This document shows positions 1-64,000 of a DNA stretch of 64,000 nt, one piece after another. The notes beneath the pieces are model-generated. The model did no database searches. It had not been told where the DNA came from and saw only the letters and a program-made list of their open reading frames with translations. Each line of letters opens with the position of its first letter. The first letter of the stretch is position 1. Origin of the DNA: Prevotella melaninogenica (lineage in GTDB: Bacteria > Bacteroidota > Bacteroidia > Bacteroidales > Bacteroidaceae); NCBI RefSeq assembly GCF_018127925.1, contig NZ_CP072347.1, positions 1,118,501 through 1,182,500 of the forward strand, in the 5' to 3' direction. Made by a program: the position numbers and the translations under genes.

Positions 1-286
1 CCGAAGCTGATAAACCTGCCCATTTATTGATGTCATCTAATGAGAAGAGCGGTGTCTCCTTACCAGTCACTAAGTCAACTAACGAACAATTGTTAAGGTC
101 TTGGCGTACCAACTTTCCTCCCCACCACGTAAGATAACGTGCTTCAGGGCGCATGTTGTAGAAGTTTTTACCGCCAAAGTTCAAATCCTCAAGGGTGAAC
201 TGCTTTTGTGCCATACTTTCAGTAGGACTTAAAAGTCCTGTGAAAGCACAAAGCCCGACAAGACTAATAAATGATTTAATCTTCAT
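1..286 (-). CDS. S9-family dipeptidyl peptidase IV-like protein, N-terminal part (partial)
   Basis: Only the first 95 codons are inside the window; the gene runs off the left edge. It starts with a clear export signal (Lys-rich start, then a hydrophobic stretch ending in ESMAQKQ). The text that follows has the look of the N-terminal beta-propeller start of Bacteroidota DPP IV/prolyl tripeptidyl peptidase proteins (segments TLEDLNFGG and RPEARYLTWWGGKLVRQD). Such enzymes trim dipeptides from peptides in the periplasm of these asaccharolytic or weakly saccharolytic bacteria. The ATG lies inside the last codons of the upstream methyltransferase gene (11-bp overlap), which suggests translational coupling. 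The catalytic domain is not visible, so the assignment rests on the N-terminus only. Confidence 0.6.
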   Translation of the reverse strand, partial: MKIKSFISLVGLCAFTGLLSPTESMAQKQFTLEDLNFGGKNFYNMRPEARYLTWWGGKLVRQDLNNCSLVDLVTGKETPLFSLDDINKWAGLSAS

Positions 287-1823
287 GATTATACGTGTTT
301 TTACCACGGAATCCTCCGTGCTTGTTAGATTTATCAAATCGTTTGCCGCCAAACTTACGGTCATCATCACGACTGAACGAACGCTTGCGATCGTCATCAC
401 GTCGGAATGAACGCTTACGGTCGTCGTCTCCTCTTCTAAAAGAACGTTTGCGGTCTTCCACATCACGATCGAAACGAGGGCGACGCTCACGGTCTTCACG
501 GAACTTACCACCACTGAATTTATTACGTTCTAAGCTATGGAAGGTGAATGAACGAATATCAGCTTCAGTATTCTCCTCATTTTCATCAAGACGTTTCTTA
601 AACTCACGCTCCTTCTTGAAGCGATGCTTCTGTGCCATCTCACGCTTCTCATCTTCGGTCTTTACGACACCACCTTCGTGTCGGAAGTCACTCATCTTAC
701 CATCAAACATCTGGTAACGACGGAATTCACACTCCAATGAGCCATTGTAAACAGGAATCTTAATACTTGGTTTCAATCCAATCTGACGGAAACATTCCTC
801 ACGATAAGACAGAATCCAAGCCTCATTACCCATGAACTGATGCTTCAAACGTTCACCAATCATCTTATAGGTGCCGAGCAAATTAGGTGTAGAGATACGC
901 TCACCATATGGAGGATTCATCACAATCATGCTCTTCTCCTTTGGCTGAGTGAAGTCTTTGAAGTCCTGCTGTTCGATGGTTACATATCTTGACAAACCAG
1001 CTGCGGCAACATTCATACGAGCCGTATTGACAGCCTTCATCTCTGTGTCATAGCCATAGATATGATGTGTAAACTCACGTTCTTGTGAATCATCATTATA
1101 TATCGTATCGAACAATTCTTGGTCAAAATCAGGCCACTTCTCAAAAGCAAATTCTTTACGGAACACACCTGGAGAAATATTAAGAGCAATAAGAGCAGCC
1201 TCAACAGGTAAGGTACCAGAACCACACATTGGGTCGATAAAGTCTGTTTCACCTTTCCAACCCGTCATAAGAATTATACCTGCAGCCAAAACTTCATTCA
1301 ATGGTGCCTCAACACTCTCTTGACGATAGCCACGGTGATGCAAAGACTCACCACTTGAGTCCAATGATAGGGTAGCATTATCCTCTGCCACGTGGATGTT
1401 CAAACGAATATCAGGATTGCTGACAGAGATATTTGGACGAGTACCAGTAAGCTCACGGAACTGGTCTACAATAGCATCTTTAACTTTGTATGTAACGAAG
1501 CGTGAGTTAGTAAACTCTTCAGAATAAACGACAGAGTCTACAGAGAAAGTCTTTCCAGGGAGGATATACTTACTCCAGTCTATCTTCATTATCTCCTCAT
1601 ACATATCTTCAGCACTCTTCGCCTTGAAATGTGCGATAGGTTTAAGGATACGAATAGCTGTGTGTAACTGGAAATTTGCACGATACATCATTTCCTTGTC
1701 ACCCGTAAATGACACCATTCGGCGTCCTATTTGTACGTTATTGGCACCTAACTGTGTCAGCTCTTTTGCTAATACTTGCTCCAAACCCATGAAGGTTTTG
1801 GCGATGAGTTCAAATTCTTGCAT
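276..1823 (-). CDS. THUMP-domain class I SAM-dependent rRNA methyltransferase (RlmL-N type)
   Basis: 515 aa. An N-terminal THUMP RNA-binding region (about residues 1-165) is followed by an UPF0020 methyltransferase domain. The SAM site is DPMCGSG at 197-203 and the catalytic NPPYGE motif is at 303-308, as in enzymes making N2-methylguanosine in 23S rRNA (family of E. coli RlmL, G2445). From about residue 375 the protein departs from the enzyme fold. It ends in a charged, low-complexity tail with three near-copies of a ten-residue unit around RKRSFRRDDD (456-490), then Gly/Lys/Arg. The tail is probably disordered and RNA-binding. The exact target base is inferred from family only. The gene overlaps the downstream peptidase start. 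Confidence 0.9.
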   Translation of the reverse strand: MQEFELIAKTFMGLEQVLAKELTQLGANNVQIGRRMVSFTGDKEMMYRANFQLHTAIRILKPIAHFKAKSAEDMYEEIMKIDWSKYILPGKTFSVDSVVYSEEFTNSRFVTYKVKDAIVDQFRELTGTRPNISVSNPDIRLNIHVAEDNATLSLDSSGESLHHRGYRQESVEAPLNEVLAAGIILMTGWKGETDFIDPMCGSGTLPVEAALIALNISPGVFRKEFAFEKWPDFDQELFDTIYNDDSQEREFTHHIYGYDTEMKAVNTARMNVAAAGLSRYVTIEQQDFKDFTQPKEKSMIVMNPPYGERISTPNLLGTYKMIGERLKHQFMGNEAWILSYREECFRQIGLKPSIKIPVYNGSLECEFRRYQMFDGKMSDFRHEGGVVKTEDEKREMAQKHRFKKEREFKKRLDENEENTEADIRSFTFHSLERNKFSGGKFREDRERRPRFDRDVEDRKRSFRRGDDDRKRSFRRDDDRKRSFSRDDDRKFGGKRFDKSNKHGGFRGKNTYNHED

Positions 1824-1964
1824 TTATGTGATAAATATTTTTATATACGATGTTAAAATTAAATTAGCGGAAAACATTGTCTGATAACTTCAATAAGAAT
1901 AACCTATTGGTTGCTTATCAAGTGCTCCCCTTTTCCCTTTCGAGGTGAGAATAGGGTAGACCCT
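1824..1964. other. Short intergenic region with an imperfect hairpin
   Basis: About 140 bp between cysE and the methyltransferase gene, both read leftwards. The stretch near 1926-1962 (cccttttccctttcg, then gagaatagggtag) resembles the outer arms of the relA terminator at 5852-5890, but the stem is imperfect and I do not call it a terminator. Nothing else is recognisable. Confidence 0.35.
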
Positions 1965-2909
1965 TTATATTCCTCCGCCATATTCAAAGTCAATATCTAA
2001 GATATCTGTTTTATTCTGTTTATACTTCTTGGTTCGTGGACGCATATCTCGCGTAACCCACACATTGGCTCCAATGATACAGCCTTTCCCTATAGTGATA
2101 CGGCCGAGGATAGTTGCATTGGCATAGACGACAACATCATCCTTTAGAATCGGGTGACGAGCAATTCCCTTAATAGGCTTACCATCTTTGTCAAGTGGGA
2201 AGCTCTTTGCCCCTAAAGTCACACCTTGGTAGAGTTTTACATGATTACCTATAATACAGGTTGCACCAATCACCACACCAGTACCATGATCAATGGTAAA
2301 ATGTGTACCAATGGTCGCAGCTGGATGAATATCAATACCAGTCTCTGAGTGCGCCATTTCTGTAATCATGCGTGGAATAAGAGGCACATTCTCTAAAACT
2401 AATTCATGTGCCAAACGATAGTTAATAACAGCCTTAATAGCTGGATAACATGAAATTACTTCTCCCAAATTAGCAGCTGCAGGGTCACCATCAAAGGCAG
2501 CTTGTATGTCTGTTGAAAGTATTTTACGCAAGGTAGGGAACTTTCCGATGATACGTCCAGCTATCTTATCAGCCTCTTCCTGCATACAACGACGCGTATC
2601 AGCAGCATTCGGACAATGACAGTCTTCATTAAAACATAAACCAGCCATAACCTGCCGACATAGCAGTTTATGCAGTTGTTCTACATTTACACCGATTTGG
2701 TATTTTATCGTTTCAAAGTTAACAGACGAACGCCCATAAAAACCAGGAAAGAGAATAGAACGTGAAAGTTCAATAATCTCTTCCAATTCTTTAGCTGATG
2801 GCAATGGGTCTCCATCACGATGCTCATGGCAAATACCCTGCAACGCTTCCGGTTCAGAAAGTTCTTCAACGGTCTGTATAAGTTGCTGAGTGATGTCTTG
2901 TTTACTCAT
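1965..2909 (-). CDS. cysE: Serine O-acetyltransferase
   Basis: 314 aa. The enzyme transfers acetyl from acetyl-CoA to L-serine, the first step of cysteine synthesis in the cytoplasm. The N-terminal half is helical. From about residue 190 it shows the left-handed beta-helix hexapeptide repeats (IHPAATIG, IDHGTGVVIG, NHVKLYQGVTLGA). The catalytic DH pair is at 207-208 and a second active-site RHP at 251-253, as in CysE. It is longer than E. coli CysE because of an extended N-terminus with a Cys-rich patch (C92, C97, C99, C108), a form seen in Bacteroidota. A TATCTTTG box on the minus strand at 2939-2946 lies about 30 bp before the start. No cysteine-synthase gene sits next to it. Confidence 0.92.
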   Translation of the reverse strand: MSKQDITQQLIQTVEELSEPEALQGICHEHRDGDPLPSAKELEEIIELSRSILFPGFYGRSSVNFETIKYQIGVNVEQLHKLLCRQVMAGLCFNEDCHCPNAADTRRCMQEEADKIAGRIIGKFPTLRKILSTDIQAAFDGDPAAANLGEVISCYPAIKAVINYRLAHELVLENVPLIPRMITEMAHSETGIDIHPAATIGTHFTIDHGTGVVIGATCIIGNHVKLYQGVTLGAKSFPLDKDGKPIKGIARHPILKDDVVVYANATILGRITIGKGCIIGANVWVTRDMRPRTKKYKQNKTDILDIDFEYGGGI

Positions 2910-3074
2910 TGATACTGTATCGAGATGTAATTACGTTGCAAAGATAATGATTATTATCGGATTTTTATGAGTTTGTTCAAGAAAAATATACTAATTTTGC
3001 AGTGCTTTTTAAGCATCATTACAGGATAATTTAGATTCAAAAAGAATCTTATTCAGAATGCTTCAAATATTTAA

Positions 3075-3788
3075 ATGATGAAATCAACTATATTTCCACG
3101 TACCATTAACATCTTATTCCTATCTGCCATTTGTGTAATCGCTTCTGCAACAAGATCTTCTCATAAGTCTTCAAAAAACACCAAACGTCAGTATGATGGC
3201 ATTGACGTATCGCATCATCAGGGACAAATCGACTGGAAAGAAGTGGCAAAAGACAAACAAATTAAATTTGTATACATCAAAGCAACACAAGGAACAAGCA
3301 TTAAGGATAAAAACTACGAACAGAACATTAAGGCGGCACGCCGTCAAGGTTTACGTTGCGGTTCTTACCACTATCTTTCATGCTCAACCTCCGTTAGGTC
3401 TCAGTTTCGCAATTTCCAGAAAGCTATGCGAGAACATAAACAGGATTTGATTCCAATGATTGACATAGAACATGATGGTGTAAGACGCTGGAGCAAGAAA
3501 CAAGTACAAGACAGCGTTGCCTTATTTGCGAAATTAATAGAGAGGAAGTATGGTAAGAAACCACTAATTTATTCTCATGTAAGTTTCTATAATTCTCATC
3601 TTAGCCCTCGTTTCAATAAGTACTTCCTTTTCTTGGGTAGATATAGTTCAGTGCGTCCATCTATCAAGGGAGTAGGCCGACATAACATCTGGCAGTTCTC
3701 CGATCGTGGTAAAGTACGTGGTATTCGTGGTCACGTAGACCTTGATCGCTTCATGTCAGGAACATCTCTTGCAGCTATCCGTCTATAG
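3075..3788 (+). CDS. Glycoside hydrolase family 25 lysozyme-like muramidase, secreted
   Basis: 237 aa. A signal peptide (hydrophobic residues 10-25) leads into a GH25 barrel that starts at YDGIDVSHHQG. Putative catalytic acids are D44 in GIDVS and the D130/E132 pair in PMIDIEHD; the family core continues through KATQGTSIKDKNY and the late IWQFSDRG motif. GH25 enzymes cut the beta-1,4 bond between MurNAc and GlcNAc, so this protein probably remodels or attacks peptidoglycan in the periplasm or outside. It is a single-domain protein with no wall-binding repeats. A TAATTTTG box at 2992-2999 with TTTG at 2972-2975 (16-nt spacing, shorter than usual) could drive it. Confidence 0.88.
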   Translation: MMKSTIFPRTINILFLSAICVIASATRSSHKSSKNTKRQYDGIDVSHHQGQIDWKEVAKDKQIKFVYIKATQGTSIKDKNYEQNIKAARRQGLRCGSYHYLSCSTSVRSQFRNFQKAMREHKQDLIPMIDIEHDGVRRWSKKQVQDSVALFAKLIERKYGKKPLIYSHVSFYNSHLSPRFNKYFLFLGRYSSVRPSIKGVGRHNIWQFSDRGKVRGIRGHVDLDRFMSGTSLAAIRL

Positions 3789-4029
3789 TAATTTACAATT
3801 ATTTGGGATTGTTGCAAAATAAATATAAACAGAGAAAAGTATGTTTCAAGCGAATAATTTATTCGTAATTTTGTAACCCATAAAAACTTAGATTACTTAA
3901 AACTTTCTTTTAAAGAAGAAAGAATGAGAGAACATTATAGCTTTTGAAAGAAGAAAATATCAATCGCTTTATGAGCTATAAGCCCCATAATTGATGATTA
4001 GAAACATATTAAGCAAGAATTTAATAAGT

Positions 4030-5193
4030 ATGCGTAAAATAACTATAAATAAAACAATTATATCATTTCGCTCTGCACTACTTGCACTCTTATTCGTAAC
4101 AACGAATAGTGTTCAGGCGCAAGAGTATCGTGAAGATCCACCGCTAACATTTCGCCCACTGCTACAAGAGCTTGGCACAGAACTTATACAAGGTAAGAAG
4201 GGTAGTATCGTTGCCATTGATCCAGCTACGGGTGAGGTGCTCTGTATGGTAACAAATTCACCTACAGGTCCTAATGATGCCCTTGCCATTGCAACTGCTT
4301 ATCCTCCTGGCTCAGCCATTAAGCCAGCGCAAGCGTTAGTCTTCCTCTCAGAAGGAATCGTCAAACCAGACACCAAGATTGCCTGTCATGATGGTTTTCG
4401 AGATGGAAACATAAAGGTTAAATGCCATCCGCATTATTCTCCAGAAGCACTTGCAGGTGCATTGGCTGTATCGTGTAACACTTGGTTCTTGAAATCCTAC
4501 CTATCAATGCTGAACAATACACAGAAGTATGGCTCTAAGGAGAAGGCTGTTACAACTTGGTGGGAATACATTGTTAGTATGGGACTTGGTGGTCCATTAG
4601 GTATTGACATGACTGGCGAAAAGGGCGGATTGGTTGCCAATGTGAACTATCTCTCACGCCGTTATAAGAATAATTGGGAGCCAAAAACAATTATGTGGGC
4701 AGGAATGGGACAGGGTGACATCACAGCCACTCCTTTACAGCTCTGTAATTTAGCCGTAACGATTGCAAATCGTGGCTACTTCTTTACACCACATATTCAT
4801 AAAAGCGTAGACTGGGCACCCCTCCCTTCACGCTTCCTCACGCCACGTCAGACAAAGGTTCCTTCTTACATTTATGCGGATGTCATTAAAGGTATGCGCT
4901 TAGCAGTAACAAAGGGTACAGCGACCGTACTAAACGGAACAACCTATCCAGTTTGTGGAAAGACAGGAACAGCCGAAAACGCTGGTAAGGACCATTCTAT
5001 TTTCATTGGTTTCGCACCGATGAATGAACCCAAGATTGCAATCTCTGTTTATATTGAACATGGTGGATTTGGTGCCGATGTAGCTGCCCCTATAGCAGGA
5101 TTGATAATGGAGAAGTATCTTAAAGGTAAACTGAGTCCAAAATCACAAGCTATGGCAAAACGCATTGAGCGCATAAATACGATGGACAAGTAA
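4030..5193 (+). CDS. Small penicillin-binding transpeptidase (class B-like, transpeptidase domain only)
   Basis: 387 aa from the chosen ATG, which opens a good signal/anchor sequence (MRKIT, then a hydrophobic run ending VQAQ). In-frame ATG 3994 and TTG 3991 are alternatives. All three penicillin-binding motifs are present: SAIK (S95-K98), SCN (148-150) and KTG (311-313). The region ILDMTGE-like GIDMTGEKGG and the WAGMGQGDITATPLQL segment are typical of PBP2/FtsI transpeptidase domains. The usual 150-250-residue N-terminal dimerisation domain is missing, so this is a stripped-down D,D-transpeptidase. It should act in the periplasm on peptidoglycan cross-links. A TAATTTTG box lies at 3866-3873. 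Confidence 0.85.
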   Translation: MRKITINKTIISFRSALLALLFVTTNSVQAQEYREDPPLTFRPLLQELGTELIQGKKGSIVAIDPATGEVLCMVTNSPTGPNDALAIATAYPPGSAIKPAQALVFLSEGIVKPDTKIACHDGFRDGNIKVKCHPHYSPEALAGALAVSCNTWFLKSYLSMLNNTQKYGSKEKAVTTWWEYIVSMGLGGPLGIDMTGEKGGLVANVNYLSRRYKNNWEPKTIMWAGMGQGDITATPLQLCNLAVTIANRGYFFTPHIHKSVDWAPLPSRFLTPRQTKVPSYIYADVIKGMRLAVTKGTATVLNGTTYPVCGKTGTAENAGKDHSIFIGFAPMNEPKIAISVYIEHGGFGADVAAPIAGLIMEKYLKGKLSPKSQAMAKRIERINTMDK

Positions 5194-5230
5194 AATCGTT
5201 TTGTAATAAAAAATCATACCCTTAAAAATC

Positions 5231-5267
5231 AATAGATGCTTAATAGCACTTCAATTAAGCATCTATT
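5231..5267 (+). terminator. 14-bp hairpin after the transpeptidase gene
   Basis: AATAGATGCTTAAT (5231-5244) pairs perfectly with ATTAAGCATCTATT (5254-5267) around a 9-nt loop, 37 bp after the stop codon. There is no clean T-tract after it, so termination is inferred. The right arm merges into the dispersed repeat that follows. Confidence 0.5.
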
Positions 5268-5338
5268 GGCTTCTAAAAGGTGCCCTTTTGAGGTCTTACT
5301 AACGCCCTTTTGAAGTCCAATTAAGCACCTTTTAATTT
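5257..5338 (+). repeat. Four-unit dispersed repeat, copy 1
   Basis: Copy of a family found eight times in this window, always between genes. It reads as ~22-nt units ending in GGTGCC, AACGCC and GCACC. AAAAGGTGC (from 5276) can pair with GCACCTTTT (from 5325), so the RNA can fold back. Confidence 0.8.
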
Positions 5339-5485
5339 ACCACTTTGCAACAAGTTGATAACTAAAGAGTTACAACACCCGCCCAAAACTCTATTTTCAT
5401 ACTTACAAATAGCTTTTTATAGCCTTAAACTTGTAAATATATTTCACACCAACACATATTTTTCTGAATCTTCAGGATTTTAAAG

Positions 5486-5805
5486 TGATAAGGTTTGCCA
5501 CTTGTGTTTAGAGTTTGAAGCAATGTCACACGGAGGCACGGAGAGGACGGAGGATTATTAAAACAAAGCAATGGAAGGCACGGAGGCACCGTCGGTGCAT
5601 AGAGTGACGGAGCTTGCTTGCAAATTCTATTAGCAATTTATCTACAAGCGTTTACCTCAAAATAGTTATCAAAAATCTGTAAGCTACACCTCCGTCGCTC
5701 TTTGTGCCGTCGGCACCTCCGTAACATTGCGTTACCTCCGTCCCCTCCGTGACTCCGTGTGCCTATTATATAAGACGTTTAGTTTATCACTGCATATTTC
5801 GGAAG
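5486..5805. repeat. Foldback element with CACGGAGG-rich inverted arms, copy 1
   Basis: The left end carries AAAGTGATAAGG and the right end CCTATTATATAA followed by TTTATCACT, ends shared with the elements near 33.4, 40.7 and 49.9 kb. The interior is a large imperfect palindrome. CACACGGAGGCACGGAGAGG (from about 5529) has its complement near 5740-5762 with few mismatches, and a second pair of arms (GGCACGGAGGCACC against GGCACCTCC) lies inside. No reading frame is visible in it. Confidence 0.7.
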
Positions 5806-5844
5806 AACCTTTTTTCTTTAGCAAGATTTGATAATAACATTAAT

Positions 5845-5890
5845 AAAAAAACCCCCATTCTCACCTTTAAAATAGGGTAGAGAATGGGGG
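5845..5890 (-). terminator. Intrinsic terminator of relA
   Basis: On the minus strand CCCCCATTCTC (5890-5880) pairs with GAGAATGGGGG (5862-5852) and a run of seven T (5851-5845) follows. It sits 20 bp after the relA stop codon. Confidence 0.93.
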
Positions 5891-5909
5891 CAAAGTTTAT
5901 TAGATTATT

Positions 5910-8126
5910 TTATATTCTCATTACTTCCTTAACGCCCTTCACTGTTCTGAGTTTCTTGATGAGCATATTCAACTTGGAATTATCATCAAGAAGAACAACG
6001 AGGTTACCAGAGAAAAGACCATCATTCGAATCAATATTGATAGAGCGCATCACTATCTTCTCATCTTTTGAGATGATATTTGAAATGTTGCTCACAATAC
6101 CGATGTCGTCATTACCTATGACACGCAGTGTAATAGCATACTGGGATGTACCCTTGCCACTCCAACGTGCCTTAACAACTCGATAGCCAAAACGCTTGCG
6201 CATCTCAGGTGCATTGGGACAATCATCGCGGTGAATCTTTATTCCTCCACTGACTGTCACAAAACCAAAGACGGGATCTCCATAGATAGGGTGACAACAC
6301 TTTGCAAGCGAGAAGTCTAAACCTTTGAGATTTTTGTCAATGACAAGGACATCATCATTCTTCTTCAGATATTCTGTCGTAGGGTTCTCAAACTCAAAGT
6401 TCTCTGCACTCTCAGTCTCTTTTGTCTGATTGAGGTTGTGTGCATGATTGTAAACCTTCTGATATTCCTCGATGACATAGTTCGGATCAAGCTTCTCATC
6501 GGCAATCTGCTTATAGAATTCAGAAACCTCCTTGAAGCCTAACTTACGAATGAGTTGACCCATCGTAGAGTCTTCTATCTCAATCTTCTTATTCTTAAAC
6601 CTACGTTCGAGCAATTCCTTCGCATATAGACCATCTTTTACCTGCGTCTCTTTTAGCGCAAGACGTATCTTTGCCTTTGCTCGAGATGACTTACATATAT
6701 TCAGCCAATCACGATTAGGCTTCTGCGTCGTGGAGGTTAGAATCTCTACAGAATCACCACTATGTAACTCGGTTCGGAAAGATACATTCTTTCCATTTAT
6801 CTTTCCACCGACACATTGATTTCCAATCTTAGAGTGGATGTGATAAGCAAAATCGAGTACTGTCACACCTTTTTGAAACTTTAGAAGGTCGCCTTTTGGT
6901 GTAAAGACATAAATCTCCTTTTCGTAAAGGTCAGATCTAAACTCGTCCATCACCTCAAGGTTGTTACCAGCTTCAAGGGCAGAACGAATAGAAGCTAACC
7001 AGTTATCCATTCCGCCTTCCGCCTTCACTCCTTTATATCTCCAGTGTGCAGCAAGTCCATGTTCGGCAATCTCATCCATACGTTCTGTACGAATCTGCAC
7101 TTCTACCCATTTCTTATCAGGTCCAAGCACAGTGATATGCAAACATTCATAACCATTGGACTTTGGCACAGAAAGCCAGTCGCGGAGTCGCTTTGGGTTT
7201 GGCTGATACATATCCGTCACTATCGAATATGCCTGCCAACACTGCATTTTCTCCTTGTCTTCTGGTGAATCAAGAATGATACGAATGGCAAAGAGGTCAT
7301 AAATACCTTCAAAGCCACACTTCTGCTTCTTCATCTTCTGCCAGATAGAATGGATTGACTTCGTGCGACCTTTAATATGAAACTTAAGCCCTGCTGCTTT
7401 AAGTTGCTCACTAACAGGAGTAATAAAACTACTGATATAAGCATCACGTACCTTCTTGGTTGCATTCAACTTATCTTTTATATGATAGTAAGCATCATGC
7501 TCAAGATACTTTAAAGAAAGGTCTTCCAACTCACTCTTTAGCTGGTATAAACCTAACTTATGTGCCAAAGGAGCATAAAGATAGCTTGCTTCTTCAGACA
7601 CCTTTCGTTGCGCTTCCTTATTCTCAACGTCACGAATCTGCCGCATAAGGTTGACACGGTCAGCTATCATAATTAAGATAACACGCATGTCTTCTGCGAA
7701 AGACAGCAGAAGGTTTCGAAAGTTTTCACTCTCGATAACTGGCGTTTTCTTATAAAGTGTCTGAACACGAATAAGCCCATAGATAATCTTCGAAGCACCA
7801 TCACCATACAACTTGCTTATCTCATCAAGTGAAAGGATTCCTGCTTGAACACTTTGATAGAGCAAAATCGAAATGACAGACTCACGATTTAAACCGATAT
7901 CCTTGACTGCAATGAAAGCTGTCTGTAGTGAACAAAGAATAGGATTCAAGCCAAAGACATTGCGTTGTATGCTATTCTCTGATATTATCTTATCCAAATG
8001 TTCGCGCAATTTAGGAAGATCATTCTCATAAAACGTTTCCCCAAGTGGCTTCTTCAGACTTTCGAATATCTGTTCAGATAATTCTCTTTCCTTATCCGTA
8101 TAAATGAATTTCTCTTCCATAGGCAT
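5910..8126 (-). CDS. relA: RelA/SpoT-family (p)ppGpp synthetase with degenerate hydrolase domain
   Basis: 738 aa from the ATG at 8126 (ATG 8120 is also possible). A longer frame to 8159 would start upstream of the TATCTTTG promoter box at 8149-8156, so I reject it. Domain order: HD-like region (about 20-170), synthetase (about 230-380, with YDLFAIRII, the PKRLRDWLSVPKSNGYECLH block and QIRTERMDEIAEHGLAAHWRYK), TGS (from IYVFTPKGDLL), a linker, and a C-terminal ACT domain. The synthetase motifs are intact. In the HD region the expected HP and LLHD motifs read GLNP and LLYQ, so ppGpp hydrolysis is probably lost. It should make the stringent-response alarmone on starved ribosomes; a separate hydrolase would be needed elsewhere. 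Confidence 0.92.
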   Translation of the reverse strand: MPMEEKFIYTDKERELSEQIFESLKKPLGETFYENDLPKLREHLDKIISENSIQRNVFGLNPILCSLQTAFIAVKDIGLNRESVISILLYQSVQAGILSLDEISKLYGDGASKIIYGLIRVQTLYKKTPVIESENFRNLLLSFAEDMRVILIMIADRVNLMRQIRDVENKEAQRKVSEEASYLYAPLAHKLGLYQLKSELEDLSLKYLEHDAYYHIKDKLNATKKVRDAYISSFITPVSEQLKAAGLKFHIKGRTKSIHSIWQKMKKQKCGFEGIYDLFAIRIILDSPEDKEKMQCWQAYSIVTDMYQPNPKRLRDWLSVPKSNGYECLHITVLGPDKKWVEVQIRTERMDEIAEHGLAAHWRYKGVKAEGGMDNWLASIRSALEAGNNLEVMDEFRSDLYEKEIYVFTPKGDLLKFQKGVTVLDFAYHIHSKIGNQCVGGKINGKNVSFRTELHSGDSVEILTSTTQKPNRDWLNICKSSRAKAKIRLALKETQVKDGLYAKELLERRFKNKKIEIEDSTMGQLIRKLGFKEVSEFYKQIADEKLDPNYVIEEYQKVYNHAHNLNQTKETESAENFEFENPTTEYLKKNDDVLVIDKNLKGLDFSLAKCCHPIYGDPVFGFVTVSGGIKIHRDDCPNAPEMRKRFGYRVVKARWSGKGTSQYAITLRVIGNDDIGIVSNISNIISKDEKIVMRSINIDSNDGLFSGNLVVLLDDNSKLNMLIKKLRTVKGVKEVMRI

Positions 8127-8264
8127 AATATATTCTATTTTCCAAAGGCAAAGATACAAAGAATTTCGATATAATTAGAAATAAATGTGTCAAATAGTTC
8201 CTTTCTTTCGGTTTAATTCGTTATTTTTGCAGTTAAAATACAATCTTTTTAATACCTTACCATT

Positions 8265-9782
8265 ATGTTGAAGAAAGAAGACCTAAAACAGATTCATGAC
8301 AAAGGAATAAGTGAGGAACAGATAAATAGACAGTTGGAAGACTTCAAAAGAGGCTTTCCTTACTTGAAGCTTGAAGGTGCTGCAACACCAAAGAAAGGTG
8401 TTATGGTACTCGATAAGAATGCTTGTGAGGCTGCTTGCAAAGCATGGCAGCATTATCAAACTCATGGGCATAAAGTTGTCAAGTTTGTTCCAGCATCTGG
8501 TGCAGCCAGTCGCATGTTCAAAGACCTTTTTGCATTCCTCAATGGAAATAACGAGGCACCAGTTAGTGATTTTGAAAAGGAGTTCTTCTCAAATATTCAC
8601 CACTTTGCGTTCTACGAGGCGTTATCAGCCAAATGTCAGCAGCTGGAAGGTAAGACTATCGATGCGTTGATAGCTGAAGGACGATACAAAGCTGTCGTTG
8701 CTACATTATTAAATAAGGAAGGATTAAATTACGGACAGCTACCTAAGGGGTTACTGTTGTTCCATTCTTATAACGATGGAGCACGTACTCCAATGGAAGA
8801 ACATTTGGTTGAAGCTGCTCGGTATGCGGAAAGTAACAAGCAAGCACACGTACATTTCACCGTATCACACGAACACTTAGCCTTCTTCAAACAAAGGGTA
8901 GCTGACAAGCAAGCTAAATTTGAAGGTAAATTCGGTGTAAACTTTGATATTTCTTTTTCTGAACAGAAGCCAAGTACAGATACAATTGCTGTAAATCTTG
9001 ACAATACTCCTTTCCGTAATGAGGACAACTCATTATTGTTCCGTCCAGCCGGTCATGGCGCATTGATAGAGAATTTAAATGATTTGGATGCTGAGATCGT
9101 ATTCATTAAGAATATAGATAATGTGGTACCAGACCGCTTGAAGGAAGAAACCATCAGTTGGAAGATGATTATTGCAGGTAAACTTGTAACCTTACAAGAG
9201 CGTGCTTTTGCTTATCTTCACAAACTGGAGGAAGGTAATTGCACACATTCAGAACTCGAAGAGATACTTGAATTCTTACAGAATGACCTCCCTTGTGAGA
9301 AGCATGATGTGGCTTCTTTGAATGATACAGCACTGGCAGAATACTTATATAAGAAGTTAAATCGTCCAATGCGTGTATGCGGTATGGTAAAGAACGTTGG
9401 TGAACCAGGTGGCGGTCCGTTCCTTGCTTATAATCAAGATGGTACTGTCAGCCTTCAAATTCTTGAGAGTTCTCAGATTGACAAGAACAACGAAGCATCT
9501 ATGAAGATGTTTACAGAAGGTACACACTTCAATCCTGTTGATCTTGTTTGCGCTATCAAAGATTACAAAGGCAATGCTTTTGACTTGACAAAGTATGTAG
9601 ATAAGTCAACAGGCTTCATCAGTTCAAAGTCAAAGAATGGTCGTGAGCTTAAGGCATTGGAACTTCCGGGCTTGTGGAATGGTGCTATGAGCGATTGGAA
9701 TACAGTCTTTGTAGAAGTACCACTCGGCACTTTCAACCCAGTAAAGACTGTCAACGATCTTCTGCGTGAACAGCATCAATAA
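8265..9782 (+). CDS. DUF4301 family protein
   Basis: 505 aa. It is recognised as DUF4301, a Bacteroidota family of unknown function, from its start (KGISEEQINRQLEDFKRGFPYLKLEGAAT), the PASGAASRMFKDL loop and the NVGEPGGGPFLAYN segment. The SGAASRMFKDL stretch, followed by acidic and His-rich segments, recalls nucleotide-sugar pyrophosphorylase folds, but I would not assign an activity. No signal peptide is seen, so it is cytoplasmic. A TATTTTTG box lies at 8222-8229, and the gene diverges from relA. It stands alone, followed by a good terminator. Confidence 0.8.
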   Translation: MLKKEDLKQIHDKGISEEQINRQLEDFKRGFPYLKLEGAATPKKGVMVLDKNACEAACKAWQHYQTHGHKVVKFVPASGAASRMFKDLFAFLNGNNEAPVSDFEKEFFSNIHHFAFYEALSAKCQQLEGKTIDALIAEGRYKAVVATLLNKEGLNYGQLPKGLLLFHSYNDGARTPMEEHLVEAARYAESNKQAHVHFTVSHEHLAFFKQRVADKQAKFEGKFGVNFDISFSEQKPSTDTIAVNLDNTPFRNEDNSLLFRPAGHGALIENLNDLDAEIVFIKNIDNVVPDRLKEETISWKMIIAGKLVTLQERAFAYLHKLEEGNCTHSELEEILEFLQNDLPCEKHDVASLNDTALAEYLYKKLNRPMRVCGMVKNVGEPGGGPFLAYNQDGTVSLQILESSQIDKNNEASMKMFTEGTHFNPVDLVCAIKDYKGNAFDLTKYVDKSTGFISSKSKNGRELKALELPGLWNGAMSDWNTVFVEVPLGTFNPVKTVNDLLREQHQ

Positions 9783-9849
9783 ACATTATAAACATCATAA
9801 ATAAACGTCATAAGTACAAAACTTAGTTTCGTTCACGATAAACTCAATT

Positions 9850-9893
9850 ATTCCCAACCCTTAGAAAACTGATTTCTAAAGGTTGGGAATCTT
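9850..9893 (+). terminator. Terminator of the DUF4301 gene
   Basis: ATTCCCAACC (9850-9859) pairs with GGTTGGGAAT (9881-9890), extended inside by TTAGAAA/TTTCTAA. A short T-containing tail follows. Confidence 0.75.
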
Positions 9894-10057
9894 ATTACCC
9901 ATGAATGTTACGATATTAATTATTTGACATACAGACACTACGGATCAACTCATACTAAACATAATTAGATACGATGTCTATCTGTCTTCTACAAACAACG
10001 TATTCCCTTATTAATTAAAGTTTGTAAACTATTTTTATGCACTTCAAAACCAATATA

Positions 10058-10158
10058 TGCTCTTTTGACTTCTAAAAGATGCCTAATTGGCTTGCAAAAG
10101 GTGCCCTTTAAGACCCTTACTAACGCCCTTTTGAAGTCCAATTAAGCACCTTTTATTT
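10058..10158 (+). repeat. Four-unit dispersed repeat, copy 2
   Basis: Reads through ATGCTCTTTTGACTTCTAAA, AAAAGGTGCCC, TAACGCCC and GCACCTTTTA. Similarity to the copies at 29.1 and 50.1 kb continues on the right as AACTACCTGATTCTCTGTTG and on the left as CAAAACCAA, so the true element is longer than the core. Confidence 0.8.
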
Positions 10159-10317
10159 TACTACTTGATAACTACCTGATTCTCTGTTGATTGCAAACCT
10201 GCCTCTTATATATGTTTTTGCCGTTAGTTATAGATGTTTTCTTTGAAATTATGTAATTATTTTTCAAACTTTTATCTGCATATTTTCGAAGTCTAAAAAG
10301 AAATGATTTTCAATGTC

Positions 10318-10450
10318 AGAGGATGATAATAGGATAGAATGTTGACTATCTTAGCCAAATTTTTATTTAATGAATGGCTATGGTTCTTCCATTAAAGCAA
10401 TACGAAAAGTGTCCACACATTTAACGGAAGAACCCTATTATATCCTATTC
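10318..10450. repeat. GGTTCTTCC-ended palindromic element, copy 1
   Basis: GGTTCTTCCATT and AACGGAAGAACC bracket a ~50-bp core (AAGCAATACGAAAAGTG and CACATTTAA), with outer arms GGATGATAATAGGATAGAAT and the roughly complementary TATTATATCCTATTCATCC. The same core and a TTTTATTTAATGA approach occur at 29936-30053. It sits just before the rho promoter. Confidence 0.7.
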
Positions 10451-10487
10451 ATCCACAGAATAATATCAAAAAAAGATAAGAGAAATC

Positions 10488-10518
10488 TTGTAAGGTTCAA
10501 ATAAAAATTATACCTTTG
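10488..10518 (+). promoter_or_regulatory. Promoter of rho
   Basis: TTG (10488-10490), 20-nt spacer, TACCTTTG (10511-10518): a full Bacteroidota-type promoter. Transcription should begin near 10525, giving a 5' leader of about 75 nt. Confidence 0.8.
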
Positions 10519-10598
10519 CGCCACAAAAGACACATTTAATGATGTTTCACCTTATGAAACGTCGACACTATCAAATGTAATTTCCCATACATATTTAT

Positions 10599-12554
10599 AT
10601 GTTAAGCAAAGAAGAATTATTAGAGAAAGAAGTTTCTGAACTTGAAGCTATTGTTCAGAGTACTGGTGCTGTTTACTCACCTGGAGATGATAAGGATAAG
10701 CTCGTTTATGCCATCCTTGACCGTCAGGCAGAAGAGGCAGGTACAGCACATCCCTTAGAATCAAAGCGTAAGCGTACCAGAATAGCACGAAAAGATACCG
10801 ACAGGGTTTATTCGGTACATGGTGAAGAAGGGGAAAACTTCGACGTACAGAAGAATAAAAACATGGCAACAAGTCAGCCTTCATTGTTCAAAGAGTTGCC
10901 TGAAACAAAGGACGATAAGACTGAAGAAAAATCTCCAGAAGAAATATTAGCATCTATTCCTAAGCATCGTGGTCGTAAATCTAAGGCTGAATTAGAGGCT
11001 ATTGCGGCTGCAGAAGCAGCTATAAAGGCAAAAGCAGAAGAAGCACAGCAGACTGAAGAGCCTGTAGAGGAGGCTCCCGTAGAGAATGTAGAGCCATCTG
11101 TTCCAGAGGATTTCATCCCAGAAGATCAGTTCTCTAACGTACCACAGCAGGAAGAGAGTGAAGGTAAAGAAGAATTATTGGCACGCCTTCAGGAGAAGGT
11201 TAACGCACATAATATGAATATGGAACCAGCTGGTTACTCTGTATTACCTGATGGTGTATGGGCAGGTGACCCAGGAGATGGTACAGATTTCATTCCAGTT
11301 GTTGACCTACCAATTGAAGATCAGGGTATTGTTCCAAACTATGATATGTTTGATCAGCCTACAACTCCTGCTCAGCTACCGTCAACTCCGGTCTATGATA
11401 ATGCCCCAGTTGCTAACAATGCGAACTATGATTTCTCTGACCTTATCAAGGCAAACGGTGTTCTTGAGGTAATGCCTGATGGTTATGGCTTCCTCCGTTC
11501 AAGCGATTATAATTACTTAGCATCACCTGATGATGTGTATATTGCAAACAATCAGATTAAGCAATATGGTCTGAAGACAGGTGACGTTGTAGAATGCCAC
11601 GTACGTCCACCACATGAGGGTGAGAAGTATTTCCCACTGACAAGCATTGATAAGATTAATGGTCGTAAGCCTTCTGAAGTACGTGACCGTATACCTTTCG
11701 AACATCTTACACCACTCTTCCCTGAGGAGAAGTTCACACTCTGTGGCGATCCTCGTACAACTAATCTTTCAACACGTATTGTAGATCTCTTCTCACCAAT
11801 CGGTAAGGGACAGCGTGCATTGATTGTTGCGCAGCCAAAGACGGGTAAGACTATCTTGATGAAGGATATTGCAAATGCTATTGCAGCCAACCATCCAGAG
11901 GCTTACTTGATGATGCTCTTGATTGATGAGCGTCCTGAGGAGGTTACCGATATGGCACGCACAGTAAATGCAGAGGTTATTGCTTCAACATTTGATGAGC
12001 CTGCAGAACGCCACGTTAAGATTGCCGGTATCGTTTTGGAGAAGGCAAAACGCATGGTTGAATGTGGTCATGATGTAGTTATCTTCCTTGACTCAATCAC
12101 TCGTTTGGCACGTGCTTACAACACTGTAGCACCAGCATCTGGTAAGGTCTTGACTGGTGGTGTGGATGCCAATGCATTGCAGAAGCCAAAGCGTTTCTTC
12201 GGTGCTGCACGTAATATTGAGGGTGGTGGTTCTTTGACTATCATTGCAACAGCCTTGATTGATACTGGTTCTAAGATGGATGAGGTTATCTTCGAGGAGT
12301 TCAAGGGAACAGGTAATATGGAGTTGCAGCTTGACCGTAGCTTGAGTAACAAGCGTATCTTCCCAGCTGTTAACTTGGTTGCTTCAAGTACACGTCGTGA
12401 TGACCTCCTCCAGGATCGTACAACACTTGATCGTATGTGGATTCTCCGCAAGTACATTGCTGACATGAATTCTATCGAGGCTATGAACTCTATCCACGAC
12501 CGTATGAGACGTACAGAGAACAATGAGGAGTTCCTGTTGTCGATGAATGATTAA
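10599..12554 (+). CDS. rho: Transcription termination factor Rho
   Basis: 651 aa, much longer than the ~420-aa E. coli protein because of an acidic, low-complexity insertion. Residues 1-45 are the N-terminal helical domain. Residues about 80-285 are the insertion, rich in Glu, Pro, Gln and Asn. The cold-shock-type RNA-binding domain follows at about 287-335 ([20 protein letters not shown]). The ATPase carries Walker A QPKTGKT (412-418) and Walker B VVIFLD (493-498), with the secondary RNA-binding Q- and R-loops after it. As a hexameric helicase it ends transcription of untranslated RNA. The insertion is usual for Bacteroidota. It has its own promoter and terminator. Confidence 0.97.
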
Positions 12555-12619
12555 TGAAATCAGATTATTGAAACTTATTGTTCTTTTCTAACAGTAAGTT
12601 TACAGTATTAGTAAAATAG

Positions 12620-12674
12620 AAAAAGTGTATCGAAAGTATGAAACGGTATTGTTTCCTCTTGATACACTTTTTTT
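12620..12674 (+). terminator. Terminator of rho
   Basis: AAAAAGTGTATC (12620-12631) pairs with GATACACTTTTT (12661-12672), with the stem running into a T-tract. Confidence 0.88.
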
Positions 12675-12740
12675 GTTTATATACAATTTCACCCAACTGT
12701 CGAAAAGTTTCCGTTTGTCCTATTATTTCACAACCTGCTT

Positions 12741-12850
12741 TTTTAAAGATGCTTAATTGGATTCGAAAAGACGCCCAATTGGCTTGCAAAAGATGCCCTT
12801 TTCGATGCTAACTAACGCCCTTTTGAACCCTTACTAAACACCTTTTAAAA
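12741..12850 (+). repeat. Four-unit dispersed repeat, copy 3
   Basis: A more diverged copy: GATGCTTAATTGG, GACGCCCAATTGG, AGATGCCCTTTT, TAACGCCCTTTTGAA and ACACCTTTTA. It shows five units rather than four, so unit number varies between copies. Confidence 0.75.
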
Positions 12851-13029
12851 CATGGTTTTATAATATGCTGAATTGCTGATAGTTACAAAGATGATTTTAA
12901 GATATCATTTCTTATGCTTTTAGGGAGTAAAGATAACAAATTATGTAATATATTTTCAAATTAGAAAACATAAAATATCAGGTGCTTTAAGAATATAAAA
13001 ACACGATGTTTTGATAACTGAATAATCCC

Positions 13030-14295
13030 TTATTTCTTGATAAACCTAACATTTGCATAGCCAACAAGCTTATCGGTACGTCCTCCTTGTGGACGGAAAT
13101 AAATAAGGGCTTGATAGCTATTTTCGGTTTGATAATGGCTATTGTCAACTCTAAAAGACGAGAGTCTACCTTGCTCATCTGCAGCAAGGAACTGATAGTT
13201 ATAATAACCTAACTTCAAAGGGACTACTGCCTCATAATATCCACCAGTAGAATTATATGTCATCTCATAAGTAGGAAGCAGACGGTCATAAGTCCAATCA
13301 CCATTCAAAAATATTCTGTAAGGGTTGGGGGAAGGTACGTTTAACTGAAAATGAGTCAGCATATAGTCACTCGTTGTATTTATCTCAACATTATCAGAGT
13401 TACGTATCAAAAATGCACCATCAGCATCTTCATCATACAGATAATTTAAGAATGGAGTAGTAGGGAAGAGATAGGCATGAAAATTCTTACCATCCCAACC
13501 AATTTTATCTACGCCCATAGAAGCAACATCGGTTGAGAGAATCTCAAACTTCCTATATTCATTACCCGCCCAAAAGATATAATCCTGATTGTGCGACCAT
13601 CGTAAACCATTTGGCATGACATACTGCGGTTTACTATTCCAACGAGCATCAAGCCAATTACGGTTTTGTAATACTACTGTCTTAATCTGCTCCTGTGGAT
13701 TACTTACTATGTAAGTGCCATAATCTATCAGCATCTCAGCCTGCTGTTGCTCACGGTTAATCGACTGATCTGTTTGTGTAGTTATATTCAATCTAACACC
13801 CATAGAACTCTCTGCAGGTTCTGTAAGCATAAAGCAAGCTGTAAGTAAAGGGTGGTCAGAGCTACTATCATCATCATAGACATATAGACGATAATTGCCA
13901 GACAACTTTGGTTGGCAATTATCATTTGGAATATTCAAATGATAATGTGTGTAAAGTGTATTCGTTAGGGTAGACTCCTTTACATCATCTATTGTGTTTC
14001 CTGCTATAAAACCATCTACGACATCACTTTCAAAGAGTCCGACGGAAGGCTTCCAATCAGCTTCACAATGCTCTAACCGATAAGTCAGACGGCGGTAAGT
14101 GTGTGTAAGATCGTCAAAATCTATACTTATCTTTCCGTCATTGAGTACCATGATAGGCAAGTCCATCCACTTCTGATTAGCAACAACCTGCAATGAACGA
14201 ATATTATCGTCATTGATTTGATGTCGCTGAGCAAAAGCAGAAAAGGGGAGAAGACAAGCTAAAAAATAGGTGAATATAAAGATTAATCTCCTCAT
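13030..14295 (-). CDS. DUF5103 family protein, probable type IX secretion system plug
   Basis: 421 aa with a signal peptide (hydrophobic residues 4-21, cut near AFAQ). The body matches DUF5103: a paired beta-sandwich start (IRSLQVVANQKW), YRLEHCEADWKPS, LSGNYRLYVYDDD and a C-terminal NGDWTYDRLLPTYEMTYN region. In Flavobacterium a protein of this family is the Plug bound to the SprA/Sov translocon of the type IX secretion system, so I infer the same role at the outer membrane. Its ATG overlaps the stop of the upstream gene by 4 bp (ATGA), so the two are co-translated. No other T9SS genes are nearby. Confidence 0.82.
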   Translation of the reverse strand: MRRLIFIFTYFLACLLPFSAFAQRHQINDDNIRSLQVVANQKWMDLPIMVLNDGKISIDFDDLTHTYRRLTYRLEHCEADWKPSVGLFESDVVDGFIAGNTIDDVKESTLTNTLYTHYHLNIPNDNCQPKLSGNYRLYVYDDDSSSDHPLLTACFMLTEPAESSMGVRLNITTQTDQSINREQQQAEMLIDYGTYIVSNPQEQIKTVVLQNRNWLDARWNSKPQYVMPNGLRWSHNQDYIFWAGNEYRKFEILSTDVASMGVDKIGWDGKNFHAYLFPTTPFLNYLYDEDADGAFLIRNSDNVEINTTSDYMLTHFQLNVPSPNPYRIFLNGDWTYDRLLPTYEMTYNSTGGYYEAVVPLKLGYYNYQFLAADEQGRLSSFRVDNSHYQTENSYQALIYFRPQGGRTDKLVGYANVRFIKK

Positions 14296-14738
14296 TCTTC
14301 TTTATCCAATAAATCTTTGAGGAAGCAATCGAGGTCCTTATCTAAATCATGCATGAGGTCGCCACCTATAATAGCAATGTCATCATCAACAAGATAAAGT
14401 TCTGCAATATTATTCTTATCATCATCTTCAAGGATGAAACTATAAGGTTTCATGATTGACATATTCTCAATAACGTTCTTAGTACGATTAAGTTCTGAAC
14501 GTAAGATACATGCTGCTTCTTGATAAAAATTATCACTCTTATTATCAATCCATTGGTCGATGACACAACGAGTAATCTCATCATCTCCATCGTCAAAAGC
14601 CATAAGGTCACCACTATCTTGCGATACACGCAAATGAATATCAGTCATAGGCATATCACAGTCATTAGCAGTAAATTTCTGTGCAACTTTCTTCAAAAAG
14701 CGTTCAATCTGTTGCTGGGTCTGTTCAGTTTCTGTCAT
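14292..14738 (-). CDS. Conserved acidic hypothetical protein
   Basis: 148 aa, strongly acidic (runs FDDGDDE, EDDDKN, DLDKDLD) with no signal peptide and no motif I recognise. It has a helical start (TETEQTQQQIERFLKKVAQKF) and an alpha/beta body. It is the first gene of a two-gene unit with the DUF5103 gene, overlapping it by 4 bp, so a role connected with that protein is possible but not shown. A TATATTTG box on the minus strand at 14771-14778 lies about 35 bp upstream. Confidence 0.7.
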   Translation of the reverse strand: MTETEQTQQQIERFLKKVAQKFTANDCDMPMTDIHLRVSQDSGDLMAFDDGDDEITRCVIDQWIDNKSDNFYQEAACILRSELNRTKNVIENMSIMKPYSFILEDDDKNNIAELYLVDDDIAIIGGDLMHDLDKDLDCFLKDLLDKEE

Positions 14739-14828
14739 GTCCTTGGTATATGTTTATTTTATAACAACGACAAATATACAAAAAGTTTTCGATTTTGTAT
14801 ATATGAACACATTTTTTTACGCTCTTTT

Positions 14829-14859
14829 TTTGATGATTATAAAAAAAACATTATCTTTG
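14829..14859 (+). promoter_or_regulatory. Promoter of galE
   Basis: TTTG (14829-14832), 19-nt spacer, TATCTTTG (14852-14859), about 50 bp before the galE start. Confidence 0.85.
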
Positions 14860-14909
14860 CAACATAACTCATTGAAATAAAACAGCCTAAATAAGGAAAA
14901 CAATATAAA

Positions 14910-15947
14910 ATGAAACAAACAATTCTTGTTACTGGAGGAACGGGATTTATTGGTTCACACACAAGTGTAGAGCTGATAGAAGCTGGTTATGAAGTCGTTA
15001 TTGTTGACGATTTATCTAACTCTAAAATTGAGGTTTTAGATGGTATTGAAAAAATAACGGGCGTTAGACCAGCTTTTGAGCAGGTTGACCTTCGTGATCG
15101 TGAAGCTACAGAAAATGTCTTCCGTAAATATCCTAAGATAGAAGGTATTATTCATTTCGCTGCTTCTAAGGCAGTAGGCGAGAGTGTACAGCTTCCTTTG
15201 ATGTATTATAGAAACAATATTGTTTCATTGTTGAATCTATTGGAACTTATGCCAAAGTACAATGTAAAGGGAATTATCTTCTCAAGTTCTTGTACGGTAT
15301 ATGGTCAGCCTAAGCCTGAAAACCTACCTGTTACAGAGGATGCTCCACATCAGAAAGCAACTTCACCATACGGTAATACTAAGGAAATCAACGAGCAAAT
15401 TATCTTAGATTATATTAATAGCGGTGCCGATATTAAGAGTATCGTATTGAGATATTTTAATCCTATTGGTGCACACCCATCAGCATTGATTGGTGAGTTA
15501 CCTAATGGTGTACCAAATAACTTGATTCCTTTTGTTACACAGACAGCTATGGGTATCAGAAAGGAATTGACCATCTTCGGTAATGATTATAACACACCTG
15601 ATGGTACTTGTATCCGTGACTACATCTATGTTGTTGATTTGGCAAAGGCTCACGTTGCAGCTATGGCACGCGTACTTGACCAGGATACAGAGAAGATTGA
15701 GTACTTCAACATTGGTACAGGTAGTGGTAACTCTACAAAGGAGATTGTCGAAACCTTTGAAAAAGCTACTGGTGTTAAGGTAAACTGGAAGTATGGTCCA
15801 CGTCGTGAAGGCGATATCGAAAAGATCTGGGGCGATTGCACCAAAGCCAACACAGTATTGGGTTGGAAAGCTGACACGCCATTGGCTGACGTTCTCGCAA
15901 CTGCTTGGAAATGGCAGGAGAAGCTCAGAGAAGACGGAGTTATGTAG
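14910..15947 (+). CDS. galE: UDP-glucose 4-epimerase
   Basis: 345 aa. It interconverts UDP-glucose and UDP-galactose with bound NAD, feeding galactose use and surface polysaccharides. The Rossmann motif is GGTGFIGSH (9-17). The short-chain dehydrogenase catalytic set is visible as SSS at 125-127 and Y154xxxK158 (SPYGNTKE). The length equals the family norm. It forms a single-gene unit with its own promoter and a strong terminator. Confidence 0.96.
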   Translation: MKQTILVTGGTGFIGSHTSVELIEAGYEVVIVDDLSNSKIEVLDGIEKITGVRPAFEQVDLRDREATENVFRKYPKIEGIIHFAASKAVGESVQLPLMYYRNNIVSLLNLLELMPKYNVKGIIFSSSCTVYGQPKPENLPVTEDAPHQKATSPYGNTKEINEQIILDYINSGADIKSIVLRYFNPIGAHPSALIGELPNGVPNNLIPFVTQTAMGIRKELTIFGNDYNTPDGTCIRDYIYVVDLAKAHVAAMARVLDQDTEKIEYFNIGTGSGNSTKEIVETFEKATGVKVNWKYGPRREGDIEKIWGDCTKANTVLGWKADTPLADVLATAWKWQEKLREDGVM

Positions 15948-16038
15948 AAATCATTTTTTACGATTAATAATAGTCAAGATTAGTAAGCAAAAACAATATT
16001 GCAGGTGTATCCTGCTTTATTTTGTGTTTGTGTTGTTG

Positions 16039-16071
16039 TTATCCCTCGATGTGAATCGAGGGATAATTTTT
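16039..16071 (+). terminator. Terminator of galE
   Basis: TTATCCCTCGAT (16039-16050) pairs perfectly with ATCGAGGGATAA (16055-16066) around a 4-nt GTGA loop, followed by five T. Confidence 0.95.
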
Positions 16072-16209
16072 ATACCCTTAAATCAGTCCTACTATTTATC
16101 AATGCTGTCCGCTAAACATTTACGCTATCATCAGTGTTTATAGTATTCCACCTTATATACAACTACTATAAAGTCGCTCTCCATTCATTTTCAAGCAATG
16201 TATTGTTGC

Positions 16210-16277
16210 CCAGCACAAGTAGTGCTCATGCTCAGCACAATTGGTGCTCATGCTCAGCACGAGTGGTGTTGAGGCTT
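16210..16277. repeat. 22-bp palindrome array, site 1 (three units)
   Basis: Three tandem units of 22 bp, each with a small palindrome (GCAC-aagta-GTGC, GCAC-aattg-GTGC, GCAC-gagtg-GTG) and a TCATGCTCA-like spacer. The loops differ while the arms hold. Confidence 0.85.
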
Positions 16278-16467
16278 AAACACATTACAAAATATAGATA
16301 GGAGAGGGATAACTTATATTACAATCAATAAGAAGAACAGAACTATTATCTACTATACAATTAAGGCTAATTATACTTCTCAAGAACTATATTAAGGTAA
16401 AACAGAACAACATTAAGGATAAAAAGATTAAAAAAGAACAACTTTTATCCGTATAAATTTGCGAATA

Positions 16468-16499
16468 TGGGATATAATCTATAATTTTGCACATAAGAT
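16468..16499 (+). promoter_or_regulatory. Promoter of the tetR-fabG unit
   Basis: TTTG (16468-16471), 20-nt spacer, TAATTTTG (16492-16499). The leader would be only about 15-35 nt, depending on which start codon is used. Confidence 0.8.
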
Positions 16500-16520
16500 T
16501 TGCGATGTGCAAGTAACTAA

Positions 16521-17132
16521 ATGAATAATTACAAGAGTATGTCAATATCAAAGACCAGACAAAAGCTTGTTGATGTAGCACGCCAACTTTTTGCAAAAAA
16601 TGGTATTGCCAACACAACGATGAACGACATCGCCAAGGCTTCAGGTAAAGGTAGACGCACACTCTACACTTACTTTAAGAGCAAGGACGATGTGTATTAT
16701 GCTGTTATTGAGTCTGAGCTGGAGCGTTTATCAGACAAGTTGGACGAAGTAGCTGCTAAAAACATCAGCCCTCAGGATAAAATCATCGAACTCATTTATA
16801 CACACCTTAGTATGATTAAAGAGACTGTGATGCGTAATGGTAATTTGCGCGCAGAGTTCTTTAGGAATATATGGATGGTAGAAAAGGCGCGAAAGAACTT
16901 CGATGAAGACGAGATTGAACTCTTCCGTAAAGTTTATTCTGATGCCAAGGAAGACGGAGATTTTGATATTGAAAACGTTGAACTTGTAGCAGACATCACA
17001 CACTATTGTATCAAAGGACTTGAAGTACCATTTATCTACGGTCGCTTAGGTCATGGACTAACAGAGGAATCTTCACGTCCACTTGTGGCTAAGGTTGTGT
17101 ATGGTGCATTAGGAAAAAGCGGACTGAAATAA
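16521..17132 (+). CDS. TetR/AcrR family transcriptional regulator
   Basis: 203 aa; ATG 16539 (MSISKTRQK) is an alternative start. An N-terminal helix-turn-helix (about residues 9-55: RQKLVDVARQLFAKNGIANTTMNDIAKASGKGRRTLYTYFKSKDD) is the TetR DNA-binding domain. The helical C-terminal half would bind a ligand and dimerise. It is 76 bp upstream of fabG in the same direction, so regulation of fatty-acid synthesis is a reasonable inference, similar in position to FabR-type control but not shown. It may also control itself. Confidence 0.88.
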   Translation: MNNYKSMSISKTRQKLVDVARQLFAKNGIANTTMNDIAKASGKGRRTLYTYFKSKDDVYYAVIESELERLSDKLDEVAAKNISPQDKIIELIYTHLSMIKETVMRNGNLRAEFFRNIWMVEKARKNFDEDEIELFRKVYSDAKEDGDFDIENVELVADITHYCIKGLEVPFIYGRLGHGLTEESSRPLVAKVVYGALGKSGLK

Positions 17133-17208
17133 ATCATTATACTATCATGTGATTTCAGTTAGCTTGCTTATTATAAACTTATAAACTAACAATATAAATC
17201 AAAACAAC

Positions 17209-17955
17209 ATGAAATTATTGGAAGGTAAGACAGCCCTGATTACAGGTGCTGCACGTGGTATTGGTAAGGCTATCGCATTGAAGTTTGCAGAGGAGGGTGC
17301 AAACGTTGCATTCACCGACCTCGTTATCGACGAGAATGGCAAGGCTACAGAGGCAGAGATTGCTGCTTTTGGCGTAAAAGCTAAGGGTTATGCAAGTAAT
17401 GCTGCAGACTTCGCACAGTCTGAAGAGGTTGTAAAGCAGGTTAAGGAGGAATTCGGTTCTATTGATATCCTCATCAATAATGCTGGTATTACGAAAGATG
17501 GTCTTATGCTTCGTATGACTGAGCAGCAGTGGGATGCAGTTATCGCAGTAAACCTTAAGAGTGCCTTCAACTTCATTCACGCTTGTGTACCAGTGATGAT
17601 GCGTCAGCGTGGTGGTAGTATTATCAACATGGCAAGTGTTGTTGGCGTTCATGGTAATGCTGGTCAGGCTAACTATTCAGCTTCAAAGGCTGGTATGATT
17701 GCTTTGGCTAAGAGTATAGCTCAGGAGATGGGCCCTAAGGGAATTCGTGCCAATGCTATTGCTCCAGGCTTCATTGATACAGCTATGACACAGGCTTTGG
17801 ATGACAATATCCGTAAGGAATGGACTTCAAAGATTCCTCTTCGCCGCGGAGGTACTGTTGAGGATATAGCAAACACAGCCGTTTACCTTGGTTCTGAACT
17901 GTCAAGCTATGTTACAGGTCAGGTTATCCAGGTTGATGGCGGTATGAATATGTAA
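17209..17955 (+). CDS. fabG: 3-oxoacyl-[acyl-carrier-protein] reductase
   Basis: 248 aa, standard length. It reduces 3-oxoacyl-ACP with NADPH in the fatty-acid elongation cycle. The cofactor motif TGAARGIG is at 12-19, NNAG at 90-93, and the catalytic set S143, Y156, K160 (NYSASKAG) is complete. The C-terminal SSYVTGQVIQVDGGMNM is typical of FabG. It follows the TetR gene and is followed by a GC-rich hairpin. SDR substrate range cannot be proved from sequence, but identity to FabG is clear. Confidence 0.94.
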   Translation: MKLLEGKTALITGAARGIGKAIALKFAEEGANVAFTDLVIDENGKATEAEIAAFGVKAKGYASNAADFAQSEEVVKQVKEEFGSIDILINNAGITKDGLMLRMTEQQWDAVIAVNLKSAFNFIHACVPVMMRQRGGSIINMASVVGVHGNAGQANYSASKAGMIALAKSIAQEMGPKGIRANAIAPGFIDTAMTQALDDNIRKEWTSKIPLRRGGTVEDIANTAVYLGSELSSYVTGQVIQVDGGMNM

Positions 17956-17961
17956 AGTTTC

Positions 17962-18008
17962 TTCCCTCCCTCCTGTCAGCAATGCTGAAAGGGTAGGGAG
18001 GGAGAATT
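17962..18008 (+). terminator. GC-rich hairpin after fabG
   Basis: TTCCCTCCCT (17962-17971) faces AGGGAGGGAG (17995-18004), with an inner CAGCAATGCTG hairpin. The T-tract is weak (aattta). Confidence 0.65.
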
Positions 18009-18164
18009 TAGTTCGCTTCTATAAATTCTTTACTTATTTGACAAGTGGTTAGACCTTTCTTCTAATACATACAGCGAAAAAGGAAGATTTTATATAAGCT
18101 GTTTCTCTATAATTGTTACTACTGATAATCTTTTATTATAGCTCTCTATAAGGCTTTTCTTACT

Positions 18165-18836
18165 ATGGAAGTACTTTACGAAGATAATCATATCATCATC
18201 GTCTACAAAGAGGCAGGCGAGATTGTACAAGGTGATAAAACGGGTGATAAACCTTTGTCAGAGATTGTCAAACAATGGATAAAGGAGAAATACCAGAAAC
18301 CTGGGAATGTATTTTTGGGTGTTGTACATAGACTGGACCGTCCTGTGGCAGGATTGGTTGTCTTTGCCAAGACATCAAAAGCGCTTACAAGGCTAAACGA
18401 TATGTTCCGCAATGGTGAGGTGCATAAGACTTATTGGGCTATTGTTACGCGTCCACCATTTGAGACAGAGGCTACACTAACAGACTGGCTTGTACGTAAC
18501 GAACGCCAGAATAAGAGTTATGCTTATAATCACCAAGTACCAACTTCTAAGAAATCTATCTTACATTATAAGGTAATCAATCAGTCAGAACGTTACACAC
18601 TATTAGAGATTAATCTGATGACAGGTCGTCATCATCAAATCCGTTGTCAGTTGTCTAATATGGACTGCCCTATAAAAGGCGATTTGAAATATGGTGCTCC
18701 GCGTTCTAATCCAGATGGCAGTATTTGTTTGTTGAGCCATCGCGTTGAATTCATTCACCCTGTTTCAAAGGAGAAGATCTGTATAGAATCACCACTGCCA
18801 AAAGATAATTTATGGCAAGCAATAGGTAAATTCTAA
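18165..18836 (+). CDS. RluA-family pseudouridine synthase
   Basis: 223 aa. The catalytic motif HRLDRPVAGL places the active Asp at D58. The later LMTGRHHQIRCQLS segment is the RluA-type RNA-binding strand. There is no N-terminal S4 domain, so it resembles RluA/TruC-like single-domain enzymes that isomerise uridine in rRNA or tRNA. The target cannot be told from sequence. It ends facing mltG, with a palindrome array between them. Confidence 0.92.
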   Translation: MEVLYEDNHIIIVYKEAGEIVQGDKTGDKPLSEIVKQWIKEKYQKPGNVFLGVVHRLDRPVAGLVVFAKTSKALTRLNDMFRNGEVHKTYWAIVTRPPFETEATLTDWLVRNERQNKSYAYNHQVPTSKKSILHYKVINQSERYTLLEINLMTGRHHQIRCQLSNMDCPIKGDLKYGAPRSNPDGSICLLSHRVEFIHPVSKEKICIESPLPKDNLWQAIGKF

Positions 18837-18894
18837 TTGAGAAGCCTAATTTTAGTAAGACTGATAGCCCCAGCTTTCTTTGGTTATTACCATC

Positions 18895-18972
18895 CGCACA
18901 ACATGTGCGGGGCATCAACAAGATATGTGCGAGGCCTCAACACAGTATGTGTGGAAGCATCGCACATAATAA
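18895..18972. repeat. 22-bp palindrome array, site 2
   Basis: About three and a half units of ~22 bp between convergent genes. The first is a perfect CCGCAC-aacat-GTGCGG hairpin. The second is decayed (AACAAGATATGTGCGAG). The third has changed arms but still pairs (ACACA/TGTGT). Confidence 0.75.
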
Positions 18973-19024
18973 GATAAGTATTAAAACTTCAAGAGAAGAT
19001 AGTCAAATAAACTATATTTCCTCC

Positions 19025-20059
19025 TTAATTTATTCCACGTTCATTCAATGCTTTAGCATACTGAGCAGCATTCACTTGATGCTCTTCATATGTCTTGGCA
19101 AAGTTATGTGTACCACTAAAATCCTCCTTAGCACACATGTAGATATAATCATGATGAACATAATTCAATACAGCATCAATAGCTGCCACAGATGGAATAC
19201 GTATTGGGCCAGGAGGAAGACCGCGATATTTATAGGTATTATAAGGATTATCAATCGTAAGCCACTTCTGATAGATACGATGAGCAGTAAAGTTCTTTGT
19301 AGCAAACTTTATTGTTGGATCAGCCTGCAAAGGCATATTCATGTGTAAACGATTGATATACATACCTGCAATCTTTGGCATTTCTGCCTCATTATCGGTT
19401 TCTTCGTCAACAATACTTGCAAGCGTAACAATCTCACTTTCAGTAAAGCCAGCCTGTTTCGCCTTCTCTTTACGTTCAAAGTTCCAGAACTTCTTGTTCT
19501 CTTCACTCATCTTATCGAGAAACTTATCGACTGAAGTATTCCAATAGAAATCGTATGTATTAGGAATAAACATTGCAGGGATGGTTTCTGGAGTAAAACC
19601 ATACTTCTTACAAGTTTCTTTTGATTTAAGACGAGAAAGGAATTCTGAACGTGAGAACATCAGCTTTTCGCTCACATCAGTGGCAAGATCTTCAATCGTT
19701 CTTACTGACCTAATCGTAATCTTCACAGGGGCTTGAAGACCATTAATAATATGACGTGAAGTCTGAAGAGAACCAGAAGAACCAACAGTAAATCTACCAG
19801 GACGGATATGATTTGAATATCCCATAATTCCTGCAAGCTGCTTGAATACCCAAAAACCTTGAGGAGTTGAGATTGGCTGAAGCTTAGCATATACTGAGTC
19901 TATATTGTCGTTCTCATCAATAAGAACATATTTTTCTTTCCCTGTACGGGACATTCCCGAGAAGAAAAGAAAGTATGCTACACCTGCTAATATCGCAAAA
20001 ATTGCAACAATAATCCAACGGGACGTTGTCCCTTTGTTCTTTCCTTTAGATTTTGCCAT
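19025..20059 (-). CDS. mltG: Endolytic peptidoglycan transglycosylase MltG
   Basis: 344 aa. One membrane segment (about residues 14-31) anchors a YceG-type domain. The conserved block TLASIVDEETDNEAEMPKIAGMYINRL holds the catalytic Glu, followed by MPLQADPTIKF, NPYNTYKYRGLPPGPI and the terminal HNFAKTYEEHQ. MltG cuts nascent glycan strands to set their length at the inner membrane. A TACCTTTG box on the minus strand (20086-20093) with TTG at 20116-20118 (22-nt spacing) is a plausible promoter. Confidence 0.94.
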   Translation of the reverse strand: MAKSKGKNKGTTSRWIIVAIFAILAGVAYFLFFSGMSRTGKEKYVLIDENDNIDSVYAKLQPISTPQGFWVFKQLAGIMGYSNHIRPGRFTVGSSGSLQTSRHIINGLQAPVKITIRSVRTIEDLATDVSEKLMFSRSEFLSRLKSKETCKKYGFTPETIPAMFIPNTYDFYWNTSVDKFLDKMSEENKKFWNFERKEKAKQAGFTESEIVTLASIVDEETDNEAEMPKIAGMYINRLHMNMPLQADPTIKFATKNFTAHRIYQKWLTIDNPYNTYKYRGLPPGPIRIPSVAAIDAVLNYVHHDYIYMCAKEDFSGTHNFAKTYEEHQVNAAQYAKALNERGIN

Positions 20060-20218
20060 CGTCTTTACTTTATAATTCTGAAGTGCAAAGGTACAATTTT
20101 AAAGTACAAAACGAGCAATGACATGCGACTTTGATTATATCTTTTTTGAAATTTAAGAGAAAAGATAAGCTATTGTCCGTATAATTGTGTACTTTTGTCT
20201 GAGGTAAATAAAAGGATA

Positions 20219-20863
20219 ATGAAAGAATTTGATACATATATCTTTGATTTAGATGGTACGTTGCTAAGTACATTAAACGACTTGGCTGCAAGTACAAACT
20301 ATGCACTTCGTTGGGCTGGGATGCCTGAACGTACAATAGAAGAAATACGTATGTTTGTGGGAAATGGAGTAAAACTACTCATGGAACGTGCCATTCCTAA
20401 TGGTATTAATAACCCTAAGTTTGAGGAGACTTACGCCAAGTTTCGTGAACATTATTTGGAACATAATCTTGACACAACCAGTCCTTACGAGGGTATTCCA
20501 GCGTTATTACGCGAATTAAAACGCCGTGGTAAGAAGCTTGCTATTGTAAGCAATAAGTTCTATGCAGCAACACAAGACCTCGCAAAACATTTCTTTCCAG
20601 ACACAATAGAGGTGGCAATAGGAGAGCGCGAGACTATTAGAAAGAAGCCAGCACCAGACACCGTGTTAGAGGCTCTTCGACAATTAGGAGCATCAAAGGA
20701 AGGTGCTGTATATATTGGTGACAGTGATGTAGATATAATGACAGCCAAAAACTGCGGATTACCATGCATAAGTGTGCTTTGGGGATTTCGTGATAAAGAC
20801 TTTTTAATACAGCATGGTGGCACTATATTCGTTAATAAACCATCTGAGATTTTAGGCGAATAA
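20219..20863 (+). CDS. HAD-family phosphatase, phosphoglycolate phosphatase-like
   Basis: 214 aa from the ATG at 20219; a TTG start 24 bp upstream overlaps the TACTTTTG box (20190-20197) and is unlikely. HAD motif I is DLDGT (D10, D12), motif II is the IVSNK segment, motif III K in RKKPAPDTV and motif IV GDSDVDI. The cap is helical as in Gph/PhnX-like subfamily I enzymes. Phosphoglycolate is the likely substrate by similarity, but other small sugar phosphates are possible. It is divergent from mltG. Confidence 0.85.
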   Translation: MKEFDTYIFDLDGTLLSTLNDLAASTNYALRWAGMPERTIEEIRMFVGNGVKLLMERAIPNGINNPKFEETYAKFREHYLEHNLDTTSPYEGIPALLRELKRRGKKLAIVSNKFYAATQDLAKHFFPDTIEVAIGERETIRKKPAPDTVLEALRQLGASKEGAVYIGDSDVDIMTAKNCGLPCISVLWGFRDKDFLIQHGGTIFVNKPSEILGE

Positions 20864-21011
20864 TCTTTTTGCTTATTCTTACTTGCTATATATGAAGTCA
20901 TAGAGACTTCATATATAGCAATTCTTTTTTATTCCAATCGACCTTAAAAAAATGATAAATAGGGCTTTATAACCCCTATTTATCATAACTACCATTATCT
21001 TAAAAAACGAT

Positions 21012-21077
21012 AAGCACGTTTTGTGTTCATGCTCAGCACATATGGTGCTTACCATTAACACCATATGTGTTAGGCAT
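21012..21077. repeat. 22-bp palindrome array, site 3 (three units)
   Basis: Between convergent genes: GCAC-gtttt-GTGT, AGCAC-atatg-GTGCT, AACAC-catat-GTGTT, with TCATGCTC-like spacers. In the third unit both arms changed together (GCAC/GTGC to ACAC/GTGT). Confidence 0.85.
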
Positions 21078-21109
21078 AAAAACGCTGCGTAAAGATAGCA
21101 AAATAGAAT

Positions 21110-21580
21110 TTATTCATGGTGATATGGTTCACCTTTTATAATTGTGCAAGCACGATAAAGTTGTTCTGTAAAGATGAGCCTGACCATCTGATGTGAAAAA
21201 GTCATACGTGACAATGAGATCTTTTCATTGGCACGTGCATAAACATCTGGGGAAAAACCATAGGGTCCACCAATGATAAAAATAAGTCGTCGAGCCGTAT
21301 TTTGTTTTTGTTTCAACCAATTTGCATATTCAATAGAACGAAATTCAGCACCATGTTCGTCTAACAATACGACCGTATCAGAAGGCTGAATTTCTTTCAA
21401 AATCAATTCACCTTCCTTTTGTTTTTGTTGATCTTCAGAAAGGCTTTTCGTATTTTTTAATTCTGGGATTGTCGTAATACTAAATGGCATATAATGCTCA
21501 ATACGACTGACATAATCATCTATACCAACCTTAAATATCTTACTCTGTGTTTTCCCAACAAGGATGAGTATCGTCTTCAT
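21110..21580 (-). CDS. rlmH: 23S rRNA (pseudouridine1915-N3)-methyltransferase RlmH
   Basis: 156 aa, normal length. It is a SPOUT-class knot methyltransferase acting on the 70S ribosome at helix 69. The knot motif FIIGGPYGFSPDVYARA and the C-terminal FSHQMVRLIFTEQLYRACTIIKGEPYHHE are diagnostic. It is the last gene of a compact operon: 1 bp separates its start from the maf stop codon. Confidence 0.96.
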   Translation of the reverse strand: MKTILILVGKTQSKIFKVGIDDYVSRIEHYMPFSITTIPELKNTKSLSEDQQKQKEGELILKEIQPSDTVVLLDEHGAEFRSIEYANWLKQKQNTARRLIFIIGGPYGFSPDVYARANEKISLSRMTFSHQMVRLIFTEQLYRACTIIKGEPYHHE

Positions 21581-21581
21581 A

Positions 21582-22145
21582 TTAAAACTTCTTTATTTCT
21601 TCCCACAGTCTTTGCACTGGCAATCCCATAACATTAAAATAACTACCGTTAATAGATGTAACCCCAACATAGCCAATCCATTCTTGAATACCATAAGCCC
21701 CTGCTTTATCGAAAGGCTTATAATGCTCTATGTAATAGGTGATTTCATCCTCCGAAAGCTGCTTAAATGTCACATCAGTAGTCACTGAGAAAGCATGTTC
21801 CTTATCAGTTGTCAATAAACAAACACCCGTAATAACCTGATGCGTTCTACCACTGATAAGCTGAAGCATACGACGTGCATCCTCTGCATCCTTAGGCTTT
21901 CCAAGCACCTCATCTCCAACAATTACCACCGTGTCAGCCGTAATAACAAGGTCGCCCTCTCCTATCAATGTACGATAGGGGGCTGCCTTCTCACGAGAAA
22001 TATAGCCAGCTACTTCAACAGCTGGTAGATTATCAGGATAAGATTCAGCAATATCAGGCAACACTTTTACCTCAAAATCCAAGTCCAAACCACCTAAAAG
22101 TTCACGACGACGCGGCGAATTACTCGCAAGTATTATACGTTTCAT
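21582..22145 (-). CDS. maf: Maf-family nucleoside triphosphate pyrophosphatase
   Basis: 187 aa. LASNSPRRRELL at the N-terminus, TADTVV with its Asp, GKPKDAEDA and a C-terminal YGIQEWIGYVGVTSINGSYFNVMGLPV are typical of Maf/YhdE proteins. These hydrolyse dTTP/UTP or modified nucleotides. It lies 11 bp after kdsC and 1 bp before rlmH, so it is co-transcribed. Confidence 0.93.
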   Translation of the reverse strand: MKRIILASNSPRRRELLGGLDLDFEVKVLPDIAESYPDNLPAVEVAGYISREKAAPYRTLIGEGDLVITADTVVIVGDEVLGKPKDAEDARRMLQLISGRTHQVITGVCLLTTDKEHAFSVTTDVTFKQLSEDEITYYIEHYKPFDKAGAYGIQEWIGYVGVTSINGSYFNVMGLPVQRLWEEIKKF

Positions 22146-22156
22146 TATATTACAGT

Positions 22157-22675
22157 TTACCAGCCAAAAGCCTTTTCATTCAATACCCATTTCCCTTGAG
22201 CCTTCATCACCTGCTCAAGAATATCACGTGCAACACCATATCCTCCCTTACAATCACTAACGTAGGTTGATATCTCTTTGATTTCTGCACAAGCATCCTT
22301 TGGACAGCAAGGACAGCCAGCACGCTTCATCACTTCGTAATCAGGAATGTCATCACCAACATATATGATTTCTTCTTCTTTCAAATCATACTTCTTAAGA
22401 AACTCTTCCCAAGTGCGTATCTTCATCGAACAGCTAATATAAACATCCTTAACACCAAGATATTCATAGCGTGAACGAACATTCTCGTTATGTCCACCAG
22501 TCATAATCGCAAGCTGTAGCCCATGCTTTACAGCCAACTGAACAGCATAACCATCCTTAATATTAATCGTACGTAGTGGGTCACCCTTTTCATCCATCTG
22601 AATGGTAGAAGCAGACAATACGCCATCCACATCAAAGACAACAGCTTTTATCTTTTGTAAATCGTAGTTTATCAT
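22157..22675 (-). CDS. kdsC: 3-deoxy-D-manno-octulosonate 8-phosphate phosphatase (KdsC-type HAD)
   Basis: 172 aa from ATG 22675 (MINYDLQK); an in-frame ATG 18 bp upstream is less likely. It is a capless HAD C0 phosphatase: motif I VVFDVDGVLSAS, then IMTGGHNENVRSR, K in the helix ahead of IIYVGDDIPDYEVMKRAG and C-terminal GYGVARDILEQVMKAQGKW. It removes phosphate from Kdo-8-P. kdsB, the next pathway step, lies about 1 kb away in the opposite direction, which supports the call. Confidence 0.92.
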   Translation of the reverse strand: MINYDLQKIKAVVFDVDGVLSASTIQMDEKGDPLRTINIKDGYAVQLAVKHGLQLAIMTGGHNENVRSRYEYLGVKDVYISCSMKIRTWEEFLKKYDLKEEEIIYVGDDIPDYEVMKRAGCPCCPKDACAEIKEISTYVSDCKGGYGVARDILEQVMKAQGKWVLNEKAFGW

Positions 22676-22755
22676 ATAAGTAAGTATAATCAATTTAGAT
22701 TGTAAACAACTACATTATAACAAGTTACATCTATATATTAGAGTTTATTATTAAT

Positions 22756-23547
22756 CTATCTTTTGTCTAAAGTGAGATTATCCACCAGCGGATTAATACC
22801 CTTCGAAAGCATCTGATAAAGTTCCTGCAAATCCTCTTTGCCATTCATCAACTCCAACTGCTTGCTCATTACATTCCTATCTCCACGCACAGCAGGTCCA
22901 GTCTGTGCCTCCTTTGGGCTGATTTTCTGTATCTTATCTGTTGTTTCATTAATCAATGGCAACATCACATCGAATGGAATACCATGCTCACCGAGAATGT
23001 CTGAAGCCACCGCATAGCAGTAATTTGTAAAGTTACAAGCCCAAACTGCAGCTAAATGTAGATACTTCCTATCTGCGGAAGACAGCCTTATCACACGCTG
23101 AGAAAGTTTATTAGCAAAACTCCTAATAACATCCTCCGTCTCAATAGAATTGCCCTCAATGAAGACTGGAATACGTTCAAAATCCACATCCTTAGACTTA
23201 GAGAACGTCTGCATGGGATAGAACACACCATAATGCAGTGCCTTTCCTTCAAAACAACTCATTGGCATAGAGCCAGCTGTGTGGAGAAAAAGCTTCTCTC
23301 CCCTACTCTTACAGACCTCTGATATCAACTCACAGAGAACACTATCTTTCACAGAAAAGATGTAAATATCAGCCTCATCGCGAAGTGCTTTTATATCTGT
23401 TAGCCACTCTGCCTCAAGCAATTCACCTAACGTTCGGGCAGAATCTTCAGTACGACTATACACCTGACTGATAATAACACCAGCCTTTTTCAACGACTTA
23501 CCTAACTGTGTGGCAAGATTACCAGCACCAATCAATGTAACCTTCAT
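22756..23547 (-). CDS. DUF2520/Rossmann-like domain protein
   Basis: 264 aa from ATG 23547 (MKVTLIGAGNLATQLGKSLKKAG); ATG 23550 is equally possible and a longer frame reaches 23595. An N-terminal NAD(P)-binding Rossmann motif GAGNLATQ is followed by a DUF2520 helical C-terminal domain (SSADRKYLHLAAVWACNFTNYCY and LLPLINETTDKI), an architecture like ProC and F420-dependent oxidoreductases. The substrate is unknown. It is the first gene of the DUF2520-kdsC-maf-rlmH operon. Confidence 0.85.
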   Translation of the reverse strand: MKVTLIGAGNLATQLGKSLKKAGVIISQVYSRTEDSARTLGELLEAEWLTDIKALRDEADIYIFSVKDSVLCELISEVCKSRGEKLFLHTAGSMPMSCFEGKALHYGVFYPMQTFSKSKDVDFERIPVFIEGNSIETEDVIRSFANKLSQRVIRLSSADRKYLHLAAVWACNFTNYCYAVASDILGEHGIPFDVMLPLINETTDKIQKISPKEAQTGPAVRGDRNVMSKQLELMNGKEDLQELYQMLSKGINPLVDNLTLDKR

Positions 23548-23681
23548 CATGCCAACAAATTTAATAAATTTAAAGGAAATATGTCGGGAAGTCATCGCCT
23601 TTTTAATAAAGATTTACTACTTTTGCGCATACTGGCACATAAACCAGCAGTATATTAAACTTTAAACAGATAGAAACACGT

Positions 23682-24422
23682 ATGAAATTTATTGGAATTA
23701 TCCCCGCTCGCTATAGTTCTTCACGCTTTCCTGGTAAACCTTTAGCAATACTTGGAGGAAAAGCCGTAATAGAACATGTTTACAGACAGGTAAGTAGTGT
23801 GATGGAAGATGTATTTGTTGCCACAGACGACCAACGTATCTACGATGCTGTAGAGGCGTTTGGCGGTAAGGCTATAATGACTCGTTCCGACCATCAGAGT
23901 GGCACAGATAGAATCTGCGAGGCCCTCGACAAGGTGGGTGGAGACTTTGATGTCGTTATCAACATACAGGGTGACGAGCCTTTCATACAGAGAAGTCAAC
24001 TTGAAACTGTCATGCATTGTTTTGACGATTCACGCACACAGATAGCGACACTTGGCAAACCTTTTGAGTCAATGGAGGCGGTAGAGAATCCTAATTCACC
24101 TAAGATTGTACTCGACAATGATGGCTATGCACTTTATTTCTCTCGCTCAGTCATTCCTTTTGTACGTGGTAAAGAAAGTGCAGAGTGGCTCACTCATTTT
24201 CCATTCCTCAAACACATCGGGCTCTATGCTTACCGCACTGAGGTGTTACGTGAAGTAAGTCGCCTGCCACAGTCCTCACTTGAGTTAGCAGAAAGCCTTG
24301 AACAGCTACGCTGGTTACAGAACGGATATAAAATAAAGGTAGGTCTTACGGATGTTGAAACCATCGGTATTGATACGCCAGAAGACCTTCAGCGCGCTGA
24401 AGAAAAATTGCGTAATCTATAA
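23682..24422 (+). CDS. kdsB: 3-deoxy-manno-octulosonate cytidylyltransferase (CMP-Kdo synthetase)
   Basis: 246 aa, normal length. It activates Kdo with CTP for lipid A-core synthesis in the cytoplasm. Motifs: IIPARYSSSRFPGKPLAIL at the N-terminus, the Mg-binding INIQGDEPF and the FLKHIGLYAYR segment. A TACTTTTG box at 23618-23625 lies between it and the divergent DUF2520 operon. Confidence 0.96.
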   Translation: MKFIGIIPARYSSSRFPGKPLAILGGKAVIEHVYRQVSSVMEDVFVATDDQRIYDAVEAFGGKAIMTRSDHQSGTDRICEALDKVGGDFDVVINIQGDEPFIQRSQLETVMHCFDDSRTQIATLGKPFESMEAVENPNSPKIVLDNDGYALYFSRSVIPFVRGKESAEWLTHFPFLKHIGLYAYRTEVLREVSRLPQSSLELAESLEQLRWLQNGYKIKVGLTDVETIGIDTPEDLQRAEEKLRNL

Positions 24423-24811
24423 AAACAAGGGTTGAAAGCATAAGAAACAGACTTCAGTACAACCTATCTAAGAACCACATCAAATACTTTTGTCCGAACG
24501 TTGCCTACTTTGTTAGCTACGTTCGGACAAAAATAACACAAACAAAGAATGCTAAAAAAGACACACACAAAGGAAATTTTATTACAAAACATCCACTGAT
24601 TTTATCTTAAAAGACAGCCTAAAACAGTCCTAAGCATCACTTTTATAACTAACTAATAATCAAACCATTACAAACCACCATTTCAAAAGGTACTTAATTG
24701 GCTTCTTAAAGGGCGTTAGTAAGACCTCAAAAGGGCATCTTTAGCAAGCCAAAAGGGCGTCTTTTCAAAGCCAAAAGAGTACCTATTGGTTTTTCATATA
24801 CGAATTTATTT
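24423..24811. other. Intergenic region after kdsB with a 13-bp hairpin and a repeat copy
   Basis: A perfect stem TTTTGTCCGAACG (24488-24500) / CGTTCGGACAAAA (24520-24532) follows kdsB and may end transcription, though no downstream T-run is present. Copy 4 of the four-unit repeat and then the first IS1595-type element follow. Confidence 0.65.
24683..24790 (-). repeat. Four-unit dispersed repeat, copy 4 (reverse)
   Basis: Reads in reverse as AAAAGGTACTTAATTGG, GGGCGTTAGTAAG, AAAAGGGCATC, AAGCCAAAAGGGCGTC. The IS1595-type element inserted only 14 bp beyond its end. Confidence 0.8.
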
Positions 24812-25354
24812 TTCTGTGTTTTGATAAAAGTACTAACAAACCTTAAACACTTTCAAAGTATGCCTCATAGTCATCAGAGAGTGTATAGATGCTGTCCCTC
24901 TGCCCCATAATCTCTCGCAATTTCATCATCATCAACCATGCGGGAGAGTAATATTCGAGTTCAAGCTGATGCTGGATCTCCTTAGCCGACAGTACCTGCT
25001 TGATGGATGTCATCATGTGCGCAGTAGAGAACCAATCATACAGCGGTAGTTTGCTATGTTCCATAACGGTACCCTTTGTCAACGAGATTCTGTTGCCACA
25101 GTTCTCACATTGAAAGGATTTCCTTCCAGGCAGCCATTTATACTTTGTAGCTCCACACTTAGGACACACAACACCTATTTCCTCTCGAACAGCTCTAAGG
25201 TAGTTCTCGCAGCTATCCTCATCAGGGAACATCTGGAAGAAGTCTTTCAATAACATAGGTCTCATATTTGTGACAAATATAATTGATTTTCAGATTTTTA
25301 CAATGGAGCTATATTGAAATTAACATACCTTAGTACTTTTATCAAAACACAGAA
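24812..25354 (-). mobile_element. Minimal IS1595-family element, copy 1 (543 bp)
   Basis: The ends are a 25-bp perfect terminal inverted repeat (24812-24836 and 25330-25354; outer bases TTCTGTGTTTTGATAAAA). They are flanked by an 8-bp direct target duplication ATTTATTT (24804-24811 and 25355-25362), the size made by IS1595 elements. The only gene encodes the zinc-ribbon half of the transposase. With no DDE catalytic domain the element must rely on a transposase in trans. A copy of equal length lies at 29330-29872. Confidence 0.93.
24843..25265 (-). CDS. IS1595-type transposase N-terminal zinc-ribbon protein (truncated)
   Basis: 140 aa. Zinc ligands are C34, C37 (CPKCG) and C53, C56 (CENCG), followed by the helical DNA-binding block (HSKLPLYDWFSTAHMM, SAKEIQHQLELEYYSPAWLMMMKLREIMGQRDS). 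Full IS1595 transposases continue into a DDE domain of about 150 residues. Here the frame stops right after a segment (DDYEAYFESV) that looks like the remains of the first catalytic Asp region. It should bind element ends but not cut. The identical protein is encoded at 29361-29783. Confidence 0.85.
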   Translation of the reverse strand: MRPMLLKDFFQMFPDEDSCENYLRAVREEIGVVCPKCGATKYKWLPGRKSFQCENCGNRISLTKGTVMEHSKLPLYDWFSTAHMMTSIKQVLSAKEIQHQLELEYYSPAWLMMMKLREIMGQRDSIYTLSDDYEAYFESV

Positions 25355-25362
25355 ATTTATTT

Positions 25363-25637
25363 TTACAAATAAGACTTTGATTCGACAAAAAGAAGACTAT
25401 CTTTAACATGCAAAATACTATAAAATAGAAGCTGCCCAGTACCAACTAAAATCACTAACACGTCAAAGCGGGCAATAAGTTAATATCTATCTATGATAGA
25501 ACTTCAAAACAATTATAAAAGTCGGCAACATATTTTTCAAGCAATAAAAGCCCTCTTTTAGTAGAAATTTATGCTTTAATTCAGCTGATAATCAACAAAT
25601 ATTAGCTACCTTTGCACAAGAAAACTCCTTTTAAGAT
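25363..25637. other. Spacer before purM
   Basis: AT-rich, no gene. A TACCTTTG box at 25607-25614, 24 bp before purM, is its likely -7 element; no convincing upstream TTTG is seen. Confidence 0.5.
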
Positions 25638-26801
25638 ATGAACAACAGATACATGATGCGCGGCGTAAGTGCTGCTAAGGAAGATGTGCATAATGCCATC
25701 AAGAACATTGACAAAGGTCTTTACCCACAGGCTTTCTGTAAGATTATCCCCGATATTCTTGGCGGAGATCCAGAGTATTGCAACATTATGCATGCTGACG
25801 GTGCTGGTACAAAGTCTGCACTGGCTTACATGTATTGGAAGGAGACGGGCGACCTAAGCGTATGGCGTGGTATTGCGCAGGATGCTATCGTAATGAATAC
25901 AGACGACTTGCTCTGTGTGGGTGCGGTAGATAACATCCTTGTTAGCTCAACCATTGGCCGCAACAAGATGCTTGTGCCAGGCGAGGTTATCTCAGCTATC
26001 ATCAATGGTACGGACGAACTCTTGGCTGATATGCGCAAAATGGGCATTGGCATCTACCCTACTGGCGGTGAGACGGCAGATGTCGGCGACCTTGTTCGTA
26101 CGATTATCGTCGACTCAACTGTTACCTGCCGTATGCGTCGTGAGGATGTTATTGACAATGCAAACATCCGTCCAGGCGATGTGATAGTAGGTCTTTCATC
26201 TACTGGTCAGGCTACATACGAGACACACTATAACGGTGGTATGGGTAGCAATGGTCTGACTTCTGCGCGTCATGATGTATTTGCTAAATATCTTGCTGAG
26301 AACTATCCAGAGAGCTATGACCACGCAGTACCAGAGGAGTTGGTGTACAGTGGTAAGTATAAGTTGACCGATGCTGTGGAGGGAAGTCCTGTCAATGCAG
26401 GCGAATTAGTACTTTCTCCTACTCGTACCTATGCTCCAGTCATCAAGCGGTTGTTGGATGAGTTGCGCCCAGAGGTTCATGGTATGGTACATTGTACAGG
26501 TGGTGCACAAACGAAAGTACTACACTTCGTAAATGAGAATTGCCGTGTCATCAAAGATAATATGTTCCCAGTTCCTCCACTCTTCCGTGCTATTAAGGAG
26601 TGTAGCGGTACAGACTGGAAGGAAATGTATCAGGTATTCAACATGGGTCATCGTATGGAAATCTATGTTCGTCCAGAGGTTGCTGAGCAGGTTATTGCCA
26701 TCAGTAAGGAGTTCAACATCGATGCACAGATTGTCGGACACATCGAAGAAGGCAAGCGTAGCTTAACAATTAAGAGTGAGTTTGGCACATTTGAATATTG
26801 A
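25638..26801 (+). CDS. purM: Phosphoribosylformylglycinamidine cyclo-ligase (Bacteroidota PurM type)
   Basis: 387 aa, longer than E. coli PurM (345). PurM/PurL-type ATP-grasp-like fold: MHADGAGTKSALAY, MNTDDLLCVGAVDNILVSSTIGRN, TGGETADV and the GLSSTGQATYETHYNGGMGSNGL loop, with a C-terminal half starting near LSPTRTYAPVIKRL. It closes FGAM to AIR with ATP in purine synthesis. It leads a purM-prfA-pyrF gene run, and purC lies elsewhere in the window. Confidence 0.88.
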   Translation: MNNRYMMRGVSAAKEDVHNAIKNIDKGLYPQAFCKIIPDILGGDPEYCNIMHADGAGTKSALAYMYWKETGDLSVWRGIAQDAIVMNTDDLLCVGAVDNILVSSTIGRNKMLVPGEVISAIINGTDELLADMRKMGIGIYPTGGETADVGDLVRTIIVDSTVTCRMRREDVIDNANIRPGDVIVGLSSTGQATYETHYNGGMGSNGLTSARHDVFAKYLAENYPESYDHAVPEELVYSGKYKLTDAVEGSPVNAGELVLSPTRTYAPVIKRLLDELRPEVHGMVHCTGGAQTKVLHFVNENCRVIKDNMFPVPPLFRAIKECSGTDWKEMYQVFNMGHRMEIYVRPEVAEQVIAISKEFNIDAQIVGHIEEGKRSLTIKSEFGTFEY

Positions 26802-26938
26802 TAATTCACAATTATAAATTCACAATTTACAATTAGGAATATTGTTATTCTCCAAGTGTGAGAATACGCACTTTCATGTATCAGATTGTTTCTGATTGTG
26901 GATGTTGAACGATAGGTTATGAATTAAACTAAAAGATT
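26802..26938. other. AT-rich spacer purM-prfA
   Basis: Contains short direct and inverted ATTCACAATTATAAATTC-type words and no terminator I trust; purM and prfA may still be co-transcribed. Confidence 0.4.
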
Positions 26939-28048
26939 ATGATAGATAACAACAGTATATTACAGAAACTCGATGGACTTGAGGCTCGTTATGAAGAAGT
27001 ATCAACGCTTATAACAGACCCAAGTGTCATTGCAGATCAGTCACGTTATGTGAAACTGACAAAGGAATATAAGGACCTTGGCGACATTATGGATGCTCGT
27101 CGCCGTTATATTAACTGTCTTACCACTATCAAAGAGGCAAAGGATATCATTGCCAATGAGAGTGATGCAGAGATGAAAGAGATGGCACGTGAGGAGCTGA
27201 CAGAGAACGAGGAACTCCAACCTAAGCTTGAAGAAGAAATTAAATTACTGCTTGTACCGAAAGACCCAGAGGACGCTAAGAACGTTCAAATGGAGATTCG
27301 TGGTGGTGCGGGTGGTGATGAAGCTGCGCTCTTTGCCGGTGATCTCTTTAATATGTACAAACGTTATTGCGACAAGAAGGGCTGGAAGCTCTCTATCACT
27401 TCCGTTTCTGAGGGTACTGCAGGTGGATTTAAGGAGATTGACTTTGCCGTTGAAGGTGATAACGTCTATGGTACCTTAAAGTATGAGTCAGGTGTTCACC
27501 GTGTACAGCGTGTACCTGCTACCGAGACACAAGGTCGTATGCACACATCTGCTGCGACAGTTGCCGTACTGCCAGAGGCTGATAAGTTCGAAGTAAACAT
27601 CAACGAAGGCGATATCAAGTGGGATACTTTCCGTTCCAGTGGTGCCGGTGGTCAGAACGTAAATAAGGTTGAATCTGGTGTACGTCTGCGCTATCCTTGG
27701 AAGAATCCTAACACTGGTGAGGTAGAAGAAATCCTTATCGAGTGTACCGAGACACGTGATCAGCCAAAGAATAAGGAGCGCGCATTGAGTCGTCTTTATA
27801 CTTACATCTATGACCACGAGCATCAGAAGTATGTTGATGACATCGCAAGTCGCCGTAAGACTTTGGTATCAACAGGTGACCGAAGTGCTAAAATTCGAAC
27901 TTATAACTACCCACAAGGACGTGTTACCGACCACCGTGGCTTCACTACCCACGACCTTCAGGGCTTCATGAATGGTGAAATCCAGGATATGATTGATGCT
28001 TTGACCATTAAAGAGAATGCTGAGAAGTTGAAGGAAACAGAGTTATAA
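26939..28048 (+). CDS. prfA: Peptide chain release factor 1
   Basis: 369 aa. It reads UAA and UAG stop codons. The codon-recognition PxT-type tripeptide appears as PAT in RVPATETQGRMHTSA (about 192-194). The peptidyl-hydrolysis GGQ motif is in SSGAGGQNVNKVESG (about 236-238). The length is normal for RF1. It is 26 bp upstream of pyrF in the same direction. Confidence 0.95.
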   Translation: MIDNNSILQKLDGLEARYEEVSTLITDPSVIADQSRYVKLTKEYKDLGDIMDARRRYINCLTTIKEAKDIIANESDAEMKEMAREELTENEELQPKLEEEIKLLLVPKDPEDAKNVQMEIRGGAGGDEAALFAGDLFNMYKRYCDKKGWKLSITSVSEGTAGGFKEIDFAVEGDNVYGTLKYESGVHRVQRVPATETQGRMHTSAATVAVLPEADKFEVNINEGDIKWDTFRSSGAGGQNVNKVESGVRLRYPWKNPNTGEVEEILIECTETRDQPKNKERALSRLYTYIYDHEHQKYVDDIASRRKTLVSTGDRSAKIRTYNYPQGRVTDHRGFTTHDLQGFMNGEIQDMIDALTIKENAEKLKETEL

Positions 28049-28074
28049 CAACCAATATTTAGTAGATAACCTTT

Positions 28075-28902
28075 ATGAACAGACAACAGTTAATCAACGA
28101 GATCTTCACAAAGAAGACATTCTTATGTGTGGGACTTGACACTGATATCAACAAGATACCAGCACACTTGAAGAATGAGGATGACCCTATCTTTGCTTTC
28201 AACAAGGCAATCATTGATGCAACAGCACCTTATTGCGTAGCCTATAAACCAAACCTTGCTTTCTATGAGTGCTATGGTTTGAAAGGTATGTTGGCATTTG
28301 AAAAGACCATTCAATATATAAAGGAAAACCATCCAAACCACTTTATCATTGCTGATGCTAAGCGTGGTGATATCGGCAACACATCTAAGATGTATGCCCA
28401 GACATTCTTCGAAGAGTATAATCTTGATTCTGTTACTGTGGCTCCATACATGGGCGAAGACAGTGTAAAACCTTTCCTTGAGTATGACGGAAAGTGGGTT
28501 ATCCTACTCGCATTGACAAGCAACAAAGGTAGCCATGACTTCCAGCTGACAGAGGATAAGCAGGGCGAACACCTCTTTGAAAAAGTCTTAAAGAAGTCAC
28601 AGGAATGGGGAACAACCGAAAACCTCATGTACGTTGTAGGTGCAACACAGGGAAAGATGTTTGAGGATATCCGCCGTATAGCACCAGAACATTTCCTCTT
28701 GGTACCAGGTGTTGGTGCACAAGGTGGTAGCTTGCAGGAGGTTTGTAAGTATGGAATGACAAAGGATTGTGGTCTACTTGTGAACTCATCACGTGGTATT
28801 ATCTACGCAAGCACTGACACAGACTTTGCTGAAGTTGCTGCTGTAAAGGCAAAAGAGCTGCAAGAAGAAATGGCTGTTGAACTGGAACATATCGTAAGAT
28901 AA
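28075..28902 (+). CDS. pyrF: Orotidine 5'-phosphate decarboxylase (PyrF, long form)
   Basis: 275 aa, the group of longer PyrF proteins. It decarboxylates OMP to [15 protein letters not shown] at the N-terminus, the catalytic [12 protein letters not shown] loop (near residue 95) and the phosphate-binding [10 protein letters not shown] and LVNSSRGI segments are all visible. It is the last gene before a strong terminator. Confidence 0.95.
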
Positions 28903-28923
28903 CGATATACATACATCTACAAG

Positions 28924-28969
28924 AAAAGGCTCAGTAGACAAACGAAGATGTTGTCGACTGAGCCTTTTT
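28924..28969 (+). terminator. Terminator of the purM-prfA-pyrF run
   Basis: AAAAGGCTCAGT (28924-28935) pairs with ACTGAGCCTTTT (28957-28968), extended inside by AGAC/GTCG-type pairing, with a T-tail. Confidence 0.92.
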
Positions 28970-29329
28970 ACTTATTTCGCATTTAGAGTAATAAGAATAG
29001 TTCTTCTGTTAAATGCATAGATTGAAATAGAATAAAGACTTATACTCTCCTTAAGACAATACCACTTATTCCCATTCTTTTAGTTTTTGTAAATTATTTT
29101 CAAACGACTCAAAACCAAAACATGCTCTTTTAGCTTCTAAAAGACGCCTAATTGGCTTCCAAAAGGTGCCCTTTTGAAGGCTAACTAACGCCCTTTTGAA
29201 ACCCAATTAAGCACCTTTTATTTTGCTACCTTATAACTATCTGATTCTCTGTTGGTTGCAAAGTTGCTTTTTGAGAGGCTTTGTGCTTGATTTTGAAGAA
29301 GGTTTAAGTAAAGAAATGTAATAATCTTT
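28970..29329. other. Intergenic region with a repeat copy
   Basis: No gene. It contains copy 5 of the four-unit repeat with extended flanks shared with copies 2 and 8, and ends at the second IS1595-type element. Confidence 0.75.
29122..29224 (+). repeat. Four-unit dispersed repeat, copy 5
   Basis: ATGCTCTTTTAGCTTCTAAA, GACGCC, AAAAGGTGCCC, TAACGCCC and GCACCTTTTA. The flanks (CAAAACCAAAACATG left; ATAACTATCTGATTCTCTG right) match copy 2 closely. Confidence 0.85.
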
Positions 29330-29872
29330 TTCTGTGTTTTGATAAAAGTACTAACAAACCTTAAACACTTTCAAAGTATGCCTCATAGTCATCAGAGAGT
29401 GTATAGATGCTGTCCCTCTGCCCCATAATCTCTCGCAATTTCATCATCATCAACCATGCGGGAGAGTAATATTCGAGTTCAAGCTGATGCTGGATCTCCT
29501 TAGCCGACAGTACCTGCTTGATGGATGTCATCATGTGCGCAGTAGAGAACCAATCATACAGCGGTAGTTTGCTATGTTCCATAACGGTACCCTTTGTCAA
29601 CGAGATTCTGTTGCCACAGTTCTCACATTGAAAGGATTTCCTTCCAGGCAGCCATTTATACTTTGTAGCTCCACACTTAGGACACACAACACCTATTTCC
29701 TCTCGAACAGCTCTAAGGTAGTTCTCGCAGCTATCCTCATCAGGGAACATCTGGAAGAAGTCTTTCAATAACATAGGTCTCATATTTGTGACAAATATAA
29801 TTGATTTTCAGATTTTTACAATGGAGCTATATTGAAATTAACATACCTTAGTACTTTTATCAAAACACAGAA
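29330..29872 (-). mobile_element. Minimal IS1595-family element, copy 2 (543 bp)
   Basis: Same length and 25-bp inverted ends (29330-29354, 29848-29872) as copy 1, flanked by its own 8-bp target duplication TAATCTTT (29322-29329 and 29873-29880). I saw no base difference from copy 1, and the encoded protein is identical, which points to recent movement. Confidence 0.93.
29361..29783 (-). CDS. IS1595-type transposase N-terminal zinc-ribbon protein (truncated), second copy
   Basis: 140 aa, identical to the protein at 24843-25265: zinc ligands C34/C37/C53/C56 and no DDE domain. Two intact copies of a supposedly broken gene suggest that either movement was very recent or the short protein is kept for a use such as binding ends or repressing transposition. 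Confidence 0.85.
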   Translation of the reverse strand: MRPMLLKDFFQMFPDEDSCENYLRAVREEIGVVCPKCGATKYKWLPGRKSFQCENCGNRISLTKGTVMEHSKLPLYDWFSTAHMMTSIKQVLSAKEIQHQLELEYYSPAWLMMMKLREIMGQRDSIYTLSDDYEAYFESV

Positions 29873-29935
29873 TAATCTTTCAAAATCTTATCTATATTTT
29901 TTTTAAGTATTGAAATTAAATAACTTTCCGTGTCG

Positions 29936-30053
29936 AGGGTTGATAATAAAACAGGAAGTTGGCTGTCTTAGCTATGTTTTTATTTAATGAGCAACTTCGG
30001 TTCTTCCATTGAAGCTATACGAAAAGTATACACATTTAACGGAAGAACCTTAA
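29936..30053. repeat. GGTTCTTCC-ended palindromic element, copy 2
   Basis: Shares TTTTATTTAATGA, GGTTCTTCCATT, AAGC-ATACGAAAAGT and CACATTTAACGGAAGAACC with the copy before rho. Its right end touches the stop codon of the beta-barrel gene, so it may act as that gene's 3' hairpin. Confidence 0.7.
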
Positions 30054-30829
30054 AAACGATATCCGAATCCGAGGTTAAGATAGATTGGATAGAGTCCGAA
30101 GCTAATCGTCTTGAAATCACTTTCAAAGATGTTATTGAATGCCCATGTAAGGTCAGCATTGACTGTGAAGTGATTGAAAGCACGCCATGTTGCACCTAAC
30201 TGACCACCCCACTGAAAGTGACGGAGGTTAGATGAGAAATCATATGACGCTGTATTGCCATCAGCAAAAGTAAGTTTCTCTCCCACAGGAGTACCTTCAC
30301 GCAGATAACCATCACTTACGTTACCCGTAAACTGACCATCTAACTTGATAGAAGAGTAAAGCCCTGCACGCACCTTCCAGCGATTATTGAAACGATAGTT
30401 TGCCATAACAGGAACGGTGAGGAGGGTTGTATTATAGTTTGTCTTTACATAACCCGTCCAGTAACCAGCCACACGACTACCATCATTGAGAATTTCCATG
30501 CTATAGTTTTTCACGTTTGCACCAGTTATCATACCCTTTTCTTCAAACTTCAAACCAGTAGAAACACCCCACTTCTGCTCCTTACCGAGCCATTTAGTGA
30601 CTGTTCCCTCTAACGTTCCATTGAACTTTGGACTATAACTACTTATCTCTCTGATTTCTACAGGCATAGGAAGCGGAGAAGCACCACCAATATTTACGCC
30701 AGCTTTTACCTCATATTCCCAGCCATTTTGTTCTGCACTGCTTAGTGAAGAAGTGCGGTCTGTTTGTGCAAAGGCTGTCGTTGCGCAGTTCATTGCCATG
30801 ATTGCAACTGCAATAATATGTTGTCTCAT
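30050..30829 (-). CDS. Outer-membrane beta-barrel protein
   Basis: 259 aa with a signal peptide cut near TAFAQ. The rest alternates short amphipathic strands and turns, starts with WEYEVKAGVNIGG and ends YPIYLNLGFGYRF. The terminal aromatic residue is the usual barrel-insertion signal. It fits the porin/OMP_b-brl families of Bacteroidota with about eight strands. Function is unknown. It lies 78 bp downstream of the PCMD lipoprotein gene, so the two probably form a surface pair. Confidence 0.8.
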   Translation of the reverse strand: MRQHIIAVAIMAMNCATTAFAQTDRTSSLSSAEQNGWEYEVKAGVNIGGASPLPMPVEIREISSYSPKFNGTLEGTVTKWLGKEQKWGVSTGLKFEEKGMITGANVKNYSMEILNDGSRVAGYWTGYVKTNYNTTLLTVPVMANYRFNNRWKVRAGLYSSIKLDGQFTGNVSDGYLREGTPVGEKLTFADGNTASYDFSSNLRHFQWGGQLGATWRAFNHFTVNADLTWAFNNIFESDFKTISFGLYPIYLNLGFGYRF

Positions 30830-30907
30830 TTGTCTTATTTTATCTTTAATATCTTTGTGTTAACTCTCAAACCATTAAACTCGTTACTTGTCAACTCCAA
30901 ACAACTA

Positions 30908-31990
30908 CTACTCAGAGTATAACTTCAGTTCATCCACATAGAGCGTACTGCCAACAGCACCATTGAAGAAGGCGCCATCCTTACTTGAAGACATGATGAT
31001 AGCAAGACTATACTTACCCTTCTTCAACTTCTCACTGTCTACAGTGCGACCTGCTACAGGCTCAAATGAGATAGAGAAACGTGTCCATTCGTCTGTTTCC
31101 TTAGCATTCTTAAGCTGTGCAAGGAGGACAATACGGTCACTGGTTAATGAATTGGTACCATCGAGATACTCCACTCCATCGCCTGTTTCAAAGAGTACTG
31201 CGTAAATAGCCAAACTATCCTTACGACCTTTAATCTCCTTCTTATCCTTATCTTGGAACTTCTCTCCAGCCTTGTATTTATAGTAGCCTATCAACTCCTT
31301 AGGCACCTTATAGAATGGACGACCAAAGTGGCTTGACTTTGCTGGGTTACCCATATCAATTTGGAAATCACCTGTAAAGAGATTACCTGCTGCTATTGGG
31401 GCACCGAACATAGCACCAAGGAAACCCGTGCTAACAGTTGTCAGTTTCAGACACTTACCCACATAACCATTTTCTGCTTGACTTGTTGGGTATTCAGTAG
31501 CCTTACTATTACCCATAAGGAATGATACACCAGCGTTACCACTACCCCACTCTGCAAGGTTACCATCAGCAGTCTTATCAACAAAAGTATGATATTTACT
31601 GGTAGAATCAACCTTAAGCGTCTCAAAATGGTAATCAGTTGCAACATCATTACTTACAAATGACACCTTATAAGTCTTCTTCCACTGACCGTCTTGTGAG
31701 GTCACTGTATAGCTCTGAGGCTGTGTAAAGTTTAACTTAGTACCACTCTCAGGCTCAATCTTAGCACCTTCAGTGAGCTTAAACATTGGAGCCAAGTTAG
31801 TTAAGTCTTCCCAACCATTGACATAGAATAGTACTTCATTATTTGTGATAACAGGCTTACGGACCAGTGTTGTACCGTCAACCATAACATCTGTAATATC
31901 TGCTTCCGCATTTAATGCTTCCTCCTTAATACAAGAAGAAAGTAAGAGTCCTGCCATCATAGCAAGAACCATTGGTCTAAATAACTTCAT
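30908..31990 (-). CDS. PCMD-domain lipoprotein
   Basis: 360 aa. A lipoprotein signal ends in LLSSC (Cys 20 region). An N-terminal beta-sandwich segment (ADITDVMVDGTTLVRKPVITNNEVLFYVNG, then TVTSQDGQWKKTYKVSF) precedes a PCMD (putative carbohydrate metabolism) domain from YHFETLKVDS, with a late ISFEPVAGR and SSKDGAFFNGAVGSTLYVDELKL. Family members sit on the cell surface and may bind glycans. A TACCTTTG box on the minus strand (32034-32041) is 45 bp upstream. It leads the pair with the beta-barrel gene. Confidence 0.82.
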   Translation of the reverse strand: MKLFRPMVLAMMAGLLLSSCIKEEALNAEADITDVMVDGTTLVRKPVITNNEVLFYVNGWEDLTNLAPMFKLTEGAKIEPESGTKLNFTQPQSYTVTSQDGQWKKTYKVSFVSNDVATDYHFETLKVDSTSKYHTFVDKTADGNLAEWGSGNAGVSFLMGNSKATEYPTSQAENGYVGKCLKLTTVSTGFLGAMFGAPIAAGNLFTGDFQIDMGNPAKSSHFGRPFYKVPKELIGYYKYKAGEKFQDKDKKEIKGRKDSLAIYAVLFETGDGVEYLDGTNSLTSDRIVLLAQLKNAKETDEWTRFSISFEPVAGRTVDSEKLKKGKYSLAIIMSSSKDGAFFNGAVGSTLYVDELKLYSE

Positions 31991-32230
31991 TAGATTATGC
32001 GATTAATTATTAAAATTAGACGAATTATCACTGCAAAGGTACGTAAAAAAAACTGTATAAGAAAGAGATAAAGCTATATGATGATCAAAGCAAGGAACAC
32101 ACACATTAAAATTATATAAAGAATAAAGTCTTTTATGTAATTATATCCCAGCATTAAAGATTATTCTCTCAATAAAATAATGTATCTTTGCAAGCAAATA
32201 TATCACACTGATAAACATAGAAAAACAAAT

Positions 32231-32938
32231 ATGGCAAAAGTATTGGTAACAGGTGCTAACAAAGGCATTGGCTATGGCATCTGTAAGTTTTTAGGCAAGA
32301 GTGGCTGGCAGGTAATCGTTGGTGCGCGTCATAGTGAGCGTGCTGAGGAGGCAATGAAGTCATTGAAAGCTGAGGGAGTGGACGTGATTGGATGGCAATA
32401 CGTCAATCTATCAGACAATGCTTCTTTGGAGCAAACAGCAAAAGAAGTAAAAGAGAAATATCATGACTTGGAACTATTGGTAAACAATGCTGGTATTCCT
32501 GGCGATATGGAAGTAGCAAGTTATGAGTCAGAGCTAAAGGATGTAATAGATACCGTACAAGTAAACTATGTCGGAACATTCTGTTTGACAAAGGCACTTA
32601 CCCCATTACTCTCTGCAAACAAAGGAAGAATTGTGAACATAACCGTACCATCTGAAGTAAGTCCGTACTGGCATCCAATGGCTTACGTAGCCAGCAAAGC
32701 AGCACAGAATGCAATGACCAGTATTATGGCTATGGAATTTGAGAAGAACAATATACCTGTTGAAATCTTCAATATCCACCCTGGTGCTACTACAACCGAT
32801 TTAAATAACCATTATACAGGACCAGGTTCTCACTCGATAGATGTTGTTAGTGAGAAGATTGCAGAGGTTATTAATGATGGGGAAAAGCATCAAGGAGAGT
32901 TTGTTGAGTTATATCCTATCGTTGACGAAGGACGATAG
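32231..32938 (+). CDS. Short-chain dehydrogenase/reductase
   Basis: 235 aa from ATG 32231 (MAKVLVTGANKGIGYG); a longer frame to 32180 would begin upstream of the TATCTTTG box (32183-32190) and is rejected. The cofactor motif TGANKGIG is at 7-14, NNAG follows in ELLVNNAGI, and the active site shows YVASKAAQNA (Tyr-x3-Lys). It resembles carbonyl-reductase-like SDRs. The substrate is unknown. It stands alone. Confidence 0.88.
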   Translation: MAKVLVTGANKGIGYGICKFLGKSGWQVIVGARHSERAEEAMKSLKAEGVDVIGWQYVNLSDNASLEQTAKEVKEKYHDLELLVNNAGIPGDMEVASYESELKDVIDTVQVNYVGTFCLTKALTPLLSANKGRIVNITVPSEVSPYWHPMAYVASKAAQNAMTSIMAMEFEKNNIPVEIFNIHPGATTTDLNNHYTGPGSHSIDVVSEKIAEVINDGEKHQGEFVELYPIVDEGR

Positions 32939-33036
32939 TTTAGACTAAAAGAATATCTCTTTATTCTTCCCAAGAAACATTGCAGTTATACTCCTTTACT
33001 TCCTACATCGTCGGAAACAGTGTGGGCTACGTATCT

Positions 33037-33108
33037 TTAAACCCAAATCAGTCAATACACTTGTAAGAATTATACATTATTATGGTCTAATGACTGATTG
33101 GGGTTAAA
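33037..33108. mobile_element. Small hairpin insertion (MITE-like) inside the long repeat
   Basis: ACCCAAATCAGTCA (33041-33054) faces TGACTGATTGGGGT (33091-33104), flanked by TTTAA/TTAAA. The matching right-hand repeat at 40.9 kb lacks it, so it is either an insertion here or a clean loss there. No reading frame. Confidence 0.6.
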
Positions 33109-33271
33109 TAAAAACTCCGTCAACTCCCGTACTTTCGCATGAGATTTGACTCCAAAAGCTAAGAAAATATATTGACAAAATATTCAAAAAAAGGTAGGGA
33201 AATAACTTAAAAGCAAGTTCTTTTATCACCTTTGTAAGTTATTTGCTATCAAGCAGTTAAAAAGATAGATT

Positions 33272-33380
33272 TGAAAAGGTGCTTTGTAAGGGTCCAAAAG
33301 GGCGTTAGTAAGACCTCAAAAGGGCATCTTTTGCAAGCTAAAAGGGCGTTAATTGCAAGCCATTTGGTGGTCTTTTAAAA
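33272..33380 (-). repeat. Four-unit dispersed repeat, copy 6 (reverse)
   Basis: GAAAAGGTGCTTTG, AAAAGGGCGTTAGTAAG, AAAAGGGCATCTTTTGC, AAAAGGGCGTTAATTGC: a reverse copy embedded in the long repeat. Confidence 0.85.
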
Positions 33381-33419
33381 AACGATATGTGAAAAATTCT
33401 AACAAAAGGCGACTTCGGT

Positions 33420-33575
33420 AGTTTGAAGTGATAAGGTTTACTACTTACGTTTAGAGTTTTAAGAAATATTGCATAGAGCGATTCTAAGCTTTCTGCAAGA
33501 AACTTAGAATTGCTCTGTATACCTTATTATATAATGGCTTTTTATCACTCTATATTTTAGAAAAACCATTTTTCA
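33420..33575. repeat. Foldback element, copy 2
   Basis: The left end GAAGTGATAAGGTTTACTAC and right end CCTTATTATATAA...TTTTTATCACT match the element at 5.5 kb. The interior is unrelated: a different hairpin, ATAGAGCGATTCTAAG against CTTAGAATTGCTCTGTAT. Confidence 0.75.
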
Positions 33576-33780
33576 CCTTCTAATCACTCCTATTTCTATG
33601 CCTAATAACTGTATTTATAAACCTATTTCTAATACGATTACCTTCCATTACTTTGCCAAATGAAGGTAACTAAAGTTTGTTTAAATAGTTTTGCATTAAA
33701 AGTTTTGAATTACAAAAACTAATTTGTATTTTTACACTCGAAACCTAAACTATCATTGTTTAAATCTATATTTGTTATAT

Positions 33781-35484
33781 ATGGCACGAGAAAAACAAAT
33801 CATCGAGTGTGTCCCTAATTTTAGTGAAGGACGAAACAAAGATGTAATCAAACAGATTACTGATGAAGTGGAACGCGTTAAAGGCGTTAAATTACTGGAT
33901 GTTGACCCTGGAGAAGCAACCAATCGTACGGTTGTAACCTTCGTTGGCGAACCATCAGTAGTTGTAGAGGCTGCTTTCCGCTGTGTTAAGAAAGCTGCAC
34001 AACTTATTGACATGCGACAGCATCATGGTGCTCACCCTCGTATGGGTGCAACAGATGTTTGTCCGCTTATCCCTGTTGCTGGTATCACCTTAGAGGAATG
34101 TGCAGCATTGGCACGTAAGTTGGCAGAGCGTATTGCTAATGAACTACAGGTTCCTTGCTACTGTTATGAAGCTGCAGCCAAGACTCCAGAACGTAAGAAT
34201 CTTGCTATTTGCCGTAAGGGAGAGTATGAAGGACTTCCACAGCGTATGTCAGAAGCAACAGAGGCACCTGATTATGGTGCACGTGAATGGGATGAGCAGT
34301 TAGCACGAACAGGCTGTACGGCAGTCGGTGCACGCGATTTCTTGATAGCAACAAACTTCAACCTCAACACAACCTCTACACGTCGTGCCAATGCAATAGC
34401 ATTTGATGTAAGAGAAAAAGGTCGTCCTATGCGTGAAGGGGGTTCGCCTGTGGGTAAGCCAATGAAGGACGAAAAGGGCGAAATCATCATGCAATCCGGT
34501 ACGTTGAAAGCAACAAAGGCTATTGGCTGGTTCATTGATGAATATGGAATAGCACAGGTGTCAATGAATATAACTGACATCAATATCACACCTCTCCACA
34601 TTGCCTTTGATGAGGTTTGTCGCTGTGCACAGAACCGTGGAATACGCGTGACAGGTACTGAAATAGTAGGTCTTATTCCTAAGCGTACACTCCTTGAAGC
34701 TGGAACTTATTTCCTAAAGAAGCAGCAACGTTCAACAGGTATTCCAGAAGAAGACATCATCAAGATTGCCATTATGTCAATGGGATTAGACGATTTGAAA
34801 CCTTTCAATCCACGTGAGAAAGTCATTGAATATTTGTTGGAAGATGCTAATAAGACACCAAAGCTCATTGATTTGACTGTCAAAGAGTTTGCTGATGAGA
34901 CTTCACGTGAATCTCCTGCACCTGGAGGCGGTACAATCTCTGCTTATATGGGAGCATTGGGTGCTGCTTTAGGTACAATGGTAGCCAACCTCTCCAGCCA
35001 TAAAGCAGGTTGGGATGCACGCTGGGAAGAGTTCAGCAACTGGGCTGAAAAGGGTCAGACAATACAAGCTGAACTAATGGTACTCGTTGATGAAGATACA
35101 GAAGCTTTCAACCGAATCATGTCTGCCTTTGGACTTCCTAAGGGTACCGATGAGGAAAAAGCTGCACGTTCTCAGGCAATACAAGAAGCAACACTCTTTG
35201 CAACAGAAGTTCCTTTGCACACGATGAAGGCTTCATACAAGGTGTTTGAACTTTGCCGTGCAATGGCAGAGGAAGGTAATCCTAACAGTGTTTCAGATGC
35301 TGGTGTTGGAGTATTGGCAGCTCGTGCTGCTGTACTCGGCGCAGGTCTGAATGTGAAGATTAATGCTTCTGGCTTGAAAGACAAAGAAAAAGCAGAACAT
35401 TTAGTTGCCGAGGCAAACAAGTTGATTGCTCAAGCTAATGAAGCTGAGGCAGAGATAATGAAGATAGTTGAGGCTAAACTATAA
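33781..35484 (+). CDS. ftcD: Bifunctional glutamate formimidoyltransferase / formimidoyl-THF cyclodeaminase
   Basis: 567 aa from ATG 33781 (MAREKQIIECVPNFSEGR); an in-frame ATG 57 bp upstream gives no family residues. Residues about 1-330 are the formimidoyltransferase (ECVPNFSEGRN, MRQHHGAHPRMGATDVCPLIP). Residues about 365-560 are the cyclodeaminase (FADETSRESPAPGGGTISAYMGALGAALGTMVANL). It moves the formimino group from formiminoglutamate to tetrahydrofolate and releases ammonia, giving 5,10-methenyl-THF and glutamate, the last step of the hut pathway. The same fusion occurs in animals and Bacteroidota. Confidence 0.94.
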   Translation: MAREKQIIECVPNFSEGRNKDVIKQITDEVERVKGVKLLDVDPGEATNRTVVTFVGEPSVVVEAAFRCVKKAAQLIDMRQHHGAHPRMGATDVCPLIPVAGITLEECAALARKLAERIANELQVPCYCYEAAAKTPERKNLAICRKGEYEGLPQRMSEATEAPDYGAREWDEQLARTGCTAVGARDFLIATNFNLNTTSTRRANAIAFDVREKGRPMREGGSPVGKPMKDEKGEIIMQSGTLKATKAIGWFIDEYGIAQVSMNITDINITPLHIAFDEVCRCAQNRGIRVTGTEIVGLIPKRTLLEAGTYFLKKQQRSTGIPEEDIIKIAIMSMGLDDLKPFNPREKVIEYLLEDANKTPKLIDLTVKEFADETSRESPAPGGGTISAYMGALGAALGTMVANLSSHKAGWDARWEEFSNWAEKGQTIQAELMVLVDEDTEAFNRIMSAFGLPKGTDEEKAARSQAIQEATLFATEVPLHTMKASYKVFELCRAMAEEGNPNSVSDAGVGVLAARAAVLGAGLNVKINASGLKDKEKAEHLVAEANKLIAQANEAEAEIMKIVEAKL

Positions 35485-35732
35485 TGTTTTTCTTTTTATT
35501 ATAAGGGTTATATTCCTTATAAACAAGGAAATAAATAACACTTTAGCTATCCCACAACGAAGTTAATTATATGTCAATAAATTGGGCAAGCATACCTTGC
35601 TTGCCCGATTAAAATCTCCATAAGATAATAGATATATAATCGTAGCTAAAGCTGTTATATGCCTTAACTAATACACTTTACGCTGAAAACCTTTTTAAAT
35701 AACTACAACCCAAATAGATTTACTAAGTAACT
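35485..35732. other. Intergenic region ftcD-hutU with a hairpin
   Basis: GGGCAAGC (35584-35591) pairs with GCTTGCCC (35599-35606), with no T-run. This might process or attenuate the hut transcript. Nothing else is recognised in 248 bp. Confidence 0.5.
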
Positions 35733-37742
35733 ATGACAAAAGAAGAATTTATAAAAGACATTCGCACAGGCATAGCCGACACGCTACCTGAGCCACAAGC
35801 ATACGACCCTTCTATCAATCACGCACCAAAGCGTAAGGATATTCTCACACAAGAAGAGAAGAAACTTGCACTACGCAATGCCCTGCGTTATTTTCCAAAG
35901 AAGTTCCATGCAGCATTAGCACCAGAGTTTGCTGAGGAATTACGCCAATATGGTCGTATCTATATGTACCGTTTTCGCCCAACATACGAGATGTATGCTC
36001 GTCCTATAGACGAATACCCTCATAACTCTAAACAGGCGGCAGCCATCATGATGATGATTCAGAACAACCTTGATAAGGCTGTTGCACAGCATCCTCATGA
36101 ATTGATTACATACGGTGGTAATGGTGCCGTATTCCAGAATTGGGCACAATATCGATTGGTGATGAAGTATTTGAGTGAGATGACCGATGAACAAACATTG
36201 GTGATGTATTCTGGTCATCCGCTCGGACTCTTCCCTTCTCATAAGAATGCTCCTCGTGTAGTGGTAACAAATGGTATGGTAATACCAAACTATTCTAAGC
36301 CTGATGATTGGGAACGAGATAATGCCTTGGGTGTAAGTCAGTATGGACAGATGACCGCAGGTTCCTATATGTATATTGGTCCACAAGGTATTGTTCATGG
36401 CACAACCATCACCGTTCTAAATGCAGCACGCAAACGATTGAAGGCTGGAGAGACAAGTATAAAAGGTATGCTCTTTGTTACTTCTGGCTTAGGCGGTATG
36501 TCTGGTGCTCAACCTAAGGCTGGCAACATAGCTGGTGTAGTAAGTATTACAGCAGAAATCAACCCATTGGCAGCACAGAAACGTTATGACCAAGGTTGGG
36601 TTGACGAACTTCACACCTCTCTTGATGAACTTATCCCTGCAGCATTGAAGGCTGTTGAGGAAAAGCGTACAGTCTCTATGGCTTATGTGGGTAATGTTGT
36701 TGACCTTTGGGAACGCTTAGCAGCAGAAGATGTACACGTTGACTTAGGAAGTGATCAGACCTCCCTCCACAACCCTTGGGCAGGTGGATACTATCCAGTC
36801 GGACTTTCTTTGGAAGAATCTAAACGTATGATGGCAGAGGAACCAGCGTTGTTTAAGGAGAAAGTGCAGGAGTCTTTACGCCGTCAGGTGGCAGCTATTA
36901 ACAAGCTGACAGCGAAAGGTATGTACTTCTTCGACTATGGTAATGCTTTCCTTTTAGAGTCAAGTCGTGCGGGAGCGGACATCATGAAGGCTGACGGCAA
37001 GTTCCGTTATCCTTCTTATGTACAAGATATTATGGGACCAATGTTCTTCGATTATGGCTTTGGACCATTCCGCTGGGTTTGTTCATCAGGTGACCCAAAG
37101 GACTTAGAAACATCCGACCGCATTGCAACAGAGGTATTAGAAGAAATACGCAAGACGGCAACTCCAGATATTATCGGTCAACTTGACGATAATATTCATT
37201 GGATAAAAGAAGCAGGAAAGAACCATTTAGTTGTTGGTTCTCAGGCTCGTATCCTTTATGCAGACTCGGAAGGACGTACCAAGATTGCCTTAGCTTTCAA
37301 TGAAGCAATACGTAAGGGAGAAATCTCTCGGCCTATCGTTCTGGGACGTGATCACCATGATGTGTCGGGAACAGACTCTCCTTTCCGTGAGACATCTAAT
37401 ATATATGATGGCTCACAGTTCTGCGCTGACATGGCTGTACAGAATGTTATTGGCGACTCTTTCCGTGGTGCAACATGGGTATCTATCCACAATGGAGGCG
37501 GTGTTGGTTGGGGAGAAGTTATCAATGGTGGCTTCGGTATGGTGATTGATGGTAGCGAAGACTCTGACCGCCACATCCGTCAGATGCTCCTTTGGGATGT
37601 CAACAATGGTATTGCACGTCGTAGTTGGGCACGCAACACAGGTTCTATTGATGCTATTCGAAGAGAGATGGAACGTACACCAGGACTCTGTGTTACACTC
37701 CCTAACATTGTTGATGATGATGTTATAAACACTGCTTTTTAA
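35733..37742 (+). CDS. hutU: Urocanate hydratase
   Basis: 669 aa, about 110 longer than the classical 555-aa enzyme, as in the long Bacteroidota/eukaryote-like form. It converts urocanate to imidazolonepropionate with NAD as an electrophile. NAD-binding segments GLGGMSGAQPKAG and VDLGSDQTSLHNPWAGGYYPVG are present. So are the CSSGDP segment that contains the conserved Cys and the C-terminal WVSIHNGGGVGWGEVINGGFGMVIDG. hutH starts 34 bp downstream. Confidence 0.95.
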   Translation: MTKEEFIKDIRTGIADTLPEPQAYDPSINHAPKRKDILTQEEKKLALRNALRYFPKKFHAALAPEFAEELRQYGRIYMYRFRPTYEMYARPIDEYPHNSKQAAAIMMMIQNNLDKAVAQHPHELITYGGNGAVFQNWAQYRLVMKYLSEMTDEQTLVMYSGHPLGLFPSHKNAPRVVVTNGMVIPNYSKPDDWERDNALGVSQYGQMTAGSYMYIGPQGIVHGTTITVLNAARKRLKAGETSIKGMLFVTSGLGGMSGAQPKAGNIAGVVSITAEINPLAAQKRYDQGWVDELHTSLDELIPAALKAVEEKRTVSMAYVGNVVDLWERLAAEDVHVDLGSDQTSLHNPWAGGYYPVGLSLEESKRMMAEEPALFKEKVQESLRRQVAAINKLTAKGMYFFDYGNAFLLESSRAGADIMKADGKFRYPSYVQDIMGPMFFDYGFGPFRWVCSSGDPKDLETSDRIATEVLEEIRKTATPDIIGQLDDNIHWIKEAGKNHLVVGSQARILYADSEGRTKIALAFNEAIRKGEISRPIVLGRDHHDVSGTDSPFRETSNIYDGSQFCADMAVQNVIGDSFRGATWVSIHNGGGVGWGEVINGGFGMVIDGSEDSDRHIRQMLLWDVNNGIARRSWARNTGSIDAIRREMERTPGLCVTLPNIVDDDVINTAF

Positions 37743-37776
37743 TCATTTAAATCTATTATACTAATCCTTAGAAACT

Positions 37777-39258
37777 ATGAACAAAATTCATCAGATCAGT
37801 GCCGAGCATCTGTCTATTGAGCAGATTGGTGAGATAATCAAGAACGGCACAAAGCTTGAACTTTCTGAAGATGCACGTCAACGAATTATTCGTTGTAGAG
37901 AGTATCTCGATAATAAGATTAAAGAATCAGAAACTCCTATCTATGGTGTGACAACAGGCTTCGGCTCTCTCTGTAAGATATCTATCGACAAGGATAGTCT
38001 TTCACAGTTGCAGAAAAACCTCGTGATGTCTCATGCTTGTGGTGTAGGCGACCGCGTTCCCAATGAGATTGTGAAGATAATGTTGCTGCTCAAGATTCAG
38101 TCGCTCAGTTACGGCTACTCAGCCTGTCAGCTGAAGACTGTCGAGCGACTGATAGACTTCTTCAACAACGACATCTATCCTATTGTATATATGCAAGGTT
38201 CGTTGGGTGCTTCAGGCGACCTCGTTCCTTTAGCTCACCTCTCTCTACCACTTATCGGTATGGGTGAAGTTGAATACAAAGGCGAAATCTTCTCTGGTGC
38301 TGACATCCTTAAAAAGATGAAATGGGAGGTTATCGAACTTGTTTCTAAAGAAGGACTTGCCTTACTCAATGGAACTCAGAATATGAATGCCTTTGCTGTA
38401 TGGGCACTCTTACAAAGTGAACGTTTGAGCGAGTGGGCTGATGTTATCGGTACTATGTCTCTTGAGGCTTACGATGGACGTATTGAACCATTCACACACG
38501 CTGTTCACGCTGTTCGTCATCACAAGGGACAGATTAATACTGCAGCACGCATAAGAGAACTATTAGAAGGCAGTGAGCTTATCAAACAGCCTAAAGTCAA
38601 CGTACAAGACCCTTATTCATTCCGTTGTATGCCACAGGTACATGGCGCATCAAAGGACACAATTGCCTATGTTAAGTCTGTCGTAGATATTGAAGTGAAT
38701 GCTGCAACTGATAACCCAACCGTTTGTCCTGATGAAGATCTTGTTATCTCAGCAGGAAACTTCCATGGAGAACCAATTGCACAACCAATGGACTTCCTTG
38801 CTATCGCACTCTGCGAACTAAGCAATATCTCTGAACGCCGTATCTATAAGCTCGTTTCTGGCACACGAAACCTACCAAGTTTCCTTGTAGCTAAGCCTGG
38901 TGTTAACAGTGGTTTTATGATTCCACAATACACAGCAGCATCTATTGTTAGCCAGAGTAAGACTTATTGTACGCCTGCATCTGTCGACAGTATTCCATCT
39001 TCACAAGGGCAGGAAGACCATGTTAGTATGGGTGCTAATGCTGCAACAAAGCTCTATCAGGTTGTATTGAATACGGAGCGTGTACTTGCTATCGAACTCT
39101 TCAATGCTGCACAAGCACTTGAGTTCCGTCGTCCGTTGAAGTCTTCTCCTATGATTGAAGCTATCCACAAGGCATATCGTGAGAGTGTACCTTTCATTGA
39201 CACAGACGAGTTTATGGCACCTCACATCGCCAAGTCTGTTGAATTCTTACGTAAATAA
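37777..39258 (+). CDS. hutH: Histidine ammonia-lyase
   Basis: 493 aa. The catalytic MIO prosthetic group forms from A145-S146-G147 in GSLGASGDLVPLAHLSL. YGVTTGFGS (55-63) and QDPYSFRCMPQVHGASKD are also family signatures. It removes ammonia from histidine to give urocanate, the first step of the cluster. It is 34 bp after hutU, so co-transcribed. Confidence 0.96.
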   Translation: MNKIHQISAEHLSIEQIGEIIKNGTKLELSEDARQRIIRCREYLDNKIKESETPIYGVTTGFGSLCKISIDKDSLSQLQKNLVMSHACGVGDRVPNEIVKIMLLLKIQSLSYGYSACQLKTVERLIDFFNNDIYPIVYMQGSLGASGDLVPLAHLSLPLIGMGEVEYKGEIFSGADILKKMKWEVIELVSKEGLALLNGTQNMNAFAVWALLQSERLSEWADVIGTMSLEAYDGRIEPFTHAVHAVRHHKGQINTAARIRELLEGSELIKQPKVNVQDPYSFRCMPQVHGASKDTIAYVKSVVDIEVNAATDNPTVCPDEDLVISAGNFHGEPIAQPMDFLAIALCELSNISERRIYKLVSGTRNLPSFLVAKPGVNSGFMIPQYTAASIVSQSKTYCTPASVDSIPSSQGQEDHVSMGANAATKLYQVVLNTERVLAIELFNAAQALEFRRPLKSSPMIEAIHKAYRESVPFIDTDEFMAPHIAKSVEFLRK

Positions 39259-39267
39259 ATAAGTCAT

Positions 39268-39316
39268 AAAGGGGTTGTATCAAGATTGTCTACAGTTTTG
39301 ATATAGCCCCTTTCTT
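39268..39316 (+). terminator. Hairpin between hutH and hutI
   Basis: AAAGGGG (39268-39274) pairs with CCCCTTT (39307-39313), extended inside by TATCAA/TTGATA, with a tail TTTCTTATT. It may partly end transcription before hutI. Confidence 0.65.
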
Positions 39317-39367
39317 ATTGAACATCCCATATTCTCACACTTTCATAGATTTATAGGAACACTTGAA

Positions 39368-40612
39368 ATGAAAAGACTAATAGTAAAAAACATCGGCTTA
39401 CTTGCCGGTATAGGGCATGAGGGAAAACTATGTCTTAAAGGTAAAGAGATGACAGAACTAAACACGCTGCCCAATGCTTACCTTATTATAGAGGACGGAC
39501 ATTTTGCTAATTACGGTAAGATGAGCGATTGCCCCTCTCTCTCTGACAATGAAGAAGTTGTTGATGCCGAAGGGGGAACCATCCTTCCTTCATGGTGCGA
39601 CTCTCATACCCACATCGTCTATGCAAGTAGTCGAGAGCAAGAGTTTGTTGACAAGATTCGTGGACTCAGCTATGCAGAAATTGCTAAACGTGGTGGTGGT
39701 ATCCTTAACTCAGCAGATCGCCTTCATGAACTGAGCGAAGACGAACTTTATCAACAAGCGATGAAGCGTGTTGATGAGATTATTAGGAAAGGAACAGGAT
39801 GTGTAGAGATAAAAAGTGGATATGGACTCAACACGGAAGATGAACTAAAGATGCTCCGTGTTATCCGTCGTATCAAAGGGACAACACGGCTGAAAGTCGT
39901 TGCAACATTCCTTGGTGCACATGCCGTTTCGCGTGAATATAAAGGTAGACAAGATGCCTACGTTGATTTAATCATCAACGAAATGATACCCGCTGTGGGT
40001 GCTGAGAAATTGGCTGAGTTCATCGATGTATTCTGTGACACGGGCTTCTTTACACCAAAAGAAACTGCACGGATTCTTAAAGCTGGTGCAGCATATGGAA
40101 TGCGACCCAAGATACATGCTGACGAGTTAGAATCATCTGGTGGTGTAGAGGTTGGTGTAGAATATAACGCTCTATCAGTTGACCACTTAGAGAGTATGAC
40201 TGAAGAAGAGATTGAGATTCTAAAGTATAGCGAAACAATGCCGACTGCACTCCCAGGAACCTCCTTCTTCCTCAACCTACCTTTTGCCTTAGGACGAAAG
40301 ATGATAGACCAAGGACTTCCACTTGCCCTTGCAAGTGACTACAACCCAGGCTCTACCCCATCAGGAGACATGAAGTTTATCGTTTCTCTTGGCTGTATCA
40401 AGATGCGCCTAATGCCAACAGAAGCGATCAATGCTGCAACCTTGAATGGAGCATGTGCAATGGGATTGAGTAAAGAATATGGTTCTATTACACGTGGAAA
40501 GGTGGCTAACTTCTTTATTACAGACACAATCCCTTCTATAGAATTTATCCCATACGCTTATACAACCCCTATAGTAAAACGAATTTTCCTGCAAGGAGAA
40601 GAGTATGTATAG
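39368..40612 (+). CDS. hutI: Imidazolonepropionase
   Basis: 414 aa. An amidohydrolase that opens the imidazolone ring to give formiminoglutamate. The metal-binding HTH is at H80/H82 (CDSHTHIVYASSREQEF), with VEIKSGYGL, the KIHADELESSGGVE His and the LASDYNPGSTPSGDM Asp. With hutH, hutU and ftcD it completes histidine to glutamate. No histidine transporter or HutC-type regulator is seen nearby. Confidence 0.95.
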   Translation: MKRLIVKNIGLLAGIGHEGKLCLKGKEMTELNTLPNAYLIIEDGHFANYGKMSDCPSLSDNEEVVDAEGGTILPSWCDSHTHIVYASSREQEFVDKIRGLSYAEIAKRGGGILNSADRLHELSEDELYQQAMKRVDEIIRKGTGCVEIKSGYGLNTEDELKMLRVIRRIKGTTRLKVVATFLGAHAVSREYKGRQDAYVDLIINEMIPAVGAEKLAEFIDVFCDTGFFTPKETARILKAGAAYGMRPKIHADELESSGGVEVGVEYNALSVDHLESMTEEEIEILKYSETMPTALPGTSFFLNLPFALGRKMIDQGLPLALASDYNPGSTPSGDMKFIVSLGCIKMRLMPTEAINAATLNGACAMGLSKEYGSITRGKVANFFITDTIPSIEFIPYAYTTPIVKRIFLQGEEYV

Positions 40613-40726
40613 GTAGATTTAATGACGCATCATAATAAGTTGAAACTACATTAGTAACATATAGCAAGGTAATCAAGCCTCAACGACACATCTATTGAAA
40701 AGGGGGAACAAGTCATTATGACGGTT

Positions 40727-40800
40727 CTTGCAAAAGATGGAGTGATAAAGTAGACCCTTAGATAATAAGGTACACGGAGAGCAAAGAGGACTAATAGCTA
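40727..40800. repeat. Foldback element remnant, copy 3
   Basis: GATGGAGTGATAAAGTAGAC and CTTAGATAATAAGG match one end of the foldback family in reverse; GTACACGGAGAGCAAAGAGG recalls the CACGGAGG interior of copy 1. The other end is not recognisable. Confidence 0.5.
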
Positions 40801-40869
40801 TAGACGGAGATACCTATGGTATAAAGAGCAACAGAGATGTTCCACACAGGTTTCTGACATCTTTGTCAT

Positions 40870-41245
40870 CTATTTTTCCAATAAAAACTGCAGCTATGGT
40901 CCTTTGATTCCTCCCTCGTCGGTGTCATAGTGGGCTACGTATCTTTAAATAAAGCCCTCGTTACCTTCGTGCATCTGTGTGAGATTTAAAGTCGCAAGAC
41001 AAAGAAATATATTGACAAAAAGATTGAAGGAAAGGCAGGGAAGTGACTTAAAAGTGAGTTGTTTTAACGCTTGCATAAGTTACTTGTTATCAAATAGTTG
41101 CAGAGGGGGCTTTTAAAAGGTGCTTAACAAGGGTTCAAAAGGGCGTTAGTTAGACATCTAAAGGGCATCTTTTGCAAGCCAATCAGGCGTTTATAGCAAG
41201 CCGTTTAGTGGTATTTACAAAATCGATATGTGAAAAAATCGGACA
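40870..41245 (+). repeat. Long non-coding repeat, right copy (hut flank)
   Basis: Direct-repeat partner of 32965-33410, 7.9 kb away, on the far side of the hut genes. It includes copy 7 of the four-unit repeat (41111-41220, reverse). It lacks the nested hairpin. Confidence 0.8.
41111..41220 (-). repeat. Four-unit dispersed repeat, copy 7 (reverse)
   Basis: AAAAGGTGCTTAACAAGG, AAAAGGGCGTTAGTTAG, AAAGGGCATCTTTTGC, AATCAGGCGTTTATAGC. Confidence 0.8.
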
Positions 41246-41331
41246 TTATTACCTTTATTTAGTAAGACAAGAATGACTTATTTATGTGGGAATGCTTACC
41301 GTATTGTAACACTTTTGAATCTATCACAAAT

Positions 41332-41368
41332 AAAAAAGTCCATAAACTCTTGAAGAGTCTATGGACTT
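41332..41368 (-). terminator. Terminator of rpsP
   Basis: On the minus strand AAGTCCATA (41368-41360) pairs with TATGGACTT (41344-41336), extended inside by ACTCTT/AAGAGT. The stem runs into six T (41337-41332). Confidence 0.92.
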
Positions 41369-41390
41369 ATGCTTTAATTGCGAGCGAGGG

Positions 41391-41942
41391 TTATACCTCT
41401 GCTGGTGCCTCCTCTACAGGAGCCTCAGAAGTAGTATCCTCAGCAGCCTGTGCTGCCTCAGCCTCAGCCTGTGCTGCAACGGCAGCAGCCTTCTTGTCTG
41501 CAACCTTCTTAGCAATAGCCTCGTTAACCTTCTTCTCAGCCTCGAGGTTCTGAGCAGCAGTAGCCTTCTTCGCGTCGGTTACCTTCTTCTCAACAGCCTC
41601 TGTAGCTGCAACCTTAGCCTGCTTCCAAGCATCAAACTTCTGCTGGCATGCAGCCTCGTCGAATGCGCCCTTCTTAACACCACCACGGAGGTGCTTCATC
41701 ATGTAAACGCCCTCACCCTTAAGGATGTTACGAGCAGTGTCTGTTGGCTGAGCACCAGTCTCAACCCAGTAAAGAGCACGATCAAAATTCAAATCTACTG
41801 TGGCTGGATTGGTGTTAGGGTTATAAGTACCAATCTTCTCAGTAAACTTACCATCACGTGGTGCACGAGCGTCAGCGATTACGATGCTGTAGAAAGCATA
41901 GTTCTTACGACCACCGCGCTGCAATCTGATTTTTGTTGCCAT
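41391..41942 (-). CDS. rpsP: 30S ribosomal protein S16 with C-terminal extension
   Basis: 183 aa against about 80-90 in E. coli. Residues 1-85 are S16 ([41 protein letters not shown]). From about residue 95 the protein is an Ala/Glu/Lys-rich, helical and probably coiled tail ending in [12 protein letters not shown]-type acidic repeats. Long S16 tails are common in Bacteroidota. It is a single-gene unit with its own promoter and terminator; no rimM/trmD follow. Confidence 0.95.
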
Positions 41943-42003
41943 AATTCTTTAATAAATATTTTAAAGGTTTGAATTTAATGCTGTCATCTCGTGACAGCGA
42001 ATG

Positions 42004-42035
42004 CAAAATTACTTCTTTTTTCGGTAACTACCAAA
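42004..42035 (-). promoter_or_regulatory. Promoter of rpsP
   Basis: On the minus strand TTTG (42035-42032), 20-nt spacer, TAATTTTG (42011-42004), about 60 bp before the start. Confidence 0.8.
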
Positions 42036-42279
42036 TAATCGGATGATTATATTCCATTGAAGTACCGTTCTTGGACGTATTAAAATCCTAATCAACCATT
42101 AATCCACAATAGCCATTACTCTTATTTAAAAACTAACGGATAAAATGAAACAAAGGGTTAATTCCCCTCCCATAGGGGTATCTCGAATTTTACTCCCCCT
42201 CTCCTCTTGGAGAGGGGGCGGGGAAGAGGCTGCCCCCTCCCTACTGGGGAGGGGCGGTGGAGGGGGCAGTTAGGGCTTT
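42036..42279. other. Intergenic region with GC-rich palindromes
   Basis: The left half is AT-rich without features. The right half is the palindrome cluster listed next. No gene. Confidence 0.7.
42164..42269. repeat. GC-rich palindrome cluster (REP-like)
   Basis: Three hairpins in a row in otherwise AT-rich DNA: CCCCT/AGGGG (42164-42178), CCCCCTCTCC/GGAGAGGGGG (42195-42218, 4-nt loop) and CTGCCCCCTCC/GGAGGGGGCAG (42230-42269) with a nested CCTCCC/GGGGAGG. It lies directly after the HU-like gene and may protect or end its mRNA. Confidence 0.75.
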
Positions 42280-42741
42280 TTATTCCGGCTCTGGTTCTGG
42301 TCCTCCTCCTTCTTTCTTTTTCTTTTCTTCCTTTCCATCTTTAATCTTCCTCCTTGCAGGATTATCCACATCCACTTCAATTTTCTTCAGTGCATCAGCA
42401 ACCGCCGACTTCCAGCGAACGATGATGCGGGGATGCTTCAATGAGGCAGCAGACACATCCTTTGCCTCTTTCTCCATCTTCGATGGGATTGCGGTGCGGA
42501 TAGAGAAGATATCGCCTAAATCGAGTGAACCACCTAAGGTGACAACTTCTTTGACAATGTTTCGCAGCGTGATGAGCACATTGCGCACATCGCCTTCACT
42601 CAATGAGGTTTCACGCACAATACGTTCAACAAGCCATGCCTGTGAGAACTTGTTAATAGACTTTGGCTCTGCGCCATAAGCTTTCTGTCCTTTGCGAGGA
42701 CCTACGCCAAGCACGCGCTCGACAACTTTAAAACTAATCAT
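42280..42741 (-). CDS. HU-related DNA-binding protein with Lys-rich, Gly/Pro/Glu tail (cassette A)
   Basis: 153 aa. Residues about 28-115 follow the HU/IHF-related pattern of Bacteroidota (INKFSQAWLVERIVRETSLSEGDVRNVLITLRNIVKEVVTLGGSLDLGDIFSIRT, then PRIIVRWKSAVADAL). The first 25 residues are a basic arm (GVGPRKGQKAYG). The end is a lysine run followed by GGGPEPEPE. It is cytoplasmic and should bind and bend DNA. It is the last gene of cassette A, 146 bp after the lipoprotein gene across a large hairpin. Its partner in cassette B (60627-61073) has the same layout but distant sequence. A role in controlling the cassette is inferred from position only. Confidence 0.82.
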   Translation of the reverse strand: MISFKVVERVLGVGPRKGQKAYGAEPKSINKFSQAWLVERIVRETSLSEGDVRNVLITLRNIVKEVVTLGGSLDLGDIFSIRTAIPSKMEKEAKDVSAASLKHPRIIVRWKSAVADALKKIEVDVDNPARRKIKDGKEEKKKKEGGGPEPEPE

Positions 42742-42778
42742 GTTTTTAACGTATTGAATGAATAATGTTAAGTGTTTT

Positions 42779-42820
42779 ATATTCCCAATAGGAAAGCCAT
42801 CGGCTTCCTATTGGGAATAT
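42779..42820 (-). promoter_or_regulatory. 20-bp intercistronic hairpin, cassette A
   Basis: ATATTCCCAATAGGAAAGCC (42779-42798) pairs with 42802-42820 (one bulged base, 3-nt loop). Two further copies of the right arm follow at 42825-42843 and 42851-42865, the last decayed. The structure lies between the lipoprotein and HU-like genes. There is no T-run, so mRNA processing or stability control is more likely than termination. Confidence 0.8.
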
Positions 42821-42887
42821 CTTTGTATTCCTATTGGGAATACGATTACCTTCCTATTGAGATATGCTTTGCAGAGATATAGGGCAT

Positions 42888-44591
42888 TTAATATTCAACA
42901 AAAGCACGTGCGGAACCTACCATATTATGGTATGGGAAATATGTCCAGCGCAGGGATGGAGTTTCCACCATCATCCATCCTCCACAGGCATAATTACTGG
43001 GACTCGTTCGGTAAAAGAGTGTACTCGACCAGTATCGTCCACTCATAGCTGTGCCTCCAACGCTTGTGAAAGCATCATTCATCAATTCACTATACCATCC
43101 GTATGTAGTAGCAGTCTGGTAATGTGGTTGTATATCTGTTATGACGGTACTTCTGTCACCAAATCCAAGGTTATTATATAACACTCGGAAGTCACTGTTA
43201 GACGGCAGATACCATGTCAATGCTGGTGTTCCTGTATAGGTAATGCTATTGCCATAGTCAACACTTGCCTTAAAAGGAGGGAAGTCTGTATTCTTTCCTT
43301 TCACCTTGTCACCCCTGACAAGGCTTGTACTGTAACTTGCATCCCATGTCTCATCTTTACCACTGGTTGCATTGGTTGTAAGTGAAGTCTCTGGATGGTT
43401 GTCCATATCTACACTGTGTGTATTCGTGTTCAAATATAGAGGAGAGGTGTGGGCATAGTAAGGATCTGCCCAGACTCTATTGCCTCCTACCAGTGTCACA
43501 TTTTTCAATGCAACAGCCATGTGCTTGTTTTTATCTATGACTACTGCTATAGGTGTCTTCGTTCCACCACCAAAGGTTGTGTCCTTGAGTTTACCAACAG
43601 TTCCGTCACTCATCAGATACAGGAAAGAAGGCATCATCTTTACTTTGACCATATAGGTTTCATTAGAAACAACTGTCTTACTTGTCTTAGCAGGCTGAAC
43701 AATGCCATTAAGGGCTTCGTTGAACAAGATACCGCCTGTGAAGTTCAGCTTCAATGCTGCAAGATCTGTCCCTGGCAGAATGTAATGGTAATCAGCCGTG
43801 GAAGTATAAGCATAATTCTTGCCATAGGCTGAAGCCGAGTATTTGGTTTCAGTGCTGGCAGCAAAGTTATTGGCTTCGGCTGTCATTGGTGCCGAGTTCG
43901 TTGCTGTATAGCTTCCTGTAGCAGGATCGTATGAAACGGTCTGTGGAATATTGGCAGTAGTTTGTAGTGCGGCTGAAATAGCGGGAATATCCTTCTTTGC
44001 CGCCATCTGCGTGCGAACGCGTACACCAGCATGTTTGGATGCAATCGTAATGGTTTTATCTGTCGTACCAATAGCTACTTGTACCCGTCCAATGCGTGCT
44101 GTGCCGGCATCTGCCAAAGCTACTTCAAGCTGATTGCCGTTTGGGGTTACCTTGTCATTGAAGCAGACAAAAGTATAGGTGCGGTTATAACTTAGCTCTA
44201 TATGATCAGGTGTACTGGCATCAGGTGTAAATGTTGAACCACTGAAAGTTCCTTTCAGTTCGCCTCGCAATGCGCCACCATCATAGGCACGGATAGTATA
44301 ATGCACAGGAGTTGTCACGCTACGTGTGCGGGCAGCGATACTCGCTGTTGGATCGTTCTCTATGCTGGTCTCTGCTTCGCAGTCATTGAGCTCTGCTATG
44401 GTTGGCGTCTCCTTAGCGGAAACGGCACGTGTTGTCTGGTTGTCAGCTCCGAAATCCTCTTCTACTATGCGGAACTGTGCAGCCTGTACATACTCTCCTT
44501 TACCATTTGTGCTATCTTCATTGCTACAAGCCGTTGTCAGCATCACAAGCATTGCACAGGCTATTGATGATAAAATAGAAATCTTTTTCAT
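42888..44591 (-). CDS. Fimbrillin-like lipoprotein with lectin-like C-terminal domain (cassette A)
   Basis: 567 aa. The signal ends in a lipobox LTTAC. The N-terminal half has fimbrillin-type features (PVHYTIRAYDGGALRGELKGTF, YTFVCFNDKVTPNGNQLEVALADAGTARIGRVQVAIG, KHAGVRVRTQM). A central FLYLMSDGTVGKLKDTTFGGGTKTPIAVVIDKNKHMAVALK block leads to a C-terminal region with WYLPSNSDF, GRYWSST and ARAFVEY landmarks. These recall the FISUMP/DUF1566 lectin-like fold. It should be exported and lipid-anchored, probably on the cell surface. The partner at 58567-60354 is similar throughout. Ligand unknown. Confidence 0.82.
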   Translation of the reverse strand: MKKISILSSIACAMLVMLTTACSNEDSTNGKGEYVQAAQFRIVEEDFGADNQTTRAVSAKETPTIAELNDCEAETSIENDPTASIAARTRSVTTPVHYTIRAYDGGALRGELKGTFSGSTFTPDASTPDHIELSYNRTYTFVCFNDKVTPNGNQLEVALADAGTARIGRVQVAIGTTDKTITIASKHAGVRVRTQMAAKKDIPAISAALQTTANIPQTVSYDPATGSYTATNSAPMTAEANNFAASTETKYSASAYGKNYAYTSTADYHYILPGTDLAALKLNFTGGILFNEALNGIVQPAKTSKTVVSNETYMVKVKMMPSFLYLMSDGTVGKLKDTTFGGGTKTPIAVVIDKNKHMAVALKNVTLVGGNRVWADPYYAHTSPLYLNTNTHSVDMDNHPETSLTTNATSGKDETWDASYSTSLVRGDKVKGKNTDFPPFKASVDYGNSITYTGTPALTWYLPSNSDFRVLYNNLGFGDRSTVITDIQPHYQTATTYGWYSELMNDAFTSVGGTAMSGRYWSSTLFYRTSPSNYACGGWMMVETPSLRWTYFPYHNMVGSARAFVEY

Positions 44592-44630
44592 TGTCGTTGT
44601 TAATTAATTTTTACTATTCTAGGAATAAAC

Positions 44631-44819
44631 CTATTCAAACTCGTTCTCATCTCCGTCATCTATGGTCTGCTCATTGTCCCAATCTTCTTCTGTAAATCCA
44701 GGACCGCTGGGCATTGCTTTGATCTTAGGACTGGCACAGATCAAGTTTGCCGTCTCTACCTCGATAACCTTGCACCAAGGAGAGGCATAATGTTGTTTTC
44801 TTAATAATTCTTTCTTCAT
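44631..44819 (-). CDS. Small Y..P.C-type peptide (cassette A)
   Basis: 62 aa from ATG 44819; an upstream in-frame ATG (44852) precedes a less typical sequence. Pattern: basic start (MKKELLRKQ), then Y-x2-P-x-C-x-V-x-E-x-E (HYASPWCKVIEVE), ICAS, and an acidic Asp/Glu tail. The cassette B peptide shows the same order. No signal peptide is convincing. Two conserved Cys could bind metal, form a disulfide or be processed. It ends 39 bp before the lipoprotein gene. Function unknown. Confidence 0.72.
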   Translation of the reverse strand: MKKELLRKQHYASPWCKVIEVETANLICASPKIKAMPSGPGFTEEDWDNEQTIDDGDENEFE

Positions 44820-44886
44820 TTTTATAATTGTTTGTTGAATTAAAAATGCCATAAATCAACCCTTTCTTCAGCTGGAAAAAGGGCAT

Positions 44887-44925
44887 AAAAAAGCGAACAA
44901 AAGAAACTCCTAAAAGTCCTTTGTT
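44887..44925 (-). terminator. Leader terminator/attenuator, cassette A
   Basis: On the minus strand AACAAAGGA (44925-44917) pairs with TCTTTTGTT (44904-44896), followed by CGC and six T (44892-44887). Compared with cassette B one right-arm base changed C to T, keeping a G-U pair. It lies upstream of the coding genes, so it probably attenuates them. Confidence 0.82.
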
Positions 44926-44987
44926 TACAGGGGTTACGGCACGCTTCTCGCGCGCGTAAGCTGGAAGAAAAAAAATATGATTAAACG

Positions 44988-45116
44988 CTAGTAGCGCCTG
45001 TGTGTGTGTGTGTGTGTGTGTGTTAGCAAATTATTTGGATTGACCAAATATATAGTGCAAAAAGATGCAAAGAATCTGATAATTCTTTGCAGTATATCGT
45101 TGCCTTGATATGTCAT
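44988..45116 (-). CDS. Possible leader peptide, cassette A
   Basis: 42 codons. It starts at the conserved ATGACATAT and runs through the (CA) tract, encoding alternating Thr-His (THTHTHTH) before stopping. In cassette B the same start gives a 24-codon frame that stops before the tract. Only the first three codons are conserved, so translation is uncertain; it may simply be structured leader RNA. Confidence 0.3.
   Translation of the reverse strand: MTYQGNDILQRIIRFFASFCTIYLVNPNNLLTHTHTHTHRRY
44999..45023. repeat. (TG)12 dinucleotide tract in the cassette A leader
   Basis: 25 nt of uninterrupted TG. The matching tract in cassette B has (CA)10, so the length has changed since duplication. Such tracts slip during replication. 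Confidence 0.95.
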
Positions 45117-45136
45117 TGCTAATTGTTTCACGGCCG

Positions 45137-45167
45137 CAAAGGTAAGAAGATAAAATGGAATGAACAA
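45137..45167 (-). promoter_or_regulatory. Promoter of cassette A
   Basis: On the minus strand CCTTG (TTG 45167-45165), 20-nt spacer, TACCTTTG (45144-45137), then GCGGCCGTGAAACAATTAGC. It is base-for-base almost the same as the cassette B promoter. Confidence 0.88.
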
Positions 45168-45204
45168 GGAATCTGTAGAAAAAATAAGTCTCTTAAACAA
45201 AAAA

Positions 45205-45999
45205 CTATCTAACAGTTATATGGAAACAACACTGATGCTTCTCATGCTTTATGAAGCATCGTCCTTGTGAACGTAAGTCGTTAAGCACTTCACTTAAAAC
45301 CCATTTAAGAGTATCATTTGTCACAGGACGAGTAACTGAAGCATATTTATTGTAAGCAATGTCGAAGGTTGTACCATACAAATGGCAGCTATTCTCTGTT
45401 GCATTATGATTATGCCGACGAAGTTTCTCAACATCTTCCTTTGTTCTCAATACGCTTGAAACTAAAAGTTTATTGATAGGCACTCCCTTTGTCTGCAAGC
45501 TATCCATAAAGTTACGGGCAATATCTTGAAGTAAGATAGCAGCACGTGGCACAAGATATGGTATGCTACTATTCAACTTCTTCATATTATAATATGGATT
45601 ACTACCGACATATACCAACTCGCTCTTACGCTTCTCAGCATCAGCACGATCAGCAACAGGCTTCACACCATAACGCAACGCAGCTTCAAGTTGCTGTGGC
45701 TGCGAATCAGGGAAGCTCTCTTCATAATCTCTTACACCAACGATTCTGTTTTTCTTCTGTGAACCATCTGATGTAAAGAAATGAGACATCTTAACATTAC
45801 TTGGAGTTGATTGAGCTTTAATCTTAGCTGAGTCAATTTTTTCCATGACATGCGTGCTATCACCATCACCTTTGGATAATGCTTTCATCCTATCATGAGC
45901 GATAGACGGAAACAGTAACCTTATGATGGCTAAAAGAAAAGTTACAGCAATGAAGCCCAATAAAAAACGATTCTTTGTTATCTTCTTTTTTTGTTTCAT
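45205..45999 (-). CDS. DUF5715 family protein, M15 peptidase-like fold
   Basis: 264 aa. One N-terminal membrane or signal segment (about residues 11-29). The DUF5715 core YVGSNPYYNMKKLNSSIPYLVPRAAILLQDIARNF is followed by VSSVLRTKEDVEKLRRHN, SCHLYGTTFDIAYNKY (H-x6-D) and a terminal CCFHITVR. The H...D...H layout matches D,D-carboxypeptidases of family M15, so zinc-dependent peptidoglycan cutting in the periplasm is a reasonable inference. It is divergent from phoH. Confidence 0.78.
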   Translation of the reverse strand: MKQKKKITKNRFLLGFIAVTFLLAIIRLLFPSIAHDRMKALSKGDGDSTHVMEKIDSAKIKAQSTPSNVKMSHFFTSDGSQKKNRIVGVRDYEESFPDSQPQQLEAALRYGVKPVADRADAEKRKSELVYVGSNPYYNMKKLNSSIPYLVPRAAILLQDIARNFMDSLQTKGVPINKLLVSSVLRTKEDVEKLRRHNHNATENSCHLYGTTFDIAYNKYASVTRPVTNDTLKWVLSEVLNDLRSQGRCFIKHEKHQCCFHITVR

Positions 46000-46051
46000 T
46001 GGTACAAAGGTAATAAGTTTTTGCTGATTGCGAATTATGAATTAAGAATAA

Positions 46052-46083
46052 TTTGTAAGTATCATTATTTTATAGTAACTTTG
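46052..46083 (+). promoter_or_regulatory. Promoter of phoH-purC
   Basis: TTTG (46052-46055), 20-nt spacer, TAACTTTG (46076-46083). Transcription would start near 46090, leaving a leader of about 20 nt. Confidence 0.85.
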
Positions 46084-46107
46084 CGAACAAATATAAAGTA
46101 GAAAAAA

Positions 46108-47055
46108 TTGATAGAGAAGCATATAGTTCTTGAAGATATAGACCCAGTAGTCTTCTATGGGGTTGGCAATGGTCACCTCCAAATGATAAAATCACTCTTC
46201 CCTAAGTTGAGAATTGTTGCAAGAGACAATGTTATTCGCATCTTAGGTGATGAAGAAGAGATGGTAAAGATTGAAGAAGACATTGAAACCATGCGTAAGC
46301 ATGTGGAGCGGTATAACACCATTACAGAAGAGGACATCCTTGATATCGTGAAAGGTCGTAAGACCAAAGCTGATGCGGTAAAGGACGTCCTTGTTTATTC
46401 TGTATCGGGCAGACCTATCAAAGGTCGTTCGGAGCATCAGCAGCAACTGATTGATGCCTTCGAAAAAAGCGATATGATATTTGCTGTTGGACCAGCAGGA
46501 ACGGGTAAAACTTATCTCAGTATAGCTTTGGCTGTAAAAGCTCTTAAGGAAAAAGCTGCAAAGAAGATTATCTTATCACGCCCAGCCGTTGAAGCTGGTG
46601 AGAAACTTGGATTCCTTCCAGGTGATATGAAGGATAAGATTGACCCCTATCTGCAACCACTTTATGACGCTTTAGAGGACATGATTCCAGCTGTAAAACT
46701 ACAGGATATGATGGATAAACATATCATACAGATTGCTCCATTGGCATTCATGCGAGGACGAACACTGAGTGATGCTGTAGTAATCCTTGATGAAGCACAG
46801 AATACAACACCAGCACAAATCCGTATGTTCTTAACACGTATGGGCTGGAATACAAAGATGGTTATCACAGGTGACTTGACGCAGATTGACCTCCCTCATG
46901 CAGAGAAGAGCGGATTAAAGGAAGCACTTTCTATTCTAAATGGTGTGGATGGTATCTCGGTTGTCAATCTTGATAAAAAAGACATTGTAAGACACAAATT
47001 AGTTACGCGTATCGTGAATGCATACGAAGCACACGATAAAGCTAACAAGAGATAG
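46108..47055 (+). CDS. phoH: PhoH-like ATPase (YbeZ type), TTG start
   Basis: 315 aa. The frame begins with TTG: the first in-frame ATG comes well inside the conserved N-terminus (IEKHIVLEDIDPVVFYGVGN), and the promoter leaves little room upstream. Walker A GPAGTGKT is at 128-135; Walker B is in AVVILDEAQNTTPAQ. PhoH/YbeZ proteins are cytoplasmic ATPases linked to RNA metabolism and ribosome maturation, usually with YbeY, which is not here. purC starts 21 bp downstream. Confidence 0.9.
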   Translation: MIEKHIVLEDIDPVVFYGVGNGHLQMIKSLFPKLRIVARDNVIRILGDEEEMVKIEEDIETMRKHVERYNTITEEDILDIVKGRKTKADAVKDVLVYSVSGRPIKGRSEHQQQLIDAFEKSDMIFAVGPAGTGKTYLSIALAVKALKEKAAKKIILSRPAVEAGEKLGFLPGDMKDKIDPYLQPLYDALEDMIPAVKLQDMMDKHIIQIAPLAFMRGRTLSDAVVILDEAQNTTPAQIRMFLTRMGWNTKMVITGDLTQIDLPHAEKSGLKEALSILNGVDGISVVNLDKKDIVRHKLVTRIVNAYEAHDKANKR

Positions 47056-47076
47056 GACTCTATAAACATAAAAACA

Positions 47077-48027
47077 ATGAAAGCATTAACAAAAACTGAA
47101 TTCCATTTCGATGGACAGAAGAGTGTGTATCACGGCAAAGTACGTGATGTGTATGACATCAACGACGATCTTATCGTCATGGTAGCTACCGACCGAATCT
47201 CAGCATTCGATGTTGTACTACCTAAAGGAATACCGTTCAAAGGACAGGTTTTGAACCAGATTGCTGCCAAGTTCCTTGACCTGACAACAGACATCTGTCC
47301 TAACTGGAAGTTGGCTACTCCTGATCCAATGGTAACCGTTGGTCTGAAGTGTGAAGGCTTTCGTGTTGAAATGATTATCCGTTCAATCCTTACAGGTTCT
47401 GCATGGCGTGCCTACAAGGACGGATGTCGCGAGATTTGTGGCGTAAAACTCCCTGATGGTATGCGTGAGAACGAGCGTTTCCCAGAGCCAATCGTAACTC
47501 CAACTACTAAGGCTGACGAAGGTCACGACATGAACATCTCTAAGGAAGAGATTATTGAGCAGGGTATTGTTTCTGCAGAAGACTATGCAATCATCGAAGA
47601 CTGGACACGCAAACTCTTTGCACGTGGTCAGGAGATTGCTGCAAAGCAGGGCTTGATACTCGTTGATACAAAGTATGAGTTCGGTAAGCGTGATGGTCAG
47701 TGCTACCTCATTGATGAGATTCACACACCAGACTCAAGCCGCTACTTCTATGCAGAAGGTTACGAGGAGAAATTTGAGAAGGGCGAACCACAGAAGCAGC
47801 TTTCTAAGGAATTCCTTCGTCAGTGGCTTATCGAACACAACTTTATGAATGAGCCAGGACAGACAATGCCTGAGATTACAGATGAATATGCTGAGACAGT
47901 TAGCGACCGTTATATCGAGCTTTACGAGCATATCACAGGCGAGAAGTTTGACAAGGCTGTTGAAGATGGTGATATTGCTGCACGTATCGAGAAGAATGTA
48001 AAGCAGTATCTGGCTTCAAGAAAGTAA
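47077..48027 (+). CDS. purC: Phosphoribosylaminoimidazole-succinocarboxamide synthase
   Basis: 316 aa, the longer SAICAR synthetase form (about 240 in E. coli). It joins CAIR and aspartate with ATP in purine synthesis. Motifs: [30 protein letters not shown] at the N-terminus, [10 protein letters not shown] and the late [20 protein letters not shown]. It is co-transcribed with phoH. Confidence 0.95.
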
Positions 48028-48040
48028 AATGATAAATACT

Positions 48041-48143
48041 AATTCATAATTCTAAGTTCTTAAATTTGATTAGAACTATTCGCTGACAAACAGCATAACA
48101 TCAAAGAATAGTAATCATTATTATGAATTTAGAATTATGAATT
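48041..48143. repeat. 103-bp AT-rich foldback between purC and ubiE
   Basis: AATTCATAATTCTAA (48041-48055) is a perfect 15-bp inverted repeat of TTAGAATTATGAATT (48129-48143), with a nested CTATTC/GAATAG pair. It fills the intergenic gap and looks like a small MITE or a 3' hairpin. Confidence 0.7.
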
Positions 48144-48159
48144 ATGAATTAAAAGAATT

Positions 48160-48894
48160 ATGTACGAGCAGGAAAAGATTAAGCCCTATGATGGAGAGGG
48201 CGAGAAAGGAAAACTAATAGAAGAAATGTTTGATAACATCGCACCAACTTACGACACCCTAAATCATCGACTTTCTGGAAATATTGATAAGGGATGGCGT
48301 AAGAAAGCTATTCGTCAGTTGCAGCCTTTCCGTCCAAAGCAGATGCTTGACATTGCTACAGGTACTGGCGACTTTGCCATTCTTGCAGCCAAAGAGCTGA
48401 AGCCAGAACATCTTATCGGTGCAGATATTTCTGAAGGTATGATGGCTATCGGTCGTGAGAAGGTAAAAGCTGCAGGACTGAGTGACGTCATTTCTTTCCA
48501 GAAGGAAGACTGTCTTAACCTTTCTTTTCCTGACAATACGTTTGATGCTGTGACAGCAGCATTCGGTATTCGTAACTTCCAGAACCTCGACAAAGGACTT
48601 GCCGAGATTTGTCGTGTACTGAAGAAGGGCGGACATCTAAGCATAGTAGAACTGACAACGCCTGTTAAGTTCCCTATGAAACAACTTTTCCGCATCTATT
48701 CTAACACATTCTTGCTGAACTATGCTAAGTTTATCTCAAAAGATAAAAGTGCATACGAATACCTTAACAAGACTGTTGAGGCTTTCCCACAAGGCGAAAA
48801 GATGATGGAGATATTCCAAAAAGCAGGCTTTGCGAAAAGCTCTTTCCGCCGATTGACATTCGGTATCTGTACAATGTATTTTGCAGAGAAATAA
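48160..48894 (+). CDS. ubiE: Demethylmenaquinone methyltransferase (UbiE/MenG)
   Basis: 244 aa. SAM-dependent C-methylation, the last step of menaquinone synthesis. Class I motif [34 protein letters not shown] near the N-terminus, [24 protein letters not shown] and the C-terminal [16 protein letters not shown] are typical. As Bacteroidota use menaquinone, the MenG role is the likely one. Other men genes are not in the window. Confidence 0.95.
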
Positions 48895-49134
48895 GATTCT
48901 TCTGAGATATTGACTTACAAAACCTAATAAGATAAGGGGACATTATTAAACATACTATCATAATAGTTTTGATTTCGTTTTCCTGTCACATTTAACACTT
49001 TGCATTAAACTACTGTAATACAGAATATTAAGCAACTAATCAGAATGACAGAAGTGACAGGAAAGTTCGTTTGTAAGTGGAATATCGTTCGACGCAACGG
49101 ATGAATTAAATAATTTATAGAACAAGGTTAAGAT
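48895..49134. other. Intergenic region upstream of aroE with a spaced inverted repeat
   Basis: TTTCCTGTCAC (48979-48989) and GTGACAGGAAA (49054-49064) are perfect 11-bp inverted repeats 64 nt apart. They may form a leader hairpin or a two-site operator before aroE. Confidence 0.55.
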
Positions 49135-49887
49135 ATGGACAAGTACGGACTAATTGGCTACCCATTAGGGCACTCTTTCTCTATTGGCTATTTCAATGAG
49201 AAATTCGAGAACGAACACATCAATGCCCAATATATCAACTTTGAAATTCCATCAATAGAGGATTTCAAAGAGGTTGTTGATGCTAATCCTCAATTACGTG
49301 GACTGAATGTGACCATTCCTTATAAGGAGCAGGTAATTCCTTATCTTGATAGTCTTAGTCCAGAAGCTAAAGCTATTGGCGCTGTAAATGTTATTCGTGT
49401 CACCCACAAAGGCAATAAAACAATACTTAAAGGCTTCAATAGTGATGTGATTGGCTTCACACGTAGCATTGAACCTTTACTTGAACGCCACCATAAAAAG
49501 GCGCTTATCCTCGGCACTGGTGGTGCATCGAAGGCTATCAACTATGGACTAAAGTCGCTCGGACTGGAAACGAAGTTCGTATCACGTACGAAACGAGCTG
49601 ATGTCTTCACCTACGAAGAAATAACTCCTGAGATTATTCGTGAGTATAATGTGATTGTTAATTGTACTCCACTCGGCATGTACCCCAATACGGAGGTATG
49701 CCCATCACTTCCATACGAGGCTATGGACAGCCACACACTACTCTACGACCTACTATACAACCCTGATGAAACCTTATTTATGGCAAAGGGTCGTGAGCAT
49801 GGAGCTATTGTAAAAAATGGTCTTGAAATGCTTCTTCTACAGGCTTTCGCAAGCTGGGAGTTTTGGGAAGGAGAAGAACAGAAATAA
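49135..49887 (+). CDS. aroE: Shikimate dehydrogenase
   Basis: 250 aa. It reduces 3-dehydroshikimate with NADPH in aromatic amino-acid synthesis. LIGYPLGHSFS at the N-terminus, GLNVTIPYKEQV with the catalytic Lys, IGAVNVI, and the cofactor loop ILGTGGASKAINYGLKSLG are present. It is slightly short, as is common for the Bacteroidota form. It stands alone. Confidence 0.93.
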   Translation: MDKYGLIGYPLGHSFSIGYFNEKFENEHINAQYINFEIPSIEDFKEVVDANPQLRGLNVTIPYKEQVIPYLDSLSPEAKAIGAVNVIRVTHKGNKTILKGFNSDVIGFTRSIEPLLERHHKKALILGTGGASKAINYGLKSLGLETKFVSRTKRADVFTYEEITPEIIREYNVIVNCTPLGMYPNTEVCPSLPYEAMDSHTLLYDLLYNPDETLFMAKGREHGAIVKNGLEMLLLQAFASWEFWEGEEQK

Positions 49888-49902
49888 AACTGATTCATCC
49901 GA

Positions 49903-49965
49903 AATATGGAGTGATAAACTAAAGCCCTTACATAATAAGGTAAACCTTATCACTCTAAATTACTG
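49903..49965. repeat. Foldback element, minimal copy 4 (63 bp)
   Basis: AAATATGGAGTGATAAACTA and CCCTTACATAATAAGG are joined almost directly to TAAACCTTATCACTC. These are the two ends of the foldback family in reverse, with no interior. Confidence 0.75.
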
Positions 49966-50136
49966 AAGACCCATAAAACTTTCTGAAAGGAGATGAGGAA
50001 TAAGGAGGAAAGATTAAGCACATCTTTCCTCCTTATTTTATATACGGCAAACACATCGTCAACTCCCCTACCCATTTGAAGAGAGGTTGATATAAGAGTA
50101 TTTGTCCTAATTTTTCACTCCAGACTTTTAAGAATA

Positions 50137-50234
50137 TGCTCTTTTAGCTTCTAAAAGACGCCCAATAAGCTTGCAAAAGGTGCCCTTTTGAGGGCTTACT
50201 AACGCCCTTTTGAAGTCCAACTAAGCACCTTTTC
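50137..50234 (+). repeat. Four-unit dispersed repeat, copy 8
   Basis: ATGCTCTTTTAGCTTCTAAA, GACGCCC, AAAAGGTGCCC, TAACGCCC, AAGCACCTTTT, then a flank GTATCTGACTCTCTG like copies 2 and 5. Confidence 0.85.
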
Positions 50235-50407
50235 CTTTCGAATTTTACAAGTATCTGACTCTCTGCGTGTTACAAGCGTATAAAAAAGAGGTGATTTTTG
50301 ACCATCCAAAGGGGGAAATTAGCAATCTAATGTCAATATTTTTCACAACGGATACATATTCCCAACCTATTTACTTAAAGATGAATGCGGGCTGTTTTAT
50401 TCCTACA

Positions 50408-51493
50408 CTACACCCACTTTGTAACCTTAGTTGTAGGCAACTTTAATAGACTTCCCATTGGACAGACAAAGCGACAATAAGGACGTGGCACAAAGAATGA
50501 CAGCAAGATAAACACAACAGCTATCAGAATAATTACCCAAGCTGCTGATTTGAATATAAAAGCTACAAACAATTCATAATCCATCCACTGTGACCAGACA
50601 CCTGCAAGCATCAAGATCATTAACACCCAAAACAATAGTTTACGGAAATGTTCAAGATATTGTACCGTCTGTTTGCTCATCTTCAACTTATTATGATTTG
50701 TCATTCCCGCCAACTCTTGTACAGAGCCTAACGGACAAACATGTGTACAGTAGTAATTCTTCTTACCAAAAAGGGGATAAATGAAGGCTGTTATCAACAT
50801 AATGATAGGAATCAATGATATCCATACATTCATACCACCAGACATGAAATCAACAAGAACAGACCATGAAATGAATGTTCCTCCCCAAAGGCCTAAAACC
50901 ACAAAGTTCAATAAGAGCTGGAAGATACGATAACGCTTGTTCTTAACAAACAATGGAATAATAGCTGCCATAAGAACAACAATAAAACCAATTATCGTCT
51001 TTGCTCGTAAGTCAAGTCTATCGAAGAACGAAGTCTCTTTCACATTCTTAGCCGCATACTGTAAACCAGCCTTCATGTTTCCAATAATAGCATTTGAAGA
51101 GTAAGTTGCTCCTGTTACGCCGTCAACCTTCATAGCCAACGCCTGCTCGGTCGTTTTACCATTCCACCGATTTAATAATTCACTGGCTTCTTGGAAGAAT
51201 TCGGGGGTCTCAGAATTATGTAATGCCTTTACCTGTTGAACTTTTCCTTTCTTAAGATAAATCTCTAAAGGGACAGCACCTCCAAATCCCTTCACATCCT
51301 TTGCTAAATAAGTGGTATTGATAACAACCCTACCATCATCTAATGTACGAAGGGTATCTATCTTATTTTTTGCCTCTTTTTTATCGTTACTGAACACACG
51401 ATTACCCAATAGTTTTCCATCACGTTGTACTGCCGCAACTGCCAAAACCAATATGCAGGCTAATAACAAAAATAATTGTTGTAGTTTCTTCAT
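50408..51493 (-). CDS. FMN-binding and 4Fe-4S membrane protein (NosR/NapH-like)
   Basis: 361 aa from ATG 51493, which opens a signal or membrane segment (MKKLQQLFLLLACILVL); a frame to 51610 adds unlike residues. A periplasmic FMN-binding domain (about 50-150) carries DGVTGATYSSNAI, the site where related RnfG/NqrC/NosR proteins attach FMN to Thr. Membrane helices follow, with two Cys clusters CTHVCPLGS and CRFVCPMGS of the polyferredoxin NapH/NosR kind. It probably passes electrons across the inner membrane. Partner enzyme unknown. Confidence 0.82.
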   Translation of the reverse strand: MKKLQQLFLLLACILVLAVAAVQRDGKLLGNRVFSNDKKEAKNKIDTLRTLDDGRVVINTTYLAKDVKGFGGAVPLEIYLKKGKVQQVKALHNSETPEFFQEASELLNRWNGKTTEQALAMKVDGVTGATYSSNAIIGNMKAGLQYAAKNVKETSFFDRLDLRAKTIIGFIVVLMAAIIPLFVKNKRYRIFQLLLNFVVLGLWGGTFISWSVLVDFMSGGMNVWISLIPIIMLITAFIYPLFGKKNYYCTHVCPLGSVQELAGMTNHNKLKMSKQTVQYLEHFRKLLFWVLMILMLAGVWSQWMDYELFVAFIFKSAAWVIILIAVVFILLSFFVPRPYCRFVCPMGSLLKLPTTKVTKWV

Positions 51494-51625
51494 TAAACTG
51501 ATACATCTTTTTATTCTGGGAAATGCAAAAATACAAATAAATATCGAAATCAACCTAATGAGATATACACATAATTGAACTTTTTTATACTTTAACTTTA
51601 TTAACATCAAAATATTAGATTTTAT

Positions 51626-51656
51626 TTTGCCTCTTCACGGCTTTTTCCTATATTTG
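51626..51656 (+). promoter_or_regulatory. Promoter of the gcv operon
   Basis: TTTG (51626-51629), 19-nt spacer, TATATTTG (51649-51656), giving a leader of about 75 nt. No glycine-riboswitch core is visible in it. Confidence 0.82.
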
Positions 51657-51739
51657 CAATCGGACTTAGCTAATAGGTCTACCTAAGCATATACTTACAA
51701 GCTACCAAACGAAGAACCAAACTTATAAACCTAAACAAT

Positions 51740-52825
51740 ATGACAAACAAAAGAACATGTCTATATGACAAACACGTAGCATTAGGCGCACTTATTACTC
51801 CTTTTGCAGGTTTTGATATGCCCATCCAATATACAGGAATTATTGATGAGCATAACGCAGTAAGAGAACATTGCGGAGTTTTTGATGTGTCTCACATGGG
51901 AGAGGTAATAGTATCAGGTCCCGATGCTGACAAGTTTATTAACCATATCTTCACAAATGACGTAAACGGACTTGCTGCGGGTAAGGTGCTTTACGGTATG
52001 ATTTGCTATCCTGATGGTGGAGTTGTAGATGACACATGTATTTGTAAACTTGACGACCACTTGTATCTCATGACAATCAATGCTTCCAATATTGATAAGG
52101 ACGTAGCATGGATTGAACAGAACGCAGAAGATTTCGATGTTGTTATTGAGAACAAGAGCGAAGCTTATGGTCAGTTAGCAATTCAAGGTCCAAAGGCTGA
52201 AAGCATGTTAGAAGATGTGCTCGGGCTTGCTTGCAAAGAATTGAAGTTCTATGAGGTTAAGCGCCTTCAGCAAGATGGTACTGAGGTTATCGTTTCTCGT
52301 ACAGGATACACTGGAGAAGACGGTTTTGAAGTTTATGGCACACCAGAACATATCGTAAAGATATGGGATAAGTTGATTGAAGCTGGCGTAAAACCTTGCG
52401 GATTAGGCTGCCGAGACACCTTGCGTTTTGAGGTAGGAATGCCTCTATATGGCAATGAACTTTCTGATAAGATAACTCCAGTCATGGCTGGTTTATCAAT
52501 GTTCGTGAAGTTTGATAAAGAAGAGTTTATCGGAAAGGAAGCCCTTTTGAAACAAAAGACAGAAGGTGTCAGCCAGCGTCTCCGTGGTATTGAGTTAGAC
52601 GATAATGCTATTCCTCGTCATGGATACAAGGTTCTAAAAGATGGTGTAGAAGTTGGTGAAGTCACCACGGGCTACCACCTCATCTCTGTTGATAAGAGTT
52701 GTGCTGTCGCATTGGTAGATGCTTCCGTTCAGATGGGTGATAGACTTGAGATCCAAATCCGTAAGAAGACTTTCCCTGGCACTGTTGTTAAGAAGAAATT
52801 CTATGAGAATCACTATAAGAAATAA
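51740..52825 (+). CDS. gcvT: Glycine cleavage system T protein (aminomethyltransferase)
   Basis: 361 aa. It transfers the methylene of the aminomethyl-lipoyl arm to tetrahydrofolate and releases ammonia. ALGALITPFAGFDMPIQYTGIIDEHNAVREHCGVFDVSHMGE, DDTCICKL and RTGYTGEDGFEVY are family landmarks. It is the first gene of a complete gcv operon, and gcvH follows after 38 bp. Confidence 0.96.
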   Translation: MTNKRTCLYDKHVALGALITPFAGFDMPIQYTGIIDEHNAVREHCGVFDVSHMGEVIVSGPDADKFINHIFTNDVNGLAAGKVLYGMICYPDGGVVDDTCICKLDDHLYLMTINASNIDKDVAWIEQNAEDFDVVIENKSEAYGQLAIQGPKAESMLEDVLGLACKELKFYEVKRLQQDGTEVIVSRTGYTGEDGFEVYGTPEHIVKIWDKLIEAGVKPCGLGCRDTLRFEVGMPLYGNELSDKITPVMAGLSMFVKFDKEEFIGKEALLKQKTEGVSQRLRGIELDDNAIPRHGYKVLKDGVEVGEVTTGYHLISVDKSCAVALVDASVQMGDRLEIQIRKKTFPGTVVKKKFYENHYKK

Positions 52826-52863
52826 AATCTATAAAGCTAATAAACAATCAAAAAAATAATATT

Positions 52864-53244
52864 ATGGCAAAAGTAATTGAAGGACTCTATTATTCAGAGT
52901 CACATGAGTTCGTGAAAGTAGTTGGCAGTGTTGGCTATATTGGTATTACCGATTATGCACAGCACGCTTTAGGTAACATCGTATATGTTGATATGCCAGA
53001 TGTAGACGATGACATTGAAGTAGACGAAGATTTCGGTGCTATCGAGAGTGTTAAAGCTGCTTCAGACCTCAAGTCTCCAGTCTCAGGTAAGGTTATCGAA
53101 GTTAATGAGGCATTGGAAGATGAACCAGACTTGCTCAATAAAGATGCATACGAAAACTGGATTATAAAAGTTGAACTTACAGATACTGCAGAGCTGAAGA
53201 ATCTTATGGATGCTAAAGCTTACGAAGAATTCTGTGCAGAATAA
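52864..53244 (+). CDS. gcvH: Glycine cleavage system H protein
   Basis: 126 aa. The lipoyl-carrying shuttle of the system. The lipoylated lysine is K64 in AIESVKAASDLKSPVSG. Length and fold are standard. Confidence 0.97.
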   Translation: MAKVIEGLYYSESHEFVKVVGSVGYIGITDYAQHALGNIVYVDMPDVDDDIEVDEDFGAIESVKAASDLKSPVSGKVIEVNEALEDEPDLLNKDAYENWIIKVELTDTAELKNLMDAKAYEEFCAE

Positions 53245-53267
53245 AGTTCTACGAAATAAATATATGG

Positions 53268-53323
53268 GCGTTTATAAGTGCAAATAGGTGATGATAGAAA
53301 AGCCTATCATCGCTTATAAACGC
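53268..53323 (+). promoter_or_regulatory. Large hairpin between gcvH and gcvPA
   Basis: GCGTTTATAAG (53268-53278) pairs with CTTATAAACGC (53313-53323), and inside it GATGATAG (53290-53297) pairs with CTATCATC (53304-53311). It has no T-run and may tune decay or expression of the early genes against the large gcvP genes. Confidence 0.7.
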
Positions 53324-53372
53324 TTATTTATATTTATATCAGTCTACTACTAACCTATTCAATCCTAAACAA

Positions 53373-54683
53373 ATGATTCATAAGTTTTTACCTCACACAG
53401 GTGAGGATATACAACAGATGCTTGACCGTATTGGCATAAAGAAGCTTGAAGACCTATATGCTGAAGTACCTGAGAGCATCCGTTTCAAGGGAGATTATGA
53501 TATTCCTGAGACGATGAGCGAGTTAGAAATACGCGCTTTCTTTGAGAAACTTGGACAAAAGAATGATAAGCTTACTTGCTTCGCAGGTGGAGGAGTATAT
53601 GACCACTATGCACCAAGTGTTATTCAGAATCTTCTCAGTCGTTCGGAGTTTCTTACATCATATACCCCCTATCAAGCTGAAATATCACAAGGAACACTCC
53701 ATTATATCTTTGAGTTCCAAAGTATGATGGCTGAACTTACTGGTATGGATATTGCCAACGCTTCTATGTATGAAGGCACTACAGCAACAGCTGAGGCTAT
53801 GATGGTGGCTTTCGATAATGCAAAGAAGGCTGACACTGTATTATATTCTGAGACCTTATGCAAGAATGTCATTGGTGTATTAAAGACTTACGCACATTTC
53901 CATGGCATCAAACTCAAGGCTATCAAGGCGGTTGATGGTGAGACTTCACACGAAGACTTAAAGAACCAATTACAGGCAGGTGGTGTGGCTGGAGTTATCG
54001 TACAACAGCCTAATCGACATGGTATTATTGAAGACTTTACAGGCTTTGCCGATACTTGTCATGAAGAAAAGGCATTGTTCATTATTAACAGTGTTGCAGC
54101 TGACCTTGCTTTATTAAAGACACCAGGAGAATGGGGTGCAGACATTGCTATAGGCGATATTCAGAGTCTTGGGCTTCCAATGGCATTTGGTGGACCATAC
54201 GCTGGCTACATGTGTTCAACTGAAAAGCTAATGCGTAAGCTCCCTGGTCGTATCGTGGGTAAGACATGTGATAGCCGTGGACAGCGTGTATTCGCACTGA
54301 CCCTACAAGCACGTGAGCAGCATATTCGCCGTCAGAAAGCAACGTCAAACATCTGTTCTAACCAAAGTTTGATGGCACTTTATGCCACTATCTACATGAG
54401 TATGATGGGAAAAGAGGGTATAAAGGAAGCAGCACAGATAGGCTATGATGGTGCACATTACCTTTGCGAACAACTCCTTAGTACAGGTAAAGTTAAGCTT
54501 GTTCACAACAAGCCTTTCTTTAATGAGTTCCTTATTCAAATGGAGGAACGCGACACCTTCTTCGACAAGGCTATCAAACAGGGCATTCTCCCAGGTATCA
54601 AGGTTGATGATGACAAACTCCTTATTGCCGTTACAGAGAAACGTACGAAAGAGGAGATTGATACACTCGTCGGATTATTATAG
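53373..54683 (+). CDS. gcvPA: Glycine dehydrogenase (decarboxylating) subunit 1
   Basis: 436 aa. The N-terminal half of split P protein. It lacks the PLP lysine but builds the active-site dimer: FAGGGVYDHYAPSVIQNLLSRSEFLTSYTPYQAEISQGTLHYIFEFQSMMAELTGM and the later SNICSNQSLMALYATIYMS are typical. gcvPB starts 31 bp after its stop. Confidence 0.96.
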   Translation: MIHKFLPHTGEDIQQMLDRIGIKKLEDLYAEVPESIRFKGDYDIPETMSELEIRAFFEKLGQKNDKLTCFAGGGVYDHYAPSVIQNLLSRSEFLTSYTPYQAEISQGTLHYIFEFQSMMAELTGMDIANASMYEGTTATAEAMMVAFDNAKKADTVLYSETLCKNVIGVLKTYAHFHGIKLKAIKAVDGETSHEDLKNQLQAGGVAGVIVQQPNRHGIIEDFTGFADTCHEEKALFIINSVAADLALLKTPGEWGADIAIGDIQSLGLPMAFGGPYAGYMCSTEKLMRKLPGRIVGKTCDSRGQRVFALTLQAREQHIRRQKATSNICSNQSLMALYATIYMSMMGKEGIKEAAQIGYDGAHYLCEQLLSTGKVKLVHNKPFFNEFLIQMEERDTFFDKAIKQGILPGIKVDDDKLLIAVTEKRTKEEIDTLVGLL

Positions 54684-54714
54684 TCACACAAAGTTTTTCT
54701 AAATCTACGCAACA

Positions 54715-56205
54715 ATGAATAATAAACTATATGGCAATCTGATATTTGAGTTGTCACATCCAGGAAGACGTGCTTACAGCCTCCCTGAGAATCGTTTTGG
54801 GCATCATCCTTTACCCGACTTCTGCAAACGAGAGAAAGATGCAGAGCTACCAGAATGTGATGAGATGACGGTTGTACGTCATTATACTAATCATAGTGAG
54901 AATAACTTTGGCGTTGATAATGGTTTCTATCCTTTAGGCTCTTGTACGATGAAGTACAATCCTGTCATCAACGAAGAGATAGCTTCAATGCCATGCTTTA
55001 CAACCCTTCACCCCCACCAACCTATTGAAACAGTCCAAGGTGCACTGGAGGTTGAATACAATATTCAACGTGCTCTTGCTTCTATTACGGGTATGGCAGA
55101 AGTCACGCTTAACCCATACGCTGGTGCGCATGGCGAGTTAACAGGTTTGATACTCATAGCATCTTACCATCAACAGCGTGGTGACACAAAGCGAACAAAG
55201 GTTATCGTACCTGACTCTGCTCATGGTACTAACCCTGCCTCTGCTGCTGTTTGTGGTTTAGAGATTGTGGAAGTAAAGAGTACAGCTGAGGGACTTGTTG
55301 ATGTCAACGACTTAAAACCGCTCTTGGGTGATGACATTGCGGGCATGATGATGACCAATCCTAACACCTTAGGTCTCTTTGAGAAAGATATTCCAGAGAT
55401 TGCTAAGCTCATACATGACTGCGGCGGTCTGCTATACTATGATGGTGCCAACCTCAATCCACTATTAGGTGCAGCACGTCCTGGAGACATGGGATTTGAT
55501 GTTATTCACCTCAATCTACACAAGACATTCTCTACACCACATGGTGGAGGTGGCCCTGGTGCTGGTCCTGTCGGTGTCGGTGAGAAACTAATTCCATTCC
55601 TACCAAAGCCACATGTAAAGAAGACGAAGGATGGTTTTGTTATTGACAATCCAGATACGACAGGAGAATTCTCATCTGATAATATTCGTATTAGTGGTTA
55701 CTTAGGCAATTTCCTCGTTATTCTTCGTGCCTACACTTATATACTCACACTTGGCAAGAAGCATCTCAAGGAGGTTGGACCATTTGCAACTCTAAATGCG
55801 AACTATATCAAGGAATGTCTAAAGGATGATTACGAACTTCCTATTGACACACTTTGTAAACACGAGTTTGTATTCGATGGCTTGAAAGATAAGAGTACCG
55901 GTGTAACAACAATGGATGTTGCCAAACGCCTACTCGATTATGGCTATCATGCTCCAACAATATATTTCCCACTTCTGTTCCATGAGGCTATGATGATTGA
56001 ACCAACAGAAACAGAAAGTAAGGACACTATTGATGGATTTATAGAGGTGATGCATACCATTGCAAAAGAGGCTCTTGAGAACCCAGAGCTTGTTAAGGGA
56101 GCACCATACAACACACCTATTGGACGTGTAGATGATGTCCTTGCAGCTAAGCATCCAATCCTGACTTATCGTCAGCTTGTCAACGACGTAGAGGAGAATG
56201 TATAG
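54715..56205 (+). CDS. gcvPB: Glycine dehydrogenase (decarboxylating) subunit 2
   Basis: 496 aa. The PLP-binding half of P protein, with the cofactor lysine K270 in [18 protein letters not shown]. It decarboxylates glycine and loads the aminomethyl group on H protein. GSCTMKYNP and the [10 protein letters not shown] loop are also conserved. Confidence 0.97.
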
Positions 56206-56239
56206 CGTATCTCCACAGTAACTCTATAAGAGATTGAAT

Positions 56240-57604
56240 ATGAAAAAGACAAATCTATTAATAATCGGTTCGGGACCTGGTGGTTACCGAACCGCTTCCT
56301 ATGCTGCTCAGAGTGGTTTGGAAGTGACAATCATTGAGAAAGCACAGCCTGGTGGAACCTGTTTGAATGCTGGTTGTATTCCTACGAAATGCCTTGCACA
56401 TGATGCTGAGCTGCGCCTTACGACTTCTTCTCTTTACGAAACGACTCCCCCACTCGATTTTGCGAAGGTAATGGAGAGGAAAGAAGGAGTTATCAATCAA
56501 CTTAGAGAGGGCGTAAGCACTTTACTTAGTCAGCCTGGTATAGACTTTATTATAGGTGAGGCTCGTTTCGTTTCTGACCATGTTGTTGAAGTAAATGGCG
56601 AACAAATAGAGGCTGAGCATATCATCATTGCGACTGGTTCACGTTCAAAGATACCACCTTTCATGAGTGAAGAAGACTTCTTGAGCCAGTCTGAAACAGC
56701 ACAAAACATTGTCACATCCACGGAATTACTTTCTATTGCGAAAGTTCCTAACCGCCTCACAATCATTGGGGCAGGAGTTATCGGAATGGAATTTGCTTCA
56801 GCTTTCTCAGCTTTCGGTAGTGAAGTAACAGTTATCGAGTTTATGAAGGAATGCCTCCCTCCTATTGATAGCGATATAGCTAAACGCTTAAGAAAGACAT
56901 TAGAGAAAAGAGGTGTGACCTTCTACATGCAGAGTGCAGTAAAACAAATCCTATCACCTGCAGAGAGTGGACAGGAGTATACAACAGTTGTATTCGATAA
57001 AAAGGGTAAAGAAGATAGAATTGATACCGACCTTGTATTGATTGCTACTGGTCGTCAAGCTAACTTCGACAATATCGGTATTGAATCGACTGGCATAGAA
57101 GTAAACGCAAAGGGTATTGTTGTCAATGACAATATGGAAACAAATGTGAAGGGTGTATATGCTATCGGTGACGTCAATGCACGCCAAATGTTAGCGCATG
57201 CAGCAACCTTCCAAGGCTTCCGCGCTGTCAATCATATTCTTGGAAAAGACGATAACATTCGACTTAATATCATGCCATCTGCAATCTTTACATATCCAGA
57301 AGCAGCCTGCGTAGGTAAGACTGAAGACCAGTGTAAAGCTGAGGATATCAAGTACTCTACTCGAAAAGGTTTCTATCGCGCCAATGGTAAGGCTTTAAGC
57401 ATGGAAGAAACTGAAGGCATGATAAAGGTGCTAATAGCTGAAGATGGCTCTATATTGGGCGCACACTGCTATGGTGCTCACTCTGCTGACCTTATTCAAG
57501 AAATTGCAGCTTTGATGAACTGTGATGCTAAACTGGATAAGATACGCGACATCATTCATATCCATCCAACGTTGAGTGAGATTCTGCAAGATGCACTCCT
57601 TTAA
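56240..57604 (+). CDS. lpdA: Dihydrolipoyl dehydrogenase (L protein)
   Basis: 454 aa from ATG 56240 (a TTG 6 bp earlier is possible). FAD motif LLIIGSGPGGYRTA, redox pair C41/C46 in GGTCLNAGCIPTKC, NAD motif IIGAGVIGMEFASAF, second FAD motif VYAIGDVN and the C-terminal His-Glu pair in HIHPTLSE. It reoxidises the dihydrolipoyl group on GcvH with NAD. Its place as last gene makes the operon self-sufficient apart from lipoate attachment. Confidence 0.95.
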   Translation: MKKTNLLIIGSGPGGYRTASYAAQSGLEVTIIEKAQPGGTCLNAGCIPTKCLAHDAELRLTTSSLYETTPPLDFAKVMERKEGVINQLREGVSTLLSQPGIDFIIGEARFVSDHVVEVNGEQIEAEHIIIATGSRSKIPPFMSEEDFLSQSETAQNIVTSTELLSIAKVPNRLTIIGAGVIGMEFASAFSAFGSEVTVIEFMKECLPPIDSDIAKRLRKTLEKRGVTFYMQSAVKQILSPAESGQEYTTVVFDKKGKEDRIDTDLVLIATGRQANFDNIGIESTGIEVNAKGIVVNDNMETNVKGVYAIGDVNARQMLAHAATFQGFRAVNHILGKDDNIRLNIMPSAIFTYPEAACVGKTEDQCKAEDIKYSTRKGFYRANGKALSMEETEGMIKVLIAEDGSILGAHCYGAHSADLIQEIAALMNCDAKLDKIRDIIHIHPTLSEILQDALL

Positions 57605-57817
57605 AATAAAAAATCGGTTCATTAGAACACAATGTTTATTCTTGTTGTTAAGTTAATAACTATACAAAACCTATTTAGGTTCTAATGGACCGATTTAAGT
57701 TAAAGGTAAAAAGAGAAAGTTACCCTGTTACTATATCCTTCAGTCTCCTTATTCTGTCTTTCTACTTCTCCTTTTCTCGGTTATTCTGTCTAATTTCAAT
57801 ATTTCCGCAAGATTTCC
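57605..57817. other. Intergenic region after lpdA with an 18-bp inverted repeat
   Basis: AAATCGGTTCATTAGAAC (57611-57628) faces GTTCTAATGGACCGATTT (57679-57696) with one mismatch and a 50-nt loop. It may be a 3' end or a small foldback. No gene is seen up to the cassette B promoter. Confidence 0.6.
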
Positions 57818-57848
57818 TTGCCAATTCTAAAAAGATGTTTTACCTTTG
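57818..57848 (+). promoter_or_regulatory. Promoter of cassette B
   Basis: CCTTG (TTG 57818-57820), 20-nt spacer, TACCTTTG (57841-57848), then GCAGCCGTGAAACAATTAGC. Spacing and downstream bases match cassette A. Confidence 0.88.
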
Positions 57849-57868
57849 CAGCCGTGAAACAATTAGCA

Positions 57869-57943
57869 ATGACATATCCAGCCAATCCAGCACAGCAAAG
57901 AAACTTTGATTTCTTTGCCTTTTTAGTGCTTTATATTTGGTAG
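57869..57943 (+). CDS. Possible leader peptide, cassette B
   Basis: 24 codons from the conserved ATGACATAT to TAG, encoding MTYPANPAQQRNFDFFAFLV and four more residues. The 8-bp hairpin lies inside it. A ribosome reading this frame could affect folding of the leader, but only the start is shared with cassette A. Confidence 0.3.
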   Translation: MTYPANPAQQRNFDFFAFLVLYIW

Positions 57944-57960
57944 TTTCAGATATTTTGCTA

Positions 57961-57981
57961 ACACACACACACACACACACA
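57961..57981. repeat. (CA)10 dinucleotide tract in the cassette B leader
   Basis: 21 nt of uninterrupted AC, in the same place as the (TG)12 tract of cassette A but shorter. Confidence 0.95.
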
Positions 57982-58054
57982 GGCGCACCTAGCGTTTAAT
58001 CATACTTTTTTTCTTCCAGCCTACGCGCGCGCGAAGCGTGCCGTAACGCTTGTA

Positions 58055-58093
58055 AACAAAGGACTTCACGGAGTTTCCTTTGTTCGCTTTTTT
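58055..58093 (+). terminator. Leader terminator/attenuator, cassette B
   Basis: AACAAAGGA (58055-58063) pairs with TCCTTTGTT (58076-58084), with a further CT/AG pair inside, then CGC and six T (58088-58093). It stands 210 nt before the first coding gene. Confidence 0.85.
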
Positions 58094-58305
58094 GTGCCCT
58101 TTTTGAAGACCGCTAAAACGCAAAATATAGCAATTTTTTCGAGTATAAAATCAAACTTACATAGTGCCACAGAGCATCAGGAGGAGGAGATAATTCATTG
58201 TTTTAACAACTTTTCTTATGCTTTCGTCTCTCTCTTGAACTCTGTGACACGAAGTAAAGCAAGTGAGAATCATTAATAATAACTATTTTTTAATCAATTA
58301 AAGCA

Positions 58306-58524
58306 ATGAGAAAAAAGAAAGATTATGAACGACCCGAGTGTAACGTTCACGAAATGGAGACAGAAACATTTATCTGTACATCTGTCACTCCCAATGCAAG
58401 TGCCTCACAACATCAATGGAGCTATGATGATAAGGGCGTACATGAAGTAGGATCTATTCTTCTAGGAGATGAAACGACTGTTGCTCCAGCTAAAAGAAAC
58501 TATTTTGAAGAGGATGAAGACTAA
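58306..58524 (+). CDS. Small Y..P.C-type peptide (cassette B)
   Basis: 72 aa. Basic start MRKKKD, then Y-x2-P-x-C-x-V-x-E-x-E (YERPECNVHEMETE), ICTS, a middle part with QHQWSYDD, and an acidic end FEEDED. Same order as the cassette A peptide although overall identity is low. It starts about 200 nt after the leader terminator and ends 42 bp before the lipoprotein gene. Function unknown; two conserved Cys are the main clue. Confidence 0.75.
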   Translation: MRKKKDYERPECNVHEMETETFICTSVTPNASASQHQWSYDDKGVHEVGSILLGDETTVAPAKRNYFEEDED

Positions 58525-58566
58525 AGGACCCTCTTTGCAGAAATCACTAATTAAAAAGAACGAACA

Positions 58567-60354
58567 ATGAAGAAACAAACGATTTTATCAAGTATCTTAG
58601 GCATCGTTTTGCTGGCATTGACAGCATGTAGCAACAATGATGAGAATGCTATTGAAAATGGAAAAGTTGATGTTGCGCAAAGAATAGAGTTTAAAGTAAA
58701 CTTTGCCGATTATAATACCGAACAAAGTGTAAACGTAACTCGTGCACCCAAAGAGGATATTAAACTCGCGAAGAGTGATATAGACCTTGGTAATGGTATT
58801 GTTGCAGAATGCACTTTGCAACGTGATACCGTTAAACAAGAACATGCCCCACGCACACGTGCCTTATATAGTACTTTCGCATACACTATGCTGGCATTTG
58901 ATGCCTCAACTCATGCTTACAAGGGCAGCGTAACAGGAAGCGTAACTTATAGTGGTGGTAATTGGGATTTTACCCCGACCTCTTCTAATGAAAGCATAAG
59001 TCTTACTCCAGGTACTTACGACTTTGTCCTCTATAATGACAAGGTGACACGTAGCGGTAATAATCTTACCGTAACTCAAGCAAACGCAGCTGATGCATGG
59101 ATAGGACGCACAACACAGGTGATTACCGCTACTCCTAGAAAGCAAAAGGTTGCATTTACAATGAAACATGCAGGGGCCGTAGTTAAAATTCGATTAGAAG
59201 GGTATGGCGAGTTTGATATGGCAAATACCACTGGCGTACTTTCTTCTATAAATAGCACAGCTATCCCTAGTTCTGCCGTATATGATGCTGCTAACGATTC
59301 TTGGACTATGGGAACAGGTACAGCAGTATCATCTAATACAACATTCTCGTCTACTTTGGGTGAGATGGATCCATGGGCTAGTAATACTCTGGTTTATCGT
59401 GCTATCAGCAGTGAGATTGCCTTTCTTCCATCAACAGATGTCTCAAAGTTAAAATTCACGTTTACCAATGGTAAATATTATAATCTCAATTTAGCAGGTG
59501 CAGGACTTATTTTCAATCCTGCCTCTCCATTAAAGTTAGATAAAAATGGCTCTTATATACTTAATATTAAGTTGAAAAAGAATTTTATTTATCTGATGAG
59601 TGATGGAACAAGAGGCTTCTTTAAAGATACCACCTATGGTGGAGGGACAAAGACACCTATTGCTGTTGTTGTAAGTCGTAGCAAGCATTTGGCTATCGCT
59701 CTAACTGATGCTAATAACGGAAATCCATGTGACTGGTGTTCTACTGGATCTACGTATACATCAACCCCTTACAATAAGAGTGCCGTAGGTAAAAATACGT
59801 TTGACCAAACTTCCTTATATAATGGTTATTCTGAAACTTGGGATGCCTCTGCTAGTACAGATAATGTGACCGTAAAGGGAACAAGTAGTGATTTCCCTGC
59901 TTTCAAAGCAGCCGCAGAATATACTCCGACTTTACCGGCAGGAGTACAACTCACAGGAAAGATGGTAGGTAAAAAATGGTTTTTACCATCTTTAGGAGAA
60001 TGGAAACTTGCTTGTTTTGAGTTAGGGGGTAATGATGATTCTTCAGGTATGCAGAATTATCAAACAGGTATTGGACATCTTCAAGGATACTATTCTTGGT
60101 GGTATGATCTTTTAGCAACAGAAGCTTTTACACAAGTAGGTGGGACTTCCTTCACGGAAGATCCTAGAGTATCACAGCCTGTTAGCGACTATTATTGGTC
60201 TAGTTCTGAAAGTAGTGAGAATGGTTCATTTTATTATCCTTGCACGATTTATGGTGTCCTTCATGGTTTCAGATGGTATTGGGCAGGTTATAACGGTAAT
60301 ACAACTGGTAGTACGCTGCTTCATGTCCGCCCTTTCATTCATTATGACGAATAG
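58567..60354 (+). CDS. Fimbrillin-like lipoprotein with lectin-like C-terminal domain (cassette B)
   Basis: 595 aa. Lipobox ALTAC in the signal. Fimbrillin-type N-terminal half (TFAYTMLAFDASTHAYKGSVTGS, YDFVLYNDKVTRSGNNLTV, KHAGAVVKIRLEGYG). A block shared with cassette A (FIYLMSDGTRGFFKDTTYGGGTKTPIAVVVSRSKHLAIAL) leads to a C-terminal region with KKWFLPSLGEWKLA, YYWSSSES and LLHVRPFIHY, landmarks of FISUMP/DUF1566 lectin-like domains. Probably a surface adhesin or pilus-tip-like lipoprotein; ligand unknown. Confidence 0.83.
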   Translation: MKKQTILSSILGIVLLALTACSNNDENAIENGKVDVAQRIEFKVNFADYNTEQSVNVTRAPKEDIKLAKSDIDLGNGIVAECTLQRDTVKQEHAPRTRALYSTFAYTMLAFDASTHAYKGSVTGSVTYSGGNWDFTPTSSNESISLTPGTYDFVLYNDKVTRSGNNLTVTQANAADAWIGRTTQVITATPRKQKVAFTMKHAGAVVKIRLEGYGEFDMANTTGVLSSINSTAIPSSAVYDAANDSWTMGTGTAVSSNTTFSSTLGEMDPWASNTLVYRAISSEIAFLPSTDVSKLKFTFTNGKYYNLNLAGAGLIFNPASPLKLDKNGSYILNIKLKKNFIYLMSDGTRGFFKDTTYGGGTKTPIAVVVSRSKHLAIALTDANNGNPCDWCSTGSTYTSTPYNKSAVGKNTFDQTSLYNGYSETWDASASTDNVTVKGTSSDFPAFKAAAEYTPTLPAGVQLTGKMVGKKWFLPSLGEWKLACFELGGNDDSSGMQNYQTGIGHLQGYYSWWYDLLATEAFTQVGGTSFTEDPRVSQPVSDYYWSSSESSENGSFYYPCTIYGVLHGFRWYWAGYNGNTTGSTLLHVRPFIHYDE

Positions 60355-60402
60355 TCAATCAGGGGTATACTGCTTGTAAAAAAGAAGCATGCGGACAGCG
60401 GA

Positions 60403-60515
60403 AAATTTATATACGGTTCCCCGTAAATTTATATACGGTTAGAAATTTACGGGGAAGCGGTTAGAAATAAATTTATATCAAATAAAAATTTTCGGCTAAC
60501 CGTATATAATTTTTT
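60403..60515 (+). promoter_or_regulatory. Structured intercistronic RNA with competing stems, cassette B
   Basis: Stem 1: CCCCGTAAATTT (60419-60430) with AAATTTACGGGG (60443-60454), 12 perfect pairs. Stem 2: TTATATACGGTTAG (60429-60442) with CTAACCGTATATAA (60496-60509), 14 perfect pairs, followed by six T. Stem 2 uses the loop of stem 1, so the two form a pseudoknot or exclude each other. A spare copy of the stem 2 left arm lies at 60403-60418. It could act as a terminator/antiterminator before the HU-like gene. Confidence 0.82.
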
Positions 60516-60626
60516 CTTTGACCTTTGGGCTTTGAATTTTGACCTTTGAATATTGTTTTTTTGAGCATTAAGAAGTGCTGCAAAGTACAGTACGATAATA
60601 ATTAATAATTTAAATCTTATAACCAA

Positions 60627-61073
60627 ATGAAAATCAAAATGGTTCAGCGGAAGAATCCGCAAAAGAAATCGGAAGTGAAGTATTATGCTAGTCCTGTCAA
60701 TGCTGGTAAGAAGACCCTACGGGATATTGCGCACGACATTGCGGGGCGTTCTTCGTTGACACGTGGTGATATCGAAAACGTGCTGGCAAACTTTATTGAT
60801 TGCCTGCCTCATTACCTCCGCGATGGTTTTAGTGTACAGCTGGGCGAGTTTGGCACGATGCGCCTGACACTTTCAAGCGAGGGGGCTGCGACGGTAAAGG
60901 CTTTTAAGATAGAGACTATCAAGCCACGCGTAACATTTACGCCAGGTGTGGAACTAAAGGCCGCTTTGCGCGAAAACTCGTATGAGACGGTGAAGGAGGA
61001 AAACTCTAATTCAAAAACCTCTCATAAAGACAAGAAAGGCGGAGAGAATCCTGGACCTGTGCCAGAAGACTAA
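60627..61073 (+). CDS. HU-related DNA-binding protein with Lys-rich, Gly/Pro/Glu tail (cassette B)
   Basis: 148 aa; ATG 60639 is an alternative start. It fits the Bacteroidota HU-related family: VKYYASPVNAGKKTLRDIAHDIAGRSSLTRGDIENVLANFIDCLPHYLRDGFSVQLGEFGTMRLTL, then PRVTFTPGVELKAALRE. The end is HKDKKGGENPGPVPED, the same basic-then-Gly/Pro/Glu plan as in cassette A. It is cytoplasmic and predicted to bind DNA. It is last in the cassette, 272 bp after the lipoprotein gene across a regulatory RNA. Confidence 0.87.
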   Translation: MKIKMVQRKNPQKKSEVKYYASPVNAGKKTLRDIAHDIAGRSSLTRGDIENVLANFIDCLPHYLRDGFSVQLGEFGTMRLTLSSEGAATVKAFKIETIKPRVTFTPGVELKAALRENSYETVKEENSNSKTSHKDKKGGENPGPVPED

Positions 61074-61113
61074 AAGAAGCGTTGACTGATTGGTCAAGGA
61101 TAAACGAAAAAGA

Positions 61114-61150
61114 GTTCGCGAACAAATCGGAAATTGTTCGCGAACAATTT
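61114..61150 (+). terminator. Hairpin after the cassette B HU-like gene
   Basis: GTTCGCGAACAA (61114-61125) pairs perfectly with TTGTTCGCGAAC (61134-61145), 8-nt loop, followed by AATTTT. Each arm is itself a GTTCGCGAAC palindrome, so it might also be a protein-binding site. Confidence 0.7.
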
Positions 61151-61207
61151 TCGGTAGAGAAATGAGGAGATTTGCCTCCAGAAGTAAATACTTTTAAGTA
61201 TAAAATG

Positions 61208-61239
61208 TTTGGAGGATAAAAATCTTTATACTAACTTTG
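61208..61239 (+). promoter_or_regulatory. Promoter of the candidate RNA
   Basis: TTTG (61208-61211), 20-nt spacer, TAACTTTG (61232-61239): a full promoter pointing at a region with no protein gene. Confidence 0.85.
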
Positions 61240-61245
61240 CAGACA

Positions 61246-61513
61246 GAAAGGATACAGATTTAGTCGTATCGATTCGATTGGGATAGTCATCAAATAAATT
61301 AGAAAACCCGAGATGACTTCTTTTGTTAATGGCGGGCCACATAAATCGCATTTCAGCGACTAAGCCGCAAGGTCAGTGGATTACAAAGACGAGGAGCTCT
61401 CTTATCATTGATACTCGGACTTTTCATCACATCGTCGATACGACTTTTCTAATTCCCATTTCTTTAAAGAAGAGGGATTGAGGTGGGGTTTCCAAGTGAT
61501 TCCCCACCTTTTT
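61246..61513 (+). ncRNA. Candidate structured non-coding RNA (~268 nt)
   Basis: Bounded by a strong promoter and an intrinsic terminator. AGTCGTATCGA (61262-61272) is complementary to TCGATACGACT (61435-61445), and AATTAGAAAA (61297-61306) to TTTTCTAATT (61445-61454). The order implies a long-range pseudoknot or alternative folds. Inside, AGTCATC/GATGACT and TCGC/GCGA hairpins are visible. The longest frame from its ATGACT is 16 codons. It has no landmarks of tmRNA, RNase P RNA, SRP RNA or an FMN riboswitch. It could be a free RNA or the 5' part of the ribE transcript. Confidence 0.6.
61481..61513 (+). terminator. Terminator of the candidate RNA
   Basis: AGGTGGGG (61481-61488) pairs with CCCCACCT (61502-61509), then a T-run to 61513. 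Confidence 0.9.
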
Positions 61514-61648
61514 CAATTATTCAAGCGTATAGTAATTATGTAAAACTTAACCTCCTATAAGTAGCCTGTGAAGTTATAAAAGATTAGCTATCAGAACTTA
61601 TACCATCATTTAGGCTTTCTTAAAGGGGATAATAAAAGAAATTTAGCA

Positions 61649-62254
61649 ATGTTCTCAGGAATTGTAGAAGAGATGGCAATCCTTAGAGGGATTGAACATG
61701 AACAGGAGAATATCCATTTCACTTTTCAATGTTCATTTACAAAGGAATTGAAGATTGACCAAAGTATTGCACACAATGGAGTGTGCCTTACAGTCGTTCG
61801 CTTCCAAGACGATACCTATACGGTGACAGCCATGAAGGAAACCCTTGACCGCTCGAACTTAGGCTTACTCAAAGTGGGGGATCGTGTGAATATAGAACGT
61901 TCAATGATTATGAACGGTAGATTAGATGGACACATCGTACAAGGTCACGTTGATCAAACAGCTAAGTGTGTTAATATGGAAGATGCAGATGGTAGTACCT
62001 ATTTCACCTTCGAATATCCGTGCAACCGAGAGATGGCACAACGTGGCTATTTCACTGTTGATAAAGGGTCAGTTACGGTCAATGGTGTCTCACTGACTGT
62101 TTGCGAACCAACAGATAACAGCTTTAAGGTAGCCATCATTCCTTACACACGAGAGAATACCAATTTTGCTGACATTCATATTGGCACTGTGGTAAACCTC
62201 GAGTTTGACATTCTTGGCAAATATATAGCACGCTTAAACAGCTTTACAAAATAG
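61649..62254 (+). CDS. ribE: Riboflavin synthase, alpha chain
   Basis: 201 aa. Two lumazine-binding domains in tandem: MFSGIVEEMAILRGIE with ITQSIAHNGVCLTV-type QSIAHNGVCLTVV, then LDGHIVQGHVDQTAKC with KGSVTVNGVSLTV. It dismutates two 6,7-dimethyl-8-ribityllumazine molecules to riboflavin. No other rib genes are adjacent. Confidence 0.95.
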   Translation: MFSGIVEEMAILRGIEHEQENIHFTFQCSFTKELKIDQSIAHNGVCLTVVRFQDDTYTVTAMKETLDRSNLGLLKVGDRVNIERSMIMNGRLDGHIVQGHVDQTAKCVNMEDADGSTYFTFEYPCNREMAQRGYFTVDKGSVTVNGVSLTVCEPTDNSFKVAIIPYTRENTNFADIHIGTVVNLEFDILGKYIARLNSFTK

Positions 62255-62505
62255 ATATTGTAAATATTTATTGTCATAGCATCTAACAACTCTAAACAAC
62301 ATAGGAAATAGAGTAAAAAAAGCTATTTCAGTGTTGGTTAGGGTTGTTTTATTATAAAAATAAGTTAATTAAAAACCTTTTGTATATACATAACAATAGG
62401 TTAATGTAAAAAAAACTCACATATTCAATCAATACATTTTATTTTACAAAAAGTTTTATTACCTTTGTTTGCAGATATAGTTGTAAAGACAAATAAAAGT
62501 AATAA
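62255..62505. other. Intergenic region with a probable promoter for the two-component pair
   Basis: AT-rich. A TACCTTTG box at 62460-62467 lies 39 bp before the kinase gene, with a weak TTTT about 19 nt upstream of it. Nothing else is seen. Confidence 0.55.
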
Positions 62506-63588
62506 ATGAGGAAACAAACAGACATATTTAAGAGCTTTTGGAACCAAATTATCATTTGGCTTCCGCTTTTCCTCATACCCATTTTGTACGCTCCGCAAGG
62601 ACATACATCATGGCAAAACGACTTATCGATATATATCATTCCCCTTTCAATGATGGCAGTTGCATATACCAATTATTTTGTACTTGCCCCCATGTTATTA
62701 AAGGGACGGAAGAAAGAGTTTTGGGTAATCAATACACTGCTCATCCTTTTCTTATCTATTGTACAGCACGAATGGTTATACTACATCTCAGGTGACCAAA
62801 ACCTGATGACTTATCCATACCAAATCTTTGTAGAAAACAAAGAGGACAAGTACGTATACCCACACATCTTTTTTATTATACGCAATGTCTTTAACCTAAG
62901 TATCTGTGCTGGTGTTGCAACATCGATACTGATGGCACAGCGTTGGTCAAAGGCTGAAAAGGAAAAGCGTGAGGCAGAAACAGCAATGACAAAAGCCGAG
63001 TTGGTAAACTTACGTCAGCAAGTCAACCCACACTTTTTACTCAACACAATGAATAATATCTATGCGCTGACAGCTTTCGATACAGAAAAGGCGCAGAAGG
63101 CTATTATCGACCTTTCAAAGATGTTACGACATATTCTCTATGACAATCAGCAACCTTACGTATGTCTGGAGGAAGAAGTAGAGTTCTTACAAAACTATGT
63201 CGACTTGATGATGATACGCATACCAGAGAATGTAGAAATCAAACGCGAGTGTAACATCCCATCTAATTGTAACATCCATGTTGCGCCAATGATATTTATC
63301 TCATTGTTAGAGAATGCCTTTAAACATGGTATTAATCCAGAGCAAAAGAACTTTATTCACATAAAGTTAGATGCAAATAATGAGCAAATAATATTCTCCA
63401 TACAAAACAGTAATAACCCAAAGGGAGAGGCAGAAAGGAACGGCCATGGCATAGGCCTCAAACAAGTAGAGCGCCGTCTTGAGCTTGCTTACCCTGGTAA
63501 GTACAAATGGGAGAAGGGATTTGATAGTAATAGAAATACATATTCATCTAAAATTATCATTTATGACACTAAACTGTATAATCATTGA
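62506..63588 (+). CDS. LytS/YehU-type sensor histidine kinase
   Basis: 360 aa. Four membrane helices fill residues 14-145 and no separate sensor domain is seen. A short coiled stretch (150-170) leads to the His_kinase block QQVNPHFLLNTMNNIYAL with the phospho-acceptor H176, then the ATPase N-box ENAFKHGI and G-box NGHGIGLKQVERRL. It should sense a membrane or envelope signal and pass phosphate to the response regulator, whose gene overlaps its 3' end by 26 bp. Confidence 0.93.
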   Translation: MRKQTDIFKSFWNQIIIWLPLFLIPILYAPQGHTSWQNDLSIYIIPLSMMAVAYTNYFVLAPMLLKGRKKEFWVINTLLILFLSIVQHEWLYYISGDQNLMTYPYQIFVENKEDKYVYPHIFFIIRNVFNLSICAGVATSILMAQRWSKAEKEKREAETAMTKAELVNLRQQVNPHFLLNTMNNIYALTAFDTEKAQKAIIDLSKMLRHILYDNQQPYVCLEEEVEFLQNYVDLMMIRIPENVEIKRECNIPSNCNIHVAPMIFISLLENAFKHGINPEQKNFIHIKLDANNEQIIFSIQNSNNPKGEAERNGHGIGLKQVERRLELAYPGKYKWEKGFDSNRNTYSSKIIIYDTKLYNH

Positions 63589-64000
63589 CGACGAACCTTT
63601 AGCAGCAGACTTGCTTGCGAGTTATGCAAAGAAAACACTCTTTTTGAACTTAATTGGTGTTTTTAATAGTGCTGTAGAAGGCGTAAAAGCGATCCGTGAG
63701 AATAGGGTTGACCTCATATTCTTAGATATACAGATGCCTGAACTTAGTGGACTGGAGTTTGCAAAGATTCTACCAAAGGAAACTAAGATTATTTTCACAA
63801 CTGCATTCAGCCAATATGCTATCGATGGTTACAAGGCAAATGCAATTGATTATCTTATGAAGCCAATTAGCTATGATGACTTCTTAGCTGGTGCAAACAG
63901 AGCTTTAGACTGGTTCCAAAGTACCCGTCAGACAGAGAATGCGTCAAACGACCGCTTTATCTTTGTGAAGAGCGAGTACAAACTGGTTAAAATCATGTTT
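63563..64000 (+). CDS. LytR/AlgR-family response regulator (partial, runs off right edge)
   Basis: 146 codons are visible. A receiver domain has acidic D9/D10, phospho-acceptor D55 in LIFLDIQMPE and K in YLMKPIS. A linker follows, then the start of a LytTR DNA-binding domain (DRFIFVKSEYKLVKI). The ATG lies inside the kinase gene in another frame, a common arrangement that keeps kinase and regulator levels linked. The DNA-binding C-terminus is outside the window. Confidence 0.92.
   Translation, partial: MTLNCIIIDDEPLAADLLASYAKKTLFLNLIGVFNSAVEGVKAIRENRVDLIFLDIQMPELSGLEFAKILPKETKIIFTTAFSQYAIDGYKANAIDYLMKPISYDDFLAGANRALDWFQSTRQTENASNDRFIFVKSEYKLVKIMF

Follow-up and report, generated by a model that had tools for sequence, protein, structure and literature searches.

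The window analysed here, the whole stretch of 64,000 nucleotides from Prevotella melaninogenica, contains two copies of a unit in which a promoter is followed by a leader, a small ORF, a lipoprotein gene and an HU-like gene; the repeated gene order described in the initial annotation could thus be recovered, with copy B at 57814–61073 and copy A mirrored at 42280–45171. In copy B, on the forward strand, the promoter was located by sequence match (57814–57848, TTG ... TTACCTTTG), and we take its motif to be of the Bacteroidota type. Behind the leader follow an ORF for a small Y..P.C peptide of 72 aa (58306–58524), a lipoprotein of 595 aa with a fimbrillin-like domain (PF13149) at residues 122–338 (58567–60354), a gap with short palindromic repeats and without a promoter match (60355–60626), and an HU-HIG protein of 148 aa (60627–61073; PF18291, TIGR01201). 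Copy A, inverted on the reverse strand, consists of the promoter (45137–45171), the leader, a small peptide of 62 aa counted from an internal ATG (44631–44819; 73 aa from 44852 in the ORF list), a lipoprotein of 567 aa (42888–44591) and an HU-HIG protein of 153 aa (42280–42741).

The leader of copy B carries an ORF with a GTG start (57854–57943); the T-run of hairpin A has one T fewer than in the other copies of the same subtype, which truncates this ORF to 29 codons ending in TAG. Hairpin A with this T-run (57895–57924) is a terminator-like element inside the type-1 leader, while hairpin B (57932–57952, TTTGGT...TCA) sits directly 5' of the dinucleotide repeat (AC)10A at 57961–57981, the proposed slippage switch; in type 2 leaders, hairpin B was recognised by eye as a 9-bp stem, ATTATTTGG/CCAAATAAT. 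Past the repeat of copy B, a double stop (57982–57999, with TAG at 57990–57992 and TAA at 57997–57999) closes two of the three frames and the third stays open as far as 58276, with hairpin C at 58022–58045 (TACGCGCG...CGTGCCGTA) and hairpin D with its T6, the proposed attenuator, at 58055–58093 (AACAAAGGA...TCCTTTGTT CGC TTTTTT). The leader ORF of copy A (GTG start, 44988–45131) runs through the repeat (AC)12A at 44999–45023 and stops 8 nt beyond it, within a corresponding double stop at 44981–44998 (TAG 44988–44990, TAA 44981–44983), and its third frame is open until the stop at 44725–44727. Hairpin C of copy A is found at 44935–44958 (fold of a 46-nt stretch, z −3.15) and hairpin D with T6 at 44887–44925; the latter, with the 3' arm TTTCTTTTGTT, differs from that of copy B in one stem position and was missed by the strict pattern search. 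Both copies, copy A by the early stop of its leader ORF, are predicted to be OFF. The (CA)n repeat, the (CT)n class of leaders, the broken leader ORF of copy B and the frame rule set out below do not appear in the initial annotation. Scanned against Rfam at gathering thresholds, the window yielded only an adjoining 6S-type RNA, which speaks against a known RNA family in the leader at these thresholds.

A search of the 3.36 Mb genome with the leader, proposed earlier as a way to define the system, returned about 60 copies, namely 41 (CA)n copies of the copy B type together with 19 that belong to a related (CT)n class, and nearly all of them are followed by the Y..P.C peptide, the lipoprotein and the HU-HIG gene. 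The recurrence is not a matter of chance, as the genome contains 40 strong copies of the leader and each of the 40 is followed on its own strand, within 4.5 kb, by one HU-HIG gene. Conversely, the arrays found in this genome by two anchored patterns, which register arrays of at least about 6.5 units beginning in one phase, lie without exception inside such leaders (41 CA, 19 CT). When 200 pairs of type-1 units were drawn at random, the median identity was 88% for the leader 5' of the repeat and 91% for the leader 3' of it, compared with 46% for the peptide, 53% for the lipoprotein and 30% for HU (152 pairs measurable). The proposals that promoter and leader are far more alike than the proteins, and that a conserved control region governs a diversifying surface-protein cargo, are therefore both borne out. 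Most of the first genes read behind the leaders start, by eye, like secreted proteins or lipoproteins. It should be noted that the leader also stands before another kind of protein, LRR/BspA-like by eye, at L146, L152 and the G017 loci L134 and L135; the occurrence of the leader before unrelated genes, named at the outset as an observation that would speak against a defined system, is thus partly seen.

As a rule, the leader carries an ORF running into the dinucleotide repeat, and past the repeat one frame passes the terminator-like hairpin, while the two remaining frames meet a stop within 30 nt. Counted by requiring that exactly one frame stay open beyond +110 and that the other two be closed by +30, this frame rule holds for 57 of 60 leaders here and for 40 of 49 leaders from other genomes, the latter including duplicates, leaving 3 and 9 exceptions, respectively; the count covers leaders not cut short by a contig end. 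It was found in 12 of 18 cluster representatives, compared with 8.5% of dinucleotide shuffles (p 1.7e-9). The repeat unit is a dinucleotide and not a multiple of 3, and its number varies between copies and species; it follows from the frame rule that slippage of a single unit would switch attenuation. Repeat lengths range from 13 to 77 nt among the 40 type-1 copies, with flanks about 90% identical, and among the seven pairs compared at orthologous sites between species they differ as 25 versus 31, 23 versus 34 and 8 versus 48. The read-through frame is rare: it is occupied in 5 of 58 intact leaders here (p 1.8e-5), namely those of U03, U27, U33, L096 and L103, and in 3 of 45 elsewhere (p 4.4e-5), where 1/3 would be expected. 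Because the leaders are related, the counts made inside a single genome do not consist of independent observations. The second count was made after setting aside two leaders identical to others and the ambiguous L137 (stop at +75), and both again refer to leaders not ended by a contig end.

Upstream of the repeat, the putative start codon of type-1 leaders is GTG (ATG in U16), 4–5 nt past the −7 box, and the leader ORF is broken in copy B (U01) and in L100. Among the (CT)n leaders and the distant (CA)n leaders, which differ in length, 65 of 66 have an ORF that begins at a start codon and reaches the repeat in its frame; this modulo-3 result is not independent evidence by itself, being largely forced, as in most leaders the two remaining frames are closed by stops lying just 5' of the repeat. 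We also considered the leader as nothing but a coding gene and rejected this, since leader families differ in the early part but retain hairpin B and the frame that leads into the repeat.

The wide variation in repeat length could, in principle, also act through the spacing of DNA or RNA elements with the reading frame being irrelevant. A precedent exists in Mycoplasma gallisepticum, where the many vlhA lipoprotein genes are reported each to have a variable simple repeat, the upstream GAA repeat, near the promoter in the control region (PMC6258824). However, this repeat is described as belonging to the promoter and not to a translated leader, whereas the Prevotella repeat lies about 110–280 nt past the −7 box, within the predicted transcript. 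Unrelated leader sequences moreover show the same pair of closing stops and the same lone open frame, and the frame design is kept in CA and CT leaders alike, which makes an effect of spacing very unlikely.

We now turn to the element that the open frame passes. Of 109 leaders, 103 have a D-type hairpin at a similar distance. The second and the third of its outer pairs covary, being A–T in 86 and 80 leaders and G–C in 12 and 12, while the bases of the fourth outer pair mostly do not match, with A facing C in 80 of the 103. In the set of 95 folded leaders, comprising this genome and one subset of further loci, 82 form a hairpin with a T-run (median −10.1 kcal/mol) and 13 show none by the same test. 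In most leaders of this genome hairpin D is modest or weak: the 82-nt C–D region of copy B is no more stable than shuffled versions of it (z −0.75), and a generic terminator scan of both window copies called hairpin A and not hairpin D. Strong versions are found in L099 (−22.5 kcal/mol) and L147 (−20.4 kcal/mol) of this genome, in P. bivia (−19.4 kcal/mol) and in L194 of P. vespertina (−15.3 kcal/mol). Given the weakness of most hairpins and the failure of the generic scan to call them, the same frame switch might operate with an OFF state that reflects Rho-dependent polarity on the untranslated leader instead of intrinsic termination at hairpin D; the RNA would then be protected by ribosomes translating the open frame, and the OFF frames do leave a long untranslated stretch 5' of the peptide gene. 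We regard this as improbable, because a hairpin at like distance in nearly all leaders, with outer pairs that change together and with considerable stability in some, points to a structural terminator.

The initial annotation had suspected an attenuation-type control, and this can be refined, as judged from sequence, to a putative attenuator that is frame-switched by a simple sequence repeat. We propose, at a probability of roughly three in four, that each unit is a phase-variable surface-protein operon under a repeat-switched transcription attenuator. Transcription would start at the conserved promoter and a ribosome would translate the leader ORF and enter the repeat, be it (CA)n or (CT)n. 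With a repeat number that sets the open frame, the ribosome would cross hairpins C and D, the terminator could not form and peptide, lipoprotein and HU-like protein would be made; in either of the other two frames, it would meet a stop within 30 nt past the repeat, allowing hairpin D to form and transcription to end. A 2-bp unit gained or lost by strand slippage would change the frame, and it appears that the units would consequently vary singly by slippage besides sharing a control. With about 60 units and few of them ON at once, the surface of a clone would at any time present a small part of a large repertoire, and this part would change. Read directly from the sequences are the repeat, the open leader frame, the frame rule and its presence in several species, the varying repeat lengths, the rare read-through frame and the exchanged cargo at one site; we infer leader translation, termination at hairpin D, slippage within a clone, differences in expression, surface display and recombination at the leader as the steps of this model.

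The role of the HU-like protein requires separate consideration. Its assignment was confirmed by profile search, as both copies exceed the PF18291 cut-off of 26.2 bits (copy B 87.3, copy A 43.6 bits); for TIGR01201 the scores are 73.8 for copy B and 64.9 for copy A at a curated cut-off of 68.6. In domain and size, these proteins resemble other HU-HIG (PF18291)/TIGR01201 proteins, with the difference that here one gene accompanies each surface cassette: 56 of the 65 PF18291 matches in the genome lie inside leader units, and an HU ORF, be it intact, interrupted or a remnant, stands behind 57 of the 60 leaders. A separate HU promoter was rejected, as a −33/−7 match occurs in 0 of 54 lipoprotein–HU gaps (0.87 expected) and −7 matches alone in 6 of 54 (7.1 expected), without any excess. 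Since the gaps show no promoter excess, the HU gene is probably part of the same transcript as the rest of the unit; a terminator-like site occurs in 3 of the 54 gaps. One could imagine that the units are regulated chiefly by their own HU-like proteins, which would bind the leader or the palindromes of the gap and thereby select the expressed unit, in line with the presence of its gene behind nearly every leader of this genome and with gap palindromes that differ from unit to unit. However, leader and frame rule are also present in species whose units, as read, have no HU gene: among loci with at least 2500 bases 3' of the repeat, those of P. bivia, P. brunnea, Hoylesella timonensis and other species showed no HU gene in the 1 kb that follows the first gene of the unit. 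We consequently hold regulation by HU to be highly improbable, and the earlier view of the HU-like gene as a defining part of the system is not supported, although the gene is near-universal in this genome. The candidate role of HU as the core of the system was demoted in the same way, and from the sequences compared the protein is best classed as an accessory.

Among the proteins carried by the units, the label fimbrillin-like fits copy B, whose lipoprotein reaches 33.5 bits for PF13149 at a cut-off of 27, but not copy A, for which no family exceeded its cut-off in the profile search. At E 0.01, PF13149 matches 2 of 22 unit lipoproteins, and this weak profile support led us to reject fimbriae proper. 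Copy B thus shares with the Mfa-like fimbrillins (PF13149) and tip adhesins a score above the cut-off, but the Prevotella units are single dispersed cassettes. At one orthologous site, leader and flanks are conserved and peptide, lipoprotein and HU differ, with homology breaking off just 3' of the leader and returning after the HU gene. The shared leader may also anchor recombination that swaps the cargo at a fixed site. The same breakpoints would be expected if the leaders were recombination anchors for cassette exchange and nothing else, with the repeats as by-products and constant expression, but this would leave the open leader frame, the frame rule and the rarity of the read-through frame unexplained, and it hardly seems credible. 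Doubtful, but worth stating, is a wider scheme in which the leader is both an independent ON/OFF frame switch and the anchor of cargo exchange for about 60 cassettes, while the HU-like chromatin protein of each expressed cassette biases expression or exchange of the others, such that a cell shows one or few surface proteins.

Phase variation in Bacteroidota is mainly known via DNA inversion, and the invertible promoters of Bacteroides rely on inversion by recombinases and are not known to involve repeat slippage or leader translation. These promoters provide surface variation (capsule, SusC/D proteins) within the same bacterial order (PMC11868660). The closest counterpart to the switch proposed here is found in the pil1 and pil3 loci of S. 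gallolyticus, where a promoter, a leader ORF with a GCAGA repeat and a stem-loop terminator precede an operon for a surface structure, and the repeat number sets how far the ribosome travels, halting ahead of the terminator or coming close to, into or past it, a proven design (Danne et al. 2014, PMC3894217). The Prevotella units share with these loci a leader ORF with a short repeat that is not a multiple of 3, a predicted downstream hairpin and a surface operon, the Prevotella side being known by sequence only. In pil1, one of the three frames is short (low expression) and two end beside or in the terminator (high expression), whereas in Prevotella two frames stop early and one runs through, the repeats are CA or CT dinucleotides and about 60 loci are involved, compared with two pilus loci in S. 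gallolyticus and mention of a close relative (PMC3894217). The two systems belong to different phyla, and a relation in sequence is not expected. Titles and abstract openings of the open-access papers searched contained no report of a phase-variable leader repeat in Prevotella, and within the literature searched in this form the mechanism is reported only for the pilus loci of S. gallolyticus and its close relative.

If the proposed reading is true, repeat-slippage phase variation with leader attenuation would extend to Bacteroidota, and oral and mucosal Prevotella would vary their coat at about 60 loci at once, with different cells showing different coats. As ON and OFF would be legible from the repeat number, a genome sequence, or long reads obtained from a sample, would suffice to predict the state of each unit, and the surface variation of a dominant group of human commensals would thereby become directly measurable.

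The initial annotation described promoter, leader, a small ORF encoding a Y..P.C peptide, lipoprotein and HU-like gene as occurring twice in the window, which we could confirm for copy B (unit U01, 57814–61073, forward strand) and for copy A (42280–45171), inverted with respect to copy B and with the same gene order. From leader start to peptide, copy A spans 312 nt and copy B 452 nt. HU-HIG is supported by Pfam in both copies, while the proposed fimbrillin-like nature of the lipoprotein was confirmed by a Pfam domain for copy B only. Immediately 3′ of copy B, a Bacteroidales-1 RNA (suggested 6S RNA) was additionally observed at 61262–61451 on the forward strand (112 bits).

Searching the window's own genome (3.36 Mb, two contigs) with the 316 nt leader of copy B returned at least 40 strong matches; two extra, short matches of 24 nt correspond to hairpin A, located 5′ of the repeat, in reverse orientation. 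Exactly one match to the PF18291 profile follows within 4.5 kb on the same strand in 40/40 leader units. The genome contains 65 such matches, and among the remaining 25, one (L098) lies behind a further copy of this type-1 leader and 15 lie behind a second class, type 2, in which (CT)n replaces (CA)n. From an anchored repeat-pattern census we obtained 41 CA arrays, of which 40 fall inside the 40 leader intervals and one in L098, as well as 19 CT arrays, each residing in one type-2 locus (L088, L089, L091–L094, L096, L099–L101, L103, L104, L108, L109, L144–L147 and L152). The genome therefore harbours at least 60 leaders, 41 of type 1 and 19 of type 2. The expansion of HU-HIG genes is very large, with 56 of the 65 PF18291 matches inside leader units.

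Both classes share the anatomy of a frame switch. The type-1 leader ORF starts with GTG (ATG in U16) 4–5 nt past the −7 box and runs into (CA)n, while the type-2 ORF starts with ATG, mostly ends in NYLVVPNN..LSLS and runs into (CT)n. In most leaders, both other frames are closed by stops located no more than about 40 nt 5′ of the repeat, which leaves a single frame for translation to enter it. Past the repeat, two frames stop at once (in copy B at TAG 57990 and TAA 57997, forward strand) and the third remains open until past the end of hairpin D, about 112 nt 3′ of the repeat. Taking a leader to conform when a single frame stays open until +110 or beyond while two are closed by +30, we find this rule upheld in 57/60 leaders of the own genome, the exceptions being U16, U40 and L145, and in 40/49 leaders of other genomes. 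Since the leaders are homologous, the test to trust is the one on clusters, in which 12 of 18 representatives fit, where dinucleotide shuffles predict a fit for 8.5% (p 1.7e-9).

When every unbroken leader ORF is followed through the repeat it actually contains, 5 of 58 leaders in the own genome (U03, U27, U33, L096 and L103) fall in the read-through frame, predicted to be ON, and the other 53 do not; in U01, i.e. copy B, and L100 the ORF is broken before the repeat. In other genomes, 3/45 leaders are in the read-through frame, a count excluding one ambiguous and two identical leaders. This frame is rarer than a random third (p 1.8e-5 in the own genome, 4.4e-5 in the others), though the units are not wholly independent. 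The prediction for each window copy is OFF: in copy B the T-run lacks one T, which results in a leader stop at 57941–57943, and in copy A the repeat leads into a stop at 44988–44990.

By motif search, 103 of 109 leaders carry a D-type hairpin (CAAAGG ... CCTTTG). The second outer pair of this hairpin is A–T in 86/103 and G–C in 12/103, the third A–T in 80/103 and G–C in 12/103, while at the fourth position A and C stand unpaired in 80/103 and A–T or C–G pairs occur in 15/103. Hairpin and T-run are present together in 82/95 leaders; the median end of the T-run is at +112, the median energy is −10.1 kcal/mol and the lowest −22.5. Rho-dependent polarity nevertheless remains a rival explanation for the OFF step, since hairpin D is weak in most own-genome leaders, the C–D region of copy B is not more stable than its shuffled versions (z −0.75), and a generic terminator scan of both window copies picked out hairpin A, which lies within the type-1 leader ORF, instead of D. 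An extra conserved hairpin, GGCAGGCAG...CTGTCTGCCTG, lacking a T-run, lies between hairpin D and the peptide in 29/41 type-1 units of this genome; copy B carries a different stem at this place.

Downstream of the 60 leaders, a Y..P.[CSI] small ORF follows in 58, the first large ORF carries a lipobox-like match behind 57, a lipoprotein profile is matched in 55, and an HU-like ORF is detected behind 57 with a profile built from the units. The HU ORF is interrupted by a stop in U20 and reduced to a 69-aa remnant in L144. In L145, a 410-aa ORF, transposase-like by eye, lies about 2.4 kb past the repeat at the expected HU position. Secreted proteins labelled LRR/BspA-like by eye stand behind the same kind of leader at L146, L152, L134, L135 and L204, accompanied by an HU gene at two loci, L152 and L134. 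The gap between lipoprotein and HU gene (mean 334 nt, 54 units) displays no promoter excess and few terminators across these units, and the HU-like protein is therefore probably made only when its unit is ON. In the eight gaps inspected by eye, a short palindrome-like motif of unit-specific sequence occurs in several copies per gap (TTCCCAATAGGAA in copy A, AATTTCTAACCCGTTAGAAATT in U02, TACCCAGCNGCTGGGTA in L109); palindrome-bearing gaps include 60355–60626 in copy B and 42742–42887 in copy A, as well as those of other units.

Of 398 genomes from the genus, 12, own genome included, contain the type-2 core when up to 2 mismatches are allowed. The exact degenerate pattern returned 43 stretches under 15 organism labels, comprising 13 isolates (Prevotella, Hallella, Hoylesella) and 2 Prevotellaceae metagenome bins. 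Among the loci listed from other genomes, the first gene is, by eye, usually a lipoprotein-like ORF after a small peptide and sometimes LRR/BspA-like. Of four P. jejuni loci whose first gene could be read, three have an HU gene behind it, as do 5/6 loci of P. veroralis, 2/7 of P. vespertina and 1/4 of the genome carrying L134 and L135; within 1 kb past the first gene, none was found at any listed locus of P. bivia, P. brunnea, H. timonensis, BV3P1, OH937 or oral taxon 376.

Type-1 repeats vary from 13 to 77 nt over 40 units despite flanks of about 90% identity. At sites with orthologous flanks, repeat lengths are 25 versus 31 (P. jejuni L186 and L091), 23 versus 34 (L189 and L100) and 8 versus 48 (P. 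veroralis L188 and L103). Where the own genome was compared with P. jejuni, flanks at three sites share 93–94.5% identity. Between L188 and L103, flanks are 95% and 97% and leaders 94% and 97% identical, whereas peptide, lipoprotein (a partial ORF of 392 aa in P. veroralis) and HU share only 33%, 24% and 51%, nucleotide homology being lost just past the leader and regained after the HU gene. The pattern at this site resembles an exchange of cargo bounded on one side by the leader. At the L186–L091 site, by contrast, the cargo is conserved (lipoprotein 90%, peptide 78%). At one further site, the own genome carries a type-1 leader (U20) and P. veroralis and P. vespertina carry type 2.

This frame-switch logic was shown by Danne et al. 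(2014, PMC3894217) for pil1 of S. gallolyticus, where repeat number alters leader peptide length and ribosomes that reach the terminator increase transcription. By sequence anatomy, the Prevotella leaders agree well with this kind of switch, hairpin D being a candidate terminator. A term search of a 2025 phase-variation review (PMC11868660) found none of the words leader, gallolyticus and terminator, and the open-access literature searched yielded no report of such a system for Prevotella. The initial interpretation, surface antigens under shared attenuation control, was partly right and can be refined with respect to mechanism: the leaders would most likely control a large surface repertoire through repeat-switched attenuation.
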